Source: Nocardioides sp. BP30 (GTDB lineage Bacteria > Actinomycetota > Actinomycetes > Propionibacteriales > Nocardioidaceae). From it: DNA of 64,000 nucleotides. Of this stretch, positions 1-64,000 are shown piece by piece; within the stretch, counting starts at the first letter, position 1, and every line of letters begins with the position of its first letter. The notes under the pieces are model-generated. The model ran no database searches, was not told the DNA's origin, and saw only the letters and a program-made list of their open reading frames with translations. The translations under genes were made by a program, and so were the position numbers. The stretch covers positions 2,356,001-2,420,000 of the forward strand of contig NZ_CP123620.1 of the NCBI RefSeq assembly GCF_029873215.1, in the 5' to 3' direction.

Positions 1-1
1 C

Positions 2-1492
<1,491 letters not shown>

Positions 1493-1498
1493 CGGCGG

Positions 1499-2074
1499 AT
1501 GCCCGATCTGCGGGACACCGCCGAGCAGTGGCCGATCGTCTCCTCCCAGGACCTGCACCGCGACGACTGGGTGATGGCCCTGCGTCGCGACACCATCCGT
1601 CGTCCCGGGAGCGACGAGACGTTCTCCCGGCTGGTGCTGGAGCACCCGGGCGCGGCGGTGATCCTGGCGCTCGACGACGAGCGACGGGTGCTGTGCCTCA
1701 AGCAGTACCGGCACCCCGCCGGCATGCGGTTCGTCGAGCTGCCCGCCGGCCTGCTGGACGCCGACGGCGAGGAGCCGCTCCAGGTCGCGCAGCGCGAGCT
1801 GCGCGAGGAGGCGTCCTTCGCCGCGCGGACGTGGCGCCCGCTGACAGCGGCGTACTCCTCCCCGGGGATCCTCGGCGAGCGGATCCACTACTTCGTGGCC
1901 ACCGACCTCACGCCGGTCGACCGCGGCGACTTCGTGCTGGAGCACGAGGAGGCCGACATGGAGTTGATGTGGGTGCCGTTCGACGAGCTGTACGCAGCGG
2001 TGCTCGCCGGCGAGGTCACCGACGGCCCGCTGATCATCGCCGTGCTGATGGTGCGGGCGCGGGATCTCGCGTAA
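1499..2074 (+). CDS. Nudix hydrolase, ADP-ribose pyrophosphatase type
   Basis: A 191-residue Nudix protein, probably hydrolysing ADP-ribose or a related nucleoside diphosphate sugar. The Nudix box lies at about residues 84-106 (GLLDADGEEPL to RELREEAS). It has one extra residue between the first Gly and Glu, and Ser where the last Gly is usual, but the metal-binding RELREE core is intact. A PAGLLD-type entry to the box and an upstream LKQYRHP motif are typical of ADP-ribose pyrophosphatases. The ATG lies 6 bp after the pyrG stop, so the two are probably cotranscribed, an arrangement common in actinobacteria. Substrate is inferred from the family only. Confidence 0.88.
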   Translation: MPDLRDTAEQWPIVSSQDLHRDDWVMALRRDTIRRPGSDETFSRLVLEHPGAAVILALDDERRVLCLKQYRHPAGMRFVELPAGLLDADGEEPLQVAQRELREEASFAARTWRPLTAAYSSPGILGERIHYFVATDLTPVDRGDFVLEHEEADMELMWVPFDELYAAVLAGEVTDGPLIIAVLMVRARDLA

Positions 2075-2089
2075 CGCGGCGGCGCAGGG

Positions 2090-2095
2090 TATGAC
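2090..2095 (+). promoter_or_regulatory. Candidate -10 box for ald
   Basis: TATGAC ends 6 bp before the ald ATG, and no Shine-Dalgarno sequence precedes that ATG. This spacing fits a leaderless transcript, common in actinobacteria. The box does not match TANNNT perfectly and no good -35 is evident. Confidence 0.35.
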
Positions 2096-2101
2096 TGGAT
2101 C

Positions 2102-3220
2102 ATGACCAGGATCGGCGTACCGAAGGAAGTCAAGAACCACGAGTACCGGGTCGCGATCACCCCGGTCGGTGTCCACGAGCTCGTCGCGCACGGGCACGAG
2201 GTGGTCATCGAGCAGGGTGCGGGCCTGGGGTCCTCCATCCCCGACGAGGAGTACGTCGCGGCAGGTGCCCGGCTGCTCACCGACCCCGACGAGGTCTGGG
2301 GCGGCGCCGAGCTGGTGTTGAAGGTCAAGGAGCCGGTCGCGGAGGAGTACCACCGGCTGCGCGAGGGGCTGACGCTGTTCACTTACCTGCACCTGGCAGC
2401 GGACAAGCCGCTGACCCAGGAGCTGCTGGACCGCAAGGTCACCGGCATCGCCTACGAGACGGTCCAGCTGCCCTCGGGTGCGCTGCCGCTGCTCTACCCG
2501 ATGTCGGAGGTCGCCGGTTGCCTGGCGCCGCAGGTGGGCGCCTACTCGCTGCTCAAGGCCCAGGGCGGCCGGGGCGTGCTGATGGGTGGCGTGGGCGGTG
2601 TGGCGAACGCGAAGGTCGTCATCCTCGGTGCGGGGGTCTCGGGACAGAACGCGGCCAACATCGCGCTGGGCATGGGCGCGGACGTGACCCTGCTCGACAC
2701 CGACCTGGACAAGCTGCGGATGTCGTTCTGGCGCTACAACAACCGGGTGCACGGGCTGGCCTCCTCCAAGCTGGCGGTGGAGGAGCAGGTCAAGCAGGCT
2801 GACCTGGTGATCGGGGCGGTGCTGATCCCGGGTGCTGCGGCACCGAAGCTGGTCAGCAACGAGCTGGTGGCGCAGATGAAGCCGGGCTCGGTGCTGGTGG
2901 ACATCGCGATCGACCAGGGTGGGTGCTTCGAGGACTCGCGGCCCACGACGCATGCGGATCCGACCTTCCCGGTGCACCAGTCGACGTTCTACTGCGTGGC
3001 GAACATGCCCGGTGCGGTGCCGAACACCTCGACGTACGCGCTGACGAACTCGACGCTGCCCTACGCGGTGGCGCTGGCGGACAAGGGCTGGCGTGCGGCG
3101 TGCGCGGCGGACCGCAGCCTGGCGCTGGGCCTCAACACCCACGCCGGGCAGCTGACCAACGCACCGGTCGGCGAGGCCGTGGGCATCGACGCGGTCGCGG
3201 TGGAGAGCGTGCTGTCCTGA
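2102..3220 (+). CDS. ald: Alanine dehydrogenase
   Basis: NAD-dependent alanine dehydrogenase, which interconverts L-alanine and pyruvate plus ammonia. The 372 residues match the family length. The N-terminal catalytic domain shows the substrate Lys in LKVKEP (about residue 75) and the catalytic His in [10 protein letters not shown] (about 96). The Rossmann domain carries [13 protein letters not shown] near residue 178 followed by the acidic LLDTD. The stop overlaps the proposed CTG start of xerD (CTGA). The gene probably has its own promoter (2090-2095). The call is secure. Confidence 0.97.
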
Positions 3221-4182
3221 CCGAGACCGGCATCGCGCCCCACACCGCCGTCCGCACCTACCTCGACCACCTCTCGGTCGAGCGCGGTCTGGCCCACAAC
3301 ACCCTCTCCTCCTACCGCCGCGACCTGCGCCGCTACCTGGAGTTCCTCGCCGGGGAGGGTGTCGAGGACCTGACGGCCGTCTCGGAGAGCACCGTCGCCG
3401 ACTTCCTGGTGCGGCTGCGCGAGGGAGACGCCGACCACCAGCCGCTCTCGGCCACCTCGGCGGCGCGGACGGTGGTGGCGGTGCGGGGCTTCCACAAGTT
3501 CGCCCTGGCCGATGGGATGCTCAGCCTCGACCCGGCGGGCGCCGTACGGCCCCCGCGACCGGCCAAGCGGCTGCCCAAGGCGCTGCCGCTCGCCGATGTC
3601 GAGGCGATCCTGGAGGCGGCCGGGACACCGGAGACCCCGCTCGCGCTGCGCGACCGGGCATTGCTGGAGGTGCTCTACGGCACCGGGGCGCGGATCTCGG
3701 AGGCGGTCGGCCTCGACGTCGACGACCTCGATCTGCCGCCCGCCGAGGCCGGTGGCACCGTGCTGCTGCGCGGCAAGGGCGGCAAGGAGCGGCTGGTGCC
3801 GCTGGGTTCCTACGCCCGGCGCGCCGTCGAGGCCTACCTGAGCCGGTCGCGGCCCGGGCTCATCGCCTCAGCGGGCCCAACCAGCCGCTCCCGGGGGCCG
3901 GCCGGTGCACTCTTCCTCAACGCCCGCGGTGGCCGGCTCTCGCGGCAGTCGGCATGGGCGGTGCTCGTCCGGACCGCCGAGCGTGCCGGCGTGACCAAGG
4001 ACGTCTCGCCGCACACCCTGCGGCACTCGTTCGCGACCCATCTGCTCGACGGCGGCGCCGACGTACGCGTCGTGCAGGAGCTGCTGGGACACGCCTCGGT
4101 GACGACCACCCAGATCTACACCCTCGTGACCGTCGACAACCTGCGCGAGGTCTTCGCGACGGCACATCCGAGAGCCAGGTGA
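3217..4182 (+). CDS. xerD: Site-specific tyrosine recombinase XerD
   Basis: Tyrosine recombinase that with XerC resolves chromosome dimers at dif. The N-terminal SAM-like domain covers about residues 5-95 and the catalytic domain follows, with Arg in GTGARISEA, Lys in [24 protein letters not shown] and the Tyr nucleophile in TQIYT. The start is unusual. No ATG, GTG or TTG occurs in frame between 3097 and the middle of the N-terminal domain. CTG at 3217 overlaps the ald stop as CTGA, has GGAGAG 9 bp upstream (3202-3207), and gives 321 residues, near the usual 300-320. A GTG at 3097 would add 40 atypical residues. Partner location beside ald and pyrG is normal for actinobacteria, so this is not a phage integrase. 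Confidence 0.93.
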
Positions 4183-6734
4183 ACGTGACCAAGCCATGGG
4201 TCCCCCCGGTCGGGGCCAGCCCCGACGACGTCTACGAGGCGATCAGCGCCTATGCCGCCGGCCGCGGCCTCGAGCTCTACCCGCACCAGGACGAGGCCAT
4301 CATCGAGCTGCTCGGCGGTGCCAACGTCGTCCTCGCGACCCCCACCGGCTCAGGCAAGTCGCTGGTAGCGATCGGGGCGCACGCCGCAGCCCTGGCCGGC
4401 GACCGGGTGAGCTTCTACACCGCCCCGATCAAGGCGCTGGTGAGCGAGAAGTTCTTCGAGCTCTGCGAGGTCTTCGGCGCCACAGAGGTCGGGATGCTCA
4501 CCGGTGACGCCTCGGTCAACGCCGATGCACCGATCATCGCGTGCACCGCCGAGGTGCTGGCCAACATCGCGCTGCGCGAGGGATCGCGCGCCGACATCGG
4601 TCTGGTGATCATGGACGAGTTCCACTACTACGGCGAACCCGACCGTGGCTGGGCCTGGCAGGTGCCGCTCCTGGAGTTGCCGCAGGCGCAGTTCCTGCTG
4701 ATGTCGGCCACGCTCGGCGACACCCGCGAGCTGCGCGAGGACCTGACCCGGCGCAACGGCCGGGAGTCGGTGCTGGTCGACCAGGCCGAGCGGCCGGTCC
4801 CGCTGAGCTTCACCTGGGCGATGACGCCGCTGGCGGAGACGCTGGAGGAGCTGGTCACCACCGGTCAGGCCCCGGCGTACGTCGTCCACTTCACGCAGGC
4901 GGCCGCGGTGGAGCACGCGACCGGCCTGCTGGGCGCCGGGTGGATCACGCCGCCCGACAAGGAGGAGCTGGCGAGACGGCTGGCCGACGTACGGTTCGCG
5001 GCGGGGTTCGGCAAGACGCTGGGCAAGCTGCTGCGCAAGGGCATCGGCGTGCACCATGCCGGGATGCTGCCGCGCTACCGCCGGCTCGTGGAGCAGCTCG
5101 CCCAGGCGGGGCTGCTGCGCGTGATCTGCGGCACCGACACGCTCGGCGTGGGCATCAACGTCCCCATCCGGACGGTGCTGTTCACCGGTCTGGCGAAGTT
5201 CGACGGCCGACGGCAGCGCATCCTGCGCACGCGCGAGTTCCTGCAGATCGCCGGGCGCGCGGGCAGGGCCGGCTACGACACGGCCGGGTACGTCGTCGTG
5301 CAGGCTCCCGAGCACGTGATCGAGAACGAGCGGCTCAAGGCGAAGGTCGCGGAGCGGCAGGCGGCGGGCAAGAAGAACTCCAAGGCGCAGCTGAAGAAGC
5401 CGCCGGAGGGCACCGTCGTGTGGAACGAGGCCGCCTTCGCCCGGCTGGTCGAGGGCCAGCCGGAGCCCCTGCAGAGCAGGATGAAGGTCGACAACGCGAT
5501 GCTGCTCAACGTGGTGGCCCGCGAGGAGGACGCCTTCGTGGTGCTGCGACGGCTGCTCACCGAGAACCACGAGTCACGCCGCGAGCAGCTGCGGCTCGCG
5601 CGGCGCGCGCTGCGGCTGGCACGCTCGCTGGTCGGATCGGGGATCCTGACCCGGCTCGAGGAGCCGGATCGGTTCGGCCGTCGCTACCTCCTCACCGAGG
5701 ACCTGCCGGCCGACTTCGCGCTCAACCAGCCGCTCGCGCACTTCGCGCTCGCGGCGCTGGACACCCTCGATCCGGAGTCGGTGGATCACACGCTGGAGGT
5801 GCTCTCCACCATCGAGGCGGTCCTCGAGCCGCCACGGCAGCTGCTGCTTGCCCAGCAGTTCGCCGCTCGCGGTAGGGCCGTGGAGGAGATGAAGGCCGAC
5901 GGGATCGAGTACGAGGAGCGGATGGCGCTGCTCGAGGACATCACCTGGCCCAAGCCGCTGGCCGAGCGTCTCGAGGCGCTCTACGAGGTCTACCGGACCT
6001 CGCACCCGTGGCTGCCCGAGGACGCGCTCGACCCCAAGTCGGTGGTGCGCGAGATGTACGAGCAGGGGATGAGCTTCACCGACATCGTCGGCCGCTACCA
6101 GCTCGCCCGGTCCGAGGGACTGGTGCTGCGCTACCTCACCGACGCCTACCGCACGCTCTCGCACACGCTGCCGGCGACGGTGGTCACCCCCGAGCTGGAC
6201 GACCTGATCGCCTGGCTGGGGGAGACGGTCCGGCAGACCGACTCCTCACTGCTCGATGAGTGGGAGGCGCTCAACGACCCGGCCCACGTGCGGCCCGACG
6301 TCGCCCACCATGCTCCGCCGCCACCGCCGCGCGCGCTCTCCCAGCAGGGCCGCGCCTTCGAGGTGATGGTGCGCAACGCGATGTGGGCGCGCGTGGACGC
6401 CGTCGCCCGCGACGACCTCGACGCGCTGATGGCGATGGAACGGGCAGCTGCCGATCGCACCGATCCGCCGGCCGAGGTGACGATGACGCGCTCGGCGTGG
6501 GACGAGGCGCTGGAGGAGTACTACACCGAGCACGGATCCGTCGGGCTCGATGCCGACGCGCGGAACCCGAAGATGCTGGCGGCGCGGGACGAGGGCCGGG
6601 TCCGACACCTCACCCAGACGCTGTCCGACCCTGCCGGGCACCACGACTGGGTGATCGAGGCCGAGGTCGACCTGGACGCCACCGACGAGCTCGGGGAGCT
6701 GGTGCTGCGGACGACCGCGATGCGGCGGCTGTGA
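4179..6734 (+). CDS. DEAD/DEAH-box helicase with C-terminal DUF3516
   Basis: Superfamily 2 helicase of about 851 residues, of the Ski2-like kind common in actinobacteria. Visible motifs in order are Walker [10 protein letters not shown] (about 55), motif [15 protein letters not shown] (about 145; DEFH replaces DEAH), motif III MSATLGD (about 175), and motif [14 protein letters not shown] (about 360). The long C-terminal half matches the DUF3516 arrangement. Its nucleic acid target is not known to me. GTG at 4179 overlaps the xerD stop (GTGA); GTG at 4185 is an alternative two codons later. Downstream the strand ends in a repeat-filled gap. Confidence 0.88.
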
Positions 6735-6738
6735 GGTC

Positions 6739-6870
6739 GACTCGGGCCTGCGTCCGGGTTGAGTCGGGTCTGCGTCCGGGTTGAGTCGGGTCTGCGTTCG
6801 GGTTGATTCGGGGGCCCGTCCGGGTTGAGTCGGGTCTGCGTCCGGGCTGAGTCGGGCCGGCGTCCGGGCT
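6739..6870 (+). repeat. Tandem array of six 22-bp repeats
   Basis: Six units with exact 22-bp spacing begin at 6739, 6761, 6783, 6805, 6827 and 6849, each starting GASTCGGG or GATTCGGG. A decayed seventh follows at 6871. The array starts 5 bp after the helicase stop. The unit core on the reverse strand (GACGCAGACCCGACTC) resembles the core of the array at 7057-7140. Together with that array and its spacer it fills the 467-bp gap 6735-7201, in which I see no gene. Confidence 0.9.
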
Positions 6871-7056
6871 GCTGGGTCGGGTGGGTGCCGTGCGGCGCCC
6901 GCCGCCCACCGCCGAGGCAGACCTACCGCCGCGCGGCGCTCCTTCGTCGCGGCGCGTCGTCCGGTAGCGCCTCGGCGGCGCACGTCGGTCACCGCCCGGC
7001 GCTCGTCCTCGCCCCATCCGGCCGTGCCCGCGGTGCTGCCGCAGTTCGGCGGGGGC

Positions 7057-7140
7057 GGAGGCCCGATTCGGCGGGGACGGAGGCCCGATTCGGCGGGGAC
7101 GGAGGCCCGATTCGGCGGGGACGGAGGCCCGATTCGACGG
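7057..7140 (+). repeat. Tandem array of four 22-bp repeats, inverted relative to the first array
   Basis: Units begin at 7057, 7079, 7101 and 7123 (GGAGGCCCGATTCG...), again with exact 22-bp spacing, and a decayed half unit precedes them at 7041-7056. The core GACGGAGGCCCGATTC matches the reverse complement of the first array's core at 13 of 16 positions, so the two arrays are diverged inverted copies of one repeat family. Confidence 0.9.
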
Positions 7141-7174
7141 GCGAGGGGCGCCCCCGGCTGGAGACGCCCCTCGC
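7141..7174. terminator. Hairpin downstream of the S53 peptidase
   Basis: GCGAGGGGCG (7141-7150) pairs with CGCCCCTCGC (7165-7174), a 10-bp GC stem. It lies 28 bp beyond the stop of the minus-strand peptidase gene. There is no T tract, so it would be a hairpin-only terminator. Confidence 0.55.
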
Positions 7175-7201
7175 TTGGTGTTGGGTGGGTGGTGGTGCCG
7201 A

Positions 7202-9217
7202 TCAGTGTCCGTGTCGGCGGGAGGCCAGCTTGTCGAGGTAGGTCCCGGTGACGGTGCCGACGCCGGTCACGTCGTCCCAGCCCCGGTTCACGTTGAGCGA
7301 GGAGTCCTGGTCGAACGTGCGGACGGTGTAGAGGAGGCCGTCGGCGGGGTTGTATCCGTTGGTGTAGTCCGAGCGGATGTTGCCCGCGTCCGGTCCCTTG
7401 GTGGCCGGGTCGTAGAACGACGAGGTCGTCTTGGCCAGGCTGTAGATCAGCGGGTTGGCGAAGCCGATCCGGCCGTGTGCGCGCTGCTGGGCGACCGCCT
7501 GGACGCCGGCGAGCAGCGGCGAGGCGAGGCTGGTGCCTCCGACGCGGTACTCGCCGTAGTGGACGCCGGCCGGGCCGAAGACGCTGGGCAGCTCGAAGTC
7601 CTGGGTCTCACCCACGAGCATGCCGGTGGTCGGGTCCGCGTCCATCGCGATGTCGGGTACGGCGCGACCACCCGTGGGGTTCTGCCGCACGACGCCGCGC
7701 TGGTAGGCGGGCTCGTCGAAGAGCTGGCTGAAGCCGCCGCCGGCGCCGTACAGCCAGGTCTCGCTGGCGGGGTCCCAGCTGGTGCCGTCAGCGGTCAGGG
7801 AGAACTTGTGGGTGCCCCAGCCGGTCTCGAACTGACGGGTGTTCGCCTTCGTGACGCCGAGGGCGGTGCCGCCGACAGCTGTCACCCACGGGTCGCCCGC
7901 CGGGTAGTCGGGGTGGATGTAGCCGGCGTTGGCCAGCTCGTCCCCGTCGTCGCCGGAGGAGAAGTAGAACCCGATGCCCTGCACGGCGCCCTGCTGGAAG
8001 ATCGACTCGTAGGCGTCGATGGTGGACTGGTCGAGCGTCAGGCACGGCGTGTCGGTCGTGCAGTTGTCCGCCGGGTCGTTGGCGATCACCGTCGGCTCGC
8101 CCCAGGAGTTGGAGATCACCGAGGCCTTGTTGATCGAGACGATCTTCGACAGGGAGGCCAGCAGGTCGTCGTCGAAGCAGCTGGCGGCGCCGACGTACTG
8201 GATGTTCGCACCGGTGGCCATGCCGTGCACGGCCTCGACGTCGAGCGCCTGCTCGCCGTACCAGCCGTTGCCGCCGCAGTCACCGATCGGATCCGCCGAG
8301 GCGGTCGAGGCGCCCTCGGGGAAGCTGAGGTCGCTGAACTGGCCGCGCTTGAGGGCCGGGTCACCGTGCCGCTTGGCGTACGTCGAGGCGTCCGCGGCCA
8401 GCGTGGAGGAGTCGAAGGCGTCCACGATCGCGACCGTCTGGCCCTCGCCGGTCTGGCCCCTGCCGACGCCGTACGTGCCGCGAAGCTGCGCGGGGGTGTA
8501 GCCGCACACGGAGTAGGGCAGCGTCTTGCCCTGGAACTTCGGCAGCGTGGTGGCCAGCTTCTGGCCGTAGTACGCCGAGCACGGGGTGGCGTTGACGAAG
8601 CCGGCCGGCGCACCGAGGTCCTGCGGCTGCTGCTGCGGCTGCACCGTGTGCCCCGCCGGCGTCAGGCCGGTGATGGCGAGCACGGGCGCGGTCACCGAGT
8701 TCGGCACCGACAGCGTCGAGTCGGGCGCCTGCACGGTGCCACCGTCGAACTTGTACGTCGACATGGTGGTGCCGAACGCCTTCGACACCTCGGCGGCGGT
8801 GCCGCTCACCGCGACGTAGTGGTTGTCCGAGCCGACCGACGTCACGGTCAGGCCGTCACCGGTCAGCCAGCTCTTGACCTGGGCCACCTGGGCCTGGGTC
8901 GGAGCGAACTTGGCGACGTACTGGTCGTGGGTGAGGAACTGCTCGTAGTTCGCGCTGGTCGGATCGCTGACCGACTGTGCGAGCGCAGCGAGGTCGGAGC
9001 CGTTGTTCGCCCCGAGCCACACCTTGGCGGTCACCTGCTTCGACTTGGCGACCGTGCCTGTCTTCTCAAACTTGGGGTTCGTCTGCCACGCCGGCCGGCT
9101 GCCGTGCAGATCGTGCCGGCCTCCTGCCTGTGCCGAGGCCGGGGACATGCCGACGGTGGCCAGGCCGACCGTGCCGACGGCGATGATCGCCAGAACTCCC
9201 ACCCGAGTGGTGCGCAT
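7202..9217 (-). CDS. Secreted S53 (sedolisin/kumamolisin-type) peptidase with pro-domain
   Basis: Serine-carboxyl protease of 671 residues. A signal peptide of about 29 residues ends in SPASA. The activation pro-domain runs over about residues 45-190 and a linker precedes the catalytic domain. The catalytic Glu and Asp are in EQALDVEAVHG, the oxyanion Asp in SSGDDGDE, and the Ser in VGGTSLASPLL. A C-terminal Asp-rich segment near the end fits the family's calcium site. The start at 9217 is chosen because AAGGAG lies just upstream and the signal peptide begins there; the 47 extra residues of the longer open frame are not peptidase-like. It is exported and likely self-activating at low pH, by family analogy. 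Confidence 0.9.
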   Translation of the reverse strand: MRTTRVGVLAIIAVGTVGLATVGMSPASAQAGGRHDLHGSRPAWQTNPKFEKTGTVAKSKQVTAKVWLGANNGSDLAALAQSVSDPTSANYEQFLTHDQYVAKFAPTQAQVAQVKSWLTGDGLTVTSVGSDNHYVAVSGTAAEVSKAFGTTMSTYKFDGGTVQAPDSTLSVPNSVTAPVLAITGLTPAGHTVQPQQQPQDLGAPAGFVNATPCSAYYGQKLATTLPKFQGKTLPYSVCGYTPAQLRGTYGVGRGQTGEGQTVAIVDAFDSSTLAADASTYAKRHGDPALKRGQFSDLSFPEGASTASADPIGDCGGNGWYGEQALDVEAVHGMATGANIQYVGAASCFDDDLLASLSKIVSINKASVISNSWGEPTVIANDPADNCTTDTPCLTLDQSTIDAYESIFQQGAVQGIGFYFSSGDDGDELANAGYIHPDYPAGDPWVTAVGGTALGVTKANTRQFETGWGTHKFSLTADGTSWDPASETWLYGAGGGFSQLFDEPAYQRGVVRQNPTGGRAVPDIAMDADPTTGMLVGETQDFELPSVFGPAGVHYGEYRVGGTSLASPLLAGVQAVAQQRAHGRIGFANPLIYSLAKTTSSFYDPATKGPDAGNIRSDYTNGYNPADGLLYTVRTFDQDSSLNVNRGWDDVTGVGTVTGTYLDKLASRRHGH

Positions 9218-9319
9218 GATTCTCCTTGTCCGCGACACCGCCGAGATGCCGCATGCGCTTGATCCTTGTCCTGACCTGCCGCGGCTGGCAAGGGTCAAAT
9301 TCCCGGCGAGGCACCGGGA

Positions 9320-9325
9320 TAGGCT
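9320..9325 (+). promoter_or_regulatory. -10 box of a leaderless promoter for the GNAT gene
   Basis: TAGGCT (TANNNT type) ends 7 bp before the ATG at 9333, and no ribosome binding site lies between. This is the classic actinobacterial leaderless arrangement. Confidence 0.5.
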
Positions 9326-9332
9326 TCCCGAC

Positions 9333-9623
9333 ATGAGCGAGGTCGACGTCCGTAACAATCCCGCCGAGAACCGCTACGAGGCCTGGCTCGACGGTGAGCT
9401 CGCGGGCATCGCCACCTACGGGCTCGGGCCGAGCACGGTGGTCTTCTTGCACACCGAGGTCGACGACAGGTTCGGCGGCCGCGGGGTCGGGGGAGCGCTC
9501 GCCAAGGGGGCGCTTGACGACGTCCGCGCCGACGGCAGCCACGACGTAATCCCGCTGTGCCCCTTCATCAAGAGCTACATCGAGAAGCACCCGGAGTACG
9601 AGGACCTCGTCCACCGGCGATGA
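9333..9623 (+). CDS. Small GNAT-family N-acetyltransferase (YjdJ type)
   Basis: A 96-residue protein of the short GNAT subgroup. The acetyl-CoA binding signature is visible as RFGGRGVGGALAKGALDDVR (about residues 48-67), preceded by the beta strand VVFLHTEVDD and followed by PLCPFIKSYIEKHPEYEDLV, a pattern typical of this small single-domain family. The acceptor substrate is unknown. It stands alone between a divergent peptidase gene and the parA operon and is probably read from a leaderless transcript. The ATG at 9333 is favoured over upstream frame extension because of the -10 box position. Confidence 0.85.
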   Translation: MSEVDVRNNPAENRYEAWLDGELAGIATYGLGPSTVVFLHTEVDDRFGGRGVGGALAKGALDDVRADGSHDVIPLCPFIKSYIEKHPEYEDLVHRR

Positions 9624-9748
9624 GGCGTCGTCGCGGGGCCACGAGGTTGTAGAGTCGCCCGCATCGGTCGTGTCGCCGTGTCGACATATTCCCCGGCCGG
9701 ATCCGCGCGACGGATCGCCCAGCACCGTGAAGTGAGAGTGGAGCACCC

Positions 9749-10630
9749 GTGTCCGACGCCCTGCCGTTCGAGTCGCCCGTCGCCGAGCAGCTGGGCCCGA
9801 CCGGAAGGCCCCTGCCCGTATTCCCCGAGCCGGCCCGCCTGAGCACGCACGGCCCGGCCCGGGTGGTGGCGCTGTGCAACCAGAAGGGTGGGGTCGGGAA
9901 GACCACCACGACCATCAGCCTCGGCGCCGCGCTGGCCGAGCTCGGCCGCAAGGTGCTCCTGGTCGACTTCGACCCGCAGGGCTCCCTGTCGGTCGGCCTG
10001 GGCCTGAACCCGAACGAGATCGAGCTGGGCACCTACCAGCTGCTGATGGACCAGGGGATCACGTTCGACGACGTGGTGGTCAAGACCAACGTCGACGGCG
10101 TCGACCTGCTGCCGGCCAACATCGATCTGTCCGCCGCCGAGATCCAGCTCGTCCACGAGGTCGGCCGCGAGCAGGTGCTGACCAGCAAGCTGCAGCCGGT
10201 GTTGGACCGCTACGACGTCATCCTGATCGACTGCCAGCCCTCGCTCGGACTGCTGACCGTGAACGCGCTCACGGCCAGCGACGGCGTGATCATCCCGCTG
10301 GAGTGCGAGTACTTCGCCCTGCGTGGCGTCGCCCTGCTCAAGGACACCATCGAGAAGGTCCGCTCGCGCCTCAACCCGAAGCTGACCATCGACGGCCTGC
10401 TCGGCACCATGTACGACGGTCGCACCCTGCACAGCCGTGAGGTGATGGAGACGCTGGTGTCCGGCTGGGGGGACACGGTGTTCCACACGGTCATCCGTCG
10501 CACCGTGAAGTTCTCCGACGCCACGGTCGTCGGCGAGCCGATCACCGCCTACGCCTCCACGTCCACCGGCGCCGACTCCTACCGCCAGCTCGCCAAGGAG
10601 GTGCTCGCCCGGTGGCAGCGCGGCGCGTGA
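9749..10630 (+). CDS. ParA-family (Soj-like) ATPase
   Basis: A 293-residue deviant Walker ATPase. An N-terminal tail of about 35 residues precedes CNQKGGVGKTTTTISL (signature Lys present), followed by LLVDFDPQGSLSVGLG and the switch region DVILIDCQPSLGLLTVNAL. ParA proteins form ATP-dependent dimers on DNA and act in partitioning or positioning. This copy heads the scpAB operon and has no parB beside it, which suggests a role with the SMC-ScpAB complex or a second positioning system and not the oriC-proximal parAB. GTG at 9749 is preceded by a GAGAGTGGAG stretch. A small gene overlaps its 3' end. Confidence 0.9.
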   Translation: MSDALPFESPVAEQLGPTGRPLPVFPEPARLSTHGPARVVALCNQKGGVGKTTTTISLGAALAELGRKVLLVDFDPQGSLSVGLGLNPNEIELGTYQLLMDQGITFDDVVVKTNVDGVDLLPANIDLSAAEIQLVHEVGREQVLTSKLQPVLDRYDVILIDCQPSLGLLTVNALTASDGVIIPLECEYFALRGVALLKDTIEKVRSRLNPKLTIDGLLGTMYDGRTLHSREVMETLVSGWGDTVFHTVIRRTVKFSDATVVGEPITAYASTSTGADSYRQLAKEVLARWQRGA

Positions 10631-10992
10631 GTCTGCCCTCGGCGGACGATCTGTTCCGGCCGACCAGGCCCGGTGCGGAGGACGAGTCGGCGCAGCCTGT
10701 CCGCGCCGTACCGGACGCGGGACAGACGCAGCCGGCCGACGCCGGTGCGGAGACGTCCGAGCAGGGCCCGAAGCGGCCCAGCGGCCGGGTGCGCCACGAC
10801 GAGAAGATGACGGTGTACGTCACCGCCGAGGAGTTGCTCGAGCTCGAGCACGCCCGGCTGACGCTGCGCAGCAAGCACGGCGTCGCCCTCGACCGCGGCC
10901 GGCTGGTGCGGGAGGCGGTGGCGATCGTGCTGGCCGACCTGGAGAGCAACGGCGAGCAGAGCGCCCTGGTGCGCCGGCTCGCCGAGGGATGA
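10612..10992 (+). CDS. Small conserved protein between parA and scpA, ribbon-helix-helix-like C terminus
   Basis: A 126-residue protein I cannot name. The first 60 residues are polar and low in complexity. The last 60 (HDEKMTVYVTAEELLELEHA onward, with DRGRLVREAVAIVLADLE) resemble a ribbon-helix-helix DNA-binding fold: a short beta strand, then two helices. GTG at 10612 overlaps the end of parA by 19 bp and has AAGGAGG 10 bp upstream (10595-10601); GTG at 10627, overlapping the parA stop, is the alternative. The 3' end overlaps scpA by 4 bp. Its position suggests a DNA-binding partner of the ParA protein; this is inference. Confidence 0.7.
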   Translation: MAARRVSLPSADDLFRPTRPGAEDESAQPVRAVPDAGQTQPADAGAETSEQGPKRPSGRVRHDEKMTVYVTAEELLELEHARLTLRSKHGVALDRGRLVREAVAIVLADLESNGEQSALVRRLAEG

Positions 10993-11900
10993 GCGTCGAG
11001 CACGCCTCGACAGGCTCGGCGGAGGGCGCCTCCGCGGAGCCCGAGCAGGGCTTCGCCGTACGTCTGGACAACTTCGAGGGCCCGTTCGACCTGCTGCTGA
11101 GCCTGATCGCCAAGCACAAGCTCGACATCACCGAGATCGCGCTGGCCAAGGTCACCGACGAGTTCATCGCGCACGTGAAGGCGGCCGGCAAGGTGTGGGA
11201 CCTGGAGCAGACCTCCAGCTTCCTGCTGGTGGCGGCGACGCTGCTCGACCTCAAGGCGGCCCGCCTGCTGCCGCAGGGCGATGTCGAGGACGAGGAGGAT
11301 CTGGCGCTGCTGGAGGCGCGGGACCTGCTCTTCGCCCGGCTACTGCAGTACAAGGCGTTCAAGCAGGTGGCGGCCGTGTTCGAGGGCCGGCTGGCAGCGG
11401 AGAGCCTGCGCCACCCGCGGGCCGTCGGGTTGGAGGAGCGCTACGCGACGCTGCTGCCGGAGGTGCTGATCGGGATCGGGCTGGAGCAGTTCGCCGCCCT
11501 CGCCGCCAAGGCGATGGCGCCCAAGCCCGGACCGCCCGAGCTCACCCTCCACCACATCCACGCCCCCAGGGTCAGCGTGCGCGAGCAGGCCGGGATCGTC
11601 GTGGACCGGCTGCGCCGGGCCGGCACCCTGACCTTCCGGGCGCTGTGCGGGGACTCACCGGACACCCTGACCACCGTCGCACGGTTCCTCAGCCTGCTGG
11701 AGCTCTTCCGCGAAGGCGCCGTCGCCTTCGACCAGGTGAGCCCGCTGGGCGAGCTGACGGTGCGCTGGACCGGTGAGGACGGCCCGGGCGGCCCCGACGG
11801 GATCGACATCGACGAGCTGATCCAGGACGAGTTCGACGGGCAGCCACCGCCGGAGGCGGGCGGCGCCGCGGAGCAGAAGGCGCAGGAGAGCCATGAGTGA
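10989..11900 (+). CDS. scpA: Segregation and condensation protein A
   Basis: ScpA is the kleisin subunit that bridges the SMC ATPase heads in bacterial condensin. The 303 residues include the N-terminal SMC-neck binding helices with FEGPFDLLLSLIAKHKLDITEI (first half shown at about residue 31), a variable middle, and the C-terminal winged helix around VARFLSLLELFREGAVAFDQ that contacts the SMC head. About 25 Ala/Glu-rich residues precede the conserved start of the domain. The ATG overlaps the preceding stop (ATGA) and the gene overlaps scpB by 8 bp, so translation is probably coupled. Confidence 0.95.
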   Translation: MSVEHASTGSAEGASAEPEQGFAVRLDNFEGPFDLLLSLIAKHKLDITEIALAKVTDEFIAHVKAAGKVWDLEQTSSFLLVAATLLDLKAARLLPQGDVEDEEDLALLEARDLLFARLLQYKAFKQVAAVFEGRLAAESLRHPRAVGLEERYATLLPEVLIGIGLEQFAALAAKAMAPKPGPPELTLHHIHAPRVSVREQAGIVVDRLRRAGTLTFRALCGDSPDTLTTVARFLSLLELFREGAVAFDQVSPLGELTVRWTGEDGPGGPDGIDIDELIQDEFDGQPPPEAGGAAEQKAQESHE

Positions 11901-12555
11901 GCAGATCGAGACCGAGCCGCGTCAGCCGCTGCGCCCTGCCCTGGAGGCGGTGCTGATGGTCGCCGACCAGCCGTTGACGCCCACCGCACTGGCGACCTCG
12001 GTGGGGCATCCGCTGGCGGAGGTCGAGGCCGCCCTGCAGGCGCTCTCGGCCGAGTACACCGACCAGGGCCGCGGCTTCGACCTGCGCAACGTCGCGGGCG
12101 GCTGGCGCTTCTACACCCGCGAGGAGTACGCCGCCGTCGTCGAGGGCTTCGTCCTCGAGGGCCAGCAGGCGAGGCTGACCCAGGCGGCGTTGGAGACGCT
12201 CGCGGTCGTCGCCTACCGGCAGCCCGTCTCGCGCGCCCGGGTCAGTGCGATCCGCGGCGTGAACGTGGACGGCGTGATGCGGACGCTGCTCGCGCGCGGC
12301 CTGGTCGAGGAGGCCGGTCAGGACCCCGAGACCGGCGCACACCTGTACCGCACCACCGGCTACTTCCTCGAGCGCATCGGGGTCACCGGGCTGGACGAGC
12401 TGCCCGAGCTGGCGCCGTACCTCCCGGAGATGGACGACCTCGAGGACGAGCTGGCTGAGATGGTCGCGCCCGCGGCGTCCGCGGCGCCGACGCCTACCGA
12501 TGAAGCCGACGCCGGCCGGGAGGCCGCGCCCGACCAGGAGCACCACGATGATTGA
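11893..12555 (+). CDS. scpB: Segregation and condensation protein B
   Basis: ScpB (220 residues) dimerises and binds ScpA within SMC-ScpAB. Two winged-helix domains are visible: LRPALEAVLMVADQPLTPTA at about residue 15 and ARLTQAALETLAVVAYRQPV at about 94, the second followed by the diagnostic SRARVSAIRGVNVDGVMRTL. The last 35 residues are Ala/Pro/Asp-rich and probably disordered. It overlaps scpA by 8 bp and the pseudouridine synthase gene by 8 bp. Confidence 0.95.
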   Translation: MSEQIETEPRQPLRPALEAVLMVADQPLTPTALATSVGHPLAEVEAALQALSAEYTDQGRGFDLRNVAGGWRFYTREEYAAVVEGFVLEGQQARLTQAALETLAVVAYRQPVSRARVSAIRGVNVDGVMRTLLARGLVEEAGQDPETGAHLYRTTGYFLERIGVTGLDELPELAPYLPEMDDLEDELAEMVAPAASAAPTPTDEADAGREAAPDQEHHDD

Positions 12556-13306
12556 GCGCACCGACCTTCCTCTCGACGAGGAGGGCCTGATCCGCATCCA
12601 GAAGCTGCTCGCCCTCGCCGGCGTGGCCAGCCGCCGGCGGAGCGAGGAGCTGATGCTCGGCGGTCTGGTCGAGATCAACGGCGAGGTGGTCACCCGCCTC
12701 GGCACCAAGGTGGACCCCGCCCGCGACCTCATCCGCGTCGACGGCAGGCGGTTGCCGCCGATCAGCGAGAAGGTCTACCTGGTCCTCAACAAGCCGCGCG
12801 GGGTGGTGTCCACGATGAGCGACCCCGAGGGCCGGCGCACCCTGCAGGACCTCGTCGCCGACCGGCCGGAACGGCTCTTCCACGTGGGCCGGCTCGACAC
12901 CGACACCTCCGGTCTGATCATCCTGACCAACGACGGCGACTTCGCCCACCGGCTCGCGCACCCCTCCTACGAGGTCGACAAGACGTACGTCGCGGAGGTC
13001 GCCGGCGAGCTCTTCCCGCGGATCCGCAAGCAGCTGCTCGCCGGCGTCACGCTGGAGGACGGCCCGGTGACGGTCAGCACGGCGAGGATCGTCCAGGCGA
13101 CACAGCACAAGTCGATCATCGAGCTGACGATCCACGAGGGCCGCAACCGGATCGTGCGCCGGCTTCTGGAGCAGGTCGGCCACCCGGTCACCCGGCTGAC
13201 GCGCACCCGGATCGGTCCGGTGAAGCTCGGCGCCCTGAAGCCGGGGGAGCTGCGCGACCTCACCGTCGACGAGCTCGGCGAGCTGCTCGACAGCACCCAG
13301 CTCTGA
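12548..13306 (+). CDS. rluB: 23S rRNA pseudouridine synthase, RluB/RsuA family
   Basis: A 252-residue RsuA-type pseudouridine synthase. An N-terminal S4 RNA-binding domain (RIQKLLALAGVASRRRSEEL, about residues 15-34) is followed by the catalytic domain with KPRGVVST and the catalytic Asp in GRLDTDTSGLIILTNDGD. The start chosen is ATG 12548, which overlaps the scpB stop; upstream in-frame sequence is only scpB in another frame. Linkage to scpAB is the usual bacterial pattern and supports the RluB assignment over RsuA or RluE, though the exact uridine is not determined by sequence alone. Confidence 0.9.
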   Translation: MIERTDLPLDEEGLIRIQKLLALAGVASRRRSEELMLGGLVEINGEVVTRLGTKVDPARDLIRVDGRRLPPISEKVYLVLNKPRGVVSTMSDPEGRRTLQDLVADRPERLFHVGRLDTDTSGLIILTNDGDFAHRLAHPSYEVDKTYVAEVAGELFPRIRKQLLAGVTLEDGPVTVSTARIVQATQHKSIIELTIHEGRNRIVRRLLEQVGHPVTRLTRTRIGPVKLGALKPGELRDLTVDELGELLDSTQL

Positions 13307-13338
13307 GACCCGACCCGGCACGCGGGCCCGCGCACCAC

Positions 13339-13344
13339 TAGCCT
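13339..13344 (+). promoter_or_regulatory. Candidate -10 box upstream of tyrA
   Basis: TAGCCT lies 37 bp before the tyrA GTG in the only real gap of this operon (13307-13381). A GGAGGCGAGGA stretch before the GTG provides the ribosome binding site. No convincing -35 is visible. Confidence 0.35.
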
Positions 13345-13381
13345 GCGGTGTGCACGTGCGTGGTGGAGTCGGAGGCGAGGA

Positions 13382-14452
13382 GTGGTCGTGACGGCGCTGA
13401 CCGGACCGGTCGAGATCATCGGCACGGGCCTGCTCGGCACCTCGATCGCGCTGGCCTGTCGCCAGGCCGGTCTCGAGGTGCTCCTCACCGACGTCGCCGA
13501 GGAGCACATCCGCACGGCGAGTGGTCTCGGTGCCGGCCGGCCGCGGGTCCCGGTCGACCGGCCGCAGCTGGTCGTGGTGGCCGTGCCACCGGCCTACCTG
13601 GGCCGCACGATCGGCGACGCGCTGGCGCGCGACCCGGAGGCGGTGGTGACCGACGTGGGCAGCGTGAAGAGTGCGCCGCTCGCCGAGGTCTCGGTGCTGC
13701 CGGGCGCGGATCGCTACGTCGGCGGCCACCCGATGGCCGGCAGCGAGCGCTCCGGTCCGCTCGCCGCCTCGGCCGCGCTCTTCGACGGCCGGCCGTGGGC
13801 GGTGACGCCGCACCCGGGATCGCGGCCCGATGCGGTCGTCCTGGTCGAGCAGCTCGCCCAGCTGTGCGGCGGCGTACCGGTGCTGATGGACCCGGCCGAG
13901 CACGACCGGGCCGTGGCGCGGATCTCGCACGTCCCGCACCTGATGGCCGTCCTGGTGGCCGGCCGGCTCGCCGATGCACCGGCCGAGCACCTGGCCCTGT
14001 CCGGGCCGGGTGTGCGCGACGTCACCCGGGTGGCCGGGGGAGACCCGGAGCTCTACAGCCAGATCGTGACCGGCAACGCCGGGGCGGTCGTGGAGCTGCT
14101 GGGTGAGGTGCGCGGGCAGCTCGACCGGCTGATCGACGCGCTGACCGACGGAGACCGGGGCGTCCTCGGGAACCTGCTCGAGCGCGGCCAGGAGGGCAAC
14201 CGGGCGATCCCGGGCAAGCACGGCACGCCGACCGGGCCGACGACCGCTGTGTTCGTGGCGGTGGCCGACGAGCCCGGCGGCCTCGCCCGGCTGTTCGCCG
14301 ACGCCGGGGCGAGCGGTGTCAACATCGAGGACGTCAGGATCGAGCACGAGCTCGGCCGCCCGGTCGGACTGGTCGAGCTCGTCGTGGCCGAGGGCAGCGC
14401 CGAGCAGCTGCGCACGGCGCTCGAATCCCGGGGATGGGTCGTCCACCGCTAG
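13382..14452 (+). CDS. tyrA: Prephenate dehydrogenase with C-terminal ACT domain
   Basis: NAD-dependent conversion of prephenate to 4-hydroxyphenylpyruvate in tyrosine synthesis. The 356 residues show a dinucleotide fold at IIGTGLLGTSIALACRQAG (about residue 13), the substrate region GGHPMAGSERSGPLAAS (about 117), SHVPHLMAVL (about 181), and a C-terminal ACT domain (about 280-356: TAVFVAVADEPGGLARLFAD), which suggests feedback control by an aromatic amino acid. GTG 13382 and GTG 13388 are both possible starts. Its place between a pseudouridine synthase gene and cmk is the usual actinobacterial order. Confidence 0.93.
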   Translation: MVVTALTGPVEIIGTGLLGTSIALACRQAGLEVLLTDVAEEHIRTASGLGAGRPRVPVDRPQLVVVAVPPAYLGRTIGDALARDPEAVVTDVGSVKSAPLAEVSVLPGADRYVGGHPMAGSERSGPLAASAALFDGRPWAVTPHPGSRPDAVVLVEQLAQLCGGVPVLMDPAEHDRAVARISHVPHLMAVLVAGRLADAPAEHLALSGPGVRDVTRVAGGDPELYSQIVTGNAGAVVELLGEVRGQLDRLIDALTDGDRGVLGNLLERGQEGNRAIPGKHGTPTGPTTAVFVAVADEPGGLARLFADAGASGVNIEDVRIEHELGRPVGLVELVVAEGSAEQLRTALESRGWVVHR

Positions 14453-14455
14453 GCT
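14450..14455 (+). promoter_or_regulatory. -10 box overlapping the tyrA stop, for cmk
   Basis: TAGGCT begins with the tyrA TAG stop and ends 8 bp before the cmk GTG at 14464. There is no ribosome binding site in between, so this looks like a leaderless internal promoter. Confidence 0.45.
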
Positions 14456-14463
14456 GTCGGCCC

Positions 14464-15189
14464 GTGAGCACGCCCGAGAACCGCCCCGCGCGCAGCATCG
14501 TCATCGCCGTCGACGGGACCTCGGGCTCGGGCAAGTCCAGCACCTCGCGCGGCGTAGCGGCGCGGCTGGGCCTGCGCTACCTGGACACCGGCGCCATGTT
14601 CCGGGCGATGACCTGGTGGATGCTCACCCACGGGATCGACGTGCACGACCCGGCGGCGGTGGCCGCCGCCGCCGAGCGTCCGCGGATCGAGTCCGGCACC
14701 GACCCGCTCGCGCCGACGATCACCCTCGACGGTGTGGATGTCGCCACCCAGATCCGATCCGCCGAGGTCAACGCCGGGGTCTCGCCGGTCAGCGCGGTGC
14801 CCGAGGTCCGTGCCCGCCTGCTGCAGCTCCAGCGTGCCGTCATCGAGCAGGCGCTCGACGGCGCCGGCATCGTCGTCGAGGGCCGCGACATCGGCTCCGT
14901 GGTGTGGCCGCAGGCCGAGCTCAAGCTCTACGTCACCGCCGACCCCGCCGCCCGTGCCGCTCGCCGGGCCGAGGAGGAGGGCGGCACCGACGCCGCCGCC
15001 GTCCAGGCGTCCCTGGAGGCCCGCGACCGGATCGACTCCGGTCGGACCACCGCGCCGCTGGTGGCCGCCGACGGTGCCGTCCACCTCGACACCACCCCCT
15101 TCACGCTCGACCAGGTGATCGCCCACGTCGTCGCGCTGGTGGACCAGGTCCGTACGGCGCAGCCCTTCGCGGAGCGGGCCACGTCATGA
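14464..15189 (+). CDS. cmk: Cytidylate kinase
   Basis: (d)CMP kinase of 241 residues, phosphorylating CMP and dCMP with ATP. The P-loop is [12 protein letters not shown] (about residue 17), the acceptor region [16 protein letters not shown] follows, and [20 protein letters not shown] with the lid region RAARRAEEE identifies the family. GTG 14464 is chosen because it sits directly before the conserved N terminus and 8 bp after a -10 box; the upstream in-frame extension lies inside tyrA. The 3' end overlaps the acyltransferase gene (ATGA). Confidence 0.95.
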
Positions 15190-15944
15190 GCCCGGCCCTC
15201 CAGGGCCTCTCCGGCAGCCTCCCCGACACGACCGGGGTCCGGGCGCCGCGCAACTCGTTCTTCTACACGATGCGCTGGTTCGGCCGGTGGGCCGTGCGGC
15301 GGCGCTACCGGGTGCGGTTGCACGGCGTCGAGCATGTGCCGAGCAGCGGTGGTGTCATCTTCTGCTCCAACCACATCGGCGTCATCGACGGGCCGCTGCT
15401 GGCGATCTTCGCACCGCGGCCGGTGCATGCCCTGACCAAGGACGACCTGTTCCGCGGACCGCTCGGCCGGTTCCTGCTGGCGGTGGGGCAGATACCGCTG
15501 TTCCGCGACGGAGCCGACACCGCTGCGATCAAGACGTGTGTGAAGGTGCTGCGCGAGGGCCGGGCGGTCGGCATCTACCCCGAGGGCACCCGCGGTCCCG
15601 GCGAGTACGAGGTCTTCCACCACGGGGCCGCCTACCTCGCCATGGTGACAGGCGCTCCGGTCGTGCCGGTGGTGATGTTCGGCAGCCGCGAGCCCGGCCG
15701 GTCGCGCAGCTCGCTGCCGCGCCGCGGGGCGGCCATCGACCTGGTCTTCGGGCCGCCGTTCACCACCGAGCAGGTGCCGTGGCCGCGCCGCCGGGAACAC
15801 GTCGACCGGATCTCGGCGTTGCTCCGGGAGCACCTGCTGGACCACCTCTCCACCGCGCGCGCGGTCACCGGCCGGTCGTTGCCCGGCCCCCTGCCCGGCG
15901 CCCCCGCCGTACCCACCCCGGTCCTCGACCAAGGAGCATCATGA
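15186..15944 (+). CDS. 1-acyl-sn-glycerol-3-phosphate acyltransferase (PlsC family)
   Basis: Membrane-associated acyltransferase, 252 residues, probably adding the second acyl chain to lysophosphatidate in phospholipid synthesis. The catalytic HX4D motif is NHIGVID (about residue 63) and the glycerophosphate-binding PEGTR is near residue 137. No clear transmembrane helix is seen; the N terminus [18 protein letters not shown] could dock on the membrane. ATG 15186 overlaps the cmk stop. The gene lies between cmk and der, where a PlsC homologue is common in actinobacteria. Confidence 0.9.
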
Positions 15945-17338
15945 CCAGCGACTTCCCAGATCAGCCGATCGCGTTCGATGGACCCGACGGCGCCGCCGAG
16001 GGCGAGGAGCACGTCGGCCCCACTCCGGTGCTCGCGGTCGTCGGCCGTCCGAACGTCGGCAAGTCCACCCTGGTCAACCGGATCATCGGCCGCCGTGAGG
16101 CGGTCGTCGAGGACGTCCCGGGCGTGACGCGCGACCGGGTCTCCTACGACGCCGACTGGAACGGCCGGGCCTTCACGCTGGTCGACACCGGCGGCTGGTC
16201 CTCCGACGCCCGCGGGATGGCCCAGCGGATCGCCGAGCAGGCCGAGCTGGCGATCAGCCTGGCCGACGCCGTCCTGTTCGTCGTCGACGCCAAGGTCGGC
16301 ATCACCGACGAGGACGAGGCGGTGGTGCGCATCCTGCGCCAGGCCAGGAAGCCGGTCGTGCTCGCCGCGAACAAGGTCGACGATCTGCGCACCGAGGCCG
16401 AGGCCGCCGGCCTGTGGAACCTCGGCCTCGGGGAGCCGTATCCGGTCTCGGCCCTGCACGGCCGAGGGTCGGGCGACCTGCTCGACGCGATCCTCGAGGC
16501 GCTCCCCGAGCTGCCCCCGATGCCGGAGGGCGAGGAGATCGGCGGTCCCCGGCGGGTGGCCCTGGTCGGGCGGCCCAACGTGGGCAAGTCGTCGCTGCTG
16601 AACAAGCTGGCAGGGGAGACCCGTGTGGTCGTCGACAACGTGGCCGGCACCACCGTCGACCCGGTCGACGAGTTGATCGAGCTGGGTGGGCGGGTCTGGA
16701 AGTTCATCGACACCGCCGGCATCCGAAAGCGGGTCAAGGAGGCGTCGGGTCACGAGTACTACGCCTCCCTGCGGACCACCACCGCCATCGACCGCGCGGA
16801 GGTGGCGGTGCTGGTGCTCGACTCCGAGCAGTCGATCGCCGAGCAGGACATCCGCATCCTGCAGACCGTGCGCGAGGCCGGCCGCGCGCTGGTGATCGTG
16901 TTCAACAAGTGGGACCTGGTCGACGAGGACCGGCGCTACTACCTCGAGCGCGAGATCGAGCGTGAGCTGGTCCAGGTGAAGTGGGCCCCGCGGGTCAACC
17001 TCACCGCCCGCACCGGCTGGCACATCGACCGGCTGGTGCCGGCGCTCGACAAGGCGCTGGAGGGCTGGGAGACGCGCGTGGGGACCGGCGCGCTCAACAC
17101 GTTCCTGGGCAGGCTCGTCGCCGAGCACCCGCACCCGGTGCGCGGCGGCAAGCAGCCCAAGGTGTTGTTCGGGACGCAGGCCTCGACAGCGCCGCCGACC
17201 TTCATCCTGTTCACCTCGGGCAAGCTGGACGCGGCGTACGAGCGCTTCATCGAGCGTCGTCTGCGGGAGGACTTCGGCTTCGTCGGCACGCCCCTCGTGC
17301 TGCAGCAGCGGGTGCGCGAGAAGCGCAAGCGCAGCTAG
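15941..17338 (+). CDS. der: GTPase Der (EngA)
   Basis: Ribosome assembly GTPase acting on the 50S subunit. The 465 residues hold two GTPase domains in tandem: G1 GRPNVGKST (about 33) with DTGG and NKVD, then GRPNVGKSS (about 210) with DTAG and NKWD, and a C-terminal KH-like domain ending in a basic EKRKRS tail. ATG 15941 has AAGGAG 5-10 bp upstream and overlaps the end of the acyltransferase gene. The TAG stop shares three bases with the stop of the convergent GGDEF-EAL gene. Confidence 0.97.
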
Positions 17339-18705
17339 CGACTGCGACCGGCCGTTCGGGCGGGATCGGCCCAGTCGGCCCAGTCGCTCGCGACGGCCGG
17401 CGTCGTGCTGTCGTCGGGGAGCTGGTCCATCGGGACCGGTCGACCGAACAGGTAGCCCTGCGCGTAGTCGCAGCCGAGCTCGTGCAGGACGATCGCCTGC
17501 TCGGCCGTCTCCACACCCTCGGCGACGATCGTCAGGCGCAGCGAACGGCACAGCGTGATGATCGCGGACAGCACCGGCTGGTGCTCGCGACGGGGATCGA
17601 TCGCGGCGACGAACGACCGGTCGATCTTGACGATGTCCACCGGGAACTGCTCCAGCCAGCGCAGCGAGGAGTACCCGGTGCCGAAGTCGTCGATCGCCAC
17701 CCGTACGCCGAGGGCGCGCAGGCCCTGCAGCGTGCGCACCACCTGCGGGTCGTCCTCGTCGAAGAGCGCCTCGGTGACCTCCAGCAGGAGGCTTTCCGGG
17801 GGCAGTCCGGTGGCACTGAGCGTCCGGCGGACCTCGTCCACGTAGCCCGGGTTGCGCAGCTCGGGCACCGAGACGTTCACGCCGATGCCGCGCCGGTGGC
17901 AGGAGGCCACCGCCGCCGCGCATGCCTGTGCCAGCGTCCAGCGGCCGAGGGCGTGGATGGCGCCGGTGCGCTCGGCGTGCGGGATGAAGTCGTTGGGTGG
18001 GATCAGGCCGCGGCGCGGATGGGCCCAGCGCACCAGCGCCTCGGCGCTGACGACCGCGTTGTCGCGCAGCCGGATCACCGGTTGGTAGTGCAGGAACAGC
18101 TCCCCGGCCAAGACCGCCGCTTCGAGCTCGCTGGCGCCGTGCGTGGGATCGCCGTACACGACCGTCTGGCCGCGGCCGGCCGCCTTGGCCTCGTACAGGG
18201 CCACCTCCGCCCGACCCAGCAGCATCGAGAGGGTGTCACCCGGAGCCCAGGACGCCACACCAGCGGAGGTGCCGATGCCGTCGGGGGCCATGGCGCGCAA
18301 CCGGTCGGCGATGTCGGCGGCCTTGCCGAGCGAGGACCCCGGCAGCAGGACGGCGAACGCGTCGCCGCCGTAGCGGCTCAGCGTCTGATGCTCCAGCAGC
18401 AGCCTGCTCCAGATGCCCGCACAGGCGACCAGGAGCTGGTCGCCGGTGCGTTGACCGGCGGTGTCGTTGAACGTCTGGAAGCCGTCCAGGTCGAGCAGCA
18501 CGAGGGCGAGCTCGCCGTGCTCGCGGCGCAGCCGGGTGAGCTCGTGCTCGAGCCGGCGGTCGAAGCCGCGCCGGTTGACCAGCCCGGTGAGCGCGTCCTG
18601 CTCGACCAGATCGGCGAGCCGTGCCAGCCATCCCGCTACCGTCGGGATCTCGTGGGGACGTGCGAGACGGGTCCGGTACTGCTCGCGCAGTCGCGCCATC
18701 CTCAT
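17335..18705 (-). CDS. GGDEF-EAL protein with degenerate GGDEF; probable c-di-GMP phosphodiesterase
   Basis: A 456-residue cytoplasmic protein. The N-terminal GGDEF domain (about residues 30-190) has the signature as YGGDAF, so the Glu needed for diguanylate cyclase activity is Ala; it may act as a GTP or c-di-GMP sensor. The EAL domain (about 205-440) keeps the catalytic set: EALVRW, the Asn in NVSVPE, the Glu in [23 protein letters not shown] and EGVET, ending in QGYLFGRP. It should hydrolyse c-di-GMP. No sensor domain or membrane segment precedes GGDEF. ATG 18705 overlaps the stop of the PilZ gene, so the two are coupled. Confidence 0.88.
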
Positions 18706-19343
18706 GACAGGTCCCGCCGGGAGGCGTCGCGGACGCGCTGCCGCTCGACCTGCTCGAAGACGACGTTGCGCCGGATGTCGTTGGCGGTGCGAGGCGGGAT
18801 GTCGAGCATGAGGACCAGATCCACGGAGTCGGGCTCGCCGTTCCCCTGCTCGCGCAGCACCGTGCCACGCAGCATGAAGCCGGTGTGGTGGAGTGTGAAG
18901 GCCGCGCGGACGGTGTCGCCGGGCGTCAGCAGCGGGAGGTGGCGGCGCAGCAGCCGGGCGCGCAGCGCCGCCTCGCTCAGGTCGATCAGGGTGCCGCGGA
19001 TGGTGCCGGCGTCGTGCGAGAGCGTCATCGGCGTCCCCATCGGCAGCCGCACGTACTCGCGTCGCTGGGTGCGAGCCGCCTGGGTATGGACCGCCACCCG
19101 CCAGCGGTCGCCGTCGGGAGAGGCTGTCACCGGCGCGCGGAACAGTCCCCGCTCCGTGGTCCAGACCATCGTCGCGTCGATCGGCACCTCGGCGTCGGGC
19201 ATCGTGGCGGGGTCGACCGACTCCTCGTCGCACACGGTCAGCAGCACGTCGAACCCGTCGTACCCGGTCACCTCGGCCTCGAGCCAGGACGCGCCGGCCC
19301 GCTCCACGACGACCACGAGGCCGAGGGCAGGACGGGTGGACAC
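18702..19343 (-). CDS. PilZ domain protein, probable c-di-GMP receptor
   Basis: A protein of about 213 residues. An N-terminal beta-rich flagellar-brake-like half (about 1-95) is followed by a PilZ half that opens with the c-di-GMP binding RREYVRLP (RxxxR pattern, about residue 102). The second motif (D/N)xSxxG appears as DLSEAA, so its Gly is lost and binding may be weaker. The start is uncertain: GTG 19343 begins at VSTRPALGLVVVV, where the domain-like sequence starts, but no good ribosome binding site is visible and the frame stays open to 19466. It is translationally coupled to the GGDEF-EAL gene, which suggests enzyme and receptor act together. Confidence 0.72.
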   Translation of the reverse strand: MSTRPALGLVVVVERAGASWLEAEVTGYDGFDVLLTVCDEESVDPATMPDAEVPIDATMVWTTERGLFRAPVTASPDGDRWRVAVHTQAARTQRREYVRLPMGTPMTLSHDAGTIRGTLIDLSEAALRARLLRRHLPLLTPGDTVRAAFTLHHTGFMLRGTVLREQGNGEPDSVDLVLMLDIPPRTANDIRRNVVFEQVERQRVRDASRRDLS

Positions 19344-19529
19344 GAGGTCAGTATCGGCCTGTCGGGGCTCGGCCTCAGCGAAAACCCTGGGGTGGTAGTA
19401 ATCCGATGTGACTATGCGGCGACGCCGAGGGGCGTACGTCGCGGACGGTCGGCGAACGGCGGCCACGACCCGATTCGCACCCCGCTCGTCCGTTGCGATA
19501 GCCTTCGGACGCCTTCCTCGGAGGGCGTT

Positions 19530-19603
<74 letters not shown>

Positions 19604-19620
19604 CCGATGATGCAGCAGGT

Positions 19621-19657
19621 CAGAGGCCGTTTCCGCGAGATGCGGGAACGGCCTCTG
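19621..19657 (+). terminator. Strong hairpin after tRNA-Pro
   Basis: CAGAGGCCGTTTCCGC (19621-19636) pairs with GCGGGAACGGCCTCTG (19642-19657): a 16-bp stem with one T-G wobble and a 5-base loop. It starts 17 bp after the tRNA. There is no clear T run. Confidence 0.75.
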
Positions 19658-19717
19658 CCGCGTTCTGAGGCGCGATGACGCGCACTGCGGAGGCAGCGAG
19701 ACGGGAGACGTATGACC

Positions 19718-19723
19718 TATCCT
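19718..19723 (+). promoter_or_regulatory. -10 box of a leaderless promoter for rhaM
   Basis: TATCCT ends 6 bp before GTG 19730. It lies inside the longer open frame that begins at ATG 19712, which argues for the GTG as the true start. Confidence 0.5.
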
Positions 19724-19729
19724 GCGGCC

Positions 19730-20059
19730 GTGGAACGTCATGGTCTGGTGGTCAACGTCCGTCCCGAGCGACGGGAGGAGTACCTGGCGCTGCATCGCGC
19801 GGTGTGGCCGCAGGTGGAGCAGACGCTGCGCGCGGCCAACGTCGCCAATTACACGATCTTCCTGATCGACGACACGCTCTTCGCCTACTACGAGTACCTC
19901 GGCACCGACCACGACGCAGACATGGCGAGGATCGGCGAGGATCCGGTCACGCGCGAGTGGTGGACCCACACCGACCCGTGTCAGACGCCGTTCGGCGGTG
20001 ACGGCAGGACCGACGGTGGGTGGCGCGAGGCCGAGGAGATCTGGCACCTCGCCCCGTAG
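19730..20059 (+). CDS. rhaM: L-rhamnose mutarotase family protein
   Basis: A 109-residue protein of the L-rhamnose mutarotase family, which interconverts the alpha and beta anomers of L-rhamnose. Recognisable segments are MERHGLVVNVRPERREEYLA at the N terminus (first part), HRAVWPQVEQTL, NYTIFLIDDTLFAYYEY, and the C-terminal EWWTHTDPCQTPF. GTG 19730 is preferred to ATG 19712 because a TATCCT -10 box ends 6 bp before it and family members begin close to this RHG segment. No rhamnose isomerase or kinase is nearby; the gene may serve the deoxyhexose cluster that starts across the next gap, where L-fucose-type enzymes are encoded. Confidence 0.85.
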   Translation: MERHGLVVNVRPERREEYLALHRAVWPQVEQTLRAANVANYTIFLIDDTLFAYYEYLGTDHDADMARIGEDPVTREWWTHTDPCQTPFGGDGRTDGGWREAEEIWHLAP

Positions 20060-20112
20060 CGCCGTAGCGCCGGGCCGCCCCAGCGCCGGAGCGCCGGAGC
20101 GCCGCAGCGCTC
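20057..20112. repeat. Seven imperfect 8-bp repeats between convergent genes
   Basis: Octamers with consensus NAGCGCCG run in register from the rhaM stop (the first unit contains the TAG) to the stop of the enoyl-CoA hydratase gene: two TAGCGCCG, one decayed, CAGCGCCG, two GAGCGCCG and CAGCGCTC. The repeats fill the whole 51-bp gap. Confidence 0.75.
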
Positions 20113-20899
20113 AGCGTCGCTCGAAGCGCGCCGTACGGCGCTCGGCGAAGGCGCGCCGACCCTCGGCCGCATCCTCGGTCGCGAAGCAGATGGTCTGCAG
20201 GTCGCGCTCGTAGGCCAGTGCCTGGTCCTCCGACATCGCCGTCGCCGCCTGCACGTTGATCTTGGCCGTCTCCACGGCGATGGGAGCGCGGGAGGCGATC
20301 GTGGAGGCGAGCCCGCGGGCTCGCGTGAGCAGGTCGTCCGGTGGCAGCACCTCCGAGACCAGGTGCCAGTCCAGAGCCTGCTGCGCGTCGATCGGGTCGC
20401 CGGTCATCAGCATCAGCGCGGCGTTGCTCGGCCCGGCGGCTCGGGAGAGGAACGCCGACATGCCGCCGCCGCCGATCCAACCGAGCTTGACCTCCGGGGC
20501 ACCGAGGCTGGCGTTGGTCGAGGCCAGTCGGATGTCGCACGACAGCGCCGTCTCGAGGCCGCCGCCGAGCGCGTAGCCGTTGATCGCGGCGATGGACGGC
20601 TTGCGCAGCTTGCGGAGCGCGTCGCAGTAGTCGACCCGGTTGCGGAAGTCCCAGGGCGTCGCGTAGGAGTCCAGCGCGGTGATGTCCGAGCCCACGCTGA
20701 AGGAGCGCTCGCCGGCACCGGTGAGGACCACGGCACGGACGTCGTCGCTGAGGTTGCACTCCGACACGGCGGCGACGAGTGCCTGAGCCATGGCGGGCGT
20801 CAGGGCGTTGAGCTTGGCGGGCCGGTCGAGCGTGATGGTCGCGACCCGCGTGGCGCGGTCGATGTCGAACCTGACGGCTCCCTCGGTGCTCTGCGGCAC
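20111..20899 (-). CDS. Enoyl-CoA hydratase/isomerase family protein
   Basis: Crotonase-family enzyme of 262 residues acting on an acyl-CoA thioester. Both catalytic Glu positions of true hydratases are present: GGGLETALSCDI (about residue 110) and GAPEVKLGWIGGGG (about 130). The oxyanion region SVGSDITALDSYA is near residue 63. GTG 20899 is chosen because AGGAG lies 6-10 bp upstream and the domain begins about 10 residues later. It is divergent from the FAH-dehydratase operon across a palindromic operator, so it probably belongs to the same regulon and may work on the product of the CoA-transferase at 23392. Its natural substrate is unknown. Confidence 0.88.
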   Translation of the reverse strand: MPQSTEGAVRFDIDRATRVATITLDRPAKLNALTPAMAQALVAAVSECNLSDDVRAVVLTGAGERSFSVGSDITALDSYATPWDFRNRVDYCDALRKLRKPSIAAINGYALGGGLETALSCDIRLASTNASLGAPEVKLGWIGGGGMSAFLSRAAGPSNAALMLMTGDPIDAQQALDWHLVSEVLPPDDLLTRARGLASTIASRAPIAVETAKINVQAATAMSEDQALAYERDLQTICFATEDAAEGRRAFAERRTARFERR

Positions 20900-20969
20900 G
20901 GTGTCTCCTGGTGGGTGCGGCGGACGGTGGGGGTCCGTGGCGTCGGTGCCCCGGATCACGGATCGAGGC

Positions 20970-20998
20970 TTGACTCTACGAGTATGACGTCATACCTT
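20970..20998 (+). promoter_or_regulatory. Promoter with palindromic operator (site A)
   Basis: TTGACT (20970-20975) and TACCTT (20993-20998) are 17 bp apart, a good promoter for the rightward operon. The spacer and -10 are covered by the perfect 14-bp palindrome GTATGACGTCATAC (20982-20995). Near copies lie at 28333-28346 and 35077-35090. A bound regulator would block RNA polymerase. The best candidate is the FadR-type protein encoded at 27563-28321. Confidence 0.72.
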
Positions 20999-21034
20999 TC
21001 AAGGGTTCGTTCCCAGAGTGGAGGAGTTCTCCCG

Positions 21035-21934
21035 GTGCAGATCGTCCGCGCCCGTTTCCCCGACGCCAGCACGGCCCGAAGCGCGGTGTTGACCGACAAG
21101 GGTCTGCATGTGCTCTCCGCCGACCTCCCCGAGCTCCTGGCCGGGTCCGCCCAGGAACTGCGGGCGGCGGTCGAGGCCGCGCTGCGAGGCACGCCGCAGC
21201 CTGCCGGCGACGTACCGATCGAGGCTCCCGTCGGCGGGCTGACCGAGGTGTGGGCTGCCGGCGTCACCTACGAGCGCTCCCGCGAGGCACGGATGGAGGA
21301 GAGCGAGAAGGAGGCCGACATCTACGACCGCGTGTACGACGCGGAGCGCCCCGAGCTGTTCTTCAAGGCGGCCTCCTGGCGGGTGGCGGGCACGGGCGAG
21401 CCGATCAGCGTGCGAGCCGACTCGCCGGTCAACGTGCCCGAGCCGGAGCTCGCGGTGGTCGCGAACCGGTACGGCGAGATCGTCGGCTACACGATCTGCA
21501 ACGACGTCAGCTCACGCAGTATCGAGGGCGAGAACCCGCTCTACCTCCCGCAGGCCAAGGCCTACCTGGGCGCGTGCGCCGTGGGGCCGGGGATCACCCC
21601 CGCCTGGGAAGTGCCGGATCCCCGGGGGCTTCCGATCCTGATGTCGATCGAGCGCGACGGTGACCGGGTCTGGTCCGGCGAGGCGAACACCGGTGAGCTG
21701 CATCGCGAGCTCGGTGACCTGGTCGACTACCTGTTCCGTGAGGACGACTTCCCGCACGGCGTCGTGCTGGCGACCGGGACCAGCCTGGTCCCCGACCTGC
21801 CCTTCACCCTCCAGGGCGGGGACACGGTCTCGATCGAGCTGGTCGGGCTCGGCACTCTGCGCAACCCTGTGGTGGTCGGCAAGGCCGGCATCGCCCACCT
21901 CGTCGAGCGCGTGCAGAAGGAGCAGACCCCATGA
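21035..21934 (+). CDS. Fumarylacetoacetate hydrolase-family protein, probable 2-keto-3-deoxy sugar acid dehydratase
   Basis: A 299-residue FAH-superfamily enzyme. The metal ligands are visible as EPE in VPEPELAVVAN (about residue 134) and the Asp in CNDVSSRSIEGENPLYL. The AAGVTYERSREARMEES-type segment and AKAYLGACAVGP resemble FAH-fold 2-keto-3-deoxy-pentonate dehydratases (XylX, KdaD). The next gene encodes alpha-ketoglutarate semialdehyde dehydrogenase, the enzyme that follows such a dehydratase in Weimberg-type pathways, which supports this role. GTG 21035 has GGAGGAG 9 bp upstream. It overlaps the following ATG by 4 bp. The exact sugar acid is not determined. Confidence 0.8.
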   Translation: MQIVRARFPDASTARSAVLTDKGLHVLSADLPELLAGSAQELRAAVEAALRGTPQPAGDVPIEAPVGGLTEVWAAGVTYERSREARMEESEKEADIYDRVYDAERPELFFKAASWRVAGTGEPISVRADSPVNVPEPELAVVANRYGEIVGYTICNDVSSRSIEGENPLYLPQAKAYLGACAVGPGITPAWEVPDPRGLPILMSIERDGDRVWSGEANTGELHRELGDLVDYLFREDDFPHGVVLATGTSLVPDLPFTLQGGDTVSIELVGLGTLRNPVVVGKAGIAHLVERVQKEQTP

Positions 21935-23382
21935 CCATCGCCACCATCGAGAGCATCGACGCCCGTACCGGAGCAGTCCGCGGACCCAGCTTCCCCGAGA
22001 CCTCGGCCGAGCAGGTAGCCGCTGCCTGCGCCGCCGCGGCGGCCGCGGCCCCCGGTTGGGTGGCGACGTCGCGTCCCGAGCGGGCCCGGCTGCTGGAGGA
22101 GGTGGCGAGCGCACTGGAGACGCGCGCCGCCGAGGTCGTCGCGTGCGCTGACGCGGAGACCGCTCTCGGCACGCCCCGGCTGACCGGGGAGCTGGCGCGG
22201 ACCTGCTTCCAGCTGCGCTTCTTCGCCGAGGTGATCCGTGAGGGCTCCTACCTCGAGGCCACGGTCGACCATGCCGACGACTCGCCGATGGGCCCGCGTC
22301 CCGACCTGCGCCGGATGCTGATCCCGATCGGGCCGGTGGCTGTCTTCGGCGCGAGCAACTTCCCGTTGGCCTTCTCGGTGCCCGGCGGGGACACCGTCTC
22401 CGCGCTGGCCGCCGGGTGCCCGGTCGTCGTCAAGGCGCACGAGGCGCACCCGGCGACCTCGGTGCTCTGCTTCGAGACGATGCGCGCGGTGCTGCCCGAT
22501 GGTGTCCTCGCCCTCGTCCAGGGTCGCGACGCGGGGACAGCGCTGGTCGCGGATCCCCGCATCCGAGCCGTCGGCTTCACCGGCTCCACCCGCGGGGGCC
22601 GCGCGCTGGCCGACCTCGCCGCGGCACGTCCCGAGCCGATCCCGTTCTACGGCGAGCTCGGCAGCGTCAACGCGCTCTTCGTGACGCCGGCCGCAGCGGC
22701 CGCCAGGGCGGAGGAGATCGGCCGCGGTCTGGCCGACTCCTTCACCCTCGGCGCCGGCCAGTTCTGCACCAAGCCGGGTCTCGCGCTGGTGCCGACCGGA
22801 GCCGACGGCGACGCCCTGCGCGACGCGCTGGTGGCCGCCTCGCAGGGACGCACCTTCACGATGCTCACCGACGGCATCCGGCACGCCTACGAGGCGTCGA
22901 CCGGCACGCCGGACGAGCGCACCGTCGCCCCCACGGTCGTCGAGGTGGCCGCCGGTGAGCTCACCTCCGATCAGCTCGAGGAGGTGTTCGGTCCCTATCT
23001 GGTGCTCGCGCGGTACGGCTCGGTCGACGATCTCGACGCGGCCGTCAGCGTCCTGCCGGGCGCGCTCACCGCGACCGTGCACGGCGAGAGCGACGACGAG
23101 CTCGGCGCCGACCTCGCCCGCACGCTGCCCGGCCGTGTGGGACGCGTCGTCTGGAACGGCTACCCGACCGGTGTCGCCGTCGGCTGGGCGCAGCACCACG
23201 GTGGCCCGTGGCCGGGCACGAACACGCTGCACACCTCCGTCGGCGCGACGGCGATCCGGCGGTTCCTCCGGCCGGTCGCCTGGCAGTCGGCACCCGCCTC
23301 CGTCCTCCCCGAAGAGCTCCGCGACGACTACGACGGCATTCCCCGCCGTGTCGACGGTGTGCTCCGGCTCCCTCACTCCTGA
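21931..23382 (+). CDS. Aldehyde dehydrogenase, 2,5-dioxovalerate (alpha-ketoglutarate semialdehyde) type
   Basis: A 483-residue aldehyde dehydrogenase of the NADP-linked subgroup that oxidises 2,5-dioxopentanoate to 2-oxoglutarate. Diagnostic segments are VFGASNFPLAFSVPGGDT (about 143), VVKAHEAHP, GFTGSTRGGRAL, the catalytic Glu in YGELGSVN (about 250) and the catalytic Cys in GAGQFCTKPGLAL (about 278). The subgroup lacks the usual PWNFP entry motif, as here. It overlaps the FAH gene by 4 bp. Together they would carry a 2-keto-3-deoxy acid into the TCA cycle. Confidence 0.87.
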   Translation: MTIATIESIDARTGAVRGPSFPETSAEQVAAACAAAAAAAPGWVATSRPERARLLEEVASALETRAAEVVACADAETALGTPRLTGELARTCFQLRFFAEVIREGSYLEATVDHADDSPMGPRPDLRRMLIPIGPVAVFGASNFPLAFSVPGGDTVSALAAGCPVVVKAHEAHPATSVLCFETMRAVLPDGVLALVQGRDAGTALVADPRIRAVGFTGSTRGGRALADLAAARPEPIPFYGELGSVNALFVTPAAAAARAEEIGRGLADSFTLGAGQFCTKPGLALVPTGADGDALRDALVAASQGRTFTMLTDGIRHAYEASTGTPDERTVAPTVVEVAAGELTSDQLEEVFGPYLVLARYGSVDDLDAAVSVLPGALTATVHGESDDELGADLARTLPGRVGRVVWNGYPTGVAVGWAQHHGGPWPGTNTLHTSVGATAIRRFLRPVAWQSAPASVLPEELRDDYDGIPRRVDGVLRLPHS

Positions 23383-23391
23383 AGGCCTCCC

Positions 23392-24573
23392 ATGCCCGTC
23401 CTGTCCGGATACCGCGTCCTCGACCTCTCCATCGCCATGGCCGGCCCGCTGGCCGCGATGCGCCTGGGCGATCTCGGCGCCGACGTCCTCAAGATCGAGC
23501 CGGTGACGGGGGAGTGGCAGCGGCACACCTCCGCCGGTGGCGCCGTCGGCAACGAGGTCAACGCCTCGTTCCTCTCCCTCAACCGCAACAAGCGCAGCCT
23601 CGCCGTCGACCTCAAGAACCCGGCGGGCAGGGAGCTCGTGCTCCGCCTCGCTGCCGAGTCCGACGTCTTCCTGCAGAACTACCGGCCCGGTGTCGCGGCG
23701 CGGCTCGGTCTGGACGAGGCGTCGGTGCGCGCCGTCCGGCCCGACATCGTCTACGTCTCCATGAGCGGGTACGGCGAGGACGGGCCCTACGTGAACCGCC
23801 CCGGACAGGACCTGCTGCTGCAGGGCCTGAGCGGGGCCCTCTACAGCGCCGGTCGTGCCGAGGACCCGCCGCAGGCCGGCCCGTCGTTCATCGCCGACGC
23901 GATCACGGCGTACTCCGCCTTCGAGGGCGTGCTCGCCGCGCTGCTCCACCGTGAGCGCACCGGCGAGGGCCAGAAGGTGGAGGTGAACATGCTCGACGCC
24001 ATGATCGCGATGCAGATGCAGGAGCTCTCGGTGCGCACCGTGGGCGGCGTGCCGCAGACGCGCGGCCACGAGATCCATGCGCACAGCTACATCCGGGCGC
24101 CGTACGGCATCTTCCCCACCAGCGACTCCTACCTCGCCCTCGCCTTCGCCGACCTGTCACTGCTCGCGGAGGTGTTCGGTGACGCCGAGCTCGCGCAGTG
24201 GGACGCCGAGCGCGACGGCTTCAAGCAGCGCGACGCCATCTCGGCGGCGGTCGCGCGTCACCTGCGCACCGACACCACCGCCTCGTGGCTCGAGCGGCTC
24301 GGCAACAGGGGCGTGTGGGTCGGGCCGGTGAACTCCTACGACGACGTGCTCGAGGACCCGCAGGTCAAGCACAACGGCAGCTTCGTCACCTACGACCACC
24401 CGACCGAGGGCAGCGTCACCACCCCCGGCTTCGCCTTCCACCTCACCGCCACCCCGGCGTCGGTCGAGCGCGGTGCTCCGACGGTGGGCCAGCACACGGC
24501 CGAGATCCTCACCGAGGCCGGGCTGGGCGCCGACGAGATCGAGGCGTTGCTCCGGGACAAGGTGATCGCGTGA
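23392..24573 (+). CDS. CaiB/BaiF (class III) CoA-transferase
   Basis: A 393-residue class III CoA-transferase, which moves CoA between carboxylic acids. The N terminus LSGYRVLDLSIAMAGPLAAM, the segment GDLGADVLKIEP, NRNKRSLAVDLKN, and the putative catalytic Asp in RPGQDLLLQGLSG (about residue 142) are all typical. The fold of this family is an interlocked homodimer. The acid substrate is not evident. Its place between a sugar-acid dehydrogenase and a solute-binding-like protein suggests that a sugar-derived acid is activated as a thioester. The stop overlaps the next GTG (GTGA), so the two products are made together. Confidence 0.9.
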   Translation: MPVLSGYRVLDLSIAMAGPLAAMRLGDLGADVLKIEPVTGEWQRHTSAGGAVGNEVNASFLSLNRNKRSLAVDLKNPAGRELVLRLAAESDVFLQNYRPGVAARLGLDEASVRAVRPDIVYVSMSGYGEDGPYVNRPGQDLLLQGLSGALYSAGRAEDPPQAGPSFIADAITAYSAFEGVLAALLHRERTGEGQKVEVNMLDAMIAMQMQELSVRTVGGVPQTRGHEIHAHSYIRAPYGIFPTSDSYLALAFADLSLLAEVFGDAELAQWDAERDGFKQRDAISAAVARHLRTDTTASWLERLGNRGVWVGPVNSYDDVLEDPQVKHNGSFVTYDHPTEGSVTTPGFAFHLTATPASVERGAPTVGQHTAEILTEAGLGADEIEALLRDKVIA

Positions 24574-25661
24574 GCGCTCCCGCACCCGAGGGAGCGGCGC
24601 TGCGGGGCATGACCTGGGACCATCCGCGCGCCTACCTCGCCCTGGAGGCCTTCGAGAGCACCGGTACGGCGCCCCGCGTCGCCTGGGACCGGCAGTCGCT
24701 CGCGGACTTCGAGGCGCACCCCATCGACGAGCTCGCGCGGCACTACGACTTCATGGTCATCGACCACCCGGGTCTGGGGGCGGCGATCGGGGCAGGTGCG
24801 CTGGCGGCGTACGAGGACGTGCTCGCTCCGGAGGCGCTGCGGCACTGGTCGGACGGCGCGATCGGCGCGAGCGGTGCCAGCTACCGCCTCGGCGAGCGGA
24901 CCTGGGCACTGCCGATCGATGCCGCGGCGCAGGTGACGGTGCGGCGCCCGGAGGTTCCGGTCGTGCGCCGCTGGGAGGACGTCCCGGCGGCTGCCGAGGA
25001 GCATCCGGTGGCGCTGTGCCTGGCGGGCCCGCACGCCGGGCTGATGCTGCTGGCCATGTGCTCGGCCTCGCCGACCTACGACGAGGACCGATTGCTGGAC
25101 CCGCTCACCGCCGGCCGGGCCGTGGACCTGTTGCGTGAGGTCTTCCGGCGCGGTGCTCGCGACATCCTGGACCCGATCGGCGTGCACGAGCTGCTGGCCA
25201 CCGGCGAGGGTGCGACCTGGTGCCCGCTGGCCTACGGATACGTCTCCTACGCCGACCGGCTGGCCTGGAGCGACGCACCGACGTGGCACGGCAGCGGGCC
25301 GCTGAGCGTCCTGGGCGGGACCGGCCTCGCGCTGGCCGCCCGGACGGCCGCCGATCCGGCGCGGCTCGCGGCCGCCCGGGCCTGGGTGGCCGCCTACCTC
25401 GACGACGAGGTCCAGGCGAGGCTCGTACCACGTTCGGGCGGTCAGCCGGCCACCCGAACGGTCTGGGTCGGTGGCGATGCGTTCTACGCCGACACCGTCG
25501 CGACCCTCGAGGCCGCCTGGGTCCGCCCTCGGTCGGCGGGCTGGATCGCGTTGCAGGACCACCTCTCCGAGCTGGTCCGTGAGGCGATCGTGGAGGACCT
25601 CGACGCAGCGACGGCGATCGCGGATGTGAACCACCGCTACGCAGCCCTTCGACAGGGCTGA
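24570..25661 (+). CDS. Cytosolic solute-binding-protein-like protein
   Basis: A 363-residue protein resembling family 1 extracellular solute-binding proteins, but with no signal peptide, lipobox or N-terminal hydrophobic segment: it begins VSAPAPEGAALRGMTWDHPR. Fold-like features are the early segment YDFMVIDHPGLGAAIGAG, the hinge-like ALPIDAAAQVTVRRP (about residue 112) and PLAYGYVSYADR (about 215). It overlaps the CoA-transferase stop by 4 bp, and no transporter gene adjoins it. It may bind a sugar acid or be an enzyme subunit built on the binding-protein fold. I recall similar signal-less proteins beside CoA-transferases, but no function is established to my knowledge. Confidence 0.7.
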   Translation: MSAPAPEGAALRGMTWDHPRAYLALEAFESTGTAPRVAWDRQSLADFEAHPIDELARHYDFMVIDHPGLGAAIGAGALAAYEDVLAPEALRHWSDGAIGASGASYRLGERTWALPIDAAAQVTVRRPEVPVVRRWEDVPAAAEEHPVALCLAGPHAGLMLLAMCSASPTYDEDRLLDPLTAGRAVDLLREVFRRGARDILDPIGVHELLATGEGATWCPLAYGYVSYADRLAWSDAPTWHGSGPLSVLGGTGLALAARTAADPARLAAARAWVAAYLDDEVQARLVPRSGGQPATRTVWVGGDAFYADTVATLEAAWVRPRSAGWIALQDHLSELVREAIVEDLDAATAIADVNHRYAALRQG

Positions 25662-25674
25662 GCGGTTCAGCTAC

Positions 25675-25712
25675 GGACAAGCAGTCCGGGACAAGCAGTT
25701 CGGGACAAGCAG
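25675..25712 (+). repeat. Three 14-bp direct repeats
   Basis: GGACAAGCAG begins at 25675, 25689 and 25703, that is, three copies with a 14-bp period (unit GGACAAGCAGTYCG). They occupy the 74-bp gap between the solute-binding-like gene and the SDR gene, ahead of that gene's GGAGGAG ribosome binding site. Confidence 0.8.
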
Positions 25713-25735
25713 CAACAGGGTGGAGGAGTGAGGTC

Positions 25736-26482
25736 ATGGGTGTTGCCGTCGTGACCGGAGCGGGAGGATCGCTCGGACGGGCGATCGCGCTCCGGCTGGC
25801 GCAGGACGGTCATCGTGTGGCCGTCACCGACGTCGCCGAGGCGGCGTTGAAGGAGACGGTCGAGGCGGTGTCGGACATCACCGGCGCGGTGTGGTCCAGC
25901 GTCGTCGACCTGCGCGACGACGAGGCGCTCGGCGCCTTCTTCGCGGGCGTCCGGCGCGAGCTCGGACCGGTCACCGCGCTGGTCAACAACGCCGCGATCT
26001 ACCCGACGGTGCCCTTCCTCGACATGGAGGTGGGCGACTACGACGCGGTGCAGGAGGTGAACCAGCGCGGCTACTGGCTGTGTGCGCAGCTCGCCGGACG
26101 CCAGATGATCGCCGCCGAGGGAGCCGAGGACAGGTCGATCGTCAACATCGCCTCCATCACGATGCACGGCGGGTGGGAGCACCTGGCCGCCTACGTGACG
26201 ACCAAGGGCGCGGCGGTGACGATGGCACGTGCCCTGGCCCGCGAGCTGGGTCCGCACGGCATCCGCGTCAACGCAGTCTCGCCGGGGGCGTTCAAGACGG
26301 CCGCCGAGGAGATCTACGACGATCCCGAGGCCTACAGCGCCATGGTCGTCGAGCGGCAGGCGCTCAAGCGGCGGGGCACGCCCGCCGAGCTCGCCGCCGT
26401 CGTGTCGTTCCTGACCGGTCCGGACGCCGCCTTCGTGACCGGTCAGACCATCGAGGTCAACGGCGGATGGGTGATGGCATGA
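25736..26482 (+). CDS. Short-chain dehydrogenase/reductase
   Basis: A classical SDR of 248 residues. The cofactor motif is TGAGGSLG (about residue 7), NNAAIYPTVPF marks strand 4, the Ser of the active site is in IASITMHGG and the Tyr/Lys pair in AAYVTTKGA (about 151). The C terminus TGQTIEVNGGWVMA is standard. Acidic residues after strand 2 (TDVAE) suggest NAD. It probably oxidises a sugar or sugar acid in this cluster. ATG 25736 has GGAGGAG upstream. The stop overlaps the DUF4432 start (ATGA). Confidence 0.85.
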   Translation: MGVAVVTGAGGSLGRAIALRLAQDGHRVAVTDVAEAALKETVEAVSDITGAVWSSVVDLRDDEALGAFFAGVRRELGPVTALVNNAAIYPTVPFLDMEVGDYDAVQEVNQRGYWLCAQLAGRQMIAAEGAEDRSIVNIASITMHGGWEHLAAYVTTKGAAVTMARALARELGPHGIRVNAVSPGAFKTAAEEIYDDPEAYSAMVVERQALKRRGTPAELAAVVSFLTGPDAAFVTGQTIEVNGGWVMA

Positions 26483-27543
26483 GCACGGACCAGGTTCCGA
26501 CCCGGCGCGAGATCGCGCGCCACGCGGGCGAGACCAGCGCGTACGGCGGGGTGCGCAGCGTCGTCCTCGGTGACGGCGTGGAGCGCGGCATCCGGGTGCT
26601 GGAGTTCCGCACCGGCGGCGGCCTCTGCTTCGAGGTCCTGGTCGACCGGGCGATGGACATCGGCGTCGCCGAGCTGGACGGTGTCTCGGTCGGCTGGCGC
26701 TCCCGCACCGGCTTCCGGCATCCCGGGCTGCATGAGAACGCGGACGAGGAGGGGTTGTCCTGGCTGCGCAGCATGTCGGGGCTCCTCGTGACCGGCGGCC
26801 TCGACCACACGCTCTTCGGTGGCGACGTCGACGCCACCCACTACGCCTACCCGCCCAAGCAGACGGTCCGGCACGGCCTGCACGGCCGGGTGGCCAACAT
26901 CCCCGCCCGGCTCATCGGGTACGGCGAGGACTGGGTCGCCGAGGACCGCTGCGTCCTGTGGGCCGAGGGCGAGATCACCCAGGCCACCAACTTCGGCGAG
27001 CACCTGGTGCTGCGCCGCCGCATCGAGGCCGACCTCGGCGGGACCGAGATCCGGCTGACCGACATGGTCACCAACGCCGGCTTCGACCGCACGCCGCACA
27101 TGTTCCTCTACCACGTCAACGTCGGGTGGCCCTTCCTCGCGGAGGGGACCCGGTTCGTCGCCGACATCGAGGAGACGCTGTGGCGCAGCGACAGCGTGGC
27201 CGAGCAGGGTGTCGACCACCTCGTCTTCGACCAGCCGCTGCCGGGCTTCGTCGAGCAGGTCTACGAGCACCGGCTCACCGCGGATGAGGCCGGCCGCCAT
27301 CGGGTCGGGCTGGTCAACGACGCCCTCGGCAGGTCCTTCGAGGTGGACGTGGACGCCGAGGCGTTCCCGTGTTTCTTCGAGTGGCTCAACCTGCGCGAGG
27401 GTGGCTGGGCCGTCGGGCTCGAGCCGTCGACGCATCACGTCGCCGGCGATGCGGCGGCGCGCGAGGACGGCTCGATGATCTGGCTCGAGCACGGCGAGCA
27501 GCGCCGCTACGAGACCGTCTTCCGGTTCGGCCGGACCCGGTGA
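26479..27543 (+). CDS. DUF4432 protein, aldose-1-epimerase-like fold
   Basis: A 354-residue protein matching the DUF4432 family, related to galactose mutarotases. Recognisable segments are RVLEFRTGGGLCFEVLVDRA, MDIGVAELDGVSVGW, GLLVTGGLDHTLFGG, the His-rich RHGLHGRVANIPA (about residue 132) and MFLYHVNVGWPFL. Such proteins usually act on sugars and probably interconvert anomers. It is coupled to the upstream SDR by a 4-bp overlap and ends the left operon, convergent with the regulator gene 20 bp away. A mutarotase next to a sugar dehydrogenase would speed supply of the reactive anomer. Confidence 0.82.
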   Translation: MSTDQVPTRREIARHAGETSAYGGVRSVVLGDGVERGIRVLEFRTGGGLCFEVLVDRAMDIGVAELDGVSVGWRSRTGFRHPGLHENADEEGLSWLRSMSGLLVTGGLDHTLFGGDVDATHYAYPPKQTVRHGLHGRVANIPARLIGYGEDWVAEDRCVLWAEGEITQATNFGEHLVLRRRIEADLGGTEIRLTDMVTNAGFDRTPHMFLYHVNVGWPFLAEGTRFVADIEETLWRSDSVAEQGVDHLVFDQPLPGFVEQVYEHRLTADEAGRHRVGLVNDALGRSFEVDVDAEAFPCFFEWLNLREGGWAVGLEPSTHHVAGDAAAREDGSMIWLEHGEQRRYETVFRFGRTR

Positions 27544-27562
27544 GCGCGTCCGAGCCGCGGCA

Positions 27563-28321
27563 CTAGGCCGTCGGCTTCCCGGCGTGGTCGGGAAGTCGGC
27601 GACGCCGCCACGACTCGACGATGTGCCCGTTCATCGCGTCTTGGGCACGCACGGCGTCCTGCTCGGTGATGGCGGCGTGGATGGCCGCGTGCTCGCTGAG
27701 GGTCAGGGCGAACGCGTCGGCGGTGTCGACACCGTGGTAGCGCCAGCTCTCCAGCGCACGCTCCATCAGGATCCGCGCGATGCTCTCGGCCAGGCGGTTG
27801 CCCGAGGTAGCCATCACGACCTCGTGGAACTCGATGTCGGCGTGCCGGAAGGCGGTCTGGTCGTCGACGGTCTCGCGCATCCGCCGCAGCGCCGCGTCCA
27901 GCCGGGCGAGCTGATCGGCGTCGCGGACGCGGGCCGCCTCGGCGGCCATCACGGACTCCAGCTGGGCGCGGATCACGCTCAGCTCGTCGAGGACGCCGAG
28001 GGAGTCGTCGTGCTTGATCAGCGAGGTCAGGACGGTTCGGTCCAGCATGTTCCACGACGAGGTCGGGCGGACCTGGGTGCCGCGACCGCGGGCGATGGTG
28101 ACCAGCCCCTTCTCCTCGACCCGCTTGACGGACTCGCGGATCACGGTGCGGCTCACGCCGAACTGCTCGCTGAGCGGGCCCTCGGGGGGCAGCAGGGTGC
28201 CCGGCTCCAGACGACCCGACACGATGGCGTCGACGAGGTCCTCCACCACCGCGACACCCAGCATCGGGGTGGGACTGCGTCGCTCGGTGACCACGAGGCG
28301 GCGATCGGATTCTGCTGGCAT
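27563..28321 (-). CDS. FadR/GntR-family transcriptional regulator
   Basis: A 252-residue regulator. The GntR winged helix (about residues 22-90) reads VVEDLVDAIVSGRLEPGTLL, SEQFGVSRTVIRESVKRVEE, KGLVTIARGRGTQV. The C-terminal helical FCD domain (about 105-245) has the metal-ligand pattern of this family: the Asp in RHADIEFHEVV, His in the same segment, and later His residues in LSEHAAIHAAI. The inducer is probably an organic or sugar acid. ATG 28321 is chosen because TACACT, a -10 box on the minus strand, lies 8 bp before it (leaderless); longer starts would place the operator inside the coding region. It likely represses itself and the flanking operons. Confidence 0.88.
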   Translation of the reverse strand: MPAESDRRLVVTERRSPTPMLGVAVVEDLVDAIVSGRLEPGTLLPPEGPLSEQFGVSRTVIRESVKRVEEKGLVTIARGRGTQVRPTSSWNMLDRTVLTSLIKHDDSLGVLDELSVIRAQLESVMAAEAARVRDADQLARLDAALRRMRETVDDQTAFRHADIEFHEVVMATSGNRLAESIARILMERALESWRYHGVDTADAFALTLSEHAAIHAAITEQDAVRAQDAMNGHIVESWRRRRLPDHAGKPTA

Positions 28322-28329
28322 GGAACCGA

Positions 28330-28346
28330 AGTGTAGGACGTCAGAC
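28330..28346 (-). promoter_or_regulatory. Leaderless regulator promoter with operator site B
   Basis: On the minus strand TACACT (28335-28330) is the -10 box, 8 bp before the regulator ATG. GTAGGACGTCAGAC (28333-28346) matches the site A palindrome at 12 of 14 positions and overlaps the -10 box, consistent with autoregulation. Confidence 0.65.
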
Positions 28347-28401
28347 GTGTGGCGACGTCGCAACGGGACCCGGCGCGCGGCCGGGGAGCGCGGCGCCATG
28401 C

Positions 28402-28433
28402 CATTGACGTCAGACATCATATGTTTCATGATA
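28402..28433 (+). promoter_or_regulatory. Promoter for the enolase operon with operator site C
   Basis: TTGACG (28404-28409) and CATGAT (28427-28432) are 17 bp apart. CATTGACGTCAGAC (28402-28415) matches site A at 10 of 14 positions, with the core TGACGTCA intact, and covers the -35. The spacer also holds an ATCAT/ATGAT inverted repeat. Confidence 0.6.
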
Positions 28434-28499
28434 AGGTCCTCCACCAGGAGGAACGATGCTCAAGGACCTGCCTCGCAGCAGTCGAAAGGAGGTGCAGGG

Positions 28500-29687
28500 A
28501 TGCGCATCACGGGCTACCGCACGCTGACCACCCTGCATCGATGGGGCCGTCCGATCGGGGACGTCAACGGACACGTCGCCGCCGGTGTCACGGCCGTGCC
28601 GATCGTGCTCGTCGAGACCGACGCCGGCCTCACCGGGGTCGGACTCGGCGCCCGGGACGGCCTGGACACGGTCTTCCCGGCACTGCTCGGCGAGGATCCC
28701 CGCGCTGTGACAGCGCTCTACGACCGGATGCTCGCCGCTGTCTTCAAGGCCGGCCACGCGGGCTCGGTCTTCGGCGCGATCGGTGCGTTCGACATGGCGC
28801 TGTGGGACCTGAAGGCGAAGGCCGCCGAGCAGCCGCTGTGGCGGATGCTCGGCGCCCGTGACCGCGTCGTCCCGGCGTACGCCTCGGGTCTCGACGGCCC
28901 GCTCGACGACGACGAGCTGCTCCGGCTGCAGGCATCCTTCGCCGAGCGCGGCTTCGGGGCGGTCAAGCTCAAGGGTGGCCTGGACCTGGAGGGGGACCTG
29001 CGCCGCATCCGACTGGTCCGCGACCTCTACGCCGACGCCGGCGCGACCCCCCGCGTGATGCTCGACGCCAACGAGTCCTGGTCGCGCAAGGAGGCCATCT
29101 CCTACCTGCAGCGCCTCGAGGAGCAGGTCGACCTCGCCTGGATCGAGGAGCCTGTACGCCGCTGGGACGCCGACGGACACGCGATGATCAGCCGTGCCGT
29201 GCGGGCCGCCGTCGCCACGGGGGAGAACCTCACCGGCCTCGAGCAGTTCCGGCCGCTCATCCAGGCGAACGCAGTGGACGTCGTGCAGACCGGCAGCGTC
29301 TGGGGCGTCACCCACTTCCTCCGCGTCGCCGCGCTGGCCCAGACCTTCGACCTGCTCGTCAGCCCGGTCGGCTACAACGCCAATCCGCTCGCGCACGCGG
29401 CTGCCGCCGTACCGAACCACGTGGCGACCGAGGTGCAGGACCTCGGCTTCCCGGTGGGGATAGCGGTGGATCAGGAGTACGCCGACGGGGCGATCATCCT
29501 CGGCGACCAACCCGGCCTCGGCCTGGGTGTCGACGAGGCGGCGATCGCCGCGCTCGCCGAGTCGGCCGACTGGGGTGAGGACAAGGGACCGCACGTGCGC
29601 CCGATCAGCGCGGGGCGTCGTCTGCTCGCACCGGTGACGCACGAGTTCGCGCCCGCGCTGACCTCGCTCGCCCCGCCGTCCGCCTGA
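28500..29687 (+). CDS. Enolase-superfamily (mandelate racemase-like) sugar acid dehydratase
   Basis: A 395-residue enolase-superfamily protein, probably dehydrating a six-carbon deoxy aldonate such as L-fuconate to its 2-keto-3-deoxy acid. The capping domain is N-terminal (about 1-125). The barrel shows KLKGG (KxK base motif, about 157), and the metal ligands Asp in VMLDANES (about 187), Glu in WIEEPV (about 215) and Glu in ATGENL (about 240). The usual catalytic His after strand 7 is not obvious: that segment reads SPVGYNANPLAH. ATG 28500 has AAAGGAGG 7 bp upstream. The lactonase gene follows after 1 bp. Confidence 0.82.
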   Translation: MRITGYRTLTTLHRWGRPIGDVNGHVAAGVTAVPIVLVETDAGLTGVGLGARDGLDTVFPALLGEDPRAVTALYDRMLAAVFKAGHAGSVFGAIGAFDMALWDLKAKAAEQPLWRMLGARDRVVPAYASGLDGPLDDDELLRLQASFAERGFGAVKLKGGLDLEGDLRRIRLVRDLYADAGATPRVMLDANESWSRKEAISYLQRLEEQVDLAWIEEPVRRWDADGHAMISRAVRAAVATGENLTGLEQFRPLIQANAVDVVQTGSVWGVTHFLRVAALAQTFDLLVSPVGYNANPLAHAAAAVPNHVATEVQDLGFPVGIAVDQEYADGAIILGDQPGLGLGVDEAAIAALAESADWGEDKGPHVRPISAGRRLLAPVTHEFAPALTSLAPPSA

Positions 29688-29688
29688 C

Positions 29689-30531
29689 ATGCGGATCGAC
29701 GCCCACCACCACGTCTGGGACCTGGACCGGCGCCCCCAACCGTGGACCGAGGACCTGCCGGTCCTGCGCCGGTCGTTCGGGTTCGACGAGCTGACCCCGC
29801 AACTGCTGGCGCACCGGGTCGAGGGGACCGTCGTCGTCCACACCGTGGCCAGCCCCGAGGAGACCGGTGAGCTGCTGGCCCTGGCCGCGGCCGATCCGCT
29901 GGTGGCGGGCGTCGTCGGCTGGCTCGACGTCGAGGCGCCCGATCTCGACGAGACCCTGGCCTCCACCCGGCTGCTCCCGGGCGGCCGGCACCTCGTCGGC
30001 GCCCGCCACCAGCTCCAGGTGGAGCCGGACCGGCAGTGGTTGGACCGGCCCGCGGTGCGCCGCGGTCTGGAGACTCTCGGTGAGCACGGCCTGGTCTGGG
30101 ACCTGGTGGTCTCACCCGAGCAGCTCGGTGACGTCCGCCGGGCGGTGGCCGCGCTGCCGCAGGTCTCCTTCGTGCTCGACCACGCCGGGAAGCCGCCCCT
30201 CGCGGGCGGTGACCTGGCCGCGTGGCGCGCGGACCTGGCCGCGCTCGCGACGCTGCCCAACCTCGCGGTCAAGCTCTCCGGCCTGGTCACGGAGGCGTCG
30301 TGGGACCGATGGCAGGTCGAGGATCTGCGCCCGGCCGCCGATCACGTGCTGGAGCTGTTCGGCCCCGACCGGACGATGTTCGGGTCCGACTGGCCGGTCT
30401 GCCTGCTCGCGGGGGCGGACTACGACAGCGTCGTGGCCACGTTCGACGACCTCGTCGCCTCGTTGACCGCCGCCGAGCGCGCGCAGGTCTGGGGCGACAC
30501 AGCTGTCCGCGTCTACGGACTGGAGGAATGA
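29689..30531 (+). CDS. Amidohydrolase-family sugar lactonase (L-fuconolactonase type)
   Basis: A 280-residue amidohydrolase of the amidohydro-2 group that contains L-fuconolactonase and L-rhamnonolactonase. The N-terminal metal motif HxH is in DAHHHVWD (residues 4-10), a further His in VLDHAGKPP (about 165) and the late Asp in MFGSDWPVCL (about 229). It would hydrolyse the 1,4- or 1,5-lactone made by the sugar dehydrogenase downstream. The gene lies 1 bp after the dehydratase stop and overlaps the aldo/keto reductase by 4 bp, so lactone formation, opening and dehydration are encoded as a unit. Confidence 0.85.
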   Translation: MRIDAHHHVWDLDRRPQPWTEDLPVLRRSFGFDELTPQLLAHRVEGTVVVHTVASPEETGELLALAAADPLVAGVVGWLDVEAPDLDETLASTRLLPGGRHLVGARHQLQVEPDRQWLDRPAVRRGLETLGEHGLVWDLVVSPEQLGDVRRAVAALPQVSFVLDHAGKPPLAGGDLAAWRADLAALATLPNLAVKLSGLVTEASWDRWQVEDLRPAADHVLELFGPDRTMFGSDWPVCLLAGADYDSVVATFDDLVASLTAAERAQVWGDTAVRVYGLEE

Positions 30532-31499
30532 TGCAGCAGCCGACCACGAGCCGACGCACCATCGGCGGCACCCGCGTCCAGGTCAGCGACCTGGGGTTCG
30601 GTGGTGCCTCGCTCGGCAACCTCTACCGGGTCACCGAGGACGCCGAGGGTGCGGCGGCCGTCGCGGCGGCGTACGAGGCGGGCATCACCTACTTCGACAC
30701 CGCGCCGCACTACGGCCTCGGCCTGTCCGAGCGCCGCCTGGGGAGCGCGCTGGCCGCGTATCCGCGCGACTCGTTCACCCTCTCCACCAAGGTCGGCCGT
30801 GCGCTCGACCCGAATCCCGCGCCGACCGGCTCGGACCTCGCCTCGGGCGGGTTCGACGTCCCCGACGACCTGGTGCGGCGCTGGGACTTCTCCGGCGACG
30901 GGGTGCGTCGCAGCATCGAGCAGAGCCTGGACCGGCTCGGGCTGGACCGGATCGACATCGTCTATGTGCACGACCCCGACGACCATGCCGACCAGGCCGT
31001 CGCCGAGGCGATCCCCGCGCTGATCGAGCTGCGCGACCAGGGTGTCATCGGTGCCGTCGGGCTCGGGATGAACCAGATCGGGGTGCCGCTGCGGGCGGTG
31101 CGCGAGACCGACCTGGACGTCGTGATGCTCGCCAACCGCCTCACCCTGCTCGACCGCAGCGGGCTGGAGCTGGCCGACGCCTGTGCCGAACGCGATGTCT
31201 CGGTGGTCGCGGCCGCGCCGTTCAACTCGGGCCTGCTCGCCCGCCCGCGGCCGGCGGCCGACGCGACCTACGACTACCAGCCCGCCCCGGCCGACCTGCT
31301 GGCCCGGGTGAACGCCCTCGCCGACGTGTGCGAGCGCTGGGGCGTGACCCTTCCCGACGCGGCGGTGCAGTTCCCGCTGCAGCATCCGGCGGTGGTCTGC
31401 GTCGTCGCCGGCCTGCGCGATGCCCGGCAGGTCGCCGAGCTCGTCGAGCGCCGCCACGCGCACGTTCCCGACCAGGCCTGGGCCGAGCTCGGCCGCTGA
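30528..31499 (+). CDS. Aldo/keto reductase, L-fucose (D-threo-aldose) 1-dehydrogenase type
   Basis: A 323-residue aldo/keto reductase. The catalytic set is Asp and Tyr in FDTAPHYGLGLSE (about residues 45-51), Lys in LSTKVGR (about 80) and His in VYVHDPDDH (about 150). The GLSERRLG segment and the insertion before WDFSGDGVRRSIEQSL are typical of L-fucose/D-threo-aldose 1-dehydrogenases, which oxidise the free sugar to its lactone with NAD(P). ATG 30528 overlaps the lactonase stop (ATGA); ATG 30531 directly after is an alternative. The lactonase next door fits this reaction. Confidence 0.85.
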   Translation: MMQQPTTSRRTIGGTRVQVSDLGFGGASLGNLYRVTEDAEGAAAVAAAYEAGITYFDTAPHYGLGLSERRLGSALAAYPRDSFTLSTKVGRALDPNPAPTGSDLASGGFDVPDDLVRRWDFSGDGVRRSIEQSLDRLGLDRIDIVYVHDPDDHADQAVAEAIPALIELRDQGVIGAVGLGMNQIGVPLRAVRETDLDVVMLANRLTLLDRSGLELADACAERDVSVVAAAPFNSGLLARPRPAADATYDYQPAPADLLARVNALADVCERWGVTLPDAAVQFPLQHPAVVCVVAGLRDARQVAELVERRHAHVPDQAWAELGR

Positions 31500-31522
31500 C
31501 CCGACCCATCGAGAGGACCGAC

Positions 31523-32560
31523 ATGCTCAGCGCTGCCTACACCGGCGCCCGAACGTTCGACGTCACCCAGACGCGATCGGTGCCGCCCGGTCGCGGCGAG
31601 GTGCAGATCGCTGTCGCCTACGCGGGGATCTGCGGCACCGACCTGCACATCTTCCACGGCGACATGGACGCCCGCGTCAGCACGCCGGCGGTGATCGGGC
31701 ACGAGATGTCCGGCACCGTCGCCGCCCTCGGCGAGGGCGTGACCGGCTGGGCGGTGGGGGATCCCGTCACGGTGATGCCGCTGCGGTGGGACGGCACCTG
31801 CCCGGCCTGCCGGGCCGGGAACGAACACATCTGCCAGCACCTCGTCTTCGTCGGCATCGACAGCCCCGGCGCCCTCCAGGGCCGCTGGAACGTCCCGGCC
31901 GACCTACTCGTCGGCCTCCCCGACGGACTGTCCTTGCAGCATGCCGCCCTGGTCGAGCCGGTCGCTGTCGCGGTTCACGACGTACGCCGCTCCCGGCTGG
32001 CCGCCGGAGATCGCGCTGTCGTTCTCGGCGGTGGGCCCATCGGCGTGCTCATCGCCGTGGTGGCCCGTGATGCGGGGGCCGAGGTGCTGCTGGTCGAGCC
32101 GGACGCGGGTCGTCGTACCGCCGTCGAAGAGCTGGGGTTCAGGGTCGTCGACCCCGCGACCGCCGACCCGGTGACGCTCGTCGAGGAGTGGACCGACGGC
32201 ACCGGTGCCGACGTGGTGTTCGAGGTCTCGGGGGCGGCACCGGCCGTGCTGACGGCCACGGCGGTGGCGAAGGTCCGCGGCACCGTGGTGGTGGTCGCGA
32301 TCCATCCCCAGCCGAAGCCGGTCGACCTGCAGCGGGTGTTCTGGCGCGAGCTGACGCTCCTGGGCGCGCGGGTCTACCAGCGCACTGACTTCGAGCGTGC
32401 CGTCGAGCTGCTGGCCGGGGGTGTCGTCCCCGCCGACGCGCTCATCACCCAGGTGGTGCCGCTGGCCCAGGTCGCCGACGCCTTCGGGGCGCTGGAGTCA
32501 GGCCGTGCGATGAAGATCCTGGTCGACTGCCAGGCCGGGCAGGGCGGGGACGGCCGATGA
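31523..32560 (+). CDS. Zinc-type alcohol dehydrogenase (polyol/threonine dehydrogenase-like)
   Basis: A 345-residue medium-chain dehydrogenase. Catalytic zinc ligands are the Cys in AGICGTDLH (about residue 36), His and Glu in IGHEM (about 59) and Glu in VEPVAV. The structural zinc loop is incomplete: TCPACRAGNEHIC provides three Cys, and the first of the usual four is replaced by a residue of RWDG. The cofactor site is GGGPIGVLIA (about 168) with VEPD following, which suggests NAD. It probably oxidises a hydroxyl of a sugar, polyol or keto-acid intermediate. GAGAGG precedes the ATG; the end overlaps the next SDR gene. Confidence 0.83.
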   Translation: MLSAAYTGARTFDVTQTRSVPPGRGEVQIAVAYAGICGTDLHIFHGDMDARVSTPAVIGHEMSGTVAALGEGVTGWAVGDPVTVMPLRWDGTCPACRAGNEHICQHLVFVGIDSPGALQGRWNVPADLLVGLPDGLSLQHAALVEPVAVAVHDVRRSRLAAGDRAVVLGGGPIGVLIAVVARDAGAEVLLVEPDAGRRTAVEELGFRVVDPATADPVTLVEEWTDGTGADVVFEVSGAAPAVLTATAVAKVRGTVVVVAIHPQPKPVDLQRVFWRELTLLGARVYQRTDFERAVELLAGGVVPADALITQVVPLAQVADAFGALESGRAMKILVDCQAGQGGDGR

Positions 32561-33309
32561 GCCTCTTCGACCTCACCGGCCGCCTGGCCGTCGTCACCGG
32601 CGCTCGTCGCGGCATCGGCCTGGCCATGGCCGTCGCCCTCGCCGAGGCCGGCGCCGACGTGATCGGGGTGAGCGCCCAGCTCGAGGACGATCCGCAGGTC
32701 GGCCGCCTGGTCACGGCCACGGGCCGCTCCTTCGAAGGGCGCCGGTGCGACTTCACGGACCGTGATGCCGTCCTCGCCCTCGGCGCCGACCTCGCCGAGC
32801 GGGAGCCCGACATCGTGATCAACAACGCCGGCACCATCCGCCGCCAGCCGGCCGCCGACCACGCCCTCGAGCTGTGGGACGAGGTCATCGGCGTCAACCT
32901 CTCGGCGCCGTTCGCGCTGACCCAGGCGCTGGCGCGCCCCATGCTCGAGCGTGGGTCGGGCAAAGTCGTCTTCACCGCCTCGCTGCTCAGCTTCCAGGGC
33001 GGCATCAACGTGCCCGGCTACGCCGCCTCCAAGTCGGGCATCGCCGGCCTGACCAAGGCGCTGGCAAACGAGTGGGCGCCGCACGGCGTCAACGTCAACG
33101 CGATAGCGCCCGGCTACATCGCCACCGACAACACCCAGGCCCTCCAGGACGACCCGGACCGATCCCGCTCGATCCTGGAACGCATCCCGGCCGGTCGCTG
33201 GGGGAGAGCCTCGGACCTGGCCGGCGCGACGGTGTTCCTGGCGAGCGCGGCCTCGGACTATGTCGACGGCGTTGTCCTGCCCGTCGACGGTGGCTGGCTC
33301 GGCCGGTGA
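32557..33309 (+). CDS. SDR oxidoreductase, KduD-like (2-keto-3-deoxy-gluconate 5-dehydrogenase family)
   Basis: A 250-residue classical SDR. The N terminus MSLFDLTGRLAVVTGARRGIG (first part) is typical of KduD; the motifs are TGARRGIG, INNAGTIRR, FTASLLSFQGG and the Tyr/Lys pair in GYAASKSG (about 152). The C terminus is VDGVVLPVDGGWLGR. KduD relatives interconvert 5-keto and 5-hydroxy forms of 2-keto-3-deoxy sugar acids. Here it may act on an intermediate of the same deoxy-sugar route or on a second substrate. The ATG overlaps the preceding stop (ATGA). Confidence 0.84.
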   Translation: MSLFDLTGRLAVVTGARRGIGLAMAVALAEAGADVIGVSAQLEDDPQVGRLVTATGRSFEGRRCDFTDRDAVLALGADLAEREPDIVINNAGTIRRQPAADHALELWDEVIGVNLSAPFALTQALARPMLERGSGKVVFTASLLSFQGGINVPGYAASKSGIAGLTKALANEWAPHGVNVNAIAPGYIATDNTQALQDDPDRSRSILERIPAGRWGRASDLAGATVFLASAASDYVDGVVLPVDGGWLGR

Positions 33310-33388
33310 GGAACGCCTCGGCCCTGCCGCGGTCCTCGTCGTCAGGACCGCTGACCCGTACGCAGAAGAACCGACACAAGGAGTAGCA

Positions 33389-34240
33389 ATGCATCTGGCT
33401 CGACTGGGACCGAGGGGATCGGAGATCCCGACCGTCGTCGTCGACGGGACCCACCTCGACCTGCGCCCGATCACCGCCGACATCGGCCCGACGTTCCTGG
33501 CCGGGGGCGGCCTGCAGACGGTGCGCGAAGCCGTCGCCGCCGGCAGCCTCGAGCCGCTCGCGAACGCCTCCGAGCTGCGCGTCGGTGCGGCGCTCGCCCG
33601 GCCCGGCAAGATCGTGTGCATCGGTCTGAACTACCGCGACCATGCCGCCGAGACCGGGGCCGCCATCCCGCCCGAGCCGGTCGTCTTCATGAAGGATCCT
33701 GCGACGGTGGTCGGACCGTTCGACGAGGTGCTGATCCCGCGCGGCTCCACCAAGACGGACTGGGAGGTCGAGCTCGGCGTGGTCGTCGGCACCACCGCCC
33801 GCTACCTGGATTCGCCCGCGAGTGCCCTCGACCACGTGGCGGGCTATGTGCTCTCCCACGACGTCTCGGAACGGGAGTTCCAGCTCGAGCGCGGCGGCCA
33901 GTGGGACAAGGGCAAGAGCTGCGAGACCTTCAACCCGCTCGGAGGCCGGTTCGTCACCGCCGAGGAGATCGCCGATCCGCAGGATCTCCGTCTGGCCCTC
34001 TCGGTCAACGGCGTCCGGCGGCAGGACGGCACCACCGCCGACATGGTGTTCTCGGTCGCGCACGTGGTCTGGTACCTCAGCCAGTTCATGGTGCTCGAGC
34101 CCGGCGACCTGATCAACACCGGGACGCCCGCCGGCGTCGCGATGGGGATGGCCGACCAGCCCTATCTGCGCGCCGGTGACGTGGTCGAGCTGGAGATCTC
34201 CGGTCTGGGGTCGGCGCGGCAGACGGTGGGACAGGCGTGA
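33389..34240 (+). CDS. FAH-family hydrolase, 2,4-diketo-3-deoxy-L-fuconate hydrolase type
   Basis: A 283-residue FAH-superfamily protein. GKIVCIGLNYRDHAAE (about 75) opens the catalytic domain; metal ligands are EVE in DWEVELGVVVG (about 125) and Asp in SHDVSEREFQLERGG, followed by Lys in WDKGKSCETFNPLG. This arrangement matches L-fucose-cluster hydrolases that cleave 2,4-diketo-3-deoxyfuconate to pyruvate and lactate. ATG 33389 has AAGGAG 9 bp upstream, and a 79-bp gap separates it from the SDR gene before it. It is coupled to the next SDR by overlap, which would supply its diketo substrate. Confidence 0.84.
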   Translation: MHLARLGPRGSEIPTVVVDGTHLDLRPITADIGPTFLAGGGLQTVREAVAAGSLEPLANASELRVGAALARPGKIVCIGLNYRDHAAETGAAIPPEPVVFMKDPATVVGPFDEVLIPRGSTKTDWEVELGVVVGTTARYLDSPASALDHVAGYVLSHDVSEREFQLERGGQWDKGKSCETFNPLGGRFVTAEEIADPQDLRLALSVNGVRRQDGTTADMVFSVAHVVWYLSQFMVLEPGDLINTGTPAGVAMGMADQPYLRAGDVVELEISGLGSARQTVGQA

Positions 34241-35016
34241 TGAGCACGATCCGTGGTCAGGAGTACGACGGCCTGGTCGCCGTCGTGACCGGCGGCAGCG
34301 ACGGCATCGGCCTGGCGGTCGGCCTCGAGCTCGCGGCCCGTGGCGCCAGGGTCGCCTCCCTCGACCTGGCCGTCGACGATCTGCCGGAGGAGATCACGGG
34401 CTTCCGCTGTGACGTGACCGACCGGGCCTCGGTGCAGGCAGCCGTCGCGCAGGTCGTGGACCGGCTCGGCGGCATCGACGTCCTGGTCAACAACGCCGGT
34501 GTCAGTGCTGTCGGCACGGTCGAGGAGCTCGGCGACGAGGACTGGCACCGGGTCCTCGACGTCAACGTCGTCGGGATGGCGCGTTCCTCAGCGGCCGCCC
34601 TGCCGCACCTGCGTGCCTCGCGCCATCCGGCGATCGTCAACATGTGCTCGATCGGCGCGCTCAACGGCCTGCCGCAGCGGGTGGCCTACAACGCCTCCAA
34701 GGGCGCCGTCCTGGCGCTGACCTACGCGATGGCGACCGATTACGTCGGGGAGGGCATCCGGGTCAACTGCGTCTCGCCGGGCACGGTGCACACCGGCTTC
34801 GTCGACCGGATGCTCGCCAGGTTCCCCGACCCGGAGAGGGAGAAGGCGGCCCTCGACGCCCGTCAGGCGACGGGCCGGATGGTGACCCCCGAGGAGGTGG
34901 CCGATGCCGTCGCCTACCTGGCCAGTCCGCGTTCCGGATCGACCACCGGGACCGCTCTGGACGTCGACGGCGGCATCACCCATCTGCGGCCGCGGCCGGT
35001 CCAGCAGACCGACTAG
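34237..35016 (+). CDS. SDR oxidoreductase, 2-keto-3-deoxy-L-fuconate dehydrogenase type
   Basis: A 259-residue SDR with TGGSDGIG (about residue 18), DVTD, VNNAGVSAVG, the Ser in NMCSIGALNG and the Tyr/Lys pair in VAYNASKGAV (about 153). In known L-fucose pathways an SDR of this kind oxidises 2-keto-3-deoxy-L-fuconate at C4, giving the substrate of the FAH hydrolase encoded just before. GTG 34237 and ATG 34240 are adjacent in frame; both overlap the FAH stop, and the ATG may be the real start. The 127-bp gap after it holds the transporter promoter. Confidence 0.82.
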   Translation: MMSTIRGQEYDGLVAVVTGGSDGIGLAVGLELAARGARVASLDLAVDDLPEEITGFRCDVTDRASVQAAVAQVVDRLGGIDVLVNNAGVSAVGTVEELGDEDWHRVLDVNVVGMARSSAAALPHLRASRHPAIVNMCSIGALNGLPQRVAYNASKGAVLALTYAMATDYVGEGIRVNCVSPGTVHTGFVDRMLARFPDPEREKAALDARQATGRMVTPEEVADAVAYLASPRSGSTTGTALDVDGGITHLRPRPVQQTD

Positions 35017-35059
35017 GCCCGTCTAGCCGCCGGCGTCGGCACGGTCCCGCGCGCATCCC

Positions 35060-35090
35060 TTGCGCATACGTCACATGTATGATGTTATCC
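35060..35090 (+). promoter_or_regulatory. Transporter promoter with operator site D
   Basis: TTGCGC (35060-35065) and TGTTAT (35083-35088) are 17 bp apart. GTATGATGTTATCC (35077-35090) matches the site A palindrome at 11 of 14 positions and covers the -10. A CATAC/GTATG inverted repeat (35065-35081) overlaps it. This ties the importer to the same regulator as the catabolic genes. Confidence 0.6.
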
Positions 35091-35143
35091 CTGTCACAGG
35101 TCTACGGCCCGCACACGCCGGACCACGAGAGAAGGAAGCAGCA

Positions 35144-36550
35144 ATGGAGATGGTTCCCCGGAACGCCGCCCGCGTACGGCGTTCGCGTCGAGTCAGCCGG
35201 GTTCGGGCCGCGGCACTCGTCGCCGGTGCTGTCGTCGGTGCGCTGAGCCTGGCCGCCTGCGGTGGGCAGAGCGTCGGCGGCAGCACCAGCAAGATCGCCG
35301 ACAGCAACAGCAAGTACGGCTTCAAGACGGCCTCGCAGGACTCGAAGGCGCAGATCACGGTGTGGGTCGACTCGACCCGCGAGCCGATCGCGAAGGCCTA
35401 CAACGCCGCCCACCCCGACGCCCAGGTCAAGATCGTCACCTACGACGGCAACGCGAACGGGTCCAACTCCTTCAAGACCAAGACGCAGCTGTTCGATCGC
35501 GCCGGCTCCGGCTGGCCGGACGTCACCTTCACCACGGACAACAACTCCGCCGCCTGGGGCTCCTTCAGCGGCACCGGCGACCTCGCCGCGGTGAACAAGG
35601 GCCTGGTGCCGGACACCACCCTGAACAACTTCGCGAAGGGCTCGCTCGACGTCTGCACCGTCGACGGCACCTCCTACTGCCTGCGCAACGACCTCGCGCA
35701 GAACGTGCTCTGGTACAACAAGACGCTCATGGACAAGTTCGGCTACCAGGTCCCCACCACGTGGGAGGACTACGAGAAGCTCGCCGACAAGGTCGCCACC
35801 GAGCACCCGGGTTACATCGTGGGCACGGCCGGCGACGCCTGGACGCCGGAGATCTACATGTGGGCCGCCCAGTGCCCCGCCAACGACGTCACCGGCCCCA
35901 AGACGGTCAAGGTCGACACCTCCGACCCCAACTGCGTCAAGGGCGCCAAACTGATCGACGACCTGGTCGCCAACAAGACGATGTCCACGCTGTCCCTGTT
36001 CGGTCCCGACTTCGCCAAGAACGACGCCGACAAGGTCCTCATGCTGCCCGGCCCGTCGTGGTACGGCGGCTCGGTCTTCCAGGGCACCTTGAAGACGCCT
36101 GCGGGCCAGGTCGCCGCCGCACCGGCCCTGAAGTGGGCGGACGCCTCCGACACCGTGACCGGTGACGTGGGCGGCGGCGCGTGGTGGATCTCCTCGCACA
36201 GCAAGAACCTCGCGGCGGCCGCCGACTTCGCCACCTGGGTGACCAGCCAGGCCAAGTACGGCGACGCGCTCGCGCCGACGTACCCGGCCTACACGCCGGC
36301 GGCGCAGACCTGGGCGGCCGAGACCCAGAAGAGCGGCTACTACGCCGACGACATCGTCACGCCGATGAGCCAGGCGGCCGGGCAGGTCTGGTCGGGCTGG
36401 GGCTCGGCGCAGTTCAGCCAGGAGGCGATCTGGGCCAAGGTGGTCCAGGCGGGCATGAGCCAGGGCAAGACCGTCGAGTCGCTGCTGCCGGCATGGCAGA
36501 CCGAGATCGAGAACCAGGCCAAGACCTTCGGGTACGAGGTCACGAAGTGA
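35144..36550 (+). CDS. ABC sugar transporter, substrate-binding lipoprotein
   Basis: A 468-residue extracellular solute-binding protein, family 1. A basic N terminus and hydrophobic stretch end in the lipobox LAAC (Cys about 37), so the mature protein is a membrane-anchored lipoprotein. The segment ITVWVDSTREPIAKAYNAAH opens the mature domain (first part near residue 68), and RNDLAQNVLWYNKTLMDKFG with VPTTWEDYEKLADK is characteristic of sugar-binding members. ATG 35144 has GAAGGAAG upstream. It is followed by two permease genes with a 4-bp overlap to the first. The sugar is probably the one oxidised by the adjoining enzymes. Confidence 0.92.
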   Translation: MEMVPRNAARVRRSRRVSRVRAAALVAGAVVGALSLAACGGQSVGGSTSKIADSNSKYGFKTASQDSKAQITVWVDSTREPIAKAYNAAHPDAQVKIVTYDGNANGSNSFKTKTQLFDRAGSGWPDVTFTTDNNSAAWGSFSGTGDLAAVNKGLVPDTTLNNFAKGSLDVCTVDGTSYCLRNDLAQNVLWYNKTLMDKFGYQVPTTWEDYEKLADKVATEHPGYIVGTAGDAWTPEIYMWAAQCPANDVTGPKTVKVDTSDPNCVKGAKLIDDLVANKTMSTLSLFGPDFAKNDADKVLMLPGPSWYGGSVFQGTLKTPAGQVAAAPALKWADASDTVTGDVGGGAWWISSHSKNLAAAADFATWVTSQAKYGDALAPTYPAYTPAAQTWAAETQKSGYYADDIVTPMSQAAGQVWSGWGSAQFSQEAIWAKVVQAGMSQGKTVESLLPAWQTEIENQAKTFGYEVTK

Positions 36551-37479
36551 CCGCAACCTCCTCCGAGAGGGTCGCGACCGTCGCACCCGAGGCCGCCAGC
36601 AACCGGATCCGTACCGGTTCCTGGCGGCCTCGGGCCGGTCACGCGTTCGTCGCGCCGTACGTGGCGCTCCTGGCGCTGTTCGGCATCATCCCGGTCTGCT
36701 ACTCCATCTACCTCGCGTTCACCGACGTGGGCGGTGGCTTCGTCGGCTTCTCCAACTTCAGCCGCACCGCTCAGGACTACCGCTTCCTGCCGGCGCTCGG
36801 TCACGTCGCCGTCTACCTCCTGATCTGGCTGGTGATGCTGAGCGTCCTCGTGGTGCTGCTCACGCTGCTCGTCCACCAGCTGGTGTCACGCCGCACCAAG
36901 ACGGTGATCAGGCTCGCCTACTACATCCCGGGTGCCCTGGCAGGAGCTTCCAGCGTGCTGCTGTGGCTCTTCGTGCTCGACCCGACGGTCAGCCCGGTCG
37001 CGCCGATCCTCAAGGCGCTGGGCAGCGATCACTTCACCGATGTCGTGGCGCCGGGCCATCTACCGGTCATCTTCGCCGTGATCGCCTTCTGGACCGGTGC
37101 GGGTGGCTGGGTCCTGGTGCTCTACGGCGCCCTGAACACGATCCCGTCCGACGTCCTCGAAGCCGCCAAGGTCGACGGGGCCGGACGGGTCCGGACGGCC
37201 CTGCGGATCCAGCTGCCGATGATCCGCAAGTCGATCACCTACATGCTGATCCTCGCCTTCGCCGCGGGCACCCAGCTCTTCGTGGAACCGCAGCTGATCT
37301 CCCAGGCCAGCTTCGGGATCGTGCCCAACGACTACAGCGTCAACCAGCTCGCCTACCAGTACGCATTCACCCAGAACGACTTCAACGGCTCGGCCGCCAT
37401 CGCGCTGGACCTGCTGGTCATCGCGCTGATCAGCACCGGCCTGTTCGTGGCGCGCGGGCGACTCTTCGAGACCGACTAG
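36547..37479 (+). CDS. ABC sugar transporter permease (MalF type)
   Basis: A 310-residue inner-membrane permease with about six hydrophobic helices, the first at about residues 35-58 (FVAPYVALLALFGIIPVCY). The EAA loop that contacts the ATPase is visible as EAAKVDGAGRVRTALRIQLP (about 212). GTG 36547 overlaps the stop of the binding-protein gene (GTGA). The basic stretch NRIRTGSWRPRAGH precedes the first helix on the cytoplasmic side. It pairs with the next permease. Confidence 0.93.
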   Translation: MTATSSERVATVAPEAASNRIRTGSWRPRAGHAFVAPYVALLALFGIIPVCYSIYLAFTDVGGGFVGFSNFSRTAQDYRFLPALGHVAVYLLIWLVMLSVLVVLLTLLVHQLVSRRTKTVIRLAYYIPGALAGASSVLLWLFVLDPTVSPVAPILKALGSDHFTDVVAPGHLPVIFAVIAFWTGAGGWVLVLYGALNTIPSDVLEAAKVDGAGRVRTALRIQLPMIRKSITYMLILAFAAGTQLFVEPQLISQASFGIVPNDYSVNQLAYQYAFTQNDFNGSAAIALDLLVIALISTGLFVARGRLFETD

Positions 37480-37487
37480 GAGAACCG

Positions 37488-38378
37488 ATGTCCTCCCCTG
37501 CCTCCTACACCGCCCAGCGCTGGGCGGGCCGCTCGCTGGTCGCCGTGGTGCTGATCGTGTTCGGGCTCTTCTTCCTGGTCCCGGTGATCTGGCTCCTGCT
37601 GGCCGGGACCAAGACGAACCACCAGCTGGTCGACGGCAACCCGTTCTCCTTCGGCAGTCTGTCCGCTCTACGGCACAACTGGGACGCCCTGATGTCCTTC
37701 CAGAGCGGGTCGTTCAAGACGTGGATGAAGAACTCGGTGCTCTATGCCGGGCTGGCGCTGGTGATCACGCTGGTCGTCAGCATCCCGGCCGGATACGCGT
37801 TGGCGAAGCTGGACTTCAAGGGCCGTCGCCCGCTGCTGATCGTGACGCTCGTGGTGATGCTGATGCCGACCTCGGCGCTGGTCCTGCCGATCTTCCTCGA
37901 GGTCAACTACGTGCACCTCGTCAACACCCCGCTGTCGGTGATCCTGCCCTTCTCGTTCTTCCCCTTCGGCGTCTACCTCGCCTACATCTACTTCGCCGAC
38001 GCGGTTCCCAGCGAGCTCCTCGAGGCGGCGAAGATCGACGGCTGCAGCGAGGTGCGCACCTTCACCGCCATCGCGCTGCCGCTCGGGATGCCGGTGGTGG
38101 CGCTGGTGGGCTTCTTCAGCTTCGTGCAGAACTGGAACAACTTCTTCCTGCCCTACGTGATGCTGCCGCGCAGCGACGCCTACCCCATGCAGGTCGGGTT
38201 GACGCAGATGCTCACCTCCACGCCCAACTTCAACCCGGTGGTGGGCGCCAGTGCCGAGGTGTCACCGCCGGAGCTCGTGCTGGCGACCCTGGTCTCGGCG
38301 GCGCCCGTGCTCGTCATCTTCCTGCTCGCGCAGCGGTACGTCGTCAGCGGGCTGACCGCCGGCGCGACGAAGGGCTGA
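37488..38378 (+). CDS. ABC sugar transporter permease (MalG type)
   Basis: A 296-residue permease with six predicted helices, beginning with SLVAVVLIVFGLFFLVPVIW (about 16-35). The EAA motif is EAAKIDGCSEVRTFTAIALP (about 182). AGGAG lies 6-10 bp before the ATG. No ATP-binding subunit gene follows: the strand ends here and the next gene is convergent. A shared MsmK-like ATPase encoded elsewhere is therefore likely, as is common for actinobacterial sugar importers. Confidence 0.93.
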   Translation: MSSPASYTAQRWAGRSLVAVVLIVFGLFFLVPVIWLLLAGTKTNHQLVDGNPFSFGSLSALRHNWDALMSFQSGSFKTWMKNSVLYAGLALVITLVVSIPAGYALAKLDFKGRRPLLIVTLVVMLMPTSALVLPIFLEVNYVHLVNTPLSVILPFSFFPFGVYLAYIYFADAVPSELLEAAKIDGCSEVRTFTAIALPLGMPVVALVGFFSFVQNWNNFFLPYVMLPRSDAYPMQVGLTQMLTSTPNFNPVVGASAEVSPPELVLATLVSAAPVLVIFLLAQRYVVSGLTAGATKG

Positions 38379-38383
38379 GCCCG

Positions 38384-38402
38384 ACCCGGGTCGTCGCCGG
38401 GT
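38384..38402. terminator. Small hairpin between convergent genes
   Basis: ACCCGG (38384-38389) pairs with CCGGGT (38397-38402) around a 7-base loop, within the 27-bp gap between the permease and phosphatase stops. The stem is short and has no T tract. Confidence 0.35.
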
Positions 38403-38405
38403 GGG

Positions 38406-40976
38406 TCAATCCTCCGGCAGCAGCCGCACGGCGACCAGGGCGACGTCGTCCTCGGGGTCATCCGGCAGGAGCCTGCGCAGCAGCTCGTCGCACAGCTCCT
38501 CGAGCCCGTACCCGTCGTGGATCAGCTCGGTGAAGGTGGCGGCGAGGCGGTCGATGCCCTCGTCGATGACCTCGCCGCGTCGTTCGACCAGTCCGTCGGT
38601 GTAGAACAGCAGCGTGCTGCCGCGCGGCAGCGTCACCACGTTCTCCGCGCGCACCGACGTCGGCTCCAGGCCGAGCAGGACGTCGGACCTCTCGCCCCAC
38701 AGCACCTCCGTGCCCTGCGGCACGCCCCGGGGGTGGGTCACGACGACCGGCGGTGGGTGGCCGGCGTTGGACCAGCGCAGCCGGGTGACGCCCTGCCGAC
38801 GCTCCTCGGGCGTCTGCTCGAGACGAGCGACCACGACCGTGGCGGTGATCCTGATCAGCAGCCGTGACATCGCCTGGTCGACCTGGCTGAGCAGCTGCGC
38901 GGGCGAGGCCTCGGTGACGGCTGCGACGCCGCGCAGGATGTTGCGGAGCTGGCCCATCGCCGCAGCGGCGGCGGAGTCGTGGCCGAGCACGTCGCCGATG
39001 ACGACGACGGTGGCACCCTGGGGCTGCAGGAACGAGTCGTACCAGTCGCCGCCGACCTGGGCGACCTCGGCCGCCGGCTGGTAGCGCACCGCGACGTGGA
39101 GATGGTCCGGCTCGGGCGGCGGCGTCATCATGCTGCGCTGCAGCTCACCGGCCAGGTCCCGCTGCTCGGCGTAGAGCCGGGCGTTGTCGAGGGCCAGGCC
39201 GGCGCGGTCGCCGAGCTCCTTGAGCAGGACGAGGTCCGCCGCGTCGAAGCCGGGATGTCCCGCACCGCGGAAGATCGACAGCAGGCCCAGCGTGCGGCCC
39301 CGAGCGCGCATGGGCACGACCGCCGCGGCGGTGGGGGCGAGCTGGATGAGCGCGTCGCGGGCCTCACCGGCGGACAGGACCGAGGCGACAGCGTCGGTCG
39401 CGTCGGTCGGCACCACGATCGGTGCGGCCGAGCGCAGCGCTCGGGCGAAGAAGGAAGCGTCGGTCAGGGCGGGCACCCGCGTCGCGGCGTACCGGCTCAC
39501 CAGCGATCGTCGGGCCTCGTCGACGTGCCAGCCGCCCACGTCGCGCAGGCCACGTCGCCAGTCGGAGGAGGAGATCCTGCCGTGGTCGGTGAGGGTGACC
39601 AGGCACCACTCCCCGAGCTCGGGAACCACCAGCCGTGCCAACCGGCCCACGGCCGTGTCCCCGTCCCAGGTGTCGGCCATCTCGGCACCTGCCTCTGCCA
39701 GGAGCGTGGAACGGCGACTGGCCCGGTCGAGCTCCTCCTGCGCGTGATGGCGTGCGGTGATGTCGATGAAGTACACCGACAGTCCCTCGGGCGTTGGCCA
39801 GCCACGCACCTCGTAGTGGGCATCGAGCGGAGGGGGGTAGTACGCCTCGAACGTCACCGGCTCGCCGGAGGCCATGGCGTGGCGGTACTGCCGCTCGAAC
39901 TCGCTACCGACAGCGGCGGGGAACAGCTCCCAGAGCACCCCGCCGACCCACTCGACGCCGATCCCGCCCAACAGTCGCTTCGCCTCACTGTTGGCATAGG
40001 TGACCCGCCAGGACCGGTCGAGGCTGAAGAAGGCGGTAGGCATGGATTCCAGCACCCGTGCGACCCGCGCCTCGTCCGCCTGCTCGGCGGTGGTGTCCGA
40101 AGCTGCGCCCAGGAGCCGGATCGCGCGTCCGTCCGGACCCGGCATCGCTCGGCCACGCGCGGAGATCCAGCGCAGATCCCCCGAAGGCAGCAGCACGCGG
40201 TACTCGGCCGTGTAGGTGCCGACGGTCTCGACGGCGTCGGCGAGCGCCTGGGTCACCCGGTCCCGATCGTCGGGGTGGACGACGGCGTTGAAGGCCTCGA
40301 TCGTTCCCCCGAACGTGTCACGGTCGAGCCCGAAGAGCTCGAGCGATCGCCCATCCCAGTTCAGCTCGCCGGTGACCAGGTCCCAGTCGAAGGCACCGAC
40401 CTCGCTGGCATCGATGGCCAGCTGCCACAGCACCCGCTCGTCCTCGACGCTCGCCTCCAGGTCCGCCAGCTCGAGCTCCGCTGCAACGGTCTGTGCGAGC
40501 GAGCTCAGGAAGTCGACATCCGTCTCGGACCACTGCCGAGGATGGGGTTCGAAGACGCACACAGCTCCTACGACGAACCCGGCGACCCGCAGCGGGACGC
40601 CCAGGTAGGCGCCGACGGTGCCGTCGGCGACGGAGGGTAGGTGGGTCACGCGCGCATCGGTCAGCGCATCGTCGACCCGCAGCGGTGCTGCGTCGTGGGC
40701 GACCAGGGCGCACAACGCCTCCGTCGCCGGGGTGGGGGAGCGCCGGGTGGCAGCGGTGCCGGCAGCGCCGACCACCCGCTGCTGCTCGCCGATCAGCGAG
40801 ACCTGTGCCGCTGCGACATGGAGGGCATGGGTCGCGAGCTTGGTCAACCGATCCAGTGCGGCCGTCCGGTCCCGCCTACCCGTGCGGGGTTCGCCCGCCT
40901 GGTAGGAGTGCCACTGCCGTTCGGCCTCGGCCCTGCCGTCGCCGGTCCCGTGACCCGCGGCGCGATCCTCTGGCAT
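38406..40976 (-). CDS. GAF-PAS-PAS-GAF-SpoIIE serine phosphatase
   Basis: An 856-residue cytoplasmic sensor phosphatase. Domains in order are GAF (about 35-170), PAS (about 190-305), PAS (about 315-430), GAF (about 440-600) and a PP2C/SpoIIE phosphatase (about 625-856). The metal-binding residues of the phosphatase are present in VGGDWYD, VIGDVLGHD, FYTDGLVERR and EDDVALVAV. Such enzymes dephosphorylate STAS anti-sigma-factor antagonists in response to signals sensed by GAF/PAS. A STAS gene is divergent from it 145 bp away, a likely partner. ATG 40976 has GAGAAGGG upstream; the longer open frame is less likely. Confidence 0.9.
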   Translation of the reverse strand: MPEDRAAGHGTGDGRAEAERQWHSYQAGEPRTGRRDRTAALDRLTKLATHALHVAAAQVSLIGEQQRVVGAAGTAATRRSPTPATEALCALVAHDAAPLRVDDALTDARVTHLPSVADGTVGAYLGVPLRVAGFVVGAVCVFEPHPRQWSETDVDFLSSLAQTVAAELELADLEASVEDERVLWQLAIDASEVGAFDWDLVTGELNWDGRSLELFGLDRDTFGGTIEAFNAVVHPDDRDRVTQALADAVETVGTYTAEYRVLLPSGDLRWISARGRAMPGPDGRAIRLLGAASDTTAEQADEARVARVLESMPTAFFSLDRSWRVTYANSEAKRLLGGIGVEWVGGVLWELFPAAVGSEFERQYRHAMASGEPVTFEAYYPPPLDAHYEVRGWPTPEGLSVYFIDITARHHAQEELDRASRRSTLLAEAGAEMADTWDGDTAVGRLARLVVPELGEWCLVTLTDHGRISSSDWRRGLRDVGGWHVDEARRSLVSRYAATRVPALTDASFFARALRSAAPIVVPTDATDAVASVLSAGEARDALIQLAPTAAAVVPMRARGRTLGLLSIFRGAGHPGFDAADLVLLKELGDRAGLALDNARLYAEQRDLAGELQRSMMTPPPEPDHLHVAVRYQPAAEVAQVGGDWYDSFLQPQGATVVVIGDVLGHDSAAAAAMGQLRNILRGVAAVTEASPAQLLSQVDQAMSRLLIRITATVVVARLEQTPEERRQGVTRLRWSNAGHPPPVVVTHPRGVPQGTEVLWGERSDVLLGLEPTSVRAENVVTLPRGSTLLFYTDGLVERRGEVIDEGIDRLAATFTELIHDGYGLEELCDELLRRLLPDDPEDDVALVAVRLLPED

Positions 40977-41121
40977 GACCGGAACCCTTCTCGTGCCACC
41001 GCTCGCCCGGGTGCACCAGCGGCCGTGGTCCATGAGCGATTCCTCGTCGAATTCTGGCACAGCGTCGATGCACCGGTCCGCGGTCCAGCGAATGTGCTGC
41101 CCGGGATGAGACCATCGAGTC

Positions 41122-41502
41122 ATGGTGGCATCGGAGTCGGAGCGGGGCGCGCTCACCATCGCCGTGGCGGAGGACGCCGGCGACCACCTCGTCACGCTCA
41201 GCGGTGAGCTCGACCTGCTGCACGTGGCCACCCTGCGCCACCGCCTGGAGGCCCTCCTCGTCGAGGGCTCCGCTCAGCTCGTCATCGACCTGCGCGGTCT
41301 CGCGTTCATCGACTCCTCGGGCCTCGGCGCGCTGGTCGCCGTGCACAAGAAGGCCAAGGTGCTGCGCGGCGGGATAGCGCTGGTCGTGGAAGAGGGGCCC
41401 GTCGATCGCCTGCTCACGCTGACCGGGATGCGACATGTGCTGCGCGTCTTCGTCACGGTCGAGGACGCGCTGAGGGAGGCGCGCGCCGCTCGGCGGCGGT
41501 GA
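41122..41502 (+). CDS. STAS-domain anti-sigma factor antagonist
   Basis: A 126-residue SpoIIAA-like protein. The STAS domain covers about residues 10-115, with the strand VTLSGELDLLHVATLR and the phosphorylation site in DLRGLAFIDSSGLGALVAVH (Ser about 71-72). When dephosphorylated it would bind an anti-sigma factor kinase and release a sigma factor. The divergent SpoIIE phosphatase is the likely activator. No HPK-like anti-sigma kinase or sigma factor gene is nearby. The stop is 3 bp from that of the convergent oxidase gene. Confidence 0.9.
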   Translation: MVASESERGALTIAVAEDAGDHLVTLSGELDLLHVATLRHRLEALLVEGSAQLVIDLRGLAFIDSSGLGALVAVHKKAKVLRGGIALVVEEGPVDRLLTLTGMRHVLRVFVTVEDALREARAARRR

Positions 41503-41505
41503 TCC

Positions 41506-43098
41506 TCACCAGCTCTGTGGCTGGGTGAACATACGGTGCGGGTCGTAGGTGGACTTCACGGTGGCCAGTCGCTCGGCGTTCGCGCCGAAGTAGGCGCGCC
41601 GGTAGTCCTGGACGGCGGTGTCGGCATAGTTCACGTAGGCGCCCTGGCCCCACCACGGGGTGAGGGCGGTGCGCAGGCCCCGTACGTAGGCGCGGGCAGC
41701 GTCGGCGCGATCGGGGTCGTGGTAGGTGGCGGTGTACTGGACGGTCATCAGGGCTTGCCGGTGGACGAAGGCGGTGTCGGCCGGGTCGAGGTCGCGCACT
41801 CTCCCGCCGAGTGCGTCCAGGGATGCTCCCGCTTCGTGCAACCCGCTGTCCTGGGCGTCCTGAACCCGGTCGAGGAGGGCGGTGATGCCGGCGCTGGGCA
41901 GCGTCCGGTAGGCCACGTGCGACGTGGCGGCGAACGCCTCGCGGGTCAGCGCTCCGCCCGGGCCGGTGTGGCACCGTGCGACGGGGATCTGGGCGCAGCC
42001 GGCGTAGCCCGCCATGGCGGCGCGGTACTCGCGCAGCGCCGTCGACCTGCTCGACGGCGGCGGGGTGTCGCGCAGGAGGCCGGCGAGCTGAGCGGGGAGC
42101 GAGGCGGGCGGCCCCGTCCACGTCCCGGAGAGCGAGAGCACCGGGCCGTCGGGGTGAGCGCTCCCAGCGAGCGACTTCAGCGTCGACCAGAGGCGGCTGT
42201 CGGCGCCGGGAGCCCAGCGCTGCCACGCGTCCACCACAGCGGCTGCGTCGTGCAGCGACCAGGTCAGGTAGAAGGTGGCCAGCCGTGGGGCGGGCTGGGT
42301 GGCGAACGTGAAGCGCGTGACCACGCCGACCTGGCCACCGCCACCACCGCGAAGCGCCCAGAACAGGTCGGGATCGTGATCGGCGTCCACGGTGCGGACC
42401 CGGCCCTCCGGGGTCACGACCTCCATGGCCCGCACGGCGTCGCAGGTCAGGCCGAGGGCCCGGGTCAGGACACCGACGCCACCGCCCTGGGTCAGTCCGG
42501 CGACGCCGACGGTGGCGCAGGACCCAGCCGGGACGGCGCGTCCGCGCGCGCCGAGAGTGTCGTAGACGACGGCGAGGGCCGCGCCCGCTCCCACCGTCGC
42601 GGTGGCGCCGTCGACGGCCACCTGGTCGAGCGACCGGCAGTCGAGCACCAGGGCACGAGGCGTTCCGGTCACGGCCCCGCCGCCCGCCGACCAGCCCGGA
42701 TAGCTGTGGCCGCCCGATCGGATCGCCAGCGGAACTGCGTGGTCGGCGGCGAAGCGCAGCGCCGTGGCCACGTCGTCGGCCCCCGCCACCCGCAGGACTG
42801 CCAGCGGTCGGGCCGCGTCGTACGCGGGGTTCTCCACCAGCCTGGCCTGCCCGTACGCCGAGGTTCCGGACAGGGCCAGGCTGCCCGAGACGTTGCGGCG
42901 GAGCTGCTCCCAGCCGGCACCGGTGGGTGATGCGCCCGACTGTGGGCCGGTGGGCACCGACGAGCCGGCGCTCGCGCTGGCGCCGGAACGTGCACCGTGG
43001 TCGGTGGTGCAGCCGGCGAGAGCGCCGAGCGCTGCGGCGAACGTGCCGGTCGCCAGGGCCCGACGGGTGAGGAACGGCGTCTGCGACGAGTCGGGCAC
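41506..43098 (-). CDS. Secreted FAD-linked oxidoreductase, berberine bridge enzyme type
   Basis: A protein of about 530 residues. The N terminus has a twin-Arg pair (FLTRRALATG), a hydrophobic stretch and a lipobox-like LAGC, suggesting Tat export and lipid anchoring. The FAD-binding domain (about 85-255) includes the flavin-linking His in RSGGHSYPGWS and ATVGVAGLTQGGGVG. The C-terminal BBE element is YFGANAERLATVKSTYDPHR with MFTQPQSW. Substrates of this family range from alkaloids to oligosaccharides. GTG 43098 is chosen; TTG 43110 is the alternative and neither has a clear ribosome binding site. It lies 60 bp downstream of the dioxygenase gene, probably in one operon. Confidence 0.82.
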   Translation of the reverse strand: MPDSSQTPFLTRRALATGTFAAALGALAGCTTDHGARSGASASAGSSVPTGPQSGASPTGAGWEQLRRNVSGSLALSGTSAYGQARLVENPAYDAARPLAVLRVAGADDVATALRFAADHAVPLAIRSGGHSYPGWSAGGGAVTGTPRALVLDCRSLDQVAVDGATATVGAGAALAVVYDTLGARGRAVPAGSCATVGVAGLTQGGGVGVLTRALGLTCDAVRAMEVVTPEGRVRTVDADHDPDLFWALRGGGGGQVGVVTRFTFATQPAPRLATFYLTWSLHDAAAVVDAWQRWAPGADSRLWSTLKSLAGSAHPDGPVLSLSGTWTGPPASLPAQLAGLLRDTPPPSSRSTALREYRAAMAGYAGCAQIPVARCHTGPGGALTREAFAATSHVAYRTLPSAGITALLDRVQDAQDSGLHEAGASLDALGGRVRDLDPADTAFVHRQALMTVQYTATYHDPDRADAARAYVRGLRTALTPWWGQGAYVNYADTAVQDYRRAYFGANAERLATVKSTYDPHRMFTQPQSW

Positions 43099-43158
43099 GT
43101 CGGTATTCAAGCAGGGTGAGGCTCAGCCGGGGCCTGCAGGCGCCGCTCGGCCGGAGGA

Positions 43159-44199
43159 TCAGCCGCGTGCCGCGTGGACCCGCTCGGCCTCGCGGGCCGC
43201 GGAGCTGTTGAGGACGCCGGCCCGTGAGCCGGAGAGCTTGGCGCGGATGTGCTCGTCGACGGTGACGGCGCTGTAGCGAGCCGGCGACGCCTCGCCGAGG
43301 AATCCAGGCAGCGGCCCGACCACCGCCTCGGCATCGCCGTCGAAGAAGTACGCCGCCGAGCGCCGCCGCAGGATGGTGCCGTCCACGATCGGCGGCTTCA
43401 CGCGATGCAGCGTGGAGAGCCACTGCTCGTTGGTGAGCCGTGTGGTCAGGTCGCCCAGGTTGATCAGCAGGGCACCGTCGGCGGGGCTGACGTCGTGCCA
43501 CCGGCCGTCGGCCAGCACCTGGAGTCCCTTGACCTGGTCGGCCCACAGGATCGTGACGATCCCGTAGTCGGTGTGTGCGCCCATCCCGATCAGGTCGTCC
43601 TCCACCAGCAGGTCGGTCCCGGCGGGCAACGCGTAGTTGTTCAGCCGCAGCACCTCGATGGGATGGGTCGCGAGCCGACCGATGCTGCCGCGCCCCAGAC
43701 CGAGGGCGTCCTCGAAGATCTCGATCATCGTCCGGGCCACCCGCCCGGCGTGCGCACGCCACGCATCGACGGCCTCCTGGAAGCCCGGGACGCTGGGCCA
43801 GGTGTTGGCTGCGTAGTGCTCGGCGAGCAGGTCGGCATCGGGGTGGTCGGCAGTGCTCGTGCCGACGTTGAACGCCTCGAAGAAGTCCTTCATCCGGGCC
43901 TCGGACTGGACGCCGGCGCTCAGGGCCAGGCTCTCCGACTTCGGCGGGGTGTAGCCGCGGTTCTCGTGCGCCGGGCGGATCCATTGGCTCTTGGTCGACA
44001 GCGGCAGCCCGAACAGGGCGTCGACGGCGTCCGCGAGGGCCTCGACCGCCTCGTCCGGGACGCCGTGGCCGAGGATCTGGATGAACCCGACGTCGCGGCA
44101 GGCCGCGTCGACAGCGGCGGCGACGGCGGCCCGCTCCTGCTCGCCACCGCCGCTGACATAGGGCGAGACGTCGACGACGGGAACGTGGAACGCGCTCAC
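43159..44199 (-). CDS. 2-oxoglutarate/Fe(II) oxygenase, isopenicillin N synthase family
   Basis: A 346-residue non-haem iron oxygenase. The N-terminal DIOX_N region begins VPVVDVSPYVSG and includes FIQILGHGVPDEAV. The iron ligands are His and Asp in MGAHTDYGIVTIL (about residue 222) and the distal His in STLHRV (about 283), with the Arg/Ser 2-oxoglutarate motif in RRRSAAYFF. Members hydroxylate or desaturate small metabolites; this one's substrate is unknown. GTG 44199 is supported by AGGAGG 7 bp upstream. The divergent gap to the EAL-DICT gene (44200-44427) shows no other gene. Confidence 0.87.
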   Translation of the reverse strand: MSAFHVPVVDVSPYVSGGGEQERAAVAAAVDAACRDVGFIQILGHGVPDEAVEALADAVDALFGLPLSTKSQWIRPAHENRGYTPPKSESLALSAGVQSEARMKDFFEAFNVGTSTADHPDADLLAEHYAANTWPSVPGFQEAVDAWRAHAGRVARTMIEIFEDALGLGRGSIGRLATHPIEVLRLNNYALPAGTDLLVEDDLIGMGAHTDYGIVTILWADQVKGLQVLADGRWHDVSPADGALLINLGDLTTRLTNEQWLSTLHRVKPPIVDGTILRRRSAAYFFDGDAEAVVGPLPGFLGEASPARYSAVTVDEHIRAKLSGSRAGVLNSSAAREAERVHAARG

Positions 44200-44427
44200 G
44201 GTGGTCCTCCTCGGACGCGGTCGGGCTCGACGGCGGAGGTGGCTGTGCTCCTGCTCGCGGAGCCACGCCGTCGTGTGGACCCCGGTGACGGGAGACGCTA
44301 GAAGGCGCTGGTTTCGGCGGTGTTTCGATGATCGGACCGCCGCGCTCGTGCCAGACTCCGGTGTTGTCCTCAACCGGATCGGCCTCCAGCCGATTTTCCT
44401 TCGGGGTCGCATATGGAGGACGCACAG

Positions 44428-45816
44428 ATGAGGCAGGACCAGACCGCCGGCGCGACCAGCGAGGAGGCCGCGGCGATCGCTGCTGACGTCCAGGAGCTCC
44501 GGCTGCTGCTCGGCCGCCCCGACTCCCTGCGTTCGGCGTATCAGCCGATCGTCGAGCTCGCCACCGGTGCCGTCGTGGGCTACGAGGCCCTGGCCCGCGG
44601 TCCGGTGGGTGGCCGACTCGAGCGGCCGGACCGGATGTTCGCCGCGGCGGCCACCGCCGATCGGCTGGCCGACCTGGACTGGGCCTGTCGCACAGCGGCG
44701 CTCTCCGGCGCCGACACCGCCGGCCTGGCCAGTCCCTACGCGCTGTTCGTCAACGTCGAGCCCGCCGCGCTCGGAAGTACGCCGCCGACGGCCTTCGTCG
44801 CGCTCGCCGAGCGCCTCGCCGGTCGCCTGCCGGTGGTCGTCGAGTTCACCGAGCGCGCCTTGACGGCTGACCCCGCCCGGCTGCTCGCGGCGGCGGACAC
44901 GGTCCGCGCAGCGGGGTGGCGGGTGGCCATCGACGACATCGGCGCGGAGCGCGGTTCGCTGGCGCTGATGCCGTTCATCGCGCCCGACGTGCTCAAGCTG
45001 GACCTGCGGTTGGTGCAGCAGCACACCACCATCGAGGTGGCGGAGGTGGTCAGCGCCGTCAACGCGCAGGCCGAGCGGACAGGTGCGGTGGTGCTCGCCG
45101 AGGGCATCGAGACGCCGGCACACGCCCGGCTCGCCACCGAGATGGGAGCACGGCTGGGGCAGGGCTGGTTGTTCGGCCGCCCGGGACCTTTGCCCGCGCT
45201 GCCCGCGCGGCCCGACCAGCACGCGGGTCGCGAGGAGCCCGCGCGTCCCGAGCGGGAGCGGATCGACCTCACCTCGGCGGAGCCGGCGATCGCCACCGTG
45301 TCGGCACTGCCCTCAGCGGTCCGGCACGACGTGCTCACGCCGTACGAGCTGGTCGCCCGGTCGCGGGCGGTGCAGCAGTCGACCAAGCCGCTGCTGGTGG
45401 CGATGAGCAAGCATCTGGAGCGCCAGGCGATGGTGCTGGGCGGTCCGGCAGTGGTGGCGGCGACGTTCCAGCACGCCCATCAGTTCACGCCCGCGACGGC
45501 GCGGCGCTACGCCCGGCTGGCCGAGTCGGCCGAGCTGGTGGTTGCGCTGGGGCTCGGCATGCCCGACGCGCCGGCGCCCGGCGTGTGCGGTGCGGCGTTC
45601 GACCCCGCGGACCCGATCGTGGACGAGTGGAGCCTGGTCGTCGTGGGGCCGCACTTCGCCGGCGCCCTGCTCGCCCGTGATCTCGGCGATCCCGGGGAGG
45701 ACGCGGAGCGTCGATTCGACTACGTCGTCACCTACGACCGGGAGCTGGTCGTGGCCGCCGCCTCGGCGCTGCTGCGCCGGGTCAGCCCCGCCTCGAGGCT
45801 CCTGCTGGCAGGCTGA
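44428..45816 (+). CDS. EAL-domain phosphodiesterase fused to DICT sensory domain
   Basis: A 462-residue cytoplasmic protein. The EAL domain (about 25-260) retains YEALARG, NVEP, EFTER, DDIGAERGS, KLDLRLV and AEGIET, so c-di-GMP hydrolysis is plausible; DDIG replaces the usual DDFG. The C-terminal part (about 300-455) matches the DICT domain, with TPYELVARSRAVQQSTKPLL and the MSKHLERQA segment. No GGDEF is present. ATG 44428 is chosen because GGAGGA lies 8 bp upstream; ATG 44413 would put this Shine-Dalgarno sequence inside the gene. The last 35 bp overlap the convergent transporter gene. Confidence 0.85.
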   Translation: MRQDQTAGATSEEAAAIAADVQELRLLLGRPDSLRSAYQPIVELATGAVVGYEALARGPVGGRLERPDRMFAAAATADRLADLDWACRTAALSGADTAGLASPYALFVNVEPAALGSTPPTAFVALAERLAGRLPVVVEFTERALTADPARLLAAADTVRAAGWRVAIDDIGAERGSLALMPFIAPDVLKLDLRLVQQHTTIEVAEVVSAVNAQAERTGAVVLAEGIETPAHARLATEMGARLGQGWLFGRPGPLPALPARPDQHAGREEPARPERERIDLTSAEPAIATVSALPSAVRHDVLTPYELVARSRAVQQSTKPLLVAMSKHLERQAMVLGGPAVVAATFQHAHQFTPATARRYARLAESAELVVALGLGMPDAPAPGVCGAAFDPADPIVDEWSLVVVGPHFAGALLARDLGDPGEDAERRFDYVVTYDRELVVAAASALLRRVSPASRLLLAG

Positions 45817-46903
45817 GCGAGACCGGCACCGGCTGCGTCGCGCCTGTGACCCCTGCGGCCTCCCGCCGGCCGATGAGGGCGCGAGCGGTGCCGATCGAGG
45901 CCACCGTCCACCCGCCGAGCAGGCCGAGGAGGAAGAGCCCCGCGACGACCTCGAAGACCGCCAGGCCGGTCGCGCCGGCCAAGGCGCTGGTCGCCAGCGC
46001 GACGTTCCCGACCGGGAAGGTGAAGGACCACCATGATGGCGCGAAGGGCAGGCCCGCCCGGACCTGGCGGATGGTCAGCGCCGCCGCCAGGGCGACCCAG
46101 AGCAGGGTGAAGCCCCACACCGGAACGCCGTAGACGAGCGCGAGCTCTCCGAGCGCGTCGCCGTACCCGGGGACGAGCGCGGGCGCGAGCGCGCCGAGGT
46201 GGTGGACGGCGACGGTCGACTGCCCGAGGAAGCCCAGCGCGATCCAGACCGACGGGAGCGTGGCGGCCGGCGGGGAGCCGTGCCGGATCAGGCGCTGCCA
46301 GAGCTGGTTGAGGACGAGGAACCCGGCCACCACGCTGAGTCCGAAGAAGGCGTAGCAGGCGAGCAGCAGCGTCTCCTGCGCCTGCCCCCGCGGCAGGTGG
46401 GGGACGAGGGCGGCCCCCGCGCTGGCGGAGACCAGGGGCGGCACGACGGGCATCAGCCAGCTGCCGGTGGCGCTGTCGTCGTCGACGCGGTGCCGGGTGA
46501 TCGCCGCGTACGGCACGGCCACAGCAGTGAGCAGACCGAGCAGCGTGCCCGTCAGCCACAGGACACCGTCGGTCCACAGGGCGACGGAGTCCCCGAGCAC
46601 TCCGCTGCCGGTGCCGAGCGCGCCGGCCCCGACGGTGAGCAGTGCCATCGCGACGGCGCCGAAGGACGGCGCCGCCGCCGGATCGTCGTAGTACCGGCCC
46701 AGCAGCGAGAGGTCGTGCCGCAGCTCGGCCACCAGCACTGCCGACACCGCCACCAACAGCACGGCGGCGGCCAGCCAGAACGCCACGGCGAGTGCGTGTG
46801 CTCCCGGTGCGGAGAACGGCAGGCCCTCGAGCGCGAGGGCGACGATGCCGGTGCCCATCACGGCGGCGTACCAGTGCGGTCCGAAGGGCAGCGTCATCCT
46901 CAT
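45782..46903 (-). CDS. TDT/SLAC1-family transporter (TehA-like)
   Basis: A 373-residue membrane protein with about ten hydrophobic helices. It opens with LPFGPHWYAAVMGTGIVALA, the typical start of the tellurite-resistance/dicarboxylate (TDT) family, and has a conserved GFLGQSTVAVHHLG (about 237) and PSWWSFTFPVGNVALAT (about 300). Family members pass sulfite, chloride, malate or similar anions. The divergent LysR gene 77 bp away, across a palindrome, probably controls it. ATG 46903 directly precedes the conserved N terminus. Its 3' end overlaps the EAL-DICT gene on the other strand. Confidence 0.85.
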   Translation of the reverse strand: MRMTLPFGPHWYAAVMGTGIVALALEGLPFSAPGAHALAVAFWLAAAVLLVAVSAVLVAELRHDLSLLGRYYDDPAAAPSFGAVAMALLTVGAGALGTGSGVLGDSVALWTDGVLWLTGTLLGLLTAVAVPYAAITRHRVDDDSATGSWLMPVVPPLVSASAGAALVPHLPRGQAQETLLLACYAFFGLSVVAGFLVLNQLWQRLIRHGSPPAATLPSVWIALGFLGQSTVAVHHLGALAPALVPGYGDALGELALVYGVPVWGFTLLWVALAAALTIRQVRAGLPFAPSWWSFTFPVGNVALATSALAGATGLAVFEVVAGLFLLGLLGGWTVASIGTARALIGRREAAGVTGATQPVPVSLSLPAGASRRG

Positions 46904-46950
46904 GGACGCGAGCCTGACGGACCGCGGAGAGGGCCGGTAGCGGTCGCGTG

Positions 46951-46974
46951 CCTGTGGCGCCACAGGGTTAGCCT
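46951..46974 (+). promoter_or_regulatory. LysR operator palindrome and leaderless -10 box
   Basis: CCTGTGGCGCCACAGG (46951-46966) is a perfect 16-bp palindrome between the divergent transporter and LysR genes. TAGCCT (46969-46974) follows, 6 bp before GTG 46981. A further half site CCTGTGG occurs at 46972-46978. This fits autoregulation by the LysR protein and control of the transporter. Confidence 0.65.
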
Positions 46975-46980
46975 GTGGGC

Positions 46981-47871
46981 GTGCTGCCCGATCTCGCCGC
47001 CCTGCGCCTGCTCGCCGACATCGCCCGGCTGGGCAGCATCGGTGCGGCAGGGCGTGCCTCGGGCATCTCCCAGCAGTCGGCCTCCGAGCGGTTGCGTGCG
47101 ATGGAGACCGAGACCGGGCTGGTCCTGGTGCAGCGGGCCCAGCGAGGCTCGGAGCTGACCGATGCCGGCAGGTTGCTGGTGGAGTGGAGCAGCGACCTGC
47201 TCATCCGCGCCGACGAGATCGAGAACGCCCTCGAGACGCTGCGGCACACCCGGTCCCACGAGTTGCGCGTGCACGCCTCGATGACCACCGCGGAGTACCT
47301 GCTGCCCGGTTGGCTGATCCGCCTGCGCCAGGTCCGGCAGGTCTCGGTCAGCCTGCGTGCCGCCAACTCCGAGGAGGTGGTCGCAGCGGTACGTCGGGGC
47401 GACGCCGACCTCGGGTTCGTCGAGGGTCCCGTCGACCTCGACGGACTCTCCACCGCGGTGGTCGGCACCGACGAGCTCGTCCTGGTGGCCTCGCCCGCCG
47501 ACGTCTGGGCCCGCCGTCGCGCGCCGCTGGATGCCGCCGAGCTCGCCGGCCGCGCGCTGACCTGCCGGGAACGCGGCTCGGGGACGCGTGCTGTCGTCTC
47601 CAGCGCGCTGCGGTCGGCCGGGCAGCTCCTGGCCCAGCCGGAGATCGAGCTGGCCACCAACGCCGCCATCCTGGCGGCGGTGCGGGCCGGCGGGTCACCG
47701 GCCTTCGTCTCACGGCGCGCTGCCGCGGCGGAGCTGTCCCGTGGCGTGCTCGTCGCCGTACCGACCGTGGGGCTGGACCTGACCCGCGAGTTCCGCGCGG
47801 GCTGGGTGGGGCGGGCGCGGCCTCCGGCCGGCCCGGTGCGCGACCTGCTCGCGATCGCCAGGACGGGCTGA
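46981..47871 (+). CDS. LysR-family transcriptional regulator
   Basis: A 296-residue LysR regulator. The N-terminal HTH (about residues 2-60) reads LPDLAALRLLADIARLGSIG with GISQQSASERLRAME; the C-terminal effector-binding domain spans about 88-290 and includes RRGDADLGFVEGP. It is divergent from the TDT transporter and probably its activator or repressor. GTG 46981 is chosen because TAGCCT ends 6 bp before it, a leaderless pattern; GTG 46975 would overlap the region right after the -10 box. The effector could be the transported anion. Confidence 0.86.
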   Translation: MLPDLAALRLLADIARLGSIGAAGRASGISQQSASERLRAMETETGLVLVQRAQRGSELTDAGRLLVEWSSDLLIRADEIENALETLRHTRSHELRVHASMTTAEYLLPGWLIRLRQVRQVSVSLRAANSEEVVAAVRRGDADLGFVEGPVDLDGLSTAVVGTDELVLVASPADVWARRRAPLDAAELAGRALTCRERGSGTRAVVSSALRSAGQLLAQPEIELATNAAILAAVRAGGSPAFVSRRAAAAELSRGVLVAVPTVGLDLTREFRAGWVGRARPPAGPVRDLLAIARTG

Positions 47872-47979
47872 GACCGCCCGGGCGAGGACCGTGCGACCGC
47901 CACCGGTCACGCTCTGTTCGCCCGACGACCAGCCACCAGACCCTTGCGGCGACGGCGCCGCGCCCTGTCCCATGGAGAC

Positions 47980-50382
47980 ATGGCGATCCGCAGGCGCACC
48001 TCAGATCCCCTCTCCGTCGACGAGCTGGATGCGCTGGACAGGTGGTGGCGGGCCGCCAACTACCTCTCGGTCGGCCAGATCTTCTTGATGGACAACCCGC
48101 TGCTGCGGGAGCCCTTGCGGTTCGAGCACGTCAAGCCACGCCTGCTCGGGCACTGGGGGACCACCCCGGGGCTGACGTTCCTCTACGCGCACCTCAACCG
48201 GGCGATCATGACGCGTGACCTACGCGCGCTGTTCGTCGCCGGGCCTGGTCACGGCGGCCCCGGCGTGGTGGCGGCCACCTACCTCGAGGGCACCTACTCG
48301 GAGATCTACCCGCACATCGGGCGGGACGAGGCCGGGCTGAAGCGGCTCTTCACCCAGTTCTCCTTCCCGGGTGGCATCCCCAGCCACGTCGCGCCGGAGA
48401 CGCCGGGCTCGATCCACGAGGGCGGCGAGCTGGGCTACTCGATCTCGCACGCGTACGGCGCTGCCTTCGACAACCCCGACCTCGTCGTCGCCTGCGTCGT
48501 CGGCGACGGCGAGGCGGAGACCGGCCCGCTGGCGACGAGCTGGCACTCCAACAAGTGGCTGGACCCGGCCAGGGACGGGGCGGTGCTGCCGATCCTGCAC
48601 CTCAACGGGTACAAGATCGCCAACCCGACCGTGCTGGCGCGGATCCCGCAGGACGAGCTGCTCTCGCTGTTCCGCGGCTACGGCTACGAGCCGCACGTGG
48701 TGGCGGGCTCCGACCCGGCCGAGATGCACCAGGCCTTCGCCGCGACGCTCGATGCGTGCCTGGACCGGATCCGGGAGATCCAGGACGCCGCCCGCTCGGG
48801 CGGGACGACCCCGCAACGGGCTGCGTGGCCGATGATCATCCTGCGCTCGCCGAAGGGGTGGACGGGGCCTCGGGAGATCGACGGCAAGCCGATCGAGGGG
48901 TACTGGCGCTCGCACCAGGTGCCCTTCGCCGACGCCCACACCGACGAGGCTCACCTCAGAGTGCTCGAGCAGTGGCTGCGCTCCTACAGGCCCGAGGAGC
49001 TCTTCGACGAGGCCGGAGCACCGATGCCCGACATCGCCCGGCTCCATCCGGAGGGCGACCTGCGGATGAGCGCGACCCCGCATGCGAACGGCGGCCTGCT
49101 GCTCAAGCCGCTGGAGCTGCCGGACTTCACCGGCCACGCCGTCGACGTACCGGCCCCGGGCACCGGTGCGGTGGAGGGCACCGCCGTCCTCGGGCGGTGG
49201 CTGCGCGAGGTGATGGAGGCCAATCTGGACAGCTTCCGGATGTTCTCGCCCGACGAGAACTCCTCCAACCGGCTGCAGGCGGTGATGGAGGTGACGAACC
49301 GGACGTGGAACGCGGAGATCGTCACCGAGGGCCTGTGGGCCGACGACCACCTCGCCCCCGATGGCCGGATCATGGAGATCCTCTCCGAGCACACCTGCCA
49401 GGGCTGGCTCGAGGGCTATCTGCTGACGGGCCGGCACGGACTGTTCTCCTGCTACGAGGCGTTCGTGCACATCGTCGACTCGATGTTCAACCAGCACGCC
49501 AAGTGGCTCAAGTCCAACCGTGCCATCCCGTGGCGGCGCCCGATCGCGTCGCTGAACTACCTGTTGACCAGCCACGTCTGGCGCCAGGACCACAACGGCT
49601 TCTCCCACCAGGACCCCGGCTTCGTCGACCATGTGGTCAACAAGAAGGCCGAGGTGGTGAGGGTCTACCTGCCGCCGGATGCCAACTGCCTGCTCTCGGT
49701 CGCCGACCACTGCCTGCGTTCGCGCGACTACGTCAACGTGATCGTGGCGGGCAAGCAGCCGGCGCTGCAGTACCTCACCATGGAGGAGGCGATCGTGCAC
49801 TGCACCCGTGGCATCGGGATCTGGCCCTGGGCATCCAACGACAGTGGCACCGACGGCCTGGTCGAACCCGACGTGGTGATGGCCTGCGCCGGCGACGTGC
49901 CGACCCAGGAGACGCTCGCGGCGGTGGCGCTCCTGCGCGAGCACCTGCCCGAACTGCGGGTGCGGGTCGTCAACGTCGTCGACCTGATGCGGCTCGAGCC
50001 CGACGTGGAGCACCCGCACGGACTCTCCGACGCGGACTTCGACGCGCTCTTCACCACCAGCCGGCCGGTGATCTTCGCCTACCACGGCTACGCCTCGCTG
50101 ATCCACCGGCTGACCTACCGGCGCCGCAACCACGCCAACATCCACGTGCGCGGCTACAAGGAGGAGGGCACCACCACGACGCCCTTCGACATGACGGTGC
50201 TCAACCAGATCGACCGGTTCAACCTGGCGATCGACGTGCTCGAGCGGGTCCCGGGGCTGCTGGACCGGGCCGGTGAGCTGCACGACGCGCTCAAGGCCAA
50301 GCTGGTGGAGCACACCCGCTACATCCGTCAGCACGGCCAGGACCTGCCCGAGGTGCGGGAGTGGCAGTGGACGGCCGGGTGA
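47980..50382 (+). CDS. xfp: Phosphoketolase
   Basis: An 800-residue thiamine-diphosphate enzyme that splits xylulose 5-phosphate and/or fructose 6-phosphate with phosphate to acetyl phosphate and an aldose phosphate. The sequence is the family type throughout: [37 protein letters not shown] (about 88), the ThDP segment [16 protein letters not shown] (about 172), RSPKGWTGP (about 291), and [15 protein letters not shown] 47980 with GGAG just upstream gives the usual length. Acetate kinase follows after 10 bp, so acetyl phosphate is probably drained to acetate and ATP. Confidence 0.95.
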
Positions 50383-50392
50383 GGAGCGCCCG

Positions 50393-51484
50393 GTGAGGGT
50401 GTTGGTCCTCAACCCCGGCTCGACGAGCCTCAAGGCGGCGCTGGTCGAGGACGGTGAGACGGTCCGTACGGCGTCGGTCGGGGCGGGCGAGGCGCTCGAG
50501 GAGGTGGCGCGGGTCGCGGCCGGCTGGATGCCGCTGGACGCCGCCGCCGTGCGCTTCGTCCACGGCGGACCGGACCACCTGCAGCCGGTCCCGCTCGACG
50601 AGCGGGTGCTGGCCGAGCTGGTGGAGGTGACACCGCTGGCACCGCTGCACAACCCGACCGCGCTGGCAGCCGCGCGGGCCCTGCTCGACGCCCATCCCGA
50701 CCTTCCGCTGGTGGCCTGCTTCGACACGACCTTCCATGCCGACCTGCCCGCGGCGGCAGCGACCTACGCCCTCCCGCGGGAGTGGAACAGGCGTTGGCGG
50801 TTGCGGCGCTACGGGTTCCACGGGCTCTCCCATGAGTACGCCGCCGGACGCGCGGCCGAGCTGTTGGGGCGGCCGGCGGCCGACCTGCGGCTGGTGATCT
50901 GCCACCTCGGTGGCGGCGCTTCGCTGTGCGCTGTCGCGGGCGGTCGGTCGGTGGACACCACGATGGGCTACACGCCGCTGGAGGGGCTGGCGATGCAGGT
51001 GCGCAGCGGCTCGGTCGACCCGGGCCTCCTGCTGTGGCTGCAGCAGGTCGGCGGGATCGGCGTCGAGGAGCTGGGCGAGACCCTCGAGCGGCACTCGGGG
51101 ATGGCGGGCCTGAGCGGGACCTCCGGCGACCTGCGCGAGGTCGTCGCCGGCGCCGCCCGCGGCGAGGCCGACTCCCGGCTCGCCTTCGACGTCTACGTGC
51201 ACCGTCTCGCTCGCGAGATCGGGGGCATGGTCGCCAGTGCGGGCGGGCTGGACGCCCTGGTCCTCACCGGTGGGGTGGGCGAGCACCAGGCCGAGGTGCG
51301 CGCAGGTGTGGGGGAGCGGCTGGGCTGGCTCGGCATCGCGGTCGATCCGGAGCGCAACGCCGCGCAGCCGGGCGAGGATCGCGACATCGCCGCACCCGGC
51401 GGCGTACCGGTGCTGGTGGTGGCCGCACGCGAGGAGCTCGTGGCCGCCGAGCACGCCGTTCGGGTGCTGGAGCGGGAAGCCTGA
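50393..51484 (+). CDS. ackA: Acetate kinase
   Basis: Acetate kinase, 363 residues, makes ATP and acetate from acetyl phosphate. Signature 1 is VLVLNPGSTSLKAAL at the N terminus and signature 2 is RYGFHGLSHEYAA (about residue 141); CHLGGGASLCAV, TTMGYTPLEGLAMQVRSGS and LTGGVGEHQAEVR follow. It is shorter than the usual 395-405 residues, with compact loops, as in other actinobacterial phosphoketolase-linked copies. GTG 50393 has GAGGAG 6-11 bp upstream. It is in an operon with the phosphoketolase gene, an arrangement common in bacteria. Confidence 0.93.
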   Translation: MRVLVLNPGSTSLKAALVEDGETVRTASVGAGEALEEVARVAAGWMPLDAAAVRFVHGGPDHLQPVPLDERVLAELVEVTPLAPLHNPTALAAARALLDAHPDLPLVACFDTTFHADLPAAAATYALPREWNRRWRLRRYGFHGLSHEYAAGRAAELLGRPAADLRLVICHLGGGASLCAVAGGRSVDTTMGYTPLEGLAMQVRSGSVDPGLLLWLQQVGGIGVEELGETLERHSGMAGLSGTSGDLREVVAGAARGEADSRLAFDVYVHRLAREIGGMVASAGGLDALVLTGGVGEHQAEVRAGVGERLGWLGIAVDPERNAAQPGEDRDIAAPGGVPVLVVAAREELVAAEHAVRVLEREA

Positions 51485-51588
51485 GAGAGCCGCCCCACGC
51501 TTCTCAGCGGATCCCCGGGGGATCTCTTCGCTGCGCCTCAGCACCGGCGCGCACGGTAGTGGTGTCACCTCACCACCAGGAGATCCCG

Positions 51589-52785
51589 ATGTCGCCTCAG
51601 CACCGCACCGCCCGCCGTACCCGCTCCCGCCGCACCCTCGCGGCGGCCGTCGTCACGCTGCCGCTGCTCGCCGTGCCCGTCGCGGCGCCCGCCGTCGCGG
51701 TCGCCAGCACCGTGGACACCCGTGGGTGGGGCGGCTACGGCGGTCTGGACTTCGGCGGTGACGGCGGGTACGGCGAGAGCTACGGCGGGGCGTTCGGTGG
51801 CTCCTACGGCAGCACGTACGGCGGCACGTACGGCGACCAGGGCGGCTCCACGAGCCCCACGCAGGGCACCCAGACCACCGCCCAGGACGCCACCGCCGCG
51901 ACCAGCACGCAGTCCACCGGCGTGGTGCTGATCGACACGGTCCTCGACTACGACGAGGGCGAGGCGGCAGGCACCGGGATGGTGCTCACCTCCGACGGCA
52001 CGGTCGTGACCAACCACCACGTGGTCGCGGGCGCCACCTCCATCACCGTCACCGTGCCGAGCACCGGCAAGAAGTACGCCGCCACCGTCGTCGGCTACGA
52101 CACCTCGCGGGACGTGGCCGTCCTCAAGCTGCAGGGCGCCAGCGGGCTGAGCACGATCAGCACCGACACGAGCCTGAGCGCCGGCGAGGCCGTCACCGCC
52201 GTCGGCAACGCGGAGGGGGCGGGCACGCTGACCGCCGCCCCCGGCACGGTGCTGACCCGGCGTACGACGATCGACGTGAGTGGCGACGACGGCACCACCG
52301 AGCACCTCACGGGTCTGATCGAGAACTCCTCCGACGTCGTCTCCGGGGACTCCGGCGGTGCCTTGCTCGATGCCGATGACGAGGTGGTCGGCATGAACGT
52401 GGCGGCCTCGAGCGGCACCGCCCAGGTGACGGGGTACGCCATTCCGATCGTCCGGGTGCTGCGGATCGCCGGGAAGATCGAGGCGGGCACGGCGAGCTCG
52501 ACGATCACGATCGGCAACAAGGCAGCGCTCGGCGTGCAACTGGACAGCACGAGCACCGCGCCGTACGTCGCGGGCGTCGTCTCCGGCGGCGCGGCCGCCC
52601 GGGCGGGCATCGCCTCGGGCGACACCATCACCTCGGTCGGTGGCACGTCGGTCTCCAGCTACGACGCGCTGACGCAGGCGCTGTCAGGCCACCAGCCCGG
52701 CGACCGGGTGAAGGTCGGCTGGACCGACTCGGCCGGCGCCGCGCACAGTGCCACCGTCACGCTCGGCACGGCGCCGATCGGCTGA
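51589..52785 (+). CDS. Secreted HtrA-like serine protease with PDZ domain
   Basis: A 398-residue exported trypsin-like protease. A long basic N terminus and hydrophobic segment (VVTLPLLAVPVAAPAVAVAS) form the signal sequence. A Gly/Tyr-rich stretch with repeated YGG and YGS units (about residues 47-82) and a Thr/Gln linker follow. The protease domain has His in TNHHVVAG (about 146), Asp in SRDVAVL (about 177) and Ser in SGDSGGALL (about 260). A PDZ domain (about 315-390) includes SGGAAARAGIASGD. ATG 51589 has CCAGGAG upstream. It lacks a membrane anchor, so it is likely released or wall-associated. Confidence 0.9.
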   Translation: MSPQHRTARRTRSRRTLAAAVVTLPLLAVPVAAPAVAVASTVDTRGWGGYGGLDFGGDGGYGESYGGAFGGSYGSTYGGTYGDQGGSTSPTQGTQTTAQDATAATSTQSTGVVLIDTVLDYDEGEAAGTGMVLTSDGTVVTNHHVVAGATSITVTVPSTGKKYAATVVGYDTSRDVAVLKLQGASGLSTISTDTSLSAGEAVTAVGNAEGAGTLTAAPGTVLTRRTTIDVSGDDGTTEHLTGLIENSSDVVSGDSGGALLDADDEVVGMNVAASSGTAQVTGYAIPIVRVLRIAGKIEAGTASSTITIGNKAALGVQLDSTSTAPYVAGVVSGGAAARAGIASGDTITSVGGTSVSSYDALTQALSGHQPGDRVKVGWTDSAGAAHSATVTLGTAPIG

Positions 52786-52878
52786 GCCGGCGTCATGCGG
52801 GGCGGTCGCCGCCGAGACCGGCCACCGCCCCGCATCGCGTCCCGGCGCTCGGCCGGAGCCGGGGCGCGGGGGCGGGAC

Positions 52879-52884
52879 TATCCT
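52879..52884 (+). promoter_or_regulatory. Candidate -10 box of the GAF regulator gene
   Basis: TATCCT lies 43 bp before the regulator ATG in the gap 52786-52927. No clear -35 is seen. Confidence 0.35.
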
Positions 52885-52927
52885 GAAGCAGGGTGTGGCG
52901 TGGATCACGATGCCGGAGGGGTCATCC

Positions 52928-54220
52928 ATGGGCGACAGCGGACGGGCGTGGACGCTCGGCGACGACCCCCGCGCCCTGGCCCGCACGCTGCACGCCGCCC
53001 ATGACGATTTCCTCCTCACGGGTGCCGTCCCCGGCCGGGTGCGTCCCCTGGTGGCGAAGTCCTGGCTCAGGTCGGTGACAGGGGGAATGGACCCCGAGAC
53101 CGGCCTGCCACCCCTCGACCTCCTCGACAGCGATCTGGAGGCGTGGCGCGCGGGCCACCCGCTCGCGCCGGTGATGTCCATGATCAGGCGGCTGCTGGTC
53201 GAGGACGCGGCCGAGGCGGGGATGTTGGTCGCCGTCTCGGACGAGGTGGGACGATTGCTGTGGGTGGAGGGGGCGTCGCCGCTCCGGTCCCGGGCCGAGT
53301 CGATCCACTTCACCGCCGGCGCCTGGTGGTCGGAGAGCCGCGCCGGGACCAACGCGCCCGGTACCGCCCTCGCCCTGGACCAGCCGGTGCAGATCTTCGC
53401 CTGGGAGCATCTCGCTCGGGCGGTCACCCCGTGGAGCTGCACGGCGGCGCCCATCCACGACCCGGACACCGGCGCGATCCTGGGCTGCCTGGACGTGACC
53501 GGCGGCGACGAGGTGGCCGCGCCGCACGCCCTGGCACTCGTCCGGTCCGCCGTCGCTGCGGTGGAGGGCGAGCTGCAGCGCCGCCGCCTCACCGGCGTCG
53601 ACGGCCCGGATCGGTCCATCGCTGCGCGGGCGGAGGGCTGGTCGCTGCGAGCACTTGGTCGCACCGGCGCGACACTGCGGCGGTCCGGTCGCTCGGCCCG
53701 GCTCAGCCTTCGCCACAGCGAGCTCGTCCTGCTGCTGGCCCTGCACGCCGAGGGCATCTCCGGCGAGCGGCTGGCACTGGCGCTTTACGAGCACGACAAC
53801 GCGATGGTCTCCCTGCGCGCCGAGCTGTCCCGGCTCCGGCCGGTGCTGGCGCCTCTGGGACTGGAATCGCGGCCCTACCGGCTCTCTGACCCGGTCGACA
53901 CCGATGCTGCGCTGGTCCGACGCCACCTCGCCGCAGGGCGGCTCTCCGAGGCCGTCCGGTCCTACCCGGGGCCGCTGCTGCCCCAGTCGGCCGCACCCGG
54001 CATCGCGCGGCTGCGCCAGGACCTCCACGACGACGTCCGCTCCGCGCTCCTGGCCGGCGTCGACGCGGAGGCGACACTGCGGTTCGCCAGCAGCGAGCAC
54101 GGCCTGCTCGACCTGCCGATCTGGCAGCACCTCGAGCGCCTTCTCGGCCCGGCGTCGCCACGCCGGGCCCAGGTCGCCCAGCACCTCGCCTTCCTCGATC
54201 GGGAGCTGGGCGCACCCTGA
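52928..54220 (+). CDS. GAF-domain transcriptional regulator with winged-helix/BTAD-like C terminus
   Basis: A 430-residue protein. The N-terminal region (VRPLVAKSWLRS at about 37, then a GAF-like domain to about 215 with ESRAGTNAPGTALALDQPVQ) is the sensor type found in AcoR-like activators. There is no AAA+ sigma-54 domain. The C terminus (about 258-380) has a winged-helix-like segment, LRHSELVLLLALHAEGISGE and LRAELSRLRPVLAPL, followed by RPYRLSDPVDTDAALVRRHL, resembling SARP/BTAD regulators. It probably activates the downstream aldehyde dehydrogenase. ATG 52928 has GGAGGGG 8 bp upstream. Confidence 0.75.
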   Translation: MGDSGRAWTLGDDPRALARTLHAAHDDFLLTGAVPGRVRPLVAKSWLRSVTGGMDPETGLPPLDLLDSDLEAWRAGHPLAPVMSMIRRLLVEDAAEAGMLVAVSDEVGRLLWVEGASPLRSRAESIHFTAGAWWSESRAGTNAPGTALALDQPVQIFAWEHLARAVTPWSCTAAPIHDPDTGAILGCLDVTGGDEVAAPHALALVRSAVAAVEGELQRRRLTGVDGPDRSIAARAEGWSLRALGRTGATLRRSGRSARLSLRHSELVLLLALHAEGISGERLALALYEHDNAMVSLRAELSRLRPVLAPLGLESRPYRLSDPVDTDAALVRRHLAAGRLSEAVRSYPGPLLPQSAAPGIARLRQDLHDDVRSALLAGVDAEATLRFASSEHGLLDLPIWQHLERLLGPASPRRAQVAQHLAFLDRELGAP

Positions 54221-54237
54221 GCGGCGGGCCCGGCCGA

Positions 54238-54256
54238 TGCAACGTTCCTGCAACGT
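54238..54256 (+). promoter_or_regulatory. Direct repeat, likely activator site for the aldehyde dehydrogenase
   Basis: TGCAACGT occurs at 54238-54245 and again at 54249-54256, an 11-bp step equal to one helical turn. It lies 69 bp before the dehydrogenase GTG, in the gap after the GAF regulator gene. The spacing suits two protein subunits on the same DNA face. Confidence 0.55.
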
Positions 54257-54324
54257 GCGTGTGACTAGCGTCACCTTGCCGGACACGGAGCCCGGCGGTC
54301 GTCACCTGAGCAACGGAGGTCACC

Positions 54325-55848
54325 GTGACCGTTTACGCGCAGCCCGGAACCGAGGGCAGTCTCGTCAGCTACAAGACCCGTTACGACAACTGGATCGGCG
54401 GCGAGTGGGTGCCGCCGGTGAAGGGTCAGTACTTCGAGAATCCGTCGCCGGTGACCGGCCGGACGTTCTGCGAGGTCGCCCGCTCGACCGCCGAGGACGT
54501 CGAGCTCGCGCTGGACGCCGCACACCGGGCCGCTCCGGCGTGGGGCAAGACGTCGGTGGCGGAGCGTGCCGTGACCCTGCATCGGATCGCCGACCGGATC
54601 GAGCAGAACCTGGAGATGCTCGCCGTGGGGGAGACGTGGGACAACGGCAAGCCGGTGCGCGAGACCAAGGCGGCCGACCTGCCGCTCGCCGTCGACCATT
54701 TCCGCTACTTCGCCGGTGCCATCCGCGCGCAGGAGGGTGCGCTGAGCCAGATCGACGACGACACCGTCGCCTACCACTTCCACGAGCCGCTCGGCGTGGT
54801 CGGCCAGATCATTCCGTGGAACTTCCCGCTGCTGATGGCGACCTGGAAGCTGGCTCCGGCGCTCGCCGCCGGCAACGCTGTCGTCCTCAAGCCCGCCGAG
54901 CAGACCCCCGCTTCGATCATGCTGCTCGTCGAGCTGATCGCCGACCTGCTGCCGCCGGGCGTGCTGAACGTGGTCAACGGCTTCGGCGTCGAGACCGGCA
55001 AGCCCCTGGCCTCCTCCAGCCGGATCCGGAAGATCGCCTTCACCGGCGAGACGACGACCGGGCGGCTGATCATGCAGTACGCCAGCCAGAACCTGATCCC
55101 GGTCACCCTCGAGCTGGGCGGCAAGAGCCCGAACATCTTCTTCGAGGACGTCCTCGCCGCCGACGACGCGTTCCAGGACAAGGCACTGGAGGGCTTCGCG
55201 ATGTTCGCGCTCAACCAGGGCGAGGTCTGCACCTGTCCCAGCCGCGCGCTCATCCAGAACTCGATCTACGACCCGTTCCTCTCCGCCGCGACGGACCGGG
55301 TGAAGAAGATCGTGCAGGGCAACCCGCTCGACGACGCCACGATGGTCGGCGCGCAGGCGAGCAACGACCAGCTCGAGAAGATCCTGTCCTACATCAAGAT
55401 CGGCACCGAGGAGGGCGCCCGCATCATCACCGGCGGCGAGCGGGTCGACCTCGGCGGCGACCTCTCCGGGGGCTACTACGTCGCGCCGACGATCTTCGAG
55501 GGCACCAACAAGATGCGGATCTTCCAGGAGGAGATCTTCGGGCCGGTGGTGTCGGTGACCGGTTTCGACGGGTACGACGACGCGATGGAGATCGCCAACG
55601 ACACGCTCTACGGGCTCGGTGCAGGGGTCTGGTCCCGCGACACGAACACCGCCTACCGGGCTGGGCGGGAGATCCAGGCGGGACGGGTCTGGACCAACTG
55701 CTACCACCAGTATCCGGCGCACGCGGCGTTCGGCGGCTACAAGTCGTCCGGCATCGGCCGGGAGAACCACCGGATGATGCTGGACCACTACCAGCAGACC
55801 AAGAACCTGCTGGTCTCCTACTCGCCGGACGCGCTCGGGTTCTTCTGA
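54325..55848 (+). CDS. Aldehyde dehydrogenase, acetaldehyde-oxidising (ExaC/AldA) type
   Basis: A 507-residue NAD-dependent aldehyde dehydrogenase. Motifs are [20 protein letters not shown] (about 164), FTGETTTGR, the catalytic Glu in [10 protein letters not shown] (about 263) and the Cys in [10 protein letters not shown] (about 305; the CTC arrangement is typical of acetaldehyde dehydrogenases of this group). The C terminus PDALGFF is also usual. GGAGGT lies 5 bp before GTG 54325. It is followed after 4 bp by the DUF779 gene, its normal companion. Likely role is acetaldehyde oxidation to acetate during growth on ethanol or related alcohols. Confidence 0.92.
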
Positions 55849-55852
55849 GCCG

Positions 55853-56287
55853 ATGGCCGACCACGAGCAGCGCGCCGTGACCGCCACCCCGGTGAGCCGG
55901 GTGGCGGTCACGGCGGCGGCCGCGGGAATGATCCGCGCGCTGGAGCAGCAGCATGGACCCGTGATGTTCCACCAGTCCGGTGGCTGCTGCGACGGCTCGG
56001 CACCGATGTGCTTCCCGGAGGGGGAGTTCCTGGTGGGTGATGCCGACGTACACGTGGGAGACCTCGACGTCGCCGCTCCGGATGCGGAGGGGGACTCGCC
56101 GGCGCCGGTGCAGGTGTGGATGTCGCGCGAGCAGTTCGCCTACTGGTCGCACACCCACCTGACGATCGACCTGGTCCCGGGCCGGGGCGCCGGCTTCTCG
56201 CTGGAAGCGCCGACCGGCTACAGGTTCCTGCTGCGATCGCGCCTGCTGACCGACGAGGAGGCAGCCCTCCTGGGCCCACCGGGCTGA
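55853..56287 (+). CDS. DUF779 protein, aldehyde dehydrogenase companion
   Basis: A 144-residue protein of the DUF779 family. The diagnostic segment is MFHQSGGCCDGSAPMCF (about residues 39-55), with a Cys pair and a third Cys that could bind metal or a thiol-reactive group; FLVGDADVHVGDL and FAYWSHTHLTIDLVPGRG follow. It starts 4 bp after the aldehyde dehydrogenase stop. The pairing of DUF779 with this dehydrogenase is widespread, but its biochemical role is not established as far as I know. A cofactor, maturation or redox role is inference. Confidence 0.9.
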   Translation: MADHEQRAVTATPVSRVAVTAAAAGMIRALEQQHGPVMFHQSGGCCDGSAPMCFPEGEFLVGDADVHVGDLDVAAPDAEGDSPAPVQVWMSREQFAYWSHTHLTIDLVPGRGAGFSLEAPTGYRFLLRSRLLTDEEAALLGPPG

Positions 56288-56395
56288 CCGACACCTGACC
56301 GGCTCGGCGCCCGACGGCATCCCCCACTCCGCCGCGGGTGCCGAGCTGCCCCTTCTGGGTACTCCACGCACAGGACAACCTGAAGGAGTCACCCG

Positions 56396-58183
56396 ATGAG
56401 CACCACCGTCGCCGACCAGCTGCTCGCCCGGCTGCGTGCCTGGGGCATCGAACAGGTCTTCGGCTACCCCGGGGACGGCATCAACGGCATCGTGGGTGCC
56501 TTCTCCCGCGCCGGCGACCAGCCGCGCTTCATCCAGGCACGGCACGAGGAGATGTCGGCGTTCGAGGCGGTGGGCTACGCCAAGTTCAGCGGTCGGCCGG
56601 CGGTCTGCATGGCCACCTCGGGCCCGGGCGCGATCCACCTGCTCAACGGCCTCTACGACGCCAAGCTCGACCACGTCCCGGTGGTGGCGATCGTGGGCCA
56701 GACGAACCGCTCGGCGCTCGGCGGGAGCTACCAGCAGGAGGTCGACCTGCTGAGCCTGTTCAAGGACGTCGCGAGCGACTACGTGCAGATGGTGACGGTC
56801 CCCGAGCAGCTGCCGAACGTGCTCGACCGCGCCCTGCGGATCGCGATGACGCGGCGAGCACCCACGGCGATCATCATCCCCAACGACGTGCAGGAGCTTG
56901 AGTACACGGCGCCCACGCACGACTTCAAGATGGTGCCCTCGAGCCTGGGCATCACCTGGCCGACGGTCGACCCGGACGACGATGCCCTCCGTGCCGCGGC
57001 CGACCTGCTCAACGAGGGTGCCAAGGTGGCGATCCTCGTCGGCCAGGGCGCCCGGGGGGCGGCGGAGGAGATCACCCAGGTTGCCGACCTGCTCGGTGCC
57101 GGGGTGGCCAAGGCGCTGCTGGGCAAGGACGTGCTCTCCGACGAGCTGGCGTTCGTCACCGGTTCGATCGGCCTGCTGGGCACCCGGCCCAGCTACGAGA
57201 TGATGCGCGACTGCGACACCCTCCTCACGGTCGGCTCGAGCTTCCCCTACACCCAGTTCCTTCCGGAGTCGGGCCAGGCCAGGGCCGTGCAGATCGACAT
57301 CGACGGCGCCATGATCGGCATGCGCTACCCCTACGAGCTGAACCTGGTCGGCGACGCCGCCCGGACGCTGCAGGCGCTCATCCCGCTGCTGCGGCGCAAG
57401 GAGGAGCGGGGCTGGCGGGAGACGATCGAGAAGAACGTGACCCGGTGGTGGGAGGTGATGGACGCCGAGGCCGAGGTCGAGGCCGACCCGATCAACCCGA
57501 TGCGGATCTTCCACGCGTTCTCCCAGGTCGCGCCGGCGGATGCGATGATCGCCGCCGACAGCGGTTCGGCGGCCGACTGGTACGCGCGCCAGATCCGGAT
57601 GCGGGCCGACATGCGCGGCACCCTCTCGGGGACGTTGGCCAGCATGGGTCCTGCGGTGCCGTACGCGATCGGCGCGAAGTTCGCTCACCCACACCGGCCG
57701 GCGATCGCCTTCGAGGGCGACGGCGCGATGCAGATGAACGGCCTCGCCGAACTGCTCACCATCGCCCGCTACTGGCGCGAGTGGAGCGATCCCCGGCTGG
57801 TGGTGGCGGTGCTGCACAACAACGACCTCAACCAGGTGACCTGGGAGCTGCGGGCCATGGGCGGCACGCCCGACTTCATCCAGTCCCAGGCGCTGCCGGA
57901 GGTGTCGTACGCCGACTTCGCCGCCTCGATCGGACTGGGCGCCATCACCGTCACCGACCCCGCCGACCTGCCGGCCGCATGGGCCGAGGCGCTCGCTGCC
58001 GAGCGGCCCTACGTGCTCGACGTGCACTGCGATCCCGATGTGCCGCCGATCCCGCCGCACGCGGACCTGGCCCAGATGAAGAGCATGGCCGCGGCACTGA
58101 TCAAGGGCGATCCCTCGCGCTGGGGCGTGATCAAGGAGGGGATCAAGACCAAGGCCCAGGAGTTCCTGCCGCATCACGACTGA
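56396..58183 (+). CDS. Thiamine-diphosphate enzyme, pyruvate oxidase/PoxB-like
   Basis: A 595-residue ThDP enzyme of the pyruvate oxidase/acetolactate synthase superfamily. The catalytic Glu is in ARHEEMSAFEAVGYAKF (about 49), the central FAD/nucleotide domain is about 190-345, and the ThDP motif is FEGDGAMQMN to NNDLNQVTWE (about 440-488). KFSGRPAVCMATSGPGAIHL is typical of PoxB-type members. The likely reaction is oxidative decarboxylation of pyruvate to acetate. A C-terminal tail after residue 545 (KGDPSRWGVIKEGIKTKAQE) could be the membrane-binding or lid region. AAGGAG precedes the ATG. Acetolactate synthase activity is less likely. Confidence 0.85.
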   Translation: MSTTVADQLLARLRAWGIEQVFGYPGDGINGIVGAFSRAGDQPRFIQARHEEMSAFEAVGYAKFSGRPAVCMATSGPGAIHLLNGLYDAKLDHVPVVAIVGQTNRSALGGSYQQEVDLLSLFKDVASDYVQMVTVPEQLPNVLDRALRIAMTRRAPTAIIIPNDVQELEYTAPTHDFKMVPSSLGITWPTVDPDDDALRAAADLLNEGAKVAILVGQGARGAAEEITQVADLLGAGVAKALLGKDVLSDELAFVTGSIGLLGTRPSYEMMRDCDTLLTVGSSFPYTQFLPESGQARAVQIDIDGAMIGMRYPYELNLVGDAARTLQALIPLLRRKEERGWRETIEKNVTRWWEVMDAEAEVEADPINPMRIFHAFSQVAPADAMIAADSGSAADWYARQIRMRADMRGTLSGTLASMGPAVPYAIGAKFAHPHRPAIAFEGDGAMQMNGLAELLTIARYWREWSDPRLVVAVLHNNDLNQVTWELRAMGGTPDFIQSQALPEVSYADFAASIGLGAITVTDPADLPAAWAEALAAERPYVLDVHCDPDVPPIPPHADLAQMKSMAAALIKGDPSRWGVIKEGIKTKAQEFLPHHD

Positions 58184-58311
58184 CCAGGCAGGGCCCCGGA
58201 AAGGTGGGCGGACTCGCAGCTGAGCGGATGCTGAGTCGCCGCTGAGGGTTTGGCAGGGGACGGTCCCGGGCAAGAACCCGCTCAAGACTTCCAACGTGAC
58301 AGGAGAGTGGG

Positions 58312-59040
58312 ATGAAGCTCGTACGACGCCTCGCCGCCGGAGTAGGGGTGCTGGCGCTCGGCGCCGGTCTCGCCGTGGCGACCGGTCCGGCCCACGCCGC
58401 TACCACCGCCCAGGCGAAGATCACCTTCAAGGTGCAGGACTACAGCAACCCGACCCACCCGCGCTACGGCGACTACGTCAGCGTCACCGCCGAGGTCGAC
58501 GGTCCCAGCGCTGACTACTACGTCGAGGCCGGGACGGTGCAGATCCAGGCGGCTCCGGCCGGCTCGAGCGCCTGGAAGACCGTCGCCTCCAACTCGAGCT
58601 ACGCCTACTACAGCGAGAGCATCAAGGCAGCGACGCAGTTCCGCGCCGTGTTCAGCAACGGCTCGGGCACCTACTACCCGCCGAGCGGCGACCCGACCCC
58701 GGTCACCTACCCGACCACCACCTCCAGCACTGTCGCGATCTCCTCGCTCGACCGGGGCACCGCCCTGGTCAAGGAGACCAAGAAGCAGGTCTGCTACCAG
58801 GTGGGCCCGGCGGCCTACAAGAACAAGCCGATCAAGTACTACGTCCGGCTCGGCAAGTCGAAGAAGTGGCACTACGACGGCGCGATCCGCACCAACAAGA
58901 AGAGCCAGTACTGCTACAAGATCAAGCACACCAAGGTGAAGACCAAGACGAAGTACAAGGGCCCCAAGGTCAAGGCCTTCAAGACCGTCTACGTCAAGAG
59001 CGGCGGCATGAAGAAGTCCGTCGAGATCGACACGTTCTGA
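58312..59040 (+). CDS. Secreted Ig-like protein with Lys-rich C terminus, unknown function
   Basis: A 242-residue exported protein. The signal peptide (about residues 1-29) ends AHA. A beta-rich Ig-like module follows (about 33-125) with QIQAAPAGSSAWKTVAS and FRAVFSNGSGTYYP. The C-terminal third (about 150-240) is rich in Lys and Tyr, has two Cys, and reads like a second beta domain (KYYVRLGKSKKWHYDG). A strongly basic surface suggests binding to cell wall polymers or nucleic acid. ACAGGAGAG lies upstream of the ATG. It is convergent with the S53 peptidase gene, whose C terminus has a similar Ig-like module. Confidence 0.75.
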   Translation: MKLVRRLAAGVGVLALGAGLAVATGPAHAATTAQAKITFKVQDYSNPTHPRYGDYVSVTAEVDGPSADYYVEAGTVQIQAAPAGSSAWKTVASNSSYAYYSESIKAATQFRAVFSNGSGTYYPPSGDPTPVTYPTTTSSTVAISSLDRGTALVKETKKQVCYQVGPAAYKNKPIKYYVRLGKSKKWHYDGAIRTNKKSQYCYKIKHTKVKTKTKYKGPKVKAFKTVYVKSGGMKKSVEIDTF

Positions 59041-59105
59041 GCGTCGCGGTCCTCACCTGACCGGACGAGGGGCTCCGAGGTGCCTGCTCGGCACGACATG
59101 ACCGA

Positions 59106-59142
59106 CAGCGAGGCTGCCCACCACCGGTGGGCAGCCTCGCTG
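59106..59142. terminator. Bidirectional terminator hairpin
   Basis: A perfect 17-bp stem includes CGAGGCTGCCCACC (59109-59122) paired with GGTGGGCAGCCTCG (59126-59139), with a 3-base loop. It stands between the two convergent genes and can serve both. Confidence 0.85.
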
Positions 59143-59156
59143 CTTGCCCGGGGTCC

Positions 59157-60965
59157 TCAGCGCGCCGTGACCGGGGCGGTGTGACCGACCTGCCAGCCGG
59201 CGCCGCCGTACCGCAGCCGGTAGGTCTTGCCGCGCTGGAGGTCGGCGACGACCACGCCGTGGGTGTCGGTGCGGAGCCGGCGGATCGAGATCCAGTAGCG
59301 CCCGTTGCGGCGTTGCAGCCGCACCGTGGCGGACTTGAGCGCGGGGCCCCAGGGCGCGCGGATCTTGGCGCGCAGGTGTCCCGCCCGCTGATGCAGCCGC
59401 ACGACGGGCAGGAACCTGCGCAGCGACACCGTGTTGGACGTCGACCCGTCGTGACCGGCGTCGCCGGCGAAGACCACCCGGTACGCCGCGGGCTTGGTCG
59501 GGGTGTCCAGGAACGAGACGTTGCCGGCGCTGTTCGTGGCGCCGCTGTGCACCGTCCGGAACGGTCCGCCGGCCACGCTGCGCTGGAGCTGGACGCTCGC
59601 GGTCCGCACCGCCGCGCCGGTGTCACCGTCGGCAAGGTGGAAGCCCAGCCGGGCGGGGTAGCCGCCGGTGTAGCTGAGGCCTCCCGAGGTCGAGGTGACG
59701 TAGACGGGCAGCTTCGCCCCCGCGGCCAGCGCGTCCAGGCTGGCCGGGGTGCCCAGGCCGGTGGGGCCGTCCCAACCGGGCCCCGCGCTGCACAGCTTGG
59801 CGGGGCTGCACGTGCCGGTGGAACCGCTGGTCACGTCGACCAGTGTCGAGGCGTCGGCGTAGAAGGAGAAGGGCGAGGTGTGGTTGCCGGCCAGCGCGTA
59901 GAGGGCGGTCAGGATCGGTGCGGCCAGGGAGGTCCCGCCGGCGTCGTACCACCCACCTCCGCGGTAGAAGAGCATCCCGGTGGCGGGATCGGCCAGGGCG
60001 GAGACGTCCGAGACCACCCGCTTGCCGCGGCACACCGAGCTCAGCGAGGCCAGGGCCTGCGCCGCCGTCATCGCGTGCTGGGTCGAGCATCCCGACCCCG
60101 AGCCGGACCAGGCGCTCTGCTGCCAGGCGCCGTTGACGAGCTTGATGCTGGTGCCGCCGGCGGCGACGATGTTCGGCGCGCTGGCCGGGAAGAGCGCGCC
60201 ACCGTCGTACCCGCCGTCGCCGGCCGCCGCGACGTAGGTGACGTCCGGTTCGTTGTAGTAGGTGTTGCGCAGCGAGGTGGTGGCGGTGGACTCCGCGGAG
60301 CCGAAGGAGAGCGAGACGTACGCCGCTCCCAGCCGGGTGGCCGTCAACGCGGCCTTGGCCAGGTCGGTGATGCTCGCGGAGGCGGCGTCCACCAGCAGGA
60401 TGTGGCAGGTGGGGCAGATCGCCGAGACGGCCTGCACGTCCAGCGCCGTCTCGACGACCCAGTCGCTGTCGGTGGCGGGGAGCTTGGCGCTCCCGTCCTG
60501 GGCGACCTCGCGGAAGCAGCCGCCTGCCTTGGTGCACGCCGGCAGCCGGAAGGTGCTGCGGAAGTACGACATCTGGGCCTGGGTGTTCGGGTCGCTGCCG
60601 ACATCGACGATCCCGACGGTCGCCGTGGGCGCGAGCCCGGCGGGGATCTTGTAGATGCTGGCGAGGTCGGCCGGGGAGTAGCCGCCGGTCGGGACGGTCG
60701 CCTGAGGTCGGACCTGGGTGAAGCCGTGGGCCTCGGCGCCGGCGGTCTCGGCGGCGGCATCGCTGACGTGCAGGGTCTCCGACAGGCAGGTCGCCTGGCC
60801 GGTCTGGGGGGTGGGGCGGCATCCGGTGGCGGCCACCGGCACGAGGGTCGGCTCGGCCGGCGGGCTCCAGGTAGCGGCGTCGGCGGCCGGGGGGACCGCG
60901 ACGAGGACGCCGGCGACGAGGAGCACGGAGAGGAGCGCCAGGACGGGCAGGGAGCATCTCTTCAT
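59157..60965 (-). CDS. Secreted S53-family peptidase without a recognisable pro-domain, with Ig-like C terminus
   Basis: A 602-residue exported sedolisin-like protein. The signal segment LPVLALLSVLLVAGVLVAV ends near PADA. The peptidase domain starts within about 75 residues, so the usual 150-200 residue pro-domain is absent. Catalytic Glu and Asp are in VVETALDVQAVSAICP (about 175), the oxyanion Asp in AAGDGGYDGG (about 250) and the Ser in AGGTSLAAP (about 345). Several Cys suggest disulfides. The last 180 residues form one or two beta-sandwich modules (VQLQRSVAGGPFRTVHSG, VRLQRRNGRYWISIRRL). ATG 60965 starts the signal peptide. Confidence 0.85.
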   Translation of the reverse strand: MKRCSLPVLALLSVLLVAGVLVAVPPAADAATWSPPAEPTLVPVAATGCRPTPQTGQATCLSETLHVSDAAAETAGAEAHGFTQVRPQATVPTGGYSPADLASIYKIPAGLAPTATVGIVDVGSDPNTQAQMSYFRSTFRLPACTKAGGCFREVAQDGSAKLPATDSDWVVETALDVQAVSAICPTCHILLVDAASASITDLAKAALTATRLGAAYVSLSFGSAESTATTSLRNTYYNEPDVTYVAAAGDGGYDGGALFPASAPNIVAAGGTSIKLVNGAWQQSAWSGSGSGCSTQHAMTAAQALASLSSVCRGKRVVSDVSALADPATGMLFYRGGGWYDAGGTSLAAPILTALYALAGNHTSPFSFYADASTLVDVTSGSTGTCSPAKLCSAGPGWDGPTGLGTPASLDALAAGAKLPVYVTSTSGGLSYTGGYPARLGFHLADGDTGAAVRTASVQLQRSVAGGPFRTVHSGATNSAGNVSFLDTPTKPAAYRVVFAGDAGHDGSTSNTVSLRRFLPVVRLHQRAGHLRAKIRAPWGPALKSATVRLQRRNGRYWISIRRLRTDTHGVVVADLQRGKTYRLRYGGAGWQVGHTAPVTAR

Positions 60966-61148
60966 GATGGAAGTGGTTCGTCTCGGGGGAGGGGACGGTT
61001 GGGGTGACCTTCCCCTCATCGGCCCCCGGTCGCGGGAGTTGACCTTCGGAGCGAGCAATCGGGCCGTTCCCGGGAAATGTCGCCCTTCGCCTGATATGAG
61101 TCATATCCCTGCCGATGAACGGGGGAACATCCACGAGCCGGAGGTACC

Positions 61149-62279
61149 GTGACCGAGTCTTCGACGCCGGAGCATCAGCTCCCGGCGCCCGGGTTCGTGC
61201 CCAGACCTTTCTGGGCCGATCCGGTCGTGCCGGGAGCTGCCGGGTCCGAGGATGAGGAGGGCGCCGCGCCGTACGGGGGCGCTCCCACCGGTCTGCCGAC
61301 GTTCGCGGTGCCGAGGCCCAGCCCGCCGGTGCTGGACGGGCCCGACCCCGTCTCCGACGCCGTACTGGAGCAGACGCTCGACCCGCTGGCCGACCAGCGC
61401 GATGCGGAGTTCACGGAGGTCGGGTCTGCGGACGACGGGGCGACGCAGGAGGCCGAGAAGCCGGAGAGCACCGAGGATGGTGAGGACGGTGAGGATGACC
61501 CCGAGAGAGCCGACGACCCCGACGACCCCGACGACGCTGACGAGTCAGCGGAGGACGGCGGCGCCGGTGCGCTCCGGCGCCGTTTCGAGGAGCTGGTCGA
61601 GGAGCGCGAACGTCGTGCTCGCTACGCCCACCACCTGACCCGCCCGGTCTTCACCCCCGCCGAGTCGGCGATGGCGAGCCTGGTGGAGCGTCGCGCGGCG
61701 GTCTGGGTGCCCACCATGACCTTCGTCGCCACCGTCGTCAGCGCGATCGCCGCCGTGGTGCTGGCGACCAGGCTGCGCAGCGATCCCACCGATCCGACCG
61801 GCAACCAGCTGGTCGTCGTCACCGTCACCGTCTGTCTGCTGGCCGCTGCCTTCGCCACCCTGTTGCGCGCCGAGGTGCACTACGAGCGGCTGCGCCCCCG
61901 CGGTCGGGTCGTGCGCCACGACATCGCCGACGCCTACGAGATGGTTCGCGACGCGCCGCGCCGGCTGGTGAACAACGACGCGCCGATCGAGGTGCTGCGC
62001 CGGATCGCGGGGCTCCTGCCTGCCGCCGAGCAGCTGGTGGACGCGCTGGCGGCCTACAGCGCGGACGGTGGCACCCGCGTCCGGGCGCACCCGGCCTACG
62101 AGCGGATCGTCCGGATGCGGGCCGAGGTGGAGGCGCTCGAGGTGATGCTCGAGGAGCAGGAGAAGAGCGCCGTTCCGGACCCGGTGCACGGAGTGGACAC
62201 GCCGCTGCCGAAGCCCGAGCACGTGGCCGACTACAACGGACTCGTCGACCTGGCCGAGGCGCTGCTCCCCGACGAGTGA
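61149..62279 (+). CDS. Acidic two-helix membrane protein, unknown function
   Basis: A 376-residue protein I do not recognise. The first 130 residues are Pro- and acid-rich and very likely disordered (a run of Glu, Asp, Gly near 95-130). A charged helix (LRRRFEELVEERERRARYAH) precedes two hydrophobic segments at about 184-206 (VWVPTMTFVATVVSAIAAVV) and 220-240 (LVVVTVTVCLLAAAFATLL). The last 120 residues are cytoplasmic-like and helical, with coiled-coil potential around IVRMRAEVEALEVMLEEQEK. GTG 61149 has GGAGG 4 bp upstream. It is divergent from the S53 peptidase gene. Confidence 0.75.
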   Translation: MTESSTPEHQLPAPGFVPRPFWADPVVPGAAGSEDEEGAAPYGGAPTGLPTFAVPRPSPPVLDGPDPVSDAVLEQTLDPLADQRDAEFTEVGSADDGATQEAEKPESTEDGEDGEDDPERADDPDDPDDADESAEDGGAGALRRRFEELVEERERRARYAHHLTRPVFTPAESAMASLVERRAAVWVPTMTFVATVVSAIAAVVLATRLRSDPTDPTGNQLVVVTVTVCLLAAAFATLLRAEVHYERLRPRGRVVRHDIADAYEMVRDAPRRLVNNDAPIEVLRRIAGLLPAAEQLVDALAAYSADGGTRVRAHPAYERIVRMRAEVEALEVMLEEQEKSAVPDPVHGVDTPLPKPEHVADYNGLVDLAEALLPDE

Positions 62280-62324
62280 GCCGAGGAGTGAGGTGGCGAG
62301 TGAGCGGCGAGTGAGCGGCGAGCC

Positions 62325-62349
62325 CGGCCGAGGTTTGGCGGCTCGGCCG
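62325..62349 (+). terminator. Hairpin after the acidic membrane protein gene
   Basis: CGGCCGAG (62325-62332) pairs with CTCGGCCG (62342-62349) around a 9-base loop, 45 bp after the stop. It is preceded by repeated GAGTGAGC/GGCGAGTGAGC units (62280-62320). No T tract. Confidence 0.55.
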
Positions 62350-62455
62350 CGGGGTATCAAGGGGGCAGTGTGCCGACGCACGCTGACCCGACGGGCCCCG
62401 TGGCCGTCCGTGTCTCGGGGACGGACGGCTGCGGGCGATCTGACAGGATCGCCTC

Positions 62456-63259
62456 GTGAACGCGTCGATGGAGATCGTGCCGGCGGACCGCTCCGACGCC
62501 TTCCTGCTGCGGATGGACGGCATGGACCAGTCCTACGTGGACCTCGCGGATCCGAGTCGGCTCGTCTTCGACTACGTCCGCCGCATCGGTGACGTCATCG
62601 ACGCCCACAGCCTGAGCGGCGACCCCCTGCGCGTCCTGCACGTCGGCGGCGCGGGACTCACCCTGCCGCGCTACGTCGCCGCCACCCGCCCCCGGTCGGC
62701 GCAGGTGGTGCTGGAGCCGGACGCCGACCTGGTCGATCGGGTCCGTGCGGAGCTGCCGCTGCCTGTGCGCAGCGGGATCAAGGTGCGGATCGTCGACGGC
62801 CGCAGCGGTCTGGCAGCTGTTCGCGACGGATCGCAGGACCTGGTGGTGGTGGACGCCTTCGCCGAGGGCAGGATGCCGGCGGACCTGACCACCGCCACCT
62901 TCTTCGCCGAGGTCCGACGGGTGCTCGCGCAGGACGGCCGACTGGTGGCCAACCTCGGCGACGCGGCACCGTTCCCGCACGCTCGCCGCGTGATCGCCGG
63001 CATCCGACAGTCGTTGCCCGAGCTGGTCGTCACCGCCGAGGCGGCGACGCTGCGCGGTCGACGGCAGGGCAACCTGGTCGTCGTCGCCGGGCACCTGGGC
63101 GGCGCCGAGATCGCCGTCGCCCTCGAGGCCGCGGCGGCGCGCGCGGGCGCGCCGTACCGGGTGCTGGACGGGCGTGCGGTCAGCGACACCCTCGGTGGCG
63201 GGGTGCCCTTCGTCGACGCGGACGCCGAGTCCGGCCCGGCTCCGGTCAGCGGCCGATAG
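62456..63259 (+). CDS. Spermidine synthase-like SAM-binding protein
   Basis: A 267-residue protein with the spermidine synthase/methyltransferase fold. Features are SYVDLADPSRLVFDYVRRIG (about 23), the cofactor loop LHVGGAGLTLPRYVAATRP (about 61), the acidic VVLEPDADLVDRV (about 83) and the segment DLVVVDAFAEGRMPADLTT (about 126), where spermidine synthase carries its catalytic Asp. Full synthases have extra N-terminal strands not seen here, so polyamine synthesis is doubtful; similar actinobacterial proteins are annotated only as spermidine-synthase-like. GTG 62456 is the only sensible start; no strong ribosome binding site is visible. Confidence 0.75.
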   Translation: MNASMEIVPADRSDAFLLRMDGMDQSYVDLADPSRLVFDYVRRIGDVIDAHSLSGDPLRVLHVGGAGLTLPRYVAATRPRSAQVVLEPDADLVDRVRAELPLPVRSGIKVRIVDGRSGLAAVRDGSQDLVVVDAFAEGRMPADLTTATFFAEVRRVLAQDGRLVANLGDAAPFPHARRVIAGIRQSLPELVVTAEAATLRGRRQGNLVVVAGHLGGAEIAVALEAAAARAGAPYRVLDGRAVSDTLGGGVPFVDADAESGPAPVSGR

Positions 63260-63262
63260 ACT
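63257..63262 (+). promoter_or_regulatory. -10 box overlapping a stop codon, upstream of the CNNM gene
   Basis: TAGACT begins with the TAG stop of the spermidine synthase-like gene. Transcription from it would start near 63269, just before a possible 13-codon leader at 63273. The CNNM gene's GGAGG lies at 63295-63299. Confidence 0.35.
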
Positions 63263-63307
63263 GAGCGCCACCATGGACAGCCACCATCTCCGGCGGAGGT
63301 CGCACCC

Positions 63308-64000
63308 GTGCTGACCTCCGCGCTGCTGCTCGTCCTCGTGCTGCTGCTGGTTGCCGCCTGCGGCTTCTTCGTGGCCGCCGAGTTCGCCCTCGTGACGGTC
63401 GATCGTACGACCGTGGACCAGGAGGTGGCGGCCGGTGACGGCACCGCCTCCGGGGTCCAGCAGGCCCTGCGCACGCTCTCCAGCAACCTCTCGGGAGCCC
63501 AGCTCGGCATCACCCTGACGAACCTGGCCATCGGCTGGATCGCCGAGCCGGCGGTCTCGGGCCTGATCGGCCCGCCGCTGCGCTCGATCGGGGTGGGCGA
63601 GTCGGCGATCGCGCCGATCTCGGTCGTGGTCGGGCTGGTGCTCTCGAGCATCGTCACGATGGTGTTCGGCGAGCTGGTGCCCAAGAACATCGCGCTGGCC
63701 CTTCCGATGCGCACCGCGAAGGCGACGCAGGCGCCGCTGCGGGCGTTCGCGAAGCTCAACGCCGGTCCGATCCGGCTGCTCAACGGCACCGCCAACACCC
63801 TGGTGCGCCGCTTCGGTGTCGAGCCCCAGGAGGAGCTGCGCTCGGCGCGCAGCTCCAGCGAGCTGACCTCGCTGATCCAGCGTTCGGCCGACGAGGGCAC
63901 GCTGGACGCCGACACCGCCGAGCTGATGGAGCGCTCGGTCGAGTTCGGCACCCGCACCGCCGGCGAGATCATGACGCCCCGGGTACGCCAGCACAGCCTC
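63308..64000 (+). CDS. CNNM/hemolysin-family membrane protein (DUF21), 3' part missing
   Basis: The first 231 codons of a CNNM/UPF0053-type membrane protein; the window ends before its stop. The DUF21 transmembrane domain begins at once: a hydrophobic segment LLLVLVLLLVAACGFFVAAE with FALVTVDR, then GAQLGITLTNLAIGWIAEP (first part at about 63), VVVGLVLSSIVTMVFGELVPKN and the amphipathic ALPMRTAKATQAPL. The start of a first CBS domain region, GEIMTPRVRQHSL, is just reached. Such proteins are linked to Mg2+/Co2+ export and tolerance. GTG 63308 has CGGAGG 8 bp upstream. Confidence 0.9.
   Translation, partial: MLTSALLLVLVLLLVAACGFFVAAEFALVTVDRTTVDQEVAAGDGTASGVQQALRTLSSNLSGAQLGITLTNLAIGWIAEPAVSGLIGPPLRSIGVGESAIAPISVVVGLVLSSIVTMVFGELVPKNIALALPMRTAKATQAPLRAFAKLNAGPIRLLNGTANTLVRRFGVEPQEELRSARSSSELTSLIQRSADEGTLDADTAELMERSVEFGTRTAGEIMTPRVRQHSL

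Follow-up and report, generated by a model that had tools for sequence, protein, structure and literature searches.

The binding-protein fold is used outside transport in MqnA/MqnD, Thi5, SgrR and cyclohexadienyl dehydratase. These belong to other groups of solute-binding proteins (SBPs), and we know of none that is tied to a CoA-transferase. Binding proteins of the Bug/TctC type occur near CaiB genes in Betaproteobacteria, where they are exported and belong to another SBP fold class. At the locus analyzed here, located in a 64,000-nucleotide stretch of Nocardioides sp. BP30 (the window; contig NZ_CP123620.1, positions 2,356,001 to 2,420,000), a CaiB/BaiF class III CoA-transferase, designated CaiB, is followed by a leaderless protein of SBP fold, designated SBPc. 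The folds are known; their combination is absent from the literature searched, in which no description of the CaiB-SBPc pair was found (preprints and most subscription journals lay outside that search). The preliminary description of the pair, as a CoA-transferase coupled to a binding protein kept in the cytosol, was right in what it observed and understated it, and its functional reading, a substrate-presenting or regulatory subunit or an enzyme evolved from a binding protein, is plausible.

The two genes had been described as overlapping in a GTGA, and the overlap is confirmed: the GTG at 24570 sits within the CaiB stop and opens a 363-residue frame ending at 25661 (Table 1). Judged from sequence features, this GTG is the likely start of SBPc because a conserved LRG before the TWDHPR motif precedes the next ATG (24609), and because AAGGTGATC lies 5' of the GTG; a codon-model gene caller places the start at 24609, not 24570. 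Among the 58 other loci where CaiB directly precedes SBPc, 37 allow a start at -4 and 14 allow one at -13. Shine-Dalgarno-like words are found 5' of 25 of 38 starts at -4, which is an uncontrolled count. By itself the overlap is weak evidence for a tie between the two proteins, since such overlaps are ordinary in the window cluster, where 6 of 15 consecutive plus-strand pairs, this one included, overlap by 4 nt.

Table 1. Features of the window cluster and second leaderless SBPs of related clusters (window positions unless a locus is given).
Feature	Position	Strand	Basis or context
Enoyl-CoA hydratase (ECH, crotonase), usual companion of the pair	20111..20899	-	PF00378, E 1.2e-57
Fumarylacetoacetate-hydrolase (FAH) family protein	21035..21934	+	PF01557
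Aldehyde dehydrogenase	21931..23382	+	PF00171
CaiB/BaiF class III CoA-transferase (CaiB)	23392..24573	+	ATG ORF, 393 aa
GTGA overlap, CaiB stop/SBPc start	24570..24573	+	read from sequence
SBPc, leaderless solute-binding-protein-fold protein	24570..25661	+	GTG start, 363 aa
Short-chain dehydrogenase (SDR1)	25736..26482	+	PF13561
DUF4432, aldose-1-epimerase-like	26479..27543	+	PF14486, E 4.6e-90; 3ty1 (hypothetical aldose 1-epimerase), E 1.2e-16
GntR/FCD regulator	27563..28264	-	PF00392, PF07729
Enolase-superfamily sugar-acid dehydratase-like (MR/MLE)	28500..29687	+	PF13378
Lactonase-like amidohydrolase	29689..30531	+	PF04909
Exported SBP lipoprotein (SBP_bac_1) of the cluster's importer	35144..36550	+	PF01547, E 2.1e-15
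ABC permease 1 (BPD_transp_1)	36547..37479	+	PF00528, E 2.5e-10
ABC permease 2 (BPD_transp_1)	37488..38378	+	PF00528, E 3.4e-18
Second SBP	L112:9270-10460		start overlaps MaoC stop by 4 nt
Second SBP	L113:6009-7202	-	start overlaps MaoC stop by 4 nt
Second SBP	L062:12550-13794		after second CaiB
Second SBP	L063:12452-13696		after second CaiB
Second SBP	L101:13770-14936		after permease-like frame
Second SBP	L102:13978-15000

The claim that SBPc begins with ordinary cytosolic sequence also held. Hydropathy and motif position, used in place of a dedicated predictor, reveal no leader in the window protein, and a leader is absent from 135 of 137 family members, the window's own included; the other two (P0013, P0053) are fragments. 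These 137 proteins comprise the best 120 of 812 and the best 120 of 2566 matches from the first two protein searches, the window protein among them. The TWDHPR motif begins at residue 2 to 36 in 131 of them, and four (P0029, P0090, P0111, P0123) have a one-letter variant near the start. The highest 11-residue hydropathy within the first 40 residues is 1.52 across the family and 0.66 in the window SBPc, compared with 2.42 in the exported lipoprotein that serves as SBP of the cluster's importer. A hidden signal peptide was considered and rejected: the in-frame extension 5' of the SBPc start is hydrophilic and arginine-rich and contains none. By hydropathy and start position across the 137 members, SBPc thus has neither the signal peptide nor the lipobox of a family-1 extracellular SBP. 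Database entries for many of its relatives call them sugar-transport binding proteins, a name contradicted by the missing leader, as judged among the best 120 of the 2566 matches of one profile search.

Assignment of SBPc to the family-1 SBP-like proteins stands for the fold and for part of the family, but not for a profile match of the window protein itself. A predicted model gives SBPc a two-lobed MBP-like fold, and SBP_bac_8 and SBP_bac_1 are matched by 17 and 16, respectively, of 34 aligned members, the window's included (E<=0.01). The window SBPc matches no Pfam family at E<=10 and therefore has no family-1 match (PF01547/PF13416) above a curated cut-off. Its nearly invariant polar residues are H18, R20, D65, H66, D117, Y224, R319 and R321. 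In TMBP the position of D65 is occupied by an Asp that we take to be a ligand contact; D117 had been considered as the counterpart of the TMBP ligand Asp and was dropped, as the alignment places it two residues off. R319, the conserved Arg of an RPR motif, has LpqY Arg421 as its aligned counterpart (numbering inferred), a residue given among the sugar contacts (PMC8603345). The LpqY contact Asn151 aligns with A119 of SBPc and hence is not retained. Because R319 and D65 align with LpqY/TMBP positions and Asn151 has no such counterpart, the SBPc pocket seems to keep part of the sugar-binding frame, to which it would add near-invariants of its own (W16, H18, R20, W39, H66, D117 and W299 in the proposed pocket).

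CaiB has the hallmarks of an intact class III CoA-transferase. It matches PF02515 at 349 bits (cut-off 23.3; E 3.7e-104) and carries Asp169, which is present in 89 of 89 aligned sequences, the window's included, and which we take to be the catalytic Asp, a role drawn from formyl-CoA transferase. The nearest solved structure is succinate-hydroxymethylglutarate CoA-transferase (9br7, E 3.5e-60). Seven NCBIfam models are matched, all far below their cut-offs (best equivalog 222 bits against 750), so by these cut-offs CaiB falls into no named substrate-specific group. In a tree of 90 sequences, into which few unlinked CaiBs were taken, seven unlinked CaiBs form their own group (support 0.997), and all SBPc-adjacent CaiBs lie on the opposite side (support 0.926). 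The latter side also holds 11 non-adjacent sequences, namely four second tandem CaiBs and seven from SBPc-bearing genomes or records. Tandem CaiB pairs follow SBPc in L062, L063, L104 and L105, with the two copies in separate tree groups; judging by this arrangement, they possibly represent a two-subunit CoA-transferase.

The absence of an adjacent permease, also claimed in the preliminary description, holds for the immediate neighbors but not for the cluster, which contains an importer, consisting of an SBP lipoprotein and two permeases, about 9.5 kb downstream. The lipoprotein has an N-terminal hydrophobic stretch with LSLAAC at its end. At E<=1e-20 neither this SBP nor the first permease matched an NCBIfam model; both were named by Pfam. 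SBPc therefore does not stand beside permeases that lack another SBP: the importer at 35144-38378 has its own, and SBPc was rejected as its binding protein. A separate leader-bearing SBP was likewise seen in the importer clusters checked by eye (L061, L065, L066, L103, L109, L110, L112, L119). Because the importers looked at carry such an SBP, a role for SBPc as importer binding protein appears unlikely.

The linkage of CaiB and SBPc proved to be conserved in a gene-neighborhood survey of the kind proposed earlier as a check, whether the search began from SBPc or from CaiB. A species-genome scan with two SBPc peptide patterns, reaching close relatives only, yielded 46 loci. Beside SBPc, 36 of them have a full CaiB (HMM score >330 within 400 nt), three (L017, L026, L039) have a truncated one, and seven (L014, L023, L025, L034, L038, L042, L044) have no CaiB. 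Nonomuraea accounts for 15 of the 36 full-CaiB loci, and 15 of the 20 genus-level labels have at least one. Evenly drawn genome samples, each including the window's own genome, show SBPc in 3 of 396 members of its phylum and in 4 of 149 members of its family, always with CaiB adjacent. In a Pseudomonadota sample drawn in the same way, which includes the center genome G548, a known positive and query source, 13 of 299 genomes carry SBPc, at 15 places in all, 12 of them with CaiB adjacent; leaving G548 out gives 12 of 298 genomes and 14 places, 12 of them CaiB-adjacent. CaiB lies about 6.4 kb away at the non-adjacent places L106 and L107, and in G548 a 37% CaiB lies 9.9 kb from SBPc on the same contig. 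In the reverse direction, CaiB was found at E<=1e-110 in 7 of 394 genomes of the class (own included), with SBPc directly downstream in 7 of 7; at least three of these genomes had already been found through SBPc searches. In eight genomes checked, the number of CaiB-like matches per genome at E<=1e-20 ranged from 1 to 13, and chance adjacency should therefore be rare. Three of the eight, which lack the usual CaiB beside the SBPc found, have a 65–67% CaiB elsewhere, and in two of these three (L114, L115) a further SBPc copy lies 2–3 kb from it.

The pair has not become a single polypeptide in the material searched: among 17 matches of one search, which scored only the 8000 candidates sharing most words and of which six were read, there was no full CaiB-SBPc fusion, and the idea of a gene fusion was rejected. 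Two single members join a partial SBPc lacking its N-terminus to an SDR (P0151) or to an ECH stretch (P0153), and both are probably frameshift or assembly products. Pairwise distances correlate at 0.81 for SBPc-CaiB (n=67), 0.84 for SBPc-ECH (n=47), 0.92 for CaiB-ECH (n=47) and 0.92 for SBPc-DUF4432 (n=29). Specific co-evolution of SBPc with CaiB was accordingly rejected, the correlation showing no excess over other cluster members.

Gene order varies around the pair. In 80 distinct loci, CaiB is just upstream of SBPc in 58, just downstream in 10, 2–3 kb off in three and outside the stretch in nine. This set derives from 101 table rows, of which 19 were marked as refetched, leaving 82, with L007/L051 and L015/L082 the same; the window's own loci (L001, L048, L079) and two short SBPc matches (L046, L047) were left out, and L081-L083 and L085 were found through CaiB. 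L099 and L100 were counted as lacking CaiB in their first stretches of 4 kb, and wider stretches place it about 6.4 kb off. At L047 (6073-9918, Nonomuraea), the matches to ECH, SBPc and DUF4432 are fragmented and that to SDR is short, while CaiB scores as full. The loci with CaiB downstream comprise two on Bacteroidota plasmids (Rufibacter, Persicobacter), seven in Pseudomonadota and one in a genome of the window's phylum (L050). Of the plasmid records with a match, 13 of 145 were opened. On plasmids from Rhizobium sp. Q54, from Sinorhizobium sp. K101 and from S. meliloti (pSymA), successive genes encode Gfo/Idh/MocA, TIM-barrel isomerase, DUF4432, SDR, CaiB, SBPc, ECH and an importer component; on S. 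meliloti pSymB, CaiB and SBPc stand alone as a pair. At L042, in an Acidobacteria MAG, a 42% CaiB and an ECH lie about 10 kb from SBPc, presumably on the same contig.

Of the 36 pairs, 35 have an ECH no more than 6 kb away, 34 an SDR, 24 a DUF4432 protein, 17 the lactonase-like amidohydrolase and 15 an FAH. MaoC takes the place of ECH in many Pseudomonadota and in both Bacteroidota, and L-rhamnose mutarotase with an enolase-superfamily dehydratase recurs (L061, L066, L103, L108, L110). In the window, the MR/MLE protein scores 184.5 bits against the L-talarate/galactarate dehydratase model, under its cut-off of 500, and the amidohydrolase scores 240.6 bits against the L-fucono-1,5-lactonase model, under its cut-off of 400. 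These recurrent companions (ECH or MaoC, SDR, DUF4432, lactonase-like protein, mutarotase and dehydratase) point to a putative sugar-acid catabolism with a CoA step. The window ECH lies on the opposite strand, as in L002-L005; in 31 of the 35 loci with ECH within 6 kb, it is on the same strand as SBPc.

Some loci depart from the usual arrangement. A lactate-racemase-like (LarA) gene replaces CaiB upstream of SBPc in Actinoplanes (L025:6716-7972), and in a Microbacteriaceae MAG a metallo-beta-lactamase-fold hydrolase (PF00753; L023:230-1201) replaces it and overlaps the SBPc start. In Streptomyces (L017:2081-2977, L026, L039), the CaiB next to SBPc is truncated (to 299 aa in L017) and shares 4 nt with it; at L017 a GH95 glycosidase is the next gene and a full 66% CaiB lies elsewhere in the genome.

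Six clusters with SBPc and CaiB carry another SBP (Table 1). Four of these proteins were scanned, and each matched PF01547 (E 1e-22 to 1e-26); none has a leader by eye. In the Pseudomonadota sample this second SBP occurs in 2 of 299 genomes, one of which is the query source, and both are SBPc-positive. More strongly than any other observation, it hints at a general tie between binding proteins and CoA enzymes.

The preferred reading, to which we assign a probability of about 0.4, is that SBPc is a cytosolic sugar or sugar-acid binder, descended from an exported family-1 SBP, that presents a sugar acid to CaiB. The cluster's own importer would bring a sugar into the cell, and the mutarotase, dehydrogenase, lactonase and dehydratase would convert it to a sugar acid. 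CaiB would transfer CoA onto this acid or a breakdown product, and a hydratase (ECH or MaoC) would then work on the CoA ester. In the cytosol, SBPc may bind the acid in its free form, or a precursor of the acid, and pass it to CaiB by direct contact, a hand-over that could raise the effective concentration or pick the right isomer. The idea of a partner subunit gains from the absent leader and the conserved linkage, but not in the form of a tight or obligate CaiB subunit. Because 7 of 46 loci lack CaiB beside SBPc and three have a truncated one, SBPc does not need an adjacent CaiB to be retained, which counts against presentation to CaiB, as do the absence of a full fusion among the 17 matches searched and the loss of the LpqY contact Asn151; the LarA-like and metallo-beta-lactamase-fold neighbors and the lack of excess distance correlation also count against an obligate subunit. 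A broader form of the proposal, in which cytosolic SBPs are dedicated substrate presenters in a CoA-dependent sugar-acid pathway of several phyla, with SBPc serving the class III CoA-transferase and the second SBP serving MaoC or the second CoA-transferase, is doubtful.

Next in rank is the possibility, tentative in itself, that SBPc is a pathway enzyme, a binding fold that may have gained catalysis and would work at the step immediately preceding or following CaiB, for instance as an isomerase, dehydratase or lyase. Its many near-invariant polar residues and its retention where CaiB is absent or replaced suit such a role, and SBP-derived enzymes exist, according to one report (PMC7683729). 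Over the same 47 loci, however, the mean distance is 0.51 for SBPc but 0.31 for CaiB and 0.36 for ECH, so that SBPc diverges faster than the enzymes beside it, and the second leaderless SBP of some clusters would require a second such conversion. SBP folds close on their ligand, and SBPc could instead sense or buffer a pathway intermediate in the cytosol, its role being regulation or sequestration and not an action on CaiB. Such a role would fit both the GntR, LacI or IclR regulators present in clusters and the persistence of SBPc without CaiB at some loci. This reading is unlikely, as SBPc tightly adjoins CaiB, not the regulator, in both gene orders. More improbable is a mere operon neighborhood, in which SBPc and CaiB share a pathway without functional partnership: common 4-nt overlaps and the lack of specific co-evolution agree with it, but direct adjacency outlasts order reversal and the swapping of other genes over three phyla. 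An ordinary exported SBP with a missed or lost leader, or an importer subunit exported in an unusual way, would account for the predicted importer-SBP fold and for the ABC importers in many clusters, but is scarcely credible given a family without leaders, fragments aside, an upstream sequence that codes for CaiB, and a leader-bearing SBP in each importer viewed by eye (the window's at 35144 and those of eight loci).

The pairing across several bacterial phyla points to an undescribed partnership in sugar breakdown. Should SBPc prove to serve CaiB, CoA-transferases would have an accessory of a new type, and a CoA-dependent degradation of sugar acids would be indicated for bacteria of soils, seas and root nodules. 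Compared with carbohydrate-binding proteins of the LpqY/TMBP type (SBP_bac_1/8), which serve ABC importers, SBPc has no visible signal peptide or lipobox, stands outside the importer of its cluster and is paired with a CoA-transferase. CaiB shares PF02515 and Asp169 with described class III CoA-transferases (SUGCT, formyl-CoA transferase and CaiB), but is linked to SBPc and to sugar-acid genes and scores far below the NCBIfam cut-offs. Benzylsuccinate CoA-transferase (9fn0), with two kinds of subunit, offers a parallel in which two different polypeptides belong to one class III system; both of its chains match CaiB, whereas the partner here has a binding-protein fold.
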